In this document: positions 1-26,222 of the stretch, piece by piece
Position numbering within the stretch: the stretch's first letter is position 1
How the letters are laid out: every line of letters begins with the position of its first letter
Source: a virus
Length of the DNA: 26,222 nucleotides
IMG/VR virus record: IMGVR_UViG_3300033571_007219
Coordinates: 1 to 26,222 of that record
Direction: 5' to 3' (one strand)
The notes under the pieces: model-generated
Database searches by the model: none
The model's input: the letters and a program-made list of their open reading frames with translations, nothing else
What the model was told of the DNA's origin: nothing
Translations under genes and position numbers: made by a program

Positions 1-4
1 AGCC

Positions 5-325
5 GTGAGCGCAACTTGGCAATGGGCAAAGGCCAATCCAGATTCAGCAGCACGCCGCATCCGCGAATTGGAGCGCGAGAACGCCGCACTGCGGGAACTG
101 ACGAGCACGCTGGGCGCGCCTAACCATATCAACATCCCAGTCGAGAAATGGCGTGAACTGCGTGCGGACAAGGATCGGCTGGATTGGCTGGATCATAACG
201 CGATTCCGTGGAATTGGCTGTCGCCAGAAAAAATAGATGGGTTGGGCCCAATAGTGGTGACGTGGAAATCAAATCGAACACTCCGCGCCGCCATCGACGC
301 CGCCCGGAAGGAGGCGCAGTCGTGA
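5..325 (+). CDS. Hypothetical early phage protein with N-terminal coiled coil
   Basis: I do not recognise the family. The 106-aa product begins at a GTG only four bases into the window, so its ribosome binding site, and possibly a longer N-terminus, lie outside. Residues 14-36 (ARRIRELERENAALRELTS) have the heptad pattern of a short coiled coil. A Trp-rich, charged segment follows, and the C-terminus is Lys/Glu-rich. The stop overlaps the next GTG start (GTGA), so it is translationally coupled to the 82-aa gene behind it. Small proteins with such coils are common in early regions of temperate phages. No enzymatic motif is visible. Confidence 0.6.
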   Translation: MSATWQWAKANPDSAARRIRELERENAALRELTSTLGAPNHINIPVEKWRELRADKDRLDWLDHNAIPWNWLSPEKIDGLGPIVVTWKSNRTLRAAIDAARKEAQS

Positions 326-570
326 GCACGGAGATCAGCGACGGTTTCGGTAACAGCTGGACAAAGTGCAAACTCGCAGGCGATTGCGGGCTCCATATCG
401 TGCGCCCAGGAAAAGCTGACTGCTGGTGCTTCGACTGCGACGCAAGCAGGGCTCGTGTTGGCGAACTGATCGCGGACATTGATCAGCTGGAAGCACAGAT
501 CGCAACACTCGAGGAGCTCTGCACGCCTGAGCAGCTGCGCGAGGCTAGAAAGGCGGTCGCTAACAAATGA
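322..570 (+). CDS. Small cysteine-rich hypothetical protein
   Basis: An 82-aa protein of unknown function. I chose the GTG at 322 because it overlaps the upstream stop (GTGA) and has a strong Shine-Dalgarno, GGAAGGAGG, at 305-313; a longer reading frame starting at 208 would overlap the first gene heavily. Five cysteines sit in the N-terminal half (C16, C22, C34, C36, C39), the last three as CWCFDC, which could bind a metal. The second half (about residues 44-75) is an acidic amphipathic helix that looks like a coiled coil. A zinc-ribbon-like early regulator is possible, but nothing proves it. Confidence 0.6.
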   Translation: MSTEISDGFGNSWTKCKLAGDCGLHIVRPGKADCWCFDCDASRARVGELIADIDQLEAQIATLEELCTPEQLREARKAVANK

Positions 571-773
571 AAGCCACGCTTGAATTCCAGCTACCAGAGG
601 AACGCGAGGAACACATCCGCGCAGTGCACGCTGCTGACGCCTGGGCGCTGCTAGACGACATCGACCAGGAACTGCGACGGATCGTCAAATACGGAAGCGA
701 AATCACCCGAGACCAACTGGCGGACGAGATCCGCTCACAAATAAACGAACTATGCCAACGCATCACATCATAA
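567..773 (+). CDS. Small conserved-type phage protein (MKATLEFQLPEE start)
   Basis: A 68-aa acidic, helical protein. The opening MKATLEFxLPEE followed by a short helix and a 'DxDxxLRRIVKYG' segment matches a widespread class of small early phage proteins of unknown role; this is recalled from general familiarity, not searched. It starts with an ATGA overlap on the previous stop and overlaps the next gene by 22 bp. There are no membrane segments or catalytic motifs. It probably belongs to the same early operon. Confidence 0.6.
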   Translation: MKATLEFQLPEEREEHIRAVHAADAWALLDDIDQELRRIVKYGSEITRDQLADEIRSQINELCQRITS

Positions 774-940
774 TCGACGACCTGCAGGCCGAGATCGACC
801 GGCTGAAGCAGGAGAATCTGGATCTGCGAATAGCGAACGACCGACTGACCAGGACGAATGCGCAACTGGTGCGGCTCGCATCGGTGGCTGATCGCCACAT
901 CGCGGAACTTAAGGCCCAGCTGGGAGGCAGCGACCGATGA
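752..940 (+). CDS. Small coiled-coil hypothetical protein
   Basis: A 62-aa protein that is almost entirely a leucine-heptad coiled coil (residues 8-57, with repeats such as LQAEIDRLKQENLDLRIAN). It overlaps the previous gene by 22 bp and the next start by 4 bp (ATGA at 937-940). The start at 752 is the only plausible ATG before the coil. It may oligomerise or pair with the other short coiled-coil proteins nearby. Function unknown. Confidence 0.5.
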   Translation: MPTHHIIIDDLQAEIDRLKQENLDLRIANDRLTRTNAQLVRLASVADRHIAELKAQLGGSDR

Positions 941-1110
941 GCATCTCCAGCGCTATGATCCTATTAGGCGGCGGCGGTCTGCTGGCGCTCCTTTTAGGAA
1001 TTCACATTGGCATTGAGATCGGCCGAGATCGCGAATGGTTCAACTCCACCTTCACACGCAATGACACAAACGGAAAAACGAAACCTTCGCGCAAGCGACG
1101 CCGCGATTAA
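937..1110 (+). CDS. Small single-pass membrane protein
   Basis: A 57-aa reading frame that short-ORF cutoffs would miss. It has a good Shine-Dalgarno (GGGAGG, about 8 bases upstream of ATG 937) and an ATGA overlap with the preceding gene. Residues about 7-28 form one hydrophobic Gly/Leu-rich segment (MILLGGGGLLALLLGIHIGI), followed by a charged Lys/Arg-rich tail ending KRRRD, which predicts a cytoplasmic C-terminus. It overlaps the next gene by 50 bp in another frame. Its function cannot be told; early phage membrane peptides include superinfection-exclusion and host-inhibitor proteins. Confidence 0.55.
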   Translation: MSISSAMILLGGGGLLALLLGIHIGIEIGRDREWFNSTFTRNDTNGKTKPSRKRRRD

Positions 1111-1276
1111 CGAGATGGTGCTCGACGGCACCGATCCCAAGCTCGTCGCATACGCGCAGAACGTATCACTCGCTAAAGTCTATAAAAACATAACCAGGCT
1201 GCAGCTGCGCAAGATGTACGTCTCGCCGGTCGAGCGGACGCGGCTGATCGCGGCCAGAAAGGGTATCAACCTATGA
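1061..1276 (+). CDS. Small HTH-like protein, putative DNA-binding
   Basis: A 71-aa basic protein. I prefer the ATG at 1061 over a start at 1007, because the latter lies deep in the upstream membrane-protein gene and adds unrelated residues. Residues about 27-50 (DPKLVAYAQNVSLAKVYKNI) read as a helix-turn-helix in which a short helix, a turn and an 'SLAKVYKNITRL' recognition-like helix follow each other. The C-terminus is Arg/Lys-rich. The stop overlaps the next ATG by 4 bp. It could be a small transcription regulator; the HTH assignment is by eye. Confidence 0.5.
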   Translation: MTQTEKRNLRASDAAINEMVLDGTDPKLVAYAQNVSLAKVYKNITRLQLRKMYVSPVERTRLIAARKGINL

Positions 1277-1527
1277 GCATCAGCGAAACGATGCGCAGGA
1301 TCGAATTCCTATTCGACAAGCATGCGCCGCGGTATAGCACGCCGTTCGACGTTGGCGGAGCGATCAGATCCTGCGCGAAGGACCGAGGGCGGCGCTTTAT
1401 GAGTGCCTCACAAAAGGCCGAGGCACGCCGACTGCGCGTGGCCGGCTACTCCTATCGCGACATCGCAGCTGCAGTTAATGCGTCTGAATCCTGCGTTTAC
1501 CGTGCACTCACCGGATCCAAGCACTGA
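1273..1527 (+). CDS. Helix-turn-helix protein (resolvase-type HTH)
   Basis: An 84-aa protein whose C-terminal half (about residues 43-80) is a clear helix-turn-helix of the resolvase/transposase type: SASQKAEARRLRVAGYSYR then DIAAAVNASESCVYRAL. Families with this pattern bind DNA. The N-terminal 40 residues carry no recognised fold. It starts with a 4-bp ATGA overlap and ends inside the beginning of the resolvase gene (50-bp overlap). A small regulator of early or replication genes is a reasonable guess, without direct support. Confidence 0.6.
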   Translation: MSISETMRRIEFLFDKHAPRYSTPFDVGGAIRSCAKDRGRRFMSASQKAEARRLRVAGYSYRDIAAAVNASESCVYRALTGSKH

Positions 1528-1975
1528 GTTGTTTTTCTGGATTCCTGGGGATCCAAAAGGCCAGCCGAGGCCGCGGGCATTTGCTCGTCGCATGGGCGCT
1601 AAGTTCGTGGCGCGCATGTATGACAGCGACGCCGCTGACGTATGGAAAGCCGCGGTGGACGCGAAGCTGGTCGAGATCTCCAGGACGCATTCGCTCGATC
1701 CGTTTGCCGGTCGGTGCTCGGTGATCCTGCAGTTTTACTTTCAGCGGCCGAAATCTCACTTGCGCACAAGTGGGACGGTTAAGGACAGCGCACCTGGGCC
1801 GCACACGAGCAAGCCAGATCTGGACAACCTCGCCAAGCTGGTGCTGGACCGAATTACGCGCAACGGCCGATTCTGGGGCGACGACGCCCAGGTGGACATG
1901 CTCGCGATCGGCAAGGAGTGGGCCAAAGCTGGCGAGGCCGGCGGTGTGCTCGTGACTATTCGTCGGGGAACTTGA
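1478..1975 (+). CDS. rusA: RusA-family Holliday junction resolvase
   Basis: A 165-aa endodeoxyribonuclease that in this family resolves Holliday junctions and branched phage DNA before packaging, acting as a Mg-dependent dimer. The family signature is plain: an N-terminal 'PGDPKGQPRPR' strand (residues 23-33), KPDLDNLAK at 112-120 providing the acidic pair D114/D116 and the Lys, and WGDDAQVD at 133-140 providing D135/D136. These correspond to the catalytic Asp and Lys residues described for E. coli RusA. ATG 1478 was chosen because upstream in-frame codons lie inside the HTH gene and encode an unrelated Arg/His-rich stretch. Length is slightly above the family's usual 120-140 aa. Confidence 0.92.
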   Translation: MRLNPAFTVHSPDPSTELFFWIPGDPKGQPRPRAFARRMGAKFVARMYDSDAADVWKAAVDAKLVEISRTHSLDPFAGRCSVILQFYFQRPKSHLRTSGTVKDSAPGPHTSKPDLDNLAKLVLDRITRNGRFWGDDAQVDMLAIGKEWAKAGEAGGVLVTIRRGT

Positions 1976-2005
1976 CGAAAGCCTGATCAATTTTCTGGTT
2001 GAGGG

Positions 2006-2114
2006 CGGCGAGGTGAAATTCGCCGGTAATGACTAACAACCTATTTCCCCGGGCGTCTGTGCCTGCTCTGCGTGCGTAGCGCAAAGAGCAAATTTCACCG
2101 CAGGCGCGCCGGGG
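2006..2114 (+). promoter_or_regulatory. Structured, possibly pseudoknotted leader upstream of the initiator gene
   Basis: The 148 bp between rusA and the initiator gene contain nested complementary segments. P1 is a perfect 6-bp hairpin (2006-2011/2020-2025) with an 8-nt loop GGTGAAAT. P2 pairs CCCCGGGCG (2047-2055) with CGCCGGGG (2107-2114) with one bulged G. P3 pairs GCCTGC (2061-2066) with GCAGGC (2100-2105), and a small inner stem is 2069-2072/2080-2083. The P1 loop is complementary to 2092-2099 (ATTTCACC), which would make a pseudoknot. The last GGGG of P2 is 9 bases before ATG 2124 and is followed by TCTTTTATT, so P2 could act as a terminator or hide the ribosome binding site. All pairing was done by eye. 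Confidence 0.45.
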
Positions 2115-2123
2115 TCTTTTATT

Positions 2124-2936
2124 ATGAGAATCAGAACAATTAAGCCCGAGTTTTTCATGCACGATGGTCTGCATGATTTAGAAAAGGAATCAGCGCTGCC
2201 CGTCAGAATAGCATTCGTCGGCCTATGGTGCGCCGCAGATCGAGAGGGTCGATTCCGCTGGGAAGCGAGAAGGCTAAAAGCGCAAATCCTCCCTTACGAT
2301 GAATGCGACTTTTCACGCGTGCTCGACGCGTTGACCACGCGTGGATTTCTCGTTAAGTATCGCGTGAGGGACGCCTGGTTTGGGGCGATTCCGACATGGA
2401 AAAAGCACCAGATCATCAATAATAAGGAGAGGGCGAGCGAGTTACCGCAAATGCCTCCCACTGAAGACCTTGACGCGTTGACCACGCGTGAGGATCGCGT
2501 GCATCACGCGTGCCTTAAGGAAGGGAAGGGAAGGGAAGGGGAAGGGAACACTATTGCGCCGGCTGACGCCGTCGCGGCAGAAAGGCCAAAAGATCTGATC
2601 TTCGAGGCTCTATGTTCAGCCACCGGAACCGACGCCCGTAGCCTGACGAAATCTGGCCGCGGCGCGCTCAACGCAGCGCTTCGCGACATCCGCGCAGCCT
2701 CGCCCGGGGTAACGCCGGAAGAAATCACTAGACGCGCTAACCGCTACTCGCGCAAGTTTCCGAGCGCCGCCTTAACTGCGCCTGCTCTGGCGAAGCACTG
2801 GGCCGCATGCGTGGCTCCGCCGGCAGACGATTGGACACGCCAGCAGATCAAGAATGCGACCAAGGCCGAGCCGTTGGAGCCGGCTGACATCCTAGCCGAT
2901 CTGCCAGATGTGAAACGCCAGTTCGGGATCGCATGA
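2124..2936 (+). CDS. Phage replication initiator / replisome organizer protein
   Basis: A 270-aa protein. Residues 1-105 match the winged-helix N-terminus of phage replisome organizers: the opening MRIRTIKPEFF, then 'GLWCAADREGRF', 'RRLKAQILPYDE', 'VLDALTTRGFLVKY' and a 'WKKHQIINNK' end. In these proteins this domain binds the origin. A low-complexity linker (about 108-155, including KEGKGREGEGN) leads to a C-terminal helical domain (158-235, with ARSLTKSGRGALNAALRDIR and KFPSAALTAPALAKHW) of the type found in phage Rep proteins that recruit helicase or loader. It sits directly before the DnaB-type helicase gene with an ATGA overlap. Its own coding sequence carries phased repeats and a G-rich tract that look like the origin, as in lambda O. 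Confidence 0.82.
   Translation: MRIRTIKPEFFMHDGLHDLEKESALPVRIAFVGLWCAADREGRFRWEARRLKAQILPYDECDFSRVLDALTTRGFLVKYRVRDAWFGAIPTWKKHQIINNKERASELPQMPPTEDLDALTTREDRVHHACLKEGKGREGEGNTIAPADAVAAERPKDLIFEALCSATGTDARSLTKSGRGALNAALRDIRAASPGVTPEEITRRANRYSRKFPSAALTAPALAKHWAACVAPPADDWTRQQIKNATKAEPLEPADILADLPDVKRQFGIA
2315..2342 (+). repeat. Iteron cluster 1 (three ACGCGT at 11-bp spacing)
   Basis: ACGCGT occurs at 2315-2320, 2326-2331 and 2337-2342, exactly 11 bp apart, so all three face the same side of the helix. The first and third are extended to the palindrome CACGCGTG. The 19-bp unit GACGCGTTGACCACGCGTG (2325-2343) recurs exactly in cluster 2. The repeats lie inside the initiator gene (codons 64-73). 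Confidence 0.75.
2473..2511 (+). repeat. Iteron cluster 2 (ACGCGT at 11-bp spacing)
   Basis: ACGCGT occurs at 2473-2478, 2484-2489 and 2506-2511, with a one-base variant TCGCGT at 2495-2500 filling the gap, giving four units at exact 11-bp steps. Positions 2472-2490 repeat the 19-bp unit of cluster 1. The cluster lies in the linker-coding part of the initiator gene (codons 117-130), directly before the purine tract. Confidence 0.78.
2517..2548 (+). other. Homopurine, G-quadruplex-type tract next to the iterons
   Basis: A 32-base run without a pyrimidine on the + strand. It contains five G-tracts of 3-4 bases separated by AA (2523-2546), which satisfies the usual G-quadruplex pattern with 2-nt loops. 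It encodes the Lys/Gly/Glu-rich linker of the initiator protein. It sits 6 bases beyond the last iteron, the position held by the strand-asymmetric, easily melted region in the lambda origin. Together 2315-2548 is my candidate replication origin. Confidence 0.7.
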
Positions 2937-4309
2937 AACCAGATCCGACATTCGACCAGGACGCCGAGCGCGCACTGGTGGGCTGCGCCTTCATTGATCC
3001 TGCCGGCGTCGTCGGCATGGCTATGGGCTTCGAGTTGCGCGAGGAATCATTCGTCGATCCGATCGCGCAGTCCATCTGGGGCATCATCAGCAAGATGCTT
3101 CTGGCCGGCGAGCCGGTCGATGAAACGACCGTGTGGGTTAAGCTCAAGGCGGCGAAGGGCGACCGCGAAGCGACCCAGGCCATCCTCGAGGTAACGCACG
3201 ATAATGTGCTCGCGATAGCGCGCAATACCCCGACGACAGCGCGAGCAAAATTCTTCGCGACGCGGGTGCGGCACTGCGAGATCCTCCGCCAGTTAATGCG
3301 CGAGGCCGGCGCGATCACGACCAACATCCGCGAAGCCGGATCTGAACCGGCCGAGGATCTCGTGCGCGAAGCGGGCGCCAGGATCCTAGCGATCGAGGCG
3401 CAGCAGCGTAACGAATCCTGGGCGGAATCGCTCGTGAAAGCTGACGCCGAGATTACGGCACGCATCTCTGGTGAGCGCGACGGAATGCGCGAAGGCGCAC
3501 TGTCCTGGGGCTTTCAAGACATGGACCGGATCTTCGGCCTGATCCAGCGCGGCGAAATGGTCGTCGTCGCGGCGCGGCCGAGTGTTGGCAAGTCTTCTCT
3601 TGCCAGGCAGATCGCGTTACATGTCGCGCTAAAGCAAAACCAGCAGGTGCTATTCGCTTCGCTCGAGGTCATCGGCAGCACGCTGGCGCTGAACTTTGCG
3701 CAAACGATCGCAGGCATTTCGCTGCGAGCAATCACGCCGAAAACGCACCCGAAAGATGTGCAGGCTATTCGCGACGCAGCGCAGCGCATCTCCTCCGCTC
3801 CGCTCGAGGTCGTCGCCGCCGGGAATGTCAGCTTGGCAACCATGCAGGCACGCGCCGAGGTCTTGCGGGCTCGGCAGACGCCGCCGCGGCTAGTGGTCGT
3901 GGATTACATCGGGCTCATGCCTGACGCTACACCCGCCCGCGGCGAGAACAGAGCGCAAAGTGTGGGCCGCGTATCGCGTGCGTTAAAGCAGTTCGCGCTG
4001 CGCAATGATTGCGTCGTGATGGTGCTTGCCCAGCTAAACCGCGAGTCAGAGCGTGACGAGCGCGTGCCGCGAATCCACGATCTGCGCGAGTCCGGCGACA
4101 TTGAGCAGGACGCCGACAAGATCGTGCTGCTTCACCGGCCGGCTGAAGATCCGCTGACATCTGCGCCGCAAAGTCCTACGGCTGACGCTGACGAGCTACC
4201 GCGGTTTTATATTTCGGCAATACAGGCGAAAGGCCGAAACGATGGCACTGGATCTGTCGGGCTATATTTTAAGCGCTCAACTGCTACATTCTTTCCCGTA
4301 ACTAGGTAG
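2933..4309 (+). CDS. dnaB: DnaB-type replicative DNA helicase
   Basis: A 458-aa hexameric 5'-3' helicase. Residues 4-110 match the DnaB N-terminal domain (DPTFDQDAERALVGCAFIDP) and residues about 185-458 the RecA-like domain. Walker A is ARPSVGKSS (214-222), with Val where most homologues have Met. The H2 region is LFASLEV, Walker B is RLVVVDYIGLM (319-329), H3 is AQLNRESE (366-373), and DLRESGDIEQDADKIVLLHR (383-402) is the family signature that includes the arginine finger region. Length is normal for bacterial DnaB. It overlaps the initiator stop by 4 bp (ATGA), so the two are coupled and presumably partners at the origin. No separate DnaC-like loader is present in the window. Confidence 0.95.
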   Translation: MKPDPTFDQDAERALVGCAFIDPAGVVGMAMGFELREESFVDPIAQSIWGIISKMLLAGEPVDETTVWVKLKAAKGDREATQAILEVTHDNVLAIARNTPTTARAKFFATRVRHCEILRQLMREAGAITTNIREAGSEPAEDLVREAGARILAIEAQQRNESWAESLVKADAEITARISGERDGMREGALSWGFQDMDRIFGLIQRGEMVVVAARPSVGKSSLARQIALHVALKQNQQVLFASLEVIGSTLALNFAQTIAGISLRAITPKTHPKDVQAIRDAAQRISSAPLEVVAAGNVSLATMQARAEVLRARQTPPRLVVVDYIGLMPDATPARGENRAQSVGRVSRALKQFALRNDCVVMVLAQLNRESERDERVPRIHDLRESGDIEQDADKIVLLHRPAEDPLTSAPQSPTADADELPRFYISAIQAKGRNDGTGSVGLYFKRSTATFFPVTR

Positions 4310-4331
4310 CGCGTTCCCTCGCTTGCGCCGG

Positions 4332-4348
4332 CGTGGAATTATTCCACG
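4332..4348. repeat. Perfect 17-bp palindrome after the helicase gene
   Basis: CGTGGAAT-T-ATTCCACG is a perfect inverted repeat with a single central base, in the only gap (4310-4363) between helicase and packaging genes. There is no T-run behind it, so a rho-independent terminator is unlikely. It could be an operator for a dimeric repressor or a dyad element of packaging or replication. Confidence 0.6.
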
Positions 4349-4363
4349 GTGCTGCCTGAGATC

Positions 4364-4618
4364 ATGAGCAAGGCACACACACCTTACAAAACCGCGAGCG
4401 ATGTCCTGCTGCGCGTGCGAGTGGCAACCCATCAACTATCGGCAGCCAGGAAACAAGCTATCGCAGCTTACGACGAGGATCTGCGAGCGCTAAAGAATCT
4501 GGATCTTAAGCTGGCGACCGTCGAGACACTGCAACAGCCCGAGCTCTTCGACATCGACTCGAGTCTGACGCCGGAACTGATCCGCCTGCTCGATAGTCCG
4601 CTGGCAAAGTACCAGTGA
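4364..4618 (+). CDS. Hypothetical protein, start of the packaging operon
   Basis: An 84-aa protein (MSKAHTPYKTASDV start) that I do not recognise. I chose ATG 4364 over GTG 4349, which lies against the palindrome. Residues 10-55 are a long amphipathic helix rich in Ala, Arg and Lys; the C-terminus is acidic (ELFDIDSSLTPELIRLLDS). It directly follows the 17-bp palindrome and overlaps the next gene as GTGA, so it is likely the first gene of the packaging transcript. No catalytic motif is visible. Confidence 0.6.
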   Translation: MSKAHTPYKTASDVLLRVRVATHQLSAARKQAIAAYDEDLRALKNLDLKLATVETLQQPELFDIDSSLTPELIRLLDSPLAKYQ

Positions 4619-4998
4619 ACTTTGTGCCGCTGACGCCGAATCTGACCACGCACCCGTGGCAAGAGCTTGAGCGGCCAAAGCGCGCCGAGCTAGTCGGTGA
4701 AATCGCCGAGCGTCTGATTGAATGGTCAGAGCTCGAGGGCCGGCCGCGGGTCCACCGCTGGATCTCCCAGGTGGCGCGCATGGGCGGCGACCCGGAGAGC
4801 ACTGAGGCGATGTGGCTATATCTGCGACTATCGACCGGCGACCTGGGAGAACTGACGAGCTCTTTTACCGAGCTAGGGAAAAAGCGCAGCCGCACGAAGC
4901 AGGCCGAGCAGCAGGAAACCGAGCGGGCCATGGCAGTGATCGCACGACATTTCCCAGAGCTAGAGAAGGCACTTAACGATCTGAAGCGAGCCAAGTGA
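4615..4998 (+). CDS. Hypothetical protein preceding the small terminase
   Basis: A 127-aa protein that starts at GTG 4615 inside a GTGA overlap and ends in another GTGA overlap with the small terminase gene. Residues 18-45 (ELERPKRAELVGEIAERLIEW) and 55-85 are helical. The C-terminal third (KKRSRTKQAEQQETERAMAVI) is basic and looks like a helix able to bind nucleic acid or a partner. There is no known fold by eye. Strict coupling to the terminase genes suggests a packaging accessory or late regulator; this is inference from position only. Confidence 0.6.
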   Translation: MNFVPLTPNLTTHPWQELERPKRAELVGEIAERLIEWSELEGRPRVHRWISQVARMGGDPESTEAMWLYLRLSTGDLGELTSSFTELGKKRSRTKQAEQQETERAMAVIARHFPELEKALNDLKRAK

Positions 4999-5498
4999 GC
5001 GAGCACAAGACGCACACGGCGCTGGCACGAGCGCTGAACGTATCGGCGACCGCTATTCGGAACTGGCAGCGCGAATATGACGACGCGCCGAAAGCCTGGG
5101 TCGAGGCCGAGTGGCGCGATTTCATCGACCGTCACGGTCTCGGCCAGGCTGGCCCGCGCAAAAGCCGACGACGCGAGGAACTGCTGGTCGAGAAGCTCGC
5201 GAGCGAGGTGCGGCTTAACCAGATCAAGATTGCGCAAGCCGAGGCCAAGCTGATCCCGGCCGAGGATGTGGACAACTACCTGCTGTTTCTCGCCGCCCGG
5301 GTAAAATCAGCCATGTACCAGGGTTTTACCACCGAGCTACCGCCCAAGGTCGCCGGGCTCGATGTAAGCGACATCCGCCGGCTGGCCCGCGAGCACGCCG
5401 ATCTGGTGTGCGTCTCAATGCAGAACGCGCTCGAGGACTGGAAGACCGAGCAGAACGCACGGCGCAAGGCTGCCGCGCAGGAGGCCAAGAGCGCATGA
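4995..5498 (+). CDS. Terminase small subunit (Nu1/HTH type)
   Basis: A 167-aa protein directly upstream of the GpA-type large terminase, where the DNA-recognition subunit belongs. Residues 6-27 (THTALARALNVSATAIRNWQ) form a clear helix-turn-helix, as in Nu1-like small subunits that bind the packaging site. A basic patch follows (KSRRREELL, about 56-64), then a long helix (LASEVRLNQIKIAQAEAKL) and an 'LIPAEDVDNYLLFLAARVKS' segment typical of phage small terminases. The C-terminus is Arg/Ala-rich and would contact the large subunit. The GTG start overlaps the upstream stop. The family call rests on architecture and position. Confidence 0.82.
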   Translation: MSEHKTHTALARALNVSATAIRNWQREYDDAPKAWVEAEWRDFIDRHGLGQAGPRKSRRREELLVEKLASEVRLNQIKIAQAEAKLIPAEDVDNYLLFLAARVKSAMYQGFTTELPPKVAGLDVSDIRRLAREHADLVCVSMQNALEDWKTEQNARRKAAAQEAKSA

Positions 5499-7294
5499 GC
5501 CTCGAGATCCTACAGGGCTGGCGCCGCGGCTGGGCGCTTCCAGATCGCCGGCCGATCCACGACTGGGCGCGTGACTTCGTGCAGCTGGGCGGAGGTTACG
5601 CACGCCAGGGCGCATTCGACATCCGCACCTGCCGGCATCTGCTCGAGCCGTTCGAGGCCGTCGCCGACGAGCGCGTGCGCGAGGTTACATGCCGCGCCGC
5701 GATCCAGACGCTTAAAACACTCTTCGTCGAGATCTGCAGCCTCTGGGCCATCGCTAACGAGCCCGGGCCGATCATGTGGACGCAGCAGGACGACGAGAGC
5801 GCCGCGGAGCATGTCAAGGGACGCTACCGCAACTTACTGCGCAACTGCGAGCCGGTCGCCAGGCTACTGCCGAAAAACAAGCACGACGCGGCTACCTGCG
5901 AAATCTACTTTGGCGATTTCTACCTGATAATTAACGGGGCGAATCTGAATAATCTCCAGAGCAAGTCGATCCGCTGGAAGCTGAACAGCGAGTGCTGGCT
6001 CTGGAAGCAAGGACTGCTGACGCATGCTCGCCGGCGCGTCTCCGCCTACGCTCGCGACGGCATCAGCAAGATCCTAAACGAGAGCCAAGGATCGCACGCG
6101 GACGATGACTTCGACCGGCTCTGGCACGAGGGCACGGCGCAGATCTGGTCGGTGCAATGTTTCGGCTGCCAGCGATTCGTGCCGCTCGAGTTTTTCGGCC
6201 GGGCCGCCGACGATCCGGCCAAGCGCGTCTGCGTCGTCTGGGACGAAGGCGCCCGCAAGGAAAACGGCATGTGGGACGAGCAACTGGTGCGCAACTCGAC
6301 GCGCTGGATCTGTCCGCACTGCGCGCACGAGCATGCGAACAGCGCAGCCACCCGGGCACGCTGGAACAGCACCGGCCGCTACTCGGCGCCGCGAGCAGAT
6401 CGCGACGGCAAGCACCGATCGTTTAACTGGAACGCGATTCTGGCCGAGGACATGGGCCAACTAGCGGTCGAGTTCCTGCAGGCCGGCGAATTCAAGAAGC
6501 GCGGACAGATCAACCCGCTGCGCGATTTCTACATGCAACGGCTGGCGCTGCCTTGGCGTAACGAAGAGGCGCAGCTGAACCGCACGACGGTCGAGCTCCG
6601 CGGAACATACACGCTCGCTGACATGCACGCCCGGGGCCGCGAGAAGCTCGAGAACGAGGCCCGTCGCATGATGACAATAGACCGGCAGCGCGATCACTTC
6701 TGGGCGGTGGTTAGAGCCTGGAAGAGCGACGGAGGCTCCCAGCTGCTATGGCGTGGCAAACTCAGCACGACCGAGCAGGCCGAGGGGATTCGGCAGCACT
6801 TTGGCGTTGAATCGCAGCTGTGTTTCCAGGACGCGCAGTTCAGCACCGCGCATGTGTACGAGGACTGCATCCGGTTCGGCTGGACTGCGCTCCACGGCAG
6901 TGGCGATGACTCATTCGTGCACATTCGGCCAAACGGCCAGAAAGTTCAGAAATTCCACTCCAGCATTAAGCAGACGCAGGTGCCCGGCGGTTATGCGCGC
7001 TACATGTTCTGGGCTTCCGACCCGGTTAAGGATGTGCTGGCCGCACTGGTCGCCGGCAACTCGCATGCCTGGGAGTGCGGCGCCGATCATGGCGAAGAGT
7101 ACGCCCGCCATCTCCGCGGCGAGGTAAAGCGCGAGCGAATCAGCAAGAGCACCGGCCGGAGCGAGTGGCGCTGGACGAAGACCGGGCCGAATCACATGTG
7201 GGACTGCGAAGCCATGCAGGTGGCCGTGGCTCTCGCGCTGCAGCTTTTACCCTCACCCGAGAAGATGGACGCCAGCACGGCATCCGATACATAA
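5495..7294 (+). CDS. Terminase large subunit, GpA family
   Basis: A 599-aa DNA-packaging ATPase/nuclease. ATG 5495 is chosen because it overlaps the small-subunit stop (ATGA) and follows the Shine-Dalgarno CAGGAGG. The start is family-typical: 'PIHDWARDFVQLGGGYARQGAFDI' is where GpA proteins place their conserved N-terminal block (about residues 20-43). 'CRAAIQTLKTLF' (66-77) occupies the place of GpA's degenerate Walker A. Two CxxC pairs (C222/C225 and C273/C276) give the zinc-binding insert usual in this family. The C-terminal half carries the nuclease domain, with acidic residues such as 'CFQDAQF' and a final 'NHMWDCEAMQVAVAL'. GpA enzymes generally make cohesive ends, so a cos-type genome is expected. 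Confidence 0.93.
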   Translation: MSLEILQGWRRGWALPDRRPIHDWARDFVQLGGGYARQGAFDIRTCRHLLEPFEAVADERVREVTCRAAIQTLKTLFVEICSLWAIANEPGPIMWTQQDDESAAEHVKGRYRNLLRNCEPVARLLPKNKHDAATCEIYFGDFYLIINGANLNNLQSKSIRWKLNSECWLWKQGLLTHARRRVSAYARDGISKILNESQGSHADDDFDRLWHEGTAQIWSVQCFGCQRFVPLEFFGRAADDPAKRVCVVWDEGARKENGMWDEQLVRNSTRWICPHCAHEHANSAATRARWNSTGRYSAPRADRDGKHRSFNWNAILAEDMGQLAVEFLQAGEFKKRGQINPLRDFYMQRLALPWRNEEAQLNRTTVELRGTYTLADMHARGREKLENEARRMMTIDRQRDHFWAVVRAWKSDGGSQLLWRGKLSTTEQAEGIRQHFGVESQLCFQDAQFSTAHVYEDCIRFGWTALHGSGDDSFVHIRPNGQKVQKFHSSIKQTQVPGGYARYMFWASDPVKDVLAALVAGNSHAWECGADHGEEYARHLRGEVKRERISKSTGRSEWRWTKTGPNHMWDCEAMQVAVALALQLLPSPEKMDASTASDT

Positions 7295-7331
7295 GACACT
7301 AAACGCGACGACACCCCATTAATCAGACGTT

Positions 7332-8675
7332 ATGAAAGTTCTATTCTCGAACCCTCCCTGGTGGGATGTGGATCTGAAGACGCAGCAGCTCCTGATCGGC
7401 GTGCGCTCCGGCTCTCGCTGGCCGTTCACCCGCTACTCGGTGCACGCGCCGGGCGAATTTCGACACGGAGGCTATCTGCCGTTCCCGTTCTTCCTAGCTT
7501 CGGCCGCCGCCCGCACCCGGGCGACACTGCCAGATGCGACAGTAGAGATCCGGGACTCGATCGCCCGGGGCGAATCCTACCAGCAGTTTTTCGACGCAGT
7601 CCTTGCCGATCCGCCTGACTGGGTCGTGCTCGAGACGGCGACCGCGGCCTGGGTGCATGACGAGAAAGTGATCGACTGGTTCGCCGCGAAGACAAAGGCG
7701 CAAATCATCCTATGTGGCCCGCTGGACATTACCAAGGCCGACGAGATCTTGGGCCGGCATCGTAACATCGCGGCGATCGTCCAGGGCGAATACGACAAGC
7801 AAGTGCTGCGCGTGATCCGCGGACAGCGCGGAGTGATCGCGCACGATCTGCTAACGGTGCAGGAGATGGACAGCCTTCCGTACCCGCTGCACGACGAGGT
7901 CGCGGTCGGTAATTACTGGGACGCGTGCCCGAAAGGCCAGGAGGCGCCGCAGCTGCAGCTGATCACGAGCCGCGGCTGTCCTTACAAGTGCATTTTCTGC
8001 GTCTGGCCGGCGGTAATGACTGGCAACGATCCAGATGGCACCAGAGCGCGCACGGTGCGCTGCCATTCGCCCGAGTGGGTCCGCGGAGCGATCAAAACGC
8101 AGATCGACGACGCCTGGACGAAGGGCGTGCGCTACAAGAGCATTTATCTGGACGACGACACGTTTAACCTGACCGAGAAGCATACGCGGCTGATTTCCCG
8201 GGTGATGGAAGAGTTCCGCCTGCCTTGGTTCGCAATGTGCCGAGCCGACACGATCAAAGAGGAGACATGGAAGCTCATGATCGAATGCGGCTGCCGGGGC
8301 GTTAAGCTCGGCTTCGAGAGTGGATCGCAGACCGTCATTGATAAGATAATCAATAAGCGGCTGAATCTAGCGAAGGCGGCCGACACGGCGCGCATGCTGA
8401 AAAAGCTAGGGATGACCGTTCACGGCACGTTCACCGTCGGGCTTCCGGGCGAAACAAAGGAACAGCAGCAGGAAACGATCGCCTACATAAAAGACCTTTA
8501 CGACACCGGCGGATTAGACACGCATCAACTGAGCGGCACCGCTGAGATCGAAGGAACACCGCTGCACACTCTCAAGGTAACTGGCTCACTTGAAAAATAC
8601 GCCGCGGCTAAAATCGACGAAGCCTATGTGGCGAACCCGGACGGAGCGGCGAAGCTGCGCCAGATGAAATTATAA
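7332..8675 (+). CDS. Radical SAM protein with probable N-terminal cobalamin-binding domain
   Basis: A 447-aa protein. CPYKCIFC (C216, C220, C223) is the CxxxCxxC motif that binds the [4Fe-4S] cluster of radical SAM enzymes. It is preceded by the characteristic 'LQLITSRG' strand and followed by 'YLDDDTFN' (272-279), 'KLGFESGSQTVIDKI' (325-339) and 'GTFTVGLPGET' (365-375), all standard for the B12-binding radical SAM group. Residues 1-175 have the Rossmann-like pattern of that group's cobalamin domain, starting MKVLFSNPPWW, although the classical DxHxxG cobalamin ligand is not evident. Such enzymes methylate or rearrange unreactive carbons; the substrate here is unknown. It lies between terminase and the gpW-position gene, paired with a glycosyltransferase-like gene 3 bp downstream. 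A gene of this kind in this place is unusual for a phage. Confidence 0.9.
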   Translation: MKVLFSNPPWWDVDLKTQQLLIGVRSGSRWPFTRYSVHAPGEFRHGGYLPFPFFLASAAARTRATLPDATVEIRDSIARGESYQQFFDAVLADPPDWVVLETATAAWVHDEKVIDWFAAKTKAQIILCGPLDITKADEILGRHRNIAAIVQGEYDKQVLRVIRGQRGVIAHDLLTVQEMDSLPYPLHDEVAVGNYWDACPKGQEAPQLQLITSRGCPYKCIFCVWPAVMTGNDPDGTRARTVRCHSPEWVRGAIKTQIDDAWTKGVRYKSIYLDDDTFNLTEKHTRLISRVMEEFRLPWFAMCRADTIKEETWKLMIECGCRGVKLGFESGSQTVIDKIINKRLNLAKAADTARMLKKLGMTVHGTFTVGLPGETKEQQQETIAYIKDLYDTGGLDTHQLSGTAEIEGTPLHTLKVTGSLEKYAAAKIDEAYVANPDGAAKLRQMKL

Positions 8676-8678
8676 TTT

Positions 8679-9380
8679 ATGGGATCCGTCATCATCATCG
8701 CCGGCCACATGCGCACATGGAAAACATGCGCGCACACGTTCAAATGGCATGTCGCCAGGCATCTGCCAAAACCTCTGCACTTCTACATTTCTACGGTGCA
8801 GGACGAAGACGCCGACGACTGGAAAATTACGCAGCAGCTGTTCCGGCCGAAAACGCTGATCAGCAAGGTCGAGCCAATCCAGCCAGAAATCACGGAGCCG
8901 GCCGAGTTCGTGCGGTTCGAACCATATGCGCGCAGCGTGCCGGTGCAGGCTGTCTTGCGCCAACTTTGGCAACTCGAGCAAGGGTGGAAGCTCTACAGCG
9001 ATCATCCGGTAGGCGATGCGGATCTGTTCGTGCGCGTGCGGCCGGATCTGTTCTTTCACTCATTCGATCAGACCTACACGCCGATCATCAACGAGGCACT
9101 GACACCCTGGTGGGGCCGATTCGGCGGGATTAACGACCGCTTCGCGATTATGGGCGGACTCGCCGCGGCCGAGTACTTTCAGACCTTTAGCAAGCTCGAG
9201 CAACTGCGCGAGAATGGCTGCCCGATCCACCCAGAAAGCCTGATCAAAGGCTCTCTGCGTCAAGCATACTGCATCGTACGCGATAACATGCGCGTCGAGT
9301 TCTCCACGCTGCGCAAGACTGGCGAGATGCGGCCGCCCGAGATCTCGGCAATAGACATTGCGCACGCCGGGCTACGTTGA
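8679..9380 (+). CDS. Glycosyltransferase-like protein
   Basis: A 233-aa protein only 3 bp after the radical SAM gene, so probably co-translated. The pattern 'DLFVRVRPDLFF' (115-126, with R119, R121, D123) followed by 'GGINDRFAIMGG' (149-160) resembles sugar-transferase-like proteins in which a strand R-x-R-x-D precedes an N-D-x-F/I block. This is a family resemblance recalled by eye, not a searched hit. The opening MGSVIIIAGHMRTW fits a nucleotide-binding first strand. No signal peptide or membrane segment is seen, so it acts in the cytoplasm. It may transfer a sugar to a molecule made or altered by its neighbour, but a non-enzymatic relative is also possible. Confidence 0.55.
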   Translation: MGSVIIIAGHMRTWKTCAHTFKWHVARHLPKPLHFYISTVQDEDADDWKITQQLFRPKTLISKVEPIQPEITEPAEFVRFEPYARSVPVQAVLRQLWQLEQGWKLYSDHPVGDADLFVRVRPDLFFHSFDQTYTPIINEALTPWWGRFGGINDRFAIMGGLAAAEYFQTFSKLEQLRENGCPIHPESLIKGSLRQAYCIVRDNMRVEFSTLRKTGEMRPPEISAIDIAHAGLR

Positions 9381-9398
9381 CGCGCCGAGCGTTTTCAG

Positions 9399-9677
9399 AT
9401 GAAAATCCTCGTTTCCATTCTGCTGCGTCAAGCGAGGCGGAACAACGCGGCGAACCCGCGGAAATGGCTCGAAGACCTGCAGGCTTCCAAGTGGACCGAC
9501 ATGAGCGCGCAGAACGGCCAGATCGTCGGCACGGCGCTAAACGGTAAGTCCATCACGGTTCAAGCTCTCCCGGGAACGACGATCGCCGATCTGATTATGG
9601 CAAGCGAGCTCGCTATCCAGACGATTGACGCCGGATTTACTGCACCCGTATCGCAGACTGCTGGTTTTCTTCGCTGA
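9399..9677 (+). CDS. gpW-like head-tail joining protein
   Basis: A 92-aa protein located between terminase and portal, the place lambda uses for gpW, which closes the portal after packaging. Residues 43-78 (ALNGKSITVQALPGTTIADLIMASEL) reproduce the gpW layout of a beta hairpin followed by a helix that begins 'xxDLxxxI'. The N-terminal 30 residues are basic and helical. The start ATG 9399 has no clear Shine-Dalgarno. The gene stops two bases before the portal ATG. The similarity is of pattern and position only. Confidence 0.6.
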   Translation: MKILVSILLRQARRNNAANPRKWLEDLQASKWTDMSAQNGQIVGTALNGKSITVQALPGTTIADLIMASELAIQTIDAGFTAPVSQTAGFLR

Positions 9678-9679
9678 CT

Positions 9680-11512
9680 ATGCCGACGCCACTCCCGCAA
9701 CGATTCCGCGCAGCGCTGGGCGCTCTGTTCGACGCCACTAACCGCAAGGAGATCGTGCGGCGACCGCTCGAGGTCCGCACCATCGGCAGCATCTCGAGCG
9801 AGGTAAACTCAACGGACCGAGCGCAGCTGTTGAGCGATTCGCGCAAGCTGTACGCCAACCTAGGGCCGGCTAAGGGCGCGATCGACGCCAAGGCGATGTA
9901 CGCCGTCGGCCGGTCCTGGCTGCCTAAATACGAGGGCGCCGATCAGGTGTGGGGCGAGATCGCTCGTGAATGGCTGCTCAATGAATGGTACCCGATCGCG
10001 GACATCAGCGGCCGCGATTTCCAGACGAGCCTTTTCCTTGCGTCCGTCGCCGTGGACCGGGACGGCGATGTGGGCGCCATCCTGACCGAATACGAAACCG
10101 CATTTCCGGCGATCCAGCTGATCCCAAGCGAAGGGATCCACAACCCTAGCACCGATAAGCTCGACCGCGACGGCTTCCTGACATCAGGACCGTATCAGGG
10201 TCTCCGCTGCATCGACGGGGTCGTTATCAATCCGCAGGGCCGGCCGGTCGCCTTTTACGTCGAGGAGGAATCTCAGCTGCCTGGCAGCGAGGAGGAGATG
10301 CCCGAGGCTCGCGAGTACGTTACCGCCCGGGACATGATGCTGCTGGCCGAGCCGGCCTGGATTAACCAATTCCGCGGTCTTCCAGGCTTCGCGCACGCGA
10401 TTCTGGATCTGAAGGATCTGCGCACGGTGCAGGGGTACGAGAAGATGGCGTCGGCGCTCGCCTCGAGCATCGGCCTCATCGAGTACAACGAGAGCGGACT
10501 GGCTGACACGAGCGACCCAGCGGTGGCGCTTTCCGGTGCGCCTATGGTCGGCCAGGATGTCGCCGCTAAGGAGTTTTTCGGCGGCATGGTCCGGCACTTC
10601 AAGGCCGGCAGCGGATCCAAGCTCGAGGCGTTTAAGAATGACCGCCCGGGCGATGCGTGGCAGAAATTCATGGACCGGCTGCTGCGTAACGCGATGGCCG
10701 GTATCAACTGGCCCTTCGAGCTCGCCTGGGACATCAGCGCACTCGGCGGAGCTAACACCCGCTTCGTCATCTCGACCGCCATGCGCAGCGTCGAGGATCG
10801 CCAGGATTTGCTTAAGCCATTCGCTCGGCGCGCCGTCGGCTACGCCATCGCGAAGGCGATTAAGAATGGACGACTGCCAGCGAATCCTGACTGGTGGAAA
10901 TGGTCTTTCACGATGCCGCCCCGCCTGACCGTGGATTTCGGCCGCGACGCCGCCGCGCAGCGCGAGGACTATCTGTCTGGCATCATCAATCTAAGCGACA
11001 TCTGCGCTGAGCGTGGCATCGACCTCAAGAGCCACATCGCCGGCCGCGCCGCGGAAAACCAAGCGCTCGAGGACGCCGGCCTGCCGGTGCCCGGGCTTCG
11101 TGGCGATCTGTCGCCAACGGCTAACGAGCCGATCCCGGTGCCGGTCCAGATCCCAAGCGACGCTGCCGCACTTTCCCAGGCCGCGCTGCAGGTGAACACC
11201 GAGCCGACCGACGCGATGCGCGAAGAGGCCGCCCGAGGCTTACGCTGGCGCGAGGAGTTTAACCGCGGAGGCACTGCCGTCGGGGTGGCTCGTGCACGCG
11301 ACATTTCGAACGGCCGGGCGCTATCGACGGAAACAATCTTCCGCATGAAATCGTTTTTCCGCCGGCATGAGGTGGACAAGCAGGGCGAAGGATTCAATCC
11401 AGGCGAACCAGGTTATCCGTCCGCCGGCCGCATCGCGTGGGCGCTCTGGGGTGGCGACGCCGGCTATGCCTTGGCCGAGCGCAAGGTGCTCGAGATCGAG
11501 CGCGAAAGTTGA
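9680..11512 (+). CDS. Portal protein, lambda family, with extra C-terminal module
   Basis: A 610-aa protein forming the dodecameric DNA channel. Residues 45-200 carry the lambda-portal pattern (RAQLLSDSRKLYANLGPAKG, then 'WGEIAREWLLNEWY', then 'DISGRDFQTSLFLASVAVDRDGD'). The stem and crown follow (GFAHAILDLKDLRTVQGYE; 'MAGINWPFELAWD'). The last ~95 residues (515-605) are a distinct module, 'GLRWREEFNRGGTAVGVARARD' through 'GEPGYPSAGRIAWALWGGD', that I recognise as a recurring tail on several phage head proteins but not as part of lambda gpB. A Pro/Ala-rich linker (about 470-510) separates it. The length exceeds lambda gpB (533 aa) by about the size of this module. Confidence 0.9.
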   Translation: MPTPLPQRFRAALGALFDATNRKEIVRRPLEVRTIGSISSEVNSTDRAQLLSDSRKLYANLGPAKGAIDAKAMYAVGRSWLPKYEGADQVWGEIAREWLLNEWYPIADISGRDFQTSLFLASVAVDRDGDVGAILTEYETAFPAIQLIPSEGIHNPSTDKLDRDGFLTSGPYQGLRCIDGVVINPQGRPVAFYVEEESQLPGSEEEMPEAREYVTARDMMLLAEPAWINQFRGLPGFAHAILDLKDLRTVQGYEKMASALASSIGLIEYNESGLADTSDPAVALSGAPMVGQDVAAKEFFGGMVRHFKAGSGSKLEAFKNDRPGDAWQKFMDRLLRNAMAGINWPFELAWDISALGGANTRFVISTAMRSVEDRQDLLKPFARRAVGYAIAKAIKNGRLPANPDWWKWSFTMPPRLTVDFGRDAAAQREDYLSGIINLSDICAERGIDLKSHIAGRAAENQALEDAGLPVPGLRGDLSPTANEPIPVPVQIPSDAAALSQAALQVNTEPTDAMREEAARGLRWREEFNRGGTAVGVARARDISNGRALSTETIFRMKSFFRRHEVDKQGEGFNPGEPGYPSAGRIAWALWGGDAGYALAERKVLEIERES

Positions 11513-11529
11513 CGAAATCTGAACCAATT

Positions 11530-12564
11530 ATGAGCCATCGCGTCTGCCTCCAGGAGTTCTCCGCTGATGCCAGCGGCTTCGCCAACGTCTCGCTGATCAC
11601 CGGCGGGATCGAGGCCGCCGGCCACGGTCTCTACATCGACGACAAGAGCATTGACGACGCGATGCGCCTGCTGCTCGGCAAGAGCCTCCGCGCCTATCTC
11701 AAGCACGACGGCGCCGGATCTGATCGGCTCGGCCAGGAGATCGGATTTTTTAGCGGCATGTATCGCGAGGGAAACAAGATAAAGGCCAAGTCCTTCGAGT
11801 TCCTCGAGTCTTTTAAGCGCGAGGCCGGCGCAACGTATGATAAGCTGGTCGAGCTCGCGCAGAAAGTACCCGATCAATTTGGGGTCTCGCTGGTGCTCGA
11901 GTACCGGCCAGTATGGGTTCTGGCCGACGGCAGTGAGATCCCAGCATCTCTCGGCGACTCAGCGCCCAGCGGCGCGCTCCGCTCCTCGCCCAGCATGCGC
12001 ATCGCGAATGTAATGTCGGCCGATCTCGTGCAGCGACCCGCTGCAAATCCGAACGGGCTCCTCTCTGCCGTTGACGCGCCAGCGACTTTACAGACTCCCT
12101 CTATGACCACCGAAACCAAGCCCGAGACCGTTCCGGCGCCCGACGCCGCCGCTCTCGCTGCCAAGGATTCCGAGATCGCCACTTTCAAGGCCGAGGCCGA
12201 GAAGCAAGTTGCCGAGCTCTCTAAATTGACCGAGACCCACAAGGCCGCGCTGGCCGAGAAGGACACCCTGATCGCCAGCCTGACCGCCGACAAGGCTAAG
12301 GCCGAGGCCGCCGTTGCCGAGCTCTCAAAAGAGCGCGACGAGCTCAAGGTCAAGGTCGAGGATCTCGCCGCCTTTGATGCCCGGCAGCTTGGCGTTGCGC
12401 CCGTCAAGGTCGCGCACGCGCAGCTGGCCCGCAAGAGCGCCGCTTTCAAGACGCCCGAGGAAATGCTCGCCGCTTATGAGGCGATGCCCGAGGGATCCGA
12501 AAAGCGCGCCTTCCGCAAATTGAACCGCGAGGCTCTTTTCGCCGCTTTTTCCGTTCGTAAATAA
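11530..12564 (+). CDS. Prohead protease fused to coiled-coil scaffold
   Basis: A 344-aa protein between portal and major capsid genes. Residues 1-190 resemble herpesvirus-type prohead proteases: 'LRAYLKHDGAGSDRLGQEIGFF' supplies the expected His, and 'DQFGVSLVLEYRPVW' supplies the expected Ser, with a helical 'SFEFLESFKREAGATYDKLVELA' stretch between. Residues about 205-300 are an Ala/Glu/Lys-rich coiled coil, as in scaffolding proteins. The end (300-344) is a basic capsid-binding-like tail (FKTPEEMLAAYEAMPEGS). The translation start is ATG 11530, 17 bases after the portal stop, with no Shine-Dalgarno. An in-frame ATG at 12103 lies at the domain junction. A scaffold-protease fusion replaces lambda's C and Nu3. 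Confidence 0.75.
   Translation: MSHRVCLQEFSADASGFANVSLITGGIEAAGHGLYIDDKSIDDAMRLLLGKSLRAYLKHDGAGSDRLGQEIGFFSGMYREGNKIKAKSFEFLESFKREAGATYDKLVELAQKVPDQFGVSLVLEYRPVWVLADGSEIPASLGDSAPSGALRSSPSMRIANVMSADLVQRPAANPNGLLSAVDAPATLQTPSMTTETKPETVPAPDAAALAAKDSEIATFKAEAEKQVAELSKLTETHKAALAEKDTLIASLTADKAKAEAAVAELSKERDELKVKVEDLAAFDARQLGVAPVKVAHAQLARKSAAFKTPEEMLAAYEAMPEGSEKRAFRKLNREALFAAFSVRK
12103..12564 (+). CDS. Possible nested scaffold protein from internal start
   Basis: In-frame ATG 12103 starts MTTETKPETVPAPDAAALAA and would give a 153-aa product comprising only the coiled coil and C-terminal tail, as Nu3 does inside lambda C. There is no Shine-Dalgarno. However, its upstream bases (ACTCCCTCT) resemble the pyrimidine-rich leaders of the capsid gene (CCACTCTC before ATG 12586) and the tail-tube gene (GACTCCC before ATG 16106), both of which must be real starts. 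This is inference from local sequence. Confidence 0.35.
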   Translation: MTTETKPETVPAPDAAALAAKDSEIATFKAEAEKQVAELSKLTETHKAALAEKDTLIASLTADKAKAEAAVAELSKERDELKVKVEDLAAFDARQLGVAPVKVAHAQLARKSAAFKTPEEMLAAYEAMPEGSEKRAFRKLNREALFAAFSVRK

Positions 12565-12585
12565 CAAAATCAACCTACCACTCTC

Positions 12586-13446
12586 ATGGCTAATTCCCTG
12601 AGCTCCTCCCTCGTCCTCGACACGCTTGCCGAGGCGACCCTGACCACGCTGGGCAACCGCCTGGCTCCCCTCCGCGCTTTCAGCACGGATTTCAGCACGG
12701 ATCCGATGAACCAGAACGCCTTCGTTCAGGTTCGCAAGGCCAACGCCGCCGGCGCCGTCCAGACCAACCCCACTAACTTCGAGACCGGCGACACCAACGT
12801 TACGAATGTCGCCGTCCAGGTTAAGCATTACTCGAAGAGCTACAATCTCTCGAGCCAAGAGCTGAACCAGGGCTTCCGCCTCGAGCAGCTCGCCGCGATC
12901 AATGCGCAGATCATCGCTAACAAGATTATCGATGTCGCTTTGGCGCCGATCACCGCGACGAACTTCCCGACGAACGTCACGATCGCGCAGGCTTCGTTCT
13001 CTGCCGCGAACACCAAGACGCTCTGGGCCGCGGTCGCCAAAAGCCAGTTGCGCCACCTGATCCTCGACGGCACTGCCTTCGCGCAGCTGCTGCCGGCAAC
13101 CACGGAGAACTTCGGTCTTGCCAGCGGTTCTGGCTATCGCGCCGGCGCCTATGGTTTCGACGCGATCATTCTGAACACCCGCTGGGACGGTGCTGGTACG
13201 AACATCTACGGATTCGCGGTCGGGCCCGAGGCCGTTGCCGCGGCGTCCGGTCTGCCGATGATCGACCCGGGCGTTGCCTCGATGCTCGCTGGTTCGCGTG
13301 TGATCACGCTGCCTGATCTCGGTCTCTCGGTCCAGCTAAACACCTGGGGCTCTCTCTCCAGCCGTGCGGCCTGGGCGTCCGTGGACGTTATGTTCGGCGC
13401 TGCTCTCGGTGACAACACCGCCGGCGCGCACGTTAAGTCCGCCTAA
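12586..13446 (+). CDS. Major capsid protein
   Basis: A 286-aa protein following the protease-scaffold gene, as expected for the shell protein. Its pattern fits a P22-coat/HK97-fold capsid: an N-terminal helix (SLVLDTLAEATLTTLGNRLAP), Asn/Thr/Ala-rich strands (NETGDTNVTNV-like region 66-78), 'YNLSSQELNQGFRLEQLAAIN' around 85-105, and a C-terminal strand set ending in 'LSSRAAWASVDVMFGAALGDN'. The start ATG 12586 has no Shine-Dalgarno but a pyrimidine-rich leader, odd for a very highly expressed gene. The codon choice is strongly C-ended. A strong structured region follows the stop. No decoration protein gene is adjacent. Confidence 0.88.
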   Translation: MANSLSSSLVLDTLAEATLTTLGNRLAPLRAFSTDFSTDPMNQNAFVQVRKANAAGAVQTNPTNFETGDTNVTNVAVQVKHYSKSYNLSSQELNQGFRLEQLAAINAQIIANKIIDVALAPITATNFPTNVTIAQASFSAANTKTLWAAVAKSQLRHLILDGTAFAQLLPATTENFGLASGSGYRAGAYGFDAIILNTRWDGAGTNIYGFAVGPEAVAAASGLPMIDPGVASMLAGSRVITLPDLGLSVQLNTWGSLSSRAAWASVDVMFGAALGDNTAGAHVKSA

Positions 13447-13453
13447 TAAACTC

Positions 13454-13544
13454 CCGGCCACCGCTCGCGGCCGGTTTATCGTGTGCTGCCCAGCTCCTCG
13501 AAAGGGGGGCTGGGCTAGCCACATAAGCGCGAGCACCACACGAT
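13454..13544 (+). promoter_or_regulatory. Structured intergenic RNA between capsid and glycosyltransferase genes
   Basis: The 102-bp gap (13447-13548) folds by eye into three parts. P1 pairs CCGGCC (13454-13459) with GGCCGG (13469-13474). P2 pairs ATCGTGTG (13478-13485) with CACACGAT (13537-13544) perfectly. P3 is a 12-bp stem (13488-13499/13504-13515, two G-T pairs) closed by a GAAA tetraloop. The P1 loop GCTCGC (13463-13468) is complementary to GCGAGC (13529-13534), which would make a pseudoknot inside P2. P2 ends 4 bases before ATG 13549. It may dampen read-through from the capsid gene, stabilise or process the mRNA, or regulate the next gene. Confidence 0.5.
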
Positions 13545-13548
13545 TTGT

Positions 13549-14448
13549 ATGAGCAACCAAATAGCACACGCGCCGGCTGATGCCGGCAACGCATTAACAG
13601 ACCACGCTGCCGAGATTGCAGCGGTCTCGAGCAGGACCGAGGAGGCGCCCGCGCCTATGGTCTTCGACGAAGCCGATAGGATCGTCATCGGCACGCCGTG
13701 CTACGGCGGTAATGTCAAGATGGGCTTTATGACCTCGTACAACGAGACGCTGCTGCACGTTCGCATTCGCGTGCGTAACGAGCAGGGCGAGGTCGAGCTG
13801 CAGCCACTCGTGGCCGAAAGCATGTTTCTCGACAAGGAAAGCCACATCGACCGGGCACGAAACAAGATCGCGGCGAAGTTCCTGGCGACCAAGTACAACT
13901 GGCTGCTGTATATCGACGCCGACATCGTTTTCCCGGGTAATGCAGTGGCACGGCTCTGGCAGCACGGCATGGTCGGCCACAAGATCGTTACCGCACCTTA
14001 CGCGCTTAAGGGCGTCGTGCCGCAATTCGCGATCAATGGGCTGGCTGGCGCCAAGATCGACGAGCGCGGGCTGGTCGAGGTGGTGCACGCCGGCACCGGC
14101 TTCATGCTGATCCATCGCAGCGTGTTCGACGCCATCCGCGAGGCCGGCCTGGCGCCCGAGTACAATCTTGGCAGCAACGATCCCGACGTTCATACGCTTA
14201 AGACCTCCCGCGCTTACTTCAAATCTGGCGTGCGCGAAGTGATGCCGGGAAATCCTATCTGGTTATCCGAGGATTACATGCTGTGCCACGAGTGGCGAAA
14301 GCTCGGCGGCAAGATCCACACCGACACGAAAGTGGCACTGAGTCACATCGGCGATCTGACCTATCCGGCGAATCCCAAGGAGATCTTCGCGGCAGTCGGC
14401 GAGCTCCGCCGGATCAAGCATCCTGATTGCCCAAGCACGCTAGTCTAG
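13549..14448 (+). CDS. GT-A fold glycosyltransferase
   Basis: A 299-aa protein with a GT2-like layout. 'RIVIGTPCYGG' (44-54) is the nucleotide-binding first strand and 'WLLYIDADIVFP' (118-129) contains the DxD pair D123/D125 that binds metal and nucleotide-sugar. 'GTGFMLIHRSVF' and 'LSEDYMLCHEWRKLGGKI' (about 238-255) carry the acidic acceptor-side motif. No signal peptide or membrane segment is present, so it acts in the cytoplasm. It sits just after the major capsid gene, separated by the structured element, and 1 bp before the head-tail connector gene. Glycosylation of the capsid or another virion protein is a natural reading; modification of host glycan or DNA cannot be excluded. Confidence 0.82.
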   Translation: MSNQIAHAPADAGNALTDHAAEIAAVSSRTEEAPAPMVFDEADRIVIGTPCYGGNVKMGFMTSYNETLLHVRIRVRNEQGEVELQPLVAESMFLDKESHIDRARNKIAAKFLATKYNWLLYIDADIVFPGNAVARLWQHGMVGHKIVTAPYALKGVVPQFAINGLAGAKIDERGLVEVVHAGTGFMLIHRSVFDAIREAGLAPEYNLGSNDPDVHTLKTSRAYFKSGVREVMPGNPIWLSEDYMLCHEWRKLGGKIHTDTKVALSHIGDLTYPANPKEIFAAVGELRRIKHPDCPSTLV

Positions 14449-14449
14449 G

Positions 14450-14785
14450 ATGAGTGCATTCAACGATCTGAACACGCGGGCCGCGGAATTCGCCGAGGAC
14501 ACGATGGGCGAGACGTTCTCTTATACGTCTCTGGCCGGCGCGACCACGGCTGGGCTGGTCGGCGTGTTTAATCAGGTGGAGAGCACTTTTCTATTTGAGG
14601 ACCACTCCCAGCGCAGGACCGTCGAGCTAGACTGTTGCACCAGCAAGACGCAATGGGGCGCGACGGTTCCTGCGAATCGGGCCACGATCACATACGGCGG
14701 GATAGGCTACGTCATCGACAAGATCGACGCGACCGACACCGCCGGCGACCCGTGGTACACGCTACGGCTGAAACGGCTTTCGTGA
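14450..14785 (+). CDS. Head-tail joining / head completion protein
   Basis: A 111-aa protein positioned after capsid genes and before tail genes. The sequence ends in 'YGGIGYVIDKIDATDTAGDPWYTLRL', a beta-rich pattern shared with lambda FII-type and related connector proteins, and 'ELDCCTSKTQWGATVPAN' supplies strands of the small barrel. ATG 14450 follows the previous stop by one base; the stop overlaps the next GTG as GTGA. It should sit on the portal ring and dock the tail. The assignment is by position and pattern. Confidence 0.65.
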   Translation: MSAFNDLNTRAAEFAEDTMGETFSYTSLAGATTAGLVGVFNQVESTFLFEDHSQRRTVELDCCTSKTQWGATVPANRATITYGGIGYVIDKIDATDTAGDPWYTLRLKRLS

Positions 14786-15582
14786 TCTCGTTTGATTACC
14801 GCGAGAATCTAGACAACGAGCTGGCATTTCGGCTCATGCGGATCCAAGACCTCGCGAAAGAGGGTCTGGTGGATCCTGGGATGGGTACGTTAAGCGTGCA
14901 GGGCAAACTGCTGCTCGAGCACGTTATGCGGATTACGCCGCCTAAGACGATCAGCCAGGGCAAGGACCGCGTGCGCATCGACCTAGAGCGAATCTTTCGG
15001 CCGCTGGATCCTAACAAGTTCCGCAGCGAGAGCATCCGAAAGCTGATCCGCGTCGGCGATCCGATCGCCTGGGAGAACTTCTCGAGCAAATTGCGCGAGG
15101 GTGAACTTGCGCAGACCCGGGCGATCATTCCTAACGAACGGCTGCACCGGGCTAACCGCGACAAGCGCGGCCGGGCTTACCGCAACCCGCGGCCTAAGAT
15201 GGTTACGCTGAAGCCAGACCAGGCCGTGCTTAAACAGATGATCCTGGCGTCCCAGGCCAACGTCGGGCACGCCAAGGCCGGCTGGGTGCGGGCGTACACT
15301 GAACTGGGCGGCGATCGGGCGCCTGAGTGGGTGAAGCGGCATTACCCTGGCAAGGGCGTCTTCCAGGACGGCCGCAAAGGCGATAACCCGTTTATCGCAG
15401 CCTATAACCAGACCGGCTGGGGTAAGAAGTCAGACGAGGCCGAGCGCATTATGAACGCCGCGATCAAAGGCCGCACTAACGCCATGCGCTCTTACTTCGA
15501 CACGATTGGTAAGATGATTTCTGAGGGAAAGCTGACGCCATTTCAGGCCCAGCAGCAAGCGATTGCCGAGCAGTTCTTTTAA
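14782..15582 (+). CDS. Tail completion protein (gpZ/gp10-like)
   Basis: A 266-aa protein starting at GTG 14782 in a GTGA overlap; longer in-frame readings upstream encode an Arg/His-rich stretch that is the connector gene read out of frame. 'GKLLLEHVMRITPPKT' (about 38-53) and the 'ASQANVGHAKAGWVRAYTELG' block fit the minor tail protein Z / HK97 gp10 class, which cap the tail tube near the head. The centre is rich in Arg, Lys and Pro. The C-terminus (FQAQQQAIAEQFF) is helical and Gln-rich. It is longer than the ~190-aa lambda gpZ. Confidence 0.6.
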   Translation: MISFDYRENLDNELAFRLMRIQDLAKEGLVDPGMGTLSVQGKLLLEHVMRITPPKTISQGKDRVRIDLERIFRPLDPNKFRSESIRKLIRVGDPIAWENFSSKLREGELAQTRAIIPNERLHRANRDKRGRAYRNPRPKMVTLKPDQAVLKQMILASQANVGHAKAGWVRAYTELGGDRAPEWVKRHYPGKGVFQDGRKGDNPFIAAYNQTGWGKKSDEAERIMNAAIKGRTNAMRSYFDTIGKMISEGKLTPFQAQQQAIAEQFF

Positions 15583-15583
15583 T

Positions 15584-16081
15584 ATGCCAGCCGCCACAAT
15601 CGCAGCGCTGCTCGATTACGAGACGAACATCGAGGACGCGCTCAAGGCCCACTTCCAGAACACGCTGCCGACGACGCAGATCCTGACACCGCGTGTGCTG
15701 ATCGGGACCGCGCCGATCCTTACGACACCGCGCATCACCCTGGTCGTCGGCGTAACGGGCACGAACGCGAACCAGACAGCAACGCGGGATAACACCGCGC
15801 AGGATTACGATTCGCACAAGCTCGGCACCGTACAAGCCATCGGCACGGTACGACGCGATGGCACCGGGCAATCTCTTGGCACCGTCCGCGGCAACATCCG
15901 CCAAGCGATGCTGCAAGCGACCGCGGCGCTAAACGTGAACACGCTGCCCTACTATCAGGTCATCACGCTGCGCGAGGGATCCTGCGTTTCCCTTTCCGAC
16001 GCCGAGAACGACGAGATCAGCACGCAGATTACCTATAACCTCGAGTTCTACATCAAGCCCGATCAGTGGCCGGCAAGTTGA
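15584..16081 (+). CDS. Tail terminator-like protein
   Basis: A 165-aa protein in the place of lambda gpU, between the completion protein and the tube protein. I chose ATG 15584, one base after the upstream stop, rather than TTG 15563 inside the previous gene. The N-terminal helix 'ATIAALLDYETNIEDALKAHF' is followed by beta strands (PRVLIGTAPI; PRITLVVGVTG), and the sequence ends 'QITYNLEFYIKPDQWPAS'; this alternating pattern suits the terminator fold. No enzymatic motif is present. The stop sits in a TTGACG context. Confidence 0.6.
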   Translation: MPAATIAALLDYETNIEDALKAHFQNTLPTTQILTPRVLIGTAPILTTPRITLVVGVTGTNANQTATRDNTAQDYDSHKLGTVQAIGTVRRDGTGQSLGTVRGNIRQAMLQATAALNVNTLPYYQVITLREGSCVSLSDAENDEISTQITYNLEFYIKPDQWPAS

Positions 16082-16105
16082 CGCCGGCGCAAATTAAAGA
16101 CTCCC

Positions 16106-16468
16106 ATGCCCTACCAAGACGGCACATTCCCGAGTGGCTCGCCCACCATCACGATTAACAGCATCGCCTACAAGGCGAACAGCTTTACTGTCACCAAGCC
16201 GGCGAACACCGTGAACATCACGGATAACAACGGCGATCCGTCCGGCGCCATCAGCTTTAAGCAGCCGCGCAACGGCACAGCCGAGGTCCAGTTCGCCGCT
16301 AGCACGACCGCCGAGCCGACCACTGCCGCTTACAACGCCACGACTGGCGTTTTCACGGCGACGATCGACAACGCCACGGTCAACTGCTTCGTCACCTCAG
16401 TGTCGATTTCCAAGCCGAAAGACGCGCCTTGGACCGCGACGCTGAACTGGCAGGAAAAGATCAACTGA
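16106..16468 (+). CDS. Tail tube (major tail) protein
   Basis: A 120-aa beta-rich, Thr/Asn/Ala-rich protein directly before the chaperone-position gene and the tape measure, where the tube protein belongs. Strand-forming runs are seen at 'SPTITINSIAYKANSFTVTKP' and 'NCFVTSVSISKPKDAPWTATLNW'. It is short for a tube protein (usually 140-250 aa), so it probably lacks the extra Ig-like domain. ATG 16106 has no Shine-Dalgarno but the pyrimidine leader GACTCCC. Its N-terminus MPYQDGTF is nearly repeated in the 620-aa tail protein (MAYQDGNF). Confidence 0.7.
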   Translation: MPYQDGTFPSGSPTITINSIAYKANSFTVTKPANTVNITDNNGDPSGAISFKQPRNGTAEVQFAASTTAEPTTAAYNATTGVFTATIDNATVNCFVTSVSISKPKDAPWTATLNWQEKIN

Positions 16469-16471
16469 GGA

Positions 16472-16485
16472 CCGGCACGCGCCGG
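16472..16485 (+). other. Short hairpin between tube and chaperone-position genes
   Basis: CCGGC (16472-16476) and GCCGG (16481-16485) form a 5-bp stem with loop ACGC, just after the tube stop codon and 8 bases before ATG 16494. No T-run follows, so it is not a normal terminator. It could trim or attenuate the mRNA after the highly needed tube gene. Confidence 0.35.
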
Positions 16486-16493
16486 CTGGCGTG

Positions 16494-17123
16494 ATGTCCG
16501 CAGTCCTCGAATTTAAGCAGATCCCAGGCTTCGCGGACGCTCTGCGCCGCGAGGCCGCTGTGCGTCGGGAGGCATGGGCTCACACGCACACCCAGATCGC
16601 CGGCGTACGCGTGCGCATGCTGACGATGCGCGATGTCGTCATACTCGAGGAGCTCCAGAACGGCTTTTTCGCTCCCTGGCGCTTCGACACTGATGAGGAG
16701 TTTCTCTCGCACTGCGCGCAGCTGGTCTGGTGGATGTCGGATCTGCCGAAACCACCGTTCTATTCCCGTAGCATCTTCCATCCTTGGATCGCCGGCCGCC
16801 AGCGTGCGCTGATTCGCTACCTCGCCACGAAGCCAAAGGAGCTCGCCTCCGACACTAACCGCTATCTGCGCGATGCCTTTATGGACGCGCCCAAGGGCGG
16901 CGAGACTCAGGGCCAAGCCGTCGCCGGCATGCCAGCCTATCTGGCCGACACGCTTGCCTCCGGTGGCTTCCAGATCACGACCGACGAAATGCTGGATATG
17001 CCACTGACACGCCTTTGGCAGCTGATCCGCCTCGCGAGCCGCAGGATTTACGGCACGCACTTAACGAATGAGAGCGACAAAATCGCCTGCGACTACCTCG
17101 CCGGGCTAACCGGGAGGAATTAA
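16494..17123 (+). CDS. Tail assembly chaperone-position protein
   Basis: A 209-aa, mostly helical protein between tube and tape-measure genes, where lambda places the G/GT chaperones. I used ATG 16494; GTG 16491 in the same frame adds one residue. It shows 'VRVRMLTMRDVVILEELQNGFF', 'FLSHCAQLVWWMSD' and a C-terminal 'WQLIRLASRRIYGTHLTNE'. It has no overlapping second frame of useful length and I saw no slippery heptamer near its end, so the G/GT-type programmed frameshift seems absent. Identity by position; the helical, Trp-rich character is consistent with it. Confidence 0.55.
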   Translation: MSAVLEFKQIPGFADALRREAAVRREAWAHTHTQIAGVRVRMLTMRDVVILEELQNGFFAPWRFDTDEEFLSHCAQLVWWMSDLPKPPFYSRSIFHPWIAGRQRALIRYLATKPKELASDTNRYLRDAFMDAPKGGETQGQAVAGMPAYLADTLASGGFQITTDEMLDMPLTRLWQLIRLASRRIYGTHLTNESDKIACDYLAGLTGRN

Positions 17124-17125
17124 CC

Positions 17126-18571
17126 GTGGCCGAATTTGGCGTTGGATTCCGATTTTTTGCTAAGACCGACGAGCTCGCCGCCGGTCTGCGCCAGGCTGGC
17201 GAAGAGGGTAAGCAGCTAAAGAAGACGCTGGGCGACACCTTTGGCGAATCGAGCGTTTGGAAAAACCTGACCGCGGTAGGCATCGGCACGACGCTGATCC
17301 GCGGCTTCATGCTCGCGACCGAGAACGCGCAAAAGCTCCGCGAGGAGTCAGAGCGACTCGGCCGGCCGCTGGACTATGCCACGGCATCGGTAGCCAAGCT
17401 CGGCGACGCTTTCGATCAGGCTAAGCAGTTCGGCGCCGACTCAGCGACGTTCATTCTGTCCGGGTACACGATGATCGGCGACGAGATCGGCAAACTGATC
17501 AACCGCGTCCGTGGTGTCACCGAGGCCCAGGAGGTTTTCGCTGAACGTGCAGCCAAGGGCGCCGAGGAGGCTGAGAAGCGACTCGCCAAGGCCCGCGAGG
17601 CTAACGATCCAGACAAGATCCGCGAGGCGGAGCGCCGGCTGGCAGACGCCCGCATCGAGGCCGCGATGAAGAACGCCGACGAGGTCGGCAAGGTCTTCCT
17701 GCTCATGCAGCGCGAGCTCGCGATCAAGGAGGAGATCGCCCGCGTCGGTGAAAAGACGGTCAAGGGAATCGAGCTCCAGGGCCAACTCGAGAAGACCCGG
17801 GCCGAGATCATCGCTGAGAACCGCAAGGATCAGGAGAAGCAGGCCAAGGAAAACGAGGCGGCGCTGGACGCTGAATTCAAGGCGATCGACGAGACGCTGG
17901 CCGCACGCGACAAGCTAAAGAAGCTCAAGTTTGACGCTCTGAGCGCTGCAGAGCAGGAGGTTATCCTGGCTCGCGAGATGGCCGCGCTCGAAAAGGAATT
18001 CCGCCAAGTAAAGGCCGACGGGCTGGAAACCACCGATGTCGAGATTCAGCTGCTCGAAAAGGGGAACCAGCTTGCCAAGGTCCGCGCTGACATTGCTCGC
18101 GAGACGGCCGACCAGACTGAACGTGCCGTGCAGGCCGAGGTGCAGAAAAACAGAGTGCTCGGGCCTATTCGTGGAGGTGCCACGTTTAATGATGCAAGCA
18201 CTGCAACACTGCGAGAGATCCTTAGTCGGAATGAGGCCGCTGCCGTAGAGGCGGAGAGACGCGCCCGCGGCGCGATGGCGGATCCGTTTGGCGCCGTTCG
18301 CGGATTTGAGCTCGGCGAGGCTGCTCGACTACGGTCAGAAAATGAGAACATTAGGAAGATCCTCGCGCAGAGGTCAGAGCTCGAGTATTCGGTAAGAACG
18401 TTTGGACTAGAACGTGCACGCTCTGCATTTGCGGGTGATCCGATGATTTTTGAGTCGATGGTGCAGCGCTTCGTTGAGGACACGCGCTCGACGGCAGATG
18501 TTCAGCGCGAAAACAATAAGCAGCTTACCGACATCAACCAGCGGCTGCTCAAGGCCGGCTTCGGAAAGTAA
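17126..18571 (+). CDS. Tape measure protein (short)
   Basis: A 481-aa protein starting at GTG 17126 with a good Shine-Dalgarno (GGGAGGAATT). The N-terminus 'VGFRFFAKTDELAAGLRQAGEE' followed by 'WKNLTAVGIGTTLIRGF' is typical of siphophage tape measures. Residues 130-330 are a long Ala/Glu/Lys/Arg coiled coil. At the usual ~0.15 nm per residue the tail would be roughly 70 nm, short for a siphovirus. No lysozyme or peptidase insert is visible. From about 18140 to 18480 the codon choice shifts (more AGA/AGG, less C-ending), suggesting a recombinant C-terminal segment. Confidence 0.82.
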   Translation: MAEFGVGFRFFAKTDELAAGLRQAGEEGKQLKKTLGDTFGESSVWKNLTAVGIGTTLIRGFMLATENAQKLREESERLGRPLDYATASVAKLGDAFDQAKQFGADSATFILSGYTMIGDEIGKLINRVRGVTEAQEVFAERAAKGAEEAEKRLAKAREANDPDKIREAERRLADARIEAAMKNADEVGKVFLLMQRELAIKEEIARVGEKTVKGIELQGQLEKTRAEIIAENRKDQEKQAKENEAALDAEFKAIDETLAARDKLKKLKFDALSAAEQEVILAREMAALEKEFRQVKADGLETTDVEIQLLEKGNQLAKVRADIARETADQTERAVQAEVQKNRVLGPIRGGATFNDASTATLREILSRNEAAAVEAERRARGAMADPFGAVRGFELGEAARLRSENENIRKILAQRSELEYSVRTFGLERARSAFAGDPMIFESMVQRFVEDTRSTADVQRENNKQLTDINQRLLKAGFGK

Positions 18572-18577
18572 ATCATC

Positions 18578-20440
18578 ATGGCGTACCAAGACGGCAACTT
18601 CACCAACGCGATCCAAGACGGCCCGGCGCGGGTGTTCTACCCGTTTATCAACGCGCCCACCAAGGACACCACCACTAAGGGCACGGTGCGGAATTATGTC
18701 GTGGTACCATCTAGCTACACACCGGCCGCCGCTCTTAGCACTGATCCGGCGGATAATACGCAGTATCTTATCGAAGAGACCGAGCTAACCGTGGAAGGTG
18801 GGCTTGGCCGCTACGCACGCACTTACTGCAAGGTACCAGGCCAGCAGATCGAGCCCGGCACGATCGTGCTGTCTAAGCCGACGATCCCTGGCAACGATGC
18901 CTTTCCGCGGAACTTTGGCAGTTATCTCGTCGTGCAGCCTGATACGACGCTCGAGCAGTATGACGCTTACAAGCGGGCGACGGTCACCAGCGACACCGGA
19001 GTGCCTTTGTTTTATCCGACCGGTGGTACGTACACGCTGTCATTCGATGGTCAGACCACGGCTTCAATCTCGCAGTCGGCCAACGCGAATAACGTCCAGG
19101 CGTCGCTTAATTCGCTGAGTCTGGTGCAAGATCGCGGCAACGTGACCGTCAGCGGGATGCACAACAGTGCTAGCGGCTTTACGGTGACTTTCGCTAACAT
19201 CGCGACCGCGACGATTAACACATCAGCCATCACGGTTACAACCGATGCAACGCTATCAAGCTCAGTGGCTGCATCTCAGAATGGATATAGTCAGGCGTTC
19301 GAGATCAGAGCTAACAACGGCACCTTAACTAATCCAAATGTAGCCTGCAACATCGTCGGACTTACGGCTGGGCCGACTAAAGATTGTCAACTTAGTGGCA
19401 ATTATCTCGGAAACATCAGATCATGGCAGTTCTCAATTAGTGGTGGAGGATCAGCAATAACTGGCGGATCATTCCGTGTTTCATTTTTTGACGAAGAGAC
19501 TGGAAACATCGCATTTTCTAACGTATCAAGCACGCTACAGAATAACATTTCAAATGCTATATCTTCACTGACTAATTTAAATAGCAGAGGCGGAGGCACT
19601 GCGAGTGTTACTCAGGCTGGCGATTATAACCCGCGGTTTTCAATCACAGTTTCTGATGGAAAAATAAACGGTGGAACTTTCAGTCTTTCCGCTTTTGGTC
19701 AGACAACATCAGCGTTGAATTATAATTCAAACGTTACAACTGTAGAGTCAGCACTAAACAATCTGACAAACGTTCAGGCTCGTGGAAACGTGGTAGTTAC
19801 AAGTTCAAGCGGCACATCTACAATTCTAAATAACACAAATGCAGTAGCTGTCTTTTCCGTTGGTTTTTCTAATAATACACTTTCTGGTAATGCTGTTTCA
19901 CTCACACCGTCCGGAAGCTCTATCACGATAGCTAAAACTGACGGAACGATAGGCCGCACGCAGCAGATTACCTTTGCGGCTGGATCCGCCACACGCACCC
20001 TTTACGCCGTCGGCCACGAAATCGACGCCGGCGAGACCATTTTCATCCGCAATTCTGGCAGCGTCTTCGCGAACATAGCGCCTAGCAAAGTTACCGTGAT
20101 CGACGCTAACACGATCCAGCTCACCGTCGTCGGTTCCGATACCTGGGCCAGCGTCGCCTCGATTACCGAGATGGGCCCACGCACCAAGGTGAATTACGAG
20201 CCCGGCAGCGTCGTGATCCGGTCCAAGACGACCACCGATTTCTATCTGCCTGGGGTTACGGCTGGAATCACGACCGCCGACGACATTCCGATTCCGGTCG
20301 ATGAAAGCGGCACGGCTGCTTTCCTGCAGGGCGTCTTTTCCGGCCAGGATAACATTAACGTCCGCGTCGGCGAGCTCCGCCCGTGGCGCGGGCCTATCCT
20401 GCTCGTCGATCGCACCAGCGTGGCATCTGCTGACGTATGA
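18578..20440 (+). CDS. Tail tip / fibre-type protein with repeated beta-sandwich units
   Basis: A 620-aa protein directly after the tape measure. Residues 1-150 and 475-620 are a conserved-looking frame (MAYQDGNFTNAIQDG start; 'FYLPGVTAGITTADDIPIPVDE' near the end). Between them lie about three repeats of a pattern 'GGTxTLSFxGQTT' then 'VQ/ESALNxLxxVQxRGNVxVTS': unit 1 about 150-230, unit 2 (weaker) 297-370, unit 3 375-470. Such units recur in large secreted proteins of Planctomycetota/Verrucomicrobiota and in some phage tails (recalled, not searched). The stretch 19260-19940 is clearly AT-richer than the ends. It could be a distal tail or adhesion protein; no Dit/Tal signature is evident. 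Confidence 0.6.
   Translation: MAYQDGNFTNAIQDGPARVFYPFINAPTKDTTTKGTVRNYVVVPSSYTPAAALSTDPADNTQYLIEETELTVEGGLGRYARTYCKVPGQQIEPGTIVLSKPTIPGNDAFPRNFGSYLVVQPDTTLEQYDAYKRATVTSDTGVPLFYPTGGTYTLSFDGQTTASISQSANANNVQASLNSLSLVQDRGNVTVSGMHNSASGFTVTFANIATATINTSAITVTTDATLSSSVAASQNGYSQAFEIRANNGTLTNPNVACNIVGLTAGPTKDCQLSGNYLGNIRSWQFSISGGGSAITGGSFRVSFFDEETGNIAFSNVSSTLQNNISNAISSLTNLNSRGGGTASVTQAGDYNPRFSITVSDGKINGGTFSLSAFGQTTSALNYNSNVTTVESALNNLTNVQARGNVVVTSSSGTSTILNNTNAVAVFSVGFSNNTLSGNAVSLTPSGSSITIAKTDGTIGRTQQITFAAGSATRTLYAVGHEIDAGETIFIRNSGSVFANIAPSKVTVIDANTIQLTVVGSDTWASVASITEMGPRTKVNYEPGSVVIRSKTTTDFYLPGVTAGITTADDIPIPVDESGTAAFLQGVFSGQDNINVRVGELRPWRGPILLVDRTSVASADV
19260..19940 (+). other. AT-rich insert within the tail-tip gene
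   Basis: By eye the 60-base lines here fall to around 35-45% G+C (for example 19501-19560), against well over 55% before 19200 and after 19980. Codons become A/T-ended (AAT, ACA, TCA, AGA, GTT). The boundaries coincide with the second and third repeat units of the encoded protein, so a receptor-facing module may have been acquired by recombination. Confidence 0.6.
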
Positions 20441-20730
20441 GCCCGATCCCCGAGCCGACAGATCCGTTGCTGGGCTGGGCGATGGACAACCCGACCGCCG
20501 TGCGCGAGGCCATCCGGCGCATTAACCTGCTAACCGGCAACGTCCAGGTCGTGATCACGAATACCGGCGCTTCTCAGCTGTCATTCACCGACCGCAATGC
20601 CATCCTGACGATCAGCACCAAGGACATCGACCTCGGCACGATCTCAGGCAGCAAGGGTGCCAACGCAGCGCTCTCGAGTCTGATGACGGCGCTAAAACGC
20701 CTTTTCACCGTCACTGATTCTACGTCTTGA
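20437..20730 (+). CDS. Small tail-region hypothetical protein
   Basis: A 97-aa protein with an ATGA overlap on the 620-aa tail gene. Residues 22-60 (AVREAIRRINLLTGNVQVVIT and 'QLSFTDRNAILTIST') alternate helix and strands; the C-terminus is helical and basic (SSLMTALKRLFTV). There are no known motifs. Strict coupling suggests a small virion or assembly factor acting with the preceding tail protein. The stop lies in the TTGACGAAA context also seen after rusA and portal. Confidence 0.6.
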   Translation: MSPIPEPTDPLLGWAMDNPTAVREAIRRINLLTGNVQVVITNTGASQLSFTDRNAILTISTKDIDLGTISGSKGANAALSSLMTALKRLFTVTDSTS

Positions 20731-20748
20731 CGAAACACCTTCTGACAA

Positions 20749-21792
20749 ATGGCCCGCAACGACGTTTTCCTAAACATTAACGCGCTCTCGCCTGCCGACG
20801 CGGTCGTTACGGCGCAGCAGGACATGACGGCGGCCACGATTCCCGAGCTCGTGTTGGGTGACACGCCGACGTTTAATTTCTACTTTACCGACAACACGAA
20901 CACTTGGCCGAGCTGGGCTGGGAATGCGTATTACACGCTGACCTGGGCGCTGTCTGATGCCGTGGCCGGCGATTTCGCGCCTGCAGCGACGACGGCCAAC
21001 GCGACGCCGATCACCGGAGGCTGGAGCGTCATTCTGCCGCTTAACTCGTTCGACCTGGTGGGCCTGCTAAACACCAAGCGCGTCGGCCAACCCTACCCGG
21101 TCCAGAACCTCTGGCAGCAGCTGCGCGTCCAGGATCCCAGCGGTAATGAGATTACCCGGGCGATGATCTGGACGCCGATTCGCTACCGGGCGATCAGCGA
21201 CACCCAGAACACCGAGAGCGCCAGCCCGACTGGCGGCCGCTTCGTCACCGTCGATTCCGCGAACGTCCTGCAGAGCCCGAATGCCTATTCGTTCTACGCC
21301 GCTAACCCGGTGCCGGCTTCCGTGCTCGGAACAGCCACGAATGGTCAGACGTTTATCGGCAATGGCAGCGGCTTCACAAAGGCCACGCTGACCGCCGGCG
21401 AAGGCATCTCGATCACGAACGGATCCGGCTCAATCACGATCGCGACAAATCGCCGCTCAGGGAGCTATAACGCGCAGAGCAACTCCACCGGCACCTCGAC
21501 GATCACGCCCGCCTCGACCTCGATGCAGCATGTCGAGATCATAACCTTTTCCGGTTCCGCCGGCACCAGGACGATCGTTTTGGACACGGCAAATCGCGTC
21601 GCCGGCGATATGTGTTTTCTGCGCATGACCGTGCCGGCTACCGCCAACATCGTCGTTGAGGTACGCAATGCCACATCCGGCGGCACGCTGCTATCCCAAC
21701 TGACGACAGACACCAGTGGAGACGACGCCTCATTTACTTACGTCTATACCGGATCCGCCTGGACGCCTTTCACCTTCGCTTATCCCGTCTAA
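20749..21792 (+). CDS. Tail/baseplate structural protein with fibre-like C-terminus
   Basis: A 347-aa protein. Residues 1-160 include 'DTPTFNFYFTDNTNTWPSWAG' and 'YYTLTWALSD', a beta-rich head domain of unknown family; 165-230 include 'FIGNGSGFTKATLTAGEGISI', a stretch typical of phage fibre shafts; the C-terminal 110 residues are Ser/Thr-rich strands ending 'YTGSAWTPFTFAYPV'. No enzymatic residues are recognised. ATG 20749 lacks a Shine-Dalgarno. It lies among fibre genes, so a receptor-binding or tip role is likely. Confidence 0.6.
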   Translation: MARNDVFLNINALSPADAVVTAQQDMTAATIPELVLGDTPTFNFYFTDNTNTWPSWAGNAYYTLTWALSDAVAGDFAPAATTANATPITGGWSVILPLNSFDLVGLLNTKRVGQPYPVQNLWQQLRVQDPSGNEITRAMIWTPIRYRAISDTQNTESASPTGGRFVTVDSANVLQSPNAYSFYAANPVPASVLGTATNGQTFIGNGSGFTKATLTAGEGISITNGSGSITIATNRRSGSYNAQSNSTGTSTITPASTSMQHVEIITFSGSAGTRTIVLDTANRVAGDMCFLRMTVPATANIVVEVRNATSGGTLLSQLTTDTSGDDASFTYVYTGSAWTPFTFAYPV

Positions 21793-21804
21793 TCGCCTTT
21801 CAAC

Positions 21805-22224
21805 ATGTCACAGCCATTTATCCCGCACTACGTTATCAACGTAGGAACCTCCTCGGAGACCGAGGTAAAAACCTCGCCGACCAGTCCGCTTCCGGTCCAG
21901 ATCACGCCCGGAACGACCACCACGGCCGCGACCTTCGTGCGCGGAAACAAGGCGCCCGCATCGACCAGCGTGCCCGAGGCTCTCGCCTCCGCCGGCACCT
22001 ATGTGCGCACCGTTACGATCTTCGCGCAGCGCGCTTCTCGCGTCGCAAACGCGGCATCGGTCTATATCGACAGCACCTCAGGAGACGGCACGCAGCAGAT
22101 CGAGCTCGTGCCCGGCACGTCCATTACGATTACCGCGCTCGATGGCAAGGTGATCGACCTGGGCTCGATCTATGTCGATTCGACCACGCTCACCGACGGC
22201 GTCTATTACTTCGGCCTGCTTTAA
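21805..22224 (+). CDS. Small beta-rich virion protein
   Basis: A 139-aa Thr/Ser/Val-rich protein with strands such as 'HYVINVGTSSETEVKTSP', 'YVRTVTIFAQRASRVANAASVY' and 'LTDGVYYFGLL'. No cysteine, no signal peptide and no known motif. It lies between two tail/fibre genes and resembles small accessory or decoration proteins in composition only. ATG 21805 has the leader CCTTTCAAC with no Shine-Dalgarno. Function unknown. Confidence 0.55.
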   Translation: MSQPFIPHYVINVGTSSETEVKTSPTSPLPVQITPGTTTTAATFVRGNKAPASTSVPEALASAGTYVRTVTIFAQRASRVANAASVYIDSTSGDGTQQIELVPGTSITITALDGKVIDLGSIYVDSTTLTDGVYYFGLL

Positions 22225-22251
22225 TCTGATCACACTTAAGAATTACGCACC

Positions 22252-23379
22252 ATGAAACGTTATTTCTCTCTTATCCTCGCGATCGCCGCCACCGTCTCGG
22301 CGCAGATCGTACCCAGCACTGGCAACGTCCGCGGCCCTACCAGCGCGACCGACAACGCCGTGGCTCGCTATGATGGCACGACGGGGAAGCTGATTCAGAA
22401 CAGCGGAGTCACGATTGATGATTCCGGCAACGCGACGGCTGCGGGTGCGATCATAAGCACGGGATCGACAACAGAAGCCGCAGCCAATCGGTCCGTCCTT
22501 GATTATGTCGCAGGCTCAACAACGCGGCTCATTTCTTACGGGCCCAACGCTTCAACTCCCGGAGCATTTCAGCTCGTTGGATTGAGCTCTGATGCAAGTG
22601 CTGGAGACATCAGGTTCTCGATTTCCAGTAGCGGCAACGCGACGTTTGCGGGGAATGTTACGGTTGGCAATTCGTCCGTGGACAGCGGATACTCCCTGCG
22701 CTTTACAAAAGCAGTTTCAGGAACCTTTCCGCGTACCGACAAAATCGTGTTTGGTTCGCCGGAGCTCACCAATGGAAGCGCGGCAATTCTGGGAGTTCAG
22801 ACTGCCGCGACCGGCGCGACAGGTTACTTGGAGTTTCATACGACGGACAGCGGAACGTCGGCCGAGAGGATGCGGTTGACGGCTAGTGGCCGACTGCGCG
22901 TTGGACAATCAACTGACGCCAATGACGCCCGCATTTATGCTTACTATCCGTATTCCGCGTCCGGCGGAAATGCCGCAATTGGCACGGAGGTTGACCAAAC
23001 CACTGCTCTCCGCGCTATTCAATTTGCTAACCCCAACGGCATTGTCGGCACGATTGCGACCAGCGGAAGCGCGACCTCGTTCAATACATCTTCAGACCGC
23101 CGGCTAAAAACCAACATCGCTCCGGCCGGCTCCGCGAGCGCGCTCATCGACTCAATCCAAATCGTGGAGCATGATTGGAAAGCCGGTGGTCACGTCCGGT
23201 TTGGCGTCATCGCGCAGGACGTTCAAACCGTCGCACCCGAGGTTGTATTTGTCGGCGACGAAGGCGAGGAAGTGAAAAGCCCGTGGGGCGTGGATTATTC
23301 CAAGCTCGTTCCGGCGCTTATCAAGGAGGTGCAAACCCTCCGCGCTCGCGTGGCCTCGCTGGAAGCCGCCCGCAATTAA
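22252..23379 (+). CDS. Tail fibre with C-terminal S74 intramolecular chaperone and N-terminal signal peptide
   Basis: A 375-aa fibre-like protein. The C-terminus (about 281-375) is a peptidase S74 chaperone: 'SDRRLKTNI' gives Ser281 and Lys286, the Ser/Lys dyad spaced by five as in endosialidase chaperones. 'HDWKAGGHVRFGVIAQDVQTV' and 'VDYSKLVPALIKEVQTLRARV' complete the family pattern. In that family the chaperone trimerises the fibre and then cuts itself off before the Ser. The middle is Gly/Ser/Asn-rich repeats. The N-terminus MKRYFSLILAIAATVSAQ looks like a Sec signal peptide, unexpected for a cytoplasm-assembled fibre. The codon style differs from the head genes. Confidence 0.85.
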   Translation: MKRYFSLILAIAATVSAQIVPSTGNVRGPTSATDNAVARYDGTTGKLIQNSGVTIDDSGNATAAGAIISTGSTTEAAANRSVLDYVAGSTTRLISYGPNASTPGAFQLVGLSSDASAGDIRFSISSSGNATFAGNVTVGNSSVDSGYSLRFTKAVSGTFPRTDKIVFGSPELTNGSAAILGVQTAATGATGYLEFHTTDSGTSAERMRLTASGRLRVGQSTDANDARIYAYYPYSASGGNAAIGTEVDQTTALRAIQFANPNGIVGTIATSGSATSFNTSSDRRLKTNIAPAGSASALIDSIQIVEHDWKAGGHVRFGVIAQDVQTVAPEVVFVGDEGEEVKSPWGVDYSKLVPALIKEVQTLRARVASLEAARN

Positions 23380-23388
23380 CGCGACGCC

Positions 23389-23865
23389 GTGTCGTTCTTG
23401 TCGTCCATCTTCCGCCGCAAGAGCACGCCGGCCCTCACAACGGGCCGCGTGCTTACCGCGCAGCAACTCGGCGACCACGTCGGGTTCCCCGTCATACTCA
23501 AGGACACCGCGTACGCGGAGGTCTCGTCGTCCTGGCTCCGCGGGTATTACGACGACTTTCGCAAAACGCTTTTCCGCGAGGGCGTCATGCGGTGGGAGGA
23601 GACATTCGACTGCGACGATTTCGCGTCTTTCTACGTCAGCCTCGCCGCCGTCCGGTTCTTTAACGCCACATGGTCCAGCCCACTAAAGGCCGAGGCTCTT
23701 GCCATTGGCGAGTACTGGTACAGGCCCGAGGGTGGCAAAGGCGCAGGCCATGCGATCGTCACGGCTTTAACTGAACGCGGCCAGATCTACATCGAGCCAC
23801 AATCAGGCAAAGAAGTCTATCCCACCGCGGCCGAGAAATTATCCCGATACCTCGTCAAATTTTAA
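23389..23865 (+). CDS. Cys-His-Glu peptidase-like protein, endolysin candidate
   Basis: A 158-aa protein beginning at GTG 23389. The line-up FDCDDFASFYVSLAAVRF (C75), GHAIVTAL (H121) and 'YIEPQSGKEV' (E136) is what a papain/transglutaminase-like Cys-His-acid triad looks like, and the CDDFA motif is common to such enzymes in phages. It lies between the fibre gene and the holin-like genes, where a lysis or cell-wall enzyme would be. No signal peptide or wall-binding domain is seen. A tail-borne peptidase or an agglutinin-type protease are alternatives. The catalytic call is by eye. Confidence 0.55.
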   Translation: MSFLSSIFRRKSTPALTTGRVLTAQQLGDHVGFPVILKDTAYAEVSSSWLRGYYDDFRKTLFREGVMRWEETFDCDDFASFYVSLAAVRFFNATWSSPLKAEALAIGEYWYRPEGGKGAGHAIVTALTERGQIYIEPQSGKEVYPTAAEKLSRYLVKF

Positions 23866-23869
23866 CACC

Positions 23870-24073
23870 ATGAACAAGACAGCACTTCTGAAGCACGCTA
23901 CCCTGATCGGCAAGGTCGCCGGCCTGATTTCCGGTCTCGGCGCCATTCCGTTTATCCCGGAGCAGTACGGTCTCCTGATTTTCCTGGTCGCTTCCACGCT
24001 CAAGGACGTTGCGAATCGCATCGGCGATTATCTCGACGACGGCGTTGAGAATAAGAGTTTCAAGGTCGAGTAA
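23870..24073 (+). CDS. Holin-like small membrane protein
   Basis: A 67-aa protein with two hydrophobic stretches (residues 9-28, ATLIGKVAGLISGLGAIPFI, and 31-44, EQYGLLIFLVASTL) separated by a Pro-containing turn, and a short acidic/basic tail (IGDYLDDGVENKSFKVE). This is the shape of a two-pass holin. It begins 4 bases after the peptidase gene and just before a second membrane gene. The start ATG 23870 has no Shine-Dalgarno. Holin identity is inferred from topology and neighbourhood. Confidence 0.6.
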   Translation: MNKTALLKHATLIGKVAGLISGLGAIPFIPEQYGLLIFLVASTLKDVANRIGDYLDDGVENKSFKVE

Positions 24074-24074
24074 C

Positions 24075-24266
24075 ATGCCGGGCTGGATCTCGGCCGCGAT
24101 CAGTCTGATCGCCTCGCTGCTCGGCTCGCTGCCGAAAATCCTCGAGGTGATCAGCGGCTGGACCAGGAACCGCGAACTGCTCAAGGAAAAGGCAGCGAAA
24201 GATGCCAGGAACAAAGCAGCCATTAAATCGGCGATCCAGATCGGCTCGCATCCTGGTGTGCAGTAA
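24075..24266 (+). CDS. Putative inner-membrane spanin-like protein
   Basis: A 63-aa protein: a hydrophobic N-terminus (residues 4-29, WISAAISLIASLLGSLPKI) followed by a highly charged helical tail (TRNRELLKEKAAKDARNKAA). That is one membrane anchor plus a periplasmic coil, as in Rz i-spanins, only shorter. The reading frame of the downstream lipoprotein begins inside its 3' end, the nested/overlapping arrangement typical of Rz/Rz1. I chose ATG 24075 rather than a longer in-frame start at 24009, which overlaps the holin-like gene. A plain second holin is an alternative. Confidence 0.45.
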   Translation: MPGWISAAISLIASLLGSLPKILEVISGWTRNRELLKEKAAKDARNKAAIKSAIQIGSHPGVQ

Positions 24267-24471
24267 TCTTCTGGTCGCTCTGATCTTCGGTCTGGTTGGC
24301 TGCTCCGCGACATTGAAGCCGACGCATGTAAGCGCGACGCCAGACGCCACGGCTGCATTCCTACGCCATCCAGAGTTCGCCGACGCCGCAAGGGCCGCGC
24401 CTAACCTTCTCAGCGATATGCTCCAGACAGTTACACGTTACGAGGCAATCATCGCCTCCCGCGACAAATGA
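24202..24471 (+). CDS. Lipoprotein, putative outer-membrane spanin (Rz1-like)
   Basis: An 89-aa protein that overlaps the previous gene by 65 bp in another frame. The N-region is basic (KQPLNRRSRSAR), followed by a hydrophobic core and a lipobox LVGC with the lipidated Cys at residue 34; mature length is 56 aa, in the Rz1 range. The mature part is not proline-rich, unlike classical Rz1. Shorter starts cannot be excluded, since no Shine-Dalgarno marks ATG 24202. The location in a lysis cluster and the overlap suggest an o-spanin. A lipobox also implies a host with an outer membrane. Confidence 0.5.
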   Translation: MPGTKQPLNRRSRSARILVCSNLLVALIFGLVGCSATLKPTHVSATPDATAAFLRHPEFADAARAAPNLLSDMLQTVTRYEAIIASRDK

Positions 24472-24719
24472 ACGACGAACGCCAGACCGTTCGGCCGTTT
24501 AACCCGATGAGCCACGACGCGATGTTCGCTACCGTGCTCACCCGGCTCGATGCCCAGGATGTTAAGCTCGATCAGATCCTGCGCCACGCGGAAAAGACGA
24601 ACGGGCGCGTCACAGCGCTCGAGCACTGGAAAGATCTCCTGCGCGCCAAGGCCGGCCTGATCAGCGCCGGGGTCAGCACCGCCATTGCATTCGCTGGCTG
24701 GGTGATTTCCAGACTTTAA
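24468..24719 (+). CDS. XhlA-like protein with C-terminal membrane anchor
   Basis: An 83-aa protein with an ATGA overlap. Residues 20-55 (FATVLTRLDAQDVKLDQILR, 'GRVTALEHWKD') form a coiled coil and residues 61-83 (KAGLISAGVSTAIAFAGWVISRL) one membrane segment at the extreme C-terminus. This layout (soluble coil, tail anchor) is typical of XhlA/hemolysin-type proteins that help holins. It closes the lysis-like cluster, immediately before the phosphoesterase gene. Confidence 0.55.
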   Translation: MNDERQTVRPFNPMSHDAMFATVLTRLDAQDVKLDQILRHAEKTNGRVTALEHWKDLLRAKAGLISAGVSTAIAFAGWVISRL

Positions 24720-25466
24720 GTGAAACGCACGACCTCGAGGCGCTTCGTTGTGGTAGCGGACAGCCACGGCGACATGCTCGATCCCGAGGTGGCGAAGGCT
24801 CTGTTCGCTTTCCTCGAGGACTGGCAGCCTGACATCCGCGTGCATGCCGGCGATGCCTGGGACTTTAGGAATCTGCGCCGCGGTGCGAGCGACGACGAGA
24901 AGGCCGCGAGCCTGGTCGATGACTGGGACAAAGGGTCAGAATTCTTAACACGTTTCTTCGAACGTGGAAAAGAAAACCACTTTTTAAGGGGTAATCACGA
25001 CGAGCGGCTCTGGCACTTCGCGGGATCCGCGACCGGCCTGCTGCGTGATTACGCCCAGGACGGCATCAAGCGCGTCCAGGCACTCATGCGCAAGTGCCGG
25101 GCGACGATGCTGCCTTACGACGCTGCGCTTGGTGTGCTCCGCCTGGGCGAGCTACGCGTCGTGCACGGCTACCATGCCGGCGTCGGCGCCACACGGGCGC
25201 ACGCGAACGTGTATCGGAACGTGATTTTCGGGCACACGCACACGATCGAGACGACCGCGATTCCCTCACTCGAGCCATGCGAGGCTCGCTCGATCGGCTG
25301 TCTTTGCGTGCGCGACATGGACTACATCAACGCCAAGACGGGCAAACTGCGCTGGGGCCAAGGCTGGGCCAGCGGAATCCTCCACGATGACGGCACCTAC
25401 ACGCTTAACCAGATCCGCAAGATCGACGGACGTTTTGTCGCGCCGGTCGAGTTCAAGACCTACTGA
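24720..25466 (+). CDS. Calcineurin-like metallophosphoesterase
   Basis: A 248-aa protein starting at GTG 24720, next to the preceding TAA. All five metal/catalytic blocks are present: ADSHGD (D14, H16), 'VHAGDAWDF' (D45), 'RGNHDERLW' (N92, H93, D94), 'VVHGYHAG' (H149) and 'FGHTHT' (H172, H174). These enzymes hydrolyse phosphomonoesters or phosphodiesters with two metal ions; the substrate cannot be told. No signal peptide, so it acts in the cytoplasm. It stands after the lysis-like cluster and before an HTH protein, an accessory position where it might act on nucleotides, nucleic-acid ends or signalling molecules. Confidence 0.9.
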   Translation: MKRTTSRRFVVVADSHGDMLDPEVAKALFAFLEDWQPDIRVHAGDAWDFRNLRRGASDDEKAASLVDDWDKGSEFLTRFFERGKENHFLRGNHDERLWHFAGSATGLLRDYAQDGIKRVQALMRKCRATMLPYDAALGVLRLGELRVVHGYHAGVGATRAHANVYRNVIFGHTHTIETTAIPSLEPCEARSIGCLCVRDMDYINAKTGKLRWGQGWASGILHDDGTYTLNQIRKIDGRFVAPVEFKTY

Positions 25467-25755
25467 CTGGGCTGCTCGCTTCGTCGAGGCCCAGTACGAG
25501 CTCGATCACCCGCCGCCAGGATGGCTGACGACCGACGAATGGGCGGCACGCATCGGCCGCATGCACTGGACCGCTGCCAAGTTACTGCGCCGAGCAGAGG
25601 CGGATGGCTGCGCACGCTTCAAGATGTTCCGGCCTAAAGCGGGGCGTAACATCAGCAGACCCCAGGCACACTGGTGGCTCGATGGGGTGTCAGATCAAAT
25701 CGCCCGGGGTGCCGGTAAAAAGAAAGGCCGGGGGCATGTGCGTCCGCGTAAATAA
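25435..25755 (+). CDS. Winged-helix-like DNA-binding protein
   Basis: A 106-aa basic protein overlapping the phosphoesterase by 32 bp if TTG 25435 is used. An in-frame ATG at 25387 would overlap by 80 bp and adds residues that look like the phosphoesterase read out of frame. 'PPPGWLTTDEWAARIGRMHWTAAKLLRRAEADG' (split here: PPPGWLTTDEWAARIG, then WTAAKLLRRAEADG) is the pattern of a small helix-turn-helix domain in which the second helix would read DNA, followed by a wing-like 'FKMFRPKAGRNISRP'. The tail is Lys/Arg/Gly-rich. A phage regulator is likely; the true start is uncertain. Confidence 0.55.
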   Translation: MSRRSSSRPTDWAARFVEAQYELDHPPPGWLTTDEWAARIGRMHWTAAKLLRRAEADGCARFKMFRPKAGRNISRPQAHWWLDGVSDQIARGAGKKKGRGHVRPRK

Positions 25756-25810
25756 GGGGTGGGGGTATTAACGGCATCAGGGCTTCGTGAAAATAAGAGG
25801 GGGGGGGTAT
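25751..25810 (+). repeat. Imperfect direct repeat with long G-runs
   Basis: AATAAGGGGTGGGGGTAT (25751-25768) is repeated as AATAAGAGGGGGGGGGTAT (25792-25810), 41 bp apart. The second copy contains nine consecutive G (25799-25807). Such runs are prone to slippage. The first copy overlaps the end of the HTH gene, the second lies in non-coding DNA. Confidence 0.6.
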
Positions 25811-26010
25811 GTCTCAGTGGCGAGTTCTTCGCCGGCCTTTGTCTCGGATCCGCCAGCCAGTGAGACGCGAAGCAGCGCGGTAAATGCCAAGCTCGACTGG
25901 TGGGGTTAGTGCGGCTGAATGGTGAGATTGCGGGGGGCCTATCACTCCACCATAACAATCGGCAAAGGGATCGGCAGATGATTCCCCAGAAAAAACCCGC
26001 CGCGGAATCG

Positions 26011-26068
26011 CGTTTAAACGGTCAAGGAATCCTTGACGACTCACGCGCCGCACCGCTCGAGCGATCGC
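26011..26068. promoter_or_regulatory. Cluster of perfect palindromes
   Basis: Four perfect dyads lie in 58 bp: CGTTTAAACG (26011-26020); directly abutting it GTCAAGGAATCCTTGAC (26021-26037, single central A); CGCTCGAGCG (26054-26063); and GCGATCGC (26061-26068). Adjacent dyads of 10 and 17 bp look like protein-binding sites, for instance operators. No promoter boxes are clear. Confidence 0.5.
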
Positions 26069-26119
26069 GCTAAACGCGAAAGGACGGCGGATCTCGCGGC
26101 ACGCAGGCGCAGCTGGTCA

Positions 26120-26142
26120 GACTCAAGGTCCGACTCGAGGTC
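26120..26142 (+). repeat. Short tandem direct repeat near the window end
   Basis: GACTCAAGGTC (26120-26130) and GACTCGAGGTC (26132-26142) differ at one base and are 12 bp apart; GGTCAGA flanks them on both sides (26115-26121 and 26139-26145). The function is unknown; it lies in DNA without genes. Confidence 0.45.
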
Positions 26143-26222
26143 AGAGTGGAGCGAGGCCCAGACCCCGGTGCGCATGTAAAGGAATCTATTTGAGCAAGTT
26201 ACCGTGCGCCGGTTTGGCGACC

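Follow-up and report, generated by a model that had tools for sequence, protein, structure and literature searches.

The segment at positions 2315–2548 of the DNA analysed here, a 26,222-bp IMG/VR phage record (hereafter the window), is most likely a phage replication origin located inside its own initiator gene and laid out on the plan of phage lambda, a reading to which we assign a probability of about 0.87. From the comparative evidence, it is very probably best described as a lambda-type origin that lies within a gene and uses a winged-helix initiator not of the lambda kind. The proposed origin combines two arrays of phased 11-bp iterons with an adjacent, strand-asymmetric GGGAA tract.

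The gene that hosts the origin (2124–2936, + strand) encodes a protein of 270 residues, of which residues 1–162 match PHROG 16167, 'replication initiation protein' (E = 6e-42); no Pfam family was found for this protein. The end of the initiator gene overlaps by 4 bp with the start of a gene for a DnaB-type replicative helicase (2933–4309, + strand; PF03796, E = 1e-53; PF00772, E = 1.5e-9; PHROG 19). A RusA resolvase gene is located upstream of the initiator and the terminase genes (4995–7294) are located downstream. Between the terminase and portal-region genes, inspection by eye revealed a radical-SAM-like protein (7332–8675) with a SRGCPYKCIFCVWP motif, cargo that the structural module of a phage does not usually carry. 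Glycosyltransferase-like (13549–14448) and metallophosphatase-like (24720–25466) reading frames, also recognized by eye, lie among the structural and late genes.

AlphaFold2 predicted an N-terminal winged-helix-like domain (residues 1–110, pLDDT 88–98), a disordered linker of about residues 111–154 (pLDDT below 50 for residues 124–154) and a helical C-terminal domain of less certain structure. Searching the PDB by sequence gave no match, and the PDB fold search gave generic winged-helix matches only, none at E ≤ 0.001; among them are weak resemblances of the N-domain to ArsR/MarR repressors and of the initiator to a solved initiator (4pt7). Matches in a viral fold library were to other phage replication proteins and to 'replisome organizers'. 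Judging from the order of helices and hairpin in the predicted model, the helix of residues 63–72, which is partly encoded by the first iteron array, is probably the recognition helix. In four relatives (L461, L451, L156 and L022), HNH-endonuclease-like domains were seen by eye as insertions in the linker, where they separate the winged-helix domain from the origin tract, and one member of the initiator alignment matches Pfam HNH.

In the first array (2315–2342), ACGCGT occurs at 2315, 2326 and 2337. The second array (2473–2511), encoded in the linker, carries ACGCGT at 2473, 2484 and 2506 and the variant TCGCGT at 2495. Together, they comprise six ACGCGT and one TCGCGT in exact 11-bp steps, in full agreement with the original prediction. 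A 22-bp unit is common to both arrays (95% identity, 147 bp apart), and within it we found the 19 identical bases previously proposed to be shared by the two clusters. Elsewhere in the window, the motif is present as isolated copies only (7921, 16607 and 25154), also as anticipated. We shuffled synonymous codons within the gene 2000 times, preserving the protein and its codon usage. The shuffled genes had on average 0.84 ACGCGT copies, versus 6 observed, and 0.01 pairs at 11 bp, versus 3 observed; no shuffle reached either observed value. The clustering in the initiator gene is thus beyond chance, with no overall enrichment in the window (9 copies observed versus 12.3 expected).

Pairs of ACGCGT exactly 11 bp apart were found in 49 of 64 non-redundant initiators (<80% identity) collected by protein similarity only, a fraction that holds for this neighbourhood of the query's nearest relatives and not for the whole superfamily. 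These initiators contain 157 such pairs, against a null of about 1, and none at gaps of 6–10 or 12–20. Array 1 is present in 45 members and array 2 in 48, including low-GC genes of 39% and 41% GC (L012 and L020), and the consensus of the iteron unit is (C/G)ACGCGTG. Since a step of 11 bp does not preserve the codon frame, the units within each array necessarily fall in different frames; across the 64 genes, the copies are distributed over the codon phases as 120/94/80, and the last unit of array 2 likewise occupies all three (21/16/11). Rigid phasing between the two arrays is not conserved, as their spacing modulo 11 varies among members. In the remaining 15 members phased ACGCGT is absent; some of these have other 10–12-bp repeats and a few have none. 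The original prediction had raised the prospect that homologues might keep the amino acids and lose the repeats, but the opposite was found, with the repeats persisting though the protein varies. These comparisons show that the iterons are selected at the DNA level.

Alternatively, the repeats might be a by-product of repetitive linker peptides (TRExRV, KGREGKG) selected for their amino acids, given that close relatives resemble each other in the peptides encoded and that array 1 encodes a conserved helix. This explanation is effectively excluded, because the codon-preserving shuffles never reproduced the repeats, and the use of all three reading frames also argues against it. Moreover, one DNA element encodes peptides as different as KGREGKG, GNGNGN, QKGTEQ-like or IPSLPYPVPIP, and members having the peptide with scrambled codons were not seen. 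Arginine is specified by AGR in 74% of tract codons versus 19% elsewhere, a comparison that is partly circular given that the tract was chosen as a purine run.

Comparison of the individual domains shows that the iteron sequence follows the N-terminal domain. L014 has a C-terminal domain like that of the window (72% over 98 residues) and an unrelated N-terminus; its 11-bp iterons are of the AAGCACAACCC type and its tract is GGAATA. L409 shares its C-terminus with the window (66%), its N-domain has diverged (37%), and it carries TTCGCG-type repeats. Conversely, L394, L011 and L012 have N-domains like that of the window (54–66%) and unrelated C-termini, and retain ACGCGT. Other members without ACGCGT have 11-bp steps of GAAGCAAC (L021), TGCAAG (E. 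coli and Bordetella types) or TCGCGA (L213), and Mycobacterium phage Charlie, whose initiator is of the same kind as that of the window, has TTGCGC at 11-bp steps. Among the 23 members that lack ACGCGT arrays, six-mer pairs at lag 11 are in excess (52 versus 7 expected); lags 7, 8, 10, 14 and 21 are enriched as well, and we attribute the 7/14/21 series to the GGAATCA-type tract. From these module swaps, we infer that the N-terminal domain is the putative iteron binder.

The phased array also proved a marker of this initiator family in searches made with DNA only. When IMG/VR was scanned for three ACGCGT copies in phase, at least 120 contigs were returned, and in 104 of the 120 listed, the array falls within the initiator gene of this family. 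In several of the others, it lies, by eye, in genes resembling other phage initiators (DUF1376-like L060 and L108; L048/L123; L027). A control scan with spacers of 0–4 bases, in all 25 combinations, gave 35 contigs only, 10 of them in the initiator family and mostly with 10-bp steps. With spacers of 6–20, family triplets appeared in only 6 of 98 newly fetched contigs, among the matches listed. Among GTDB genomes, 38 of 117 matches fell in the initiator family, mainly in Burkholderiales and Rhizobiales, and most others fell outside it. In the whole contigs of 20 relatives, 68 of 69 ACGCGT pairs at 11 bp were at a single place, the initiator locus. Thus, the arrays appear restricted to the initiator gene.

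Such a gene-bound array could also be read as an operator for repression or timing of the initiator gene by its own product, and not as an origin. Autoregulation from iterons is known for many initiators, and the weakly ArsR/MarR-like fold of the N-domain would suit a repressor. We nevertheless consider an operator quite improbable: the arrays lie 190–390 bp into the coding region and not at a promoter, a search around the gene for sites resembling sigma-70-type promoters found none, and an operator leaves unexplained the adjacent GGGAA tract, which is common to initiators with different iterons.

This GGGAA-repeat tract (2517–2548, + or coding strand) is the longest purine/pyrimidine run of the window and the candidate unwinding element of the proposed origin. 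As described in the original prediction, it is 32 bases long, begins 6 bases after the final ACGCGT and contains five runs of at least three G. A purine run of at least 32 arose in 86 of 2000 synonymous shuffles of the window gene, which is less striking than the iterons; the tract reaches significance only at the family level. At least four GGAA within 40 nt of the coding strand were found in 55 of the 64 protein-selected members versus 20% of synonymous shuffles, and the mean purine run is 31.0 versus 15.4 in shuffles for 138 representatives, part of which had been selected by motif. The modal spacing of GGAA is 5 bp, and the tract can be described as a GG(G)AA repeat every 5–7 bp. Both array 2 and the tract are encoded within the predicted disordered linker, which implies weak protein constraint on either.

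The sequence of the tract varies among relatives. Repeats of GGGAAC occur in L038, L119, L041 and L450, inverted TTTCC/TTCCC tracts in L465 and L197, and a GGAAAGGAAAGG-type tract at the same place in L018. A second class, CTGATTCC, which is GGAATCA on the other strand, is found in phages of E. coli, Hafnia, Pseudomonas and Vibrio. Lambdoid E. coli phages of the Dewey or Louie type combine it with TGCAAG iterons. The initiators of L469/L472 (E. coli), L473 (Pseudomonas Fyn8) and L476 (Hafnia yong1) contain repeated LIPDS peptides, the CTGATTCC DNA being the reverse-strand counterpart of the GGGAA tract.

It had been proposed that the tract is of the G-quadruplex type. The motif of four runs of at least three G is indeed present in the window tract and in 30 of the 64 members, but it is missing in more than half of them, the others having GGAAA, GGGAAC or inverted TTTCC tracts; we therefore rejected the quadruplex as the defining property of the tract. 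It is likewise unlikely that opening depends essentially on a quadruplex in the G-rich strand, given that the same place can be taken by the tract types of L018, of L038 and L119, and of L465 and L197. The comparative data suggest that quadruplex formation is not required.

Scanning by DNA only for four copies of GGGAA, we found 78 of 108 ORF-overlapping contigs in the initiator family, always with the repeats on the coding strand; the corresponding scan for CCTGATTCCTGATTCC placed 90 of 102 in the family. Many of the remaining GGGAA matches are other initiator types, the scanned examples being DUF1376/primosomal and O-like proteins. By eye, these initiators have repeats of their own upstream of the tract, such as 12-bp TGTNACA (L535) or 11-bp GTCACC (L540). 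An AT-rich unwinding region was not found, the tract being about 40% AT and only the spacer and the tract being mildly weak. The inter-array spacer (2343–2472), a possible second melting region, is a less stable duplex on family average (z of +0.3 to +0.8 between positions −160 and −60 relative to the tract; nearest-neighbour profile of 47 members). Single-stranded folding of 2300–2560 gave a z of −2.0.

Similarity between the window and L014 sets in at the tract, which marks the boundary of a domain exchange, as might be expected if the site were a recombination hotspot or served another cis function, such as packaging or partition, at a domain boundary. Such a role is very improbable, for it accounts neither for the exact 11-bp phasing nor for repeats that track the DNA-binding domain, and one would look for a packaging site close to the terminase genes.

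Taken as an origin, the segment retains the lambda-like plan of the original prediction, namely phased iterons in the initiator gene, a strand-asymmetric tract and a DnaB gene beside it, and loses the quadruplex part. We propose a putative model for its action. The N-terminal winged-helix domains would bind next to each other on the palindromic 11-bp ACGCGT iterons, which are spaced by about one helical turn. The two bound arrays would then bend the intervening DNA, yielding a compact initiator complex. The bending strain on the adjacent GGGAA tract, and possibly on the weak spacer too, would promote opening, and the phage's own DnaB, the product of the following gene, would be loaded onto the exposed strand. 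The tract may open through strain, through a register for single-strand binding, or through an RNA–DNA hybrid formed on transcription. The inverted tracts argue against a strictly transcription-oriented opening mechanism.

GC skew gave no pointer to the site in the window, in phage ct4oC223 or in a Bradyrhizobium phage-plasmid. In VvAW1, the detrended skew minimum falls within about 1 kb of the initiator gene, where gene direction switches too. Phage ct4oC223 (L479) has a second ACGCGT cluster (37460–37510; copies at 37460, 37482, 37493 and 37504) at a distance from the initiator and directly upstream of the gene for the large terminase; in VvAW1 (L477), further ACGCGT pairs at 11 bp occur singly outside the initiator, at 6961, 20084 and 25522.

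The two DNA-only searches, together with the other initiator types among the GGGAA matches, point to a GG(G)AA element shared across initiators. We tentatively extend the model, at somewhat less than even odds, to tailed phages at large. They might share a modular intragenic origin, in which iterons of about 11–12 bp specific to each DNA-binding domain are followed by a common GG(G)AA element (5–7-nt period, either strand) in place of the AT-rich region; a partner common to otherwise unrelated initiators would recognize this element, probably as a single strand or RNA–DNA hybrid. The parts are separable, as the iterons track the DNA-binding domain, unlike the GGGAA element. Should the tract prove to be a shared opening element, it would represent an alternative to the AT-rich unwinding region that is directly testable. 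The layout also provides a simple DNA signature that predicts the origin in numerous phages and prophages, for which the searchable papers show no mapped origin. In open-licence PMC papers, we found no binding, footprint or replication experiment on the initiator family, and no description of its repeats.

Among known systems, the extrachromosomal mycobacterial prophage Miko needs only a RepA-like initiator gene and 171 bp upstream for replication, and the authors suspect an origin immediately upstream of or inside repA (PMC7157519). No repeats were identified there, and that RepA is of the plasmid type, different from the window initiator (PMC7157519). Iteron plasmid origins of the RepA/RepE type resemble the present site in their tandem repeats, which are initiator-bound in plasmids, and in a winged-helix initiator, as suggested by the weak match to 4pt7. 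Unlike in those origins, the window repeats lie inside the gene, and the window has no DnaA box (TTWTNCACA). In lambdoid phages of E. coli, Hafnia and Pseudomonas, the initiator family occupies the slot of lambda O between the cII and nin genes, and an ATPase or helicase-loader gene follows it. A 6.2-kb E. coli 'plasmid' (NZ_CP081787), considered as a minimal replicon, was rejected as a linear piece of a lambdoid phage. The arrangement corresponds to that of ori-lambda, with its iterons and AT-rich tract in the middle of gene O (PMC7466680). As in ori-lambda and the origins of lambdoid and Stx phages, the window origin sits mid-gene in the initiator, with tandem iterons followed by an asymmetric tract and a helicase function downstream (PMC7466680, PMC6022878). 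In contrast to lambda O, the window initiator has no match to Pfam Phage_rep_O or to an O-like PHROG. The 19-bp inverted repeats of ori-lambda are replaced by two arrays of 11-bp repeats with a 6-bp palindromic core, its AT-rich region is replaced by GGGAA repeats, and, unlike in lambda, DnaB itself is encoded next to the initiator.
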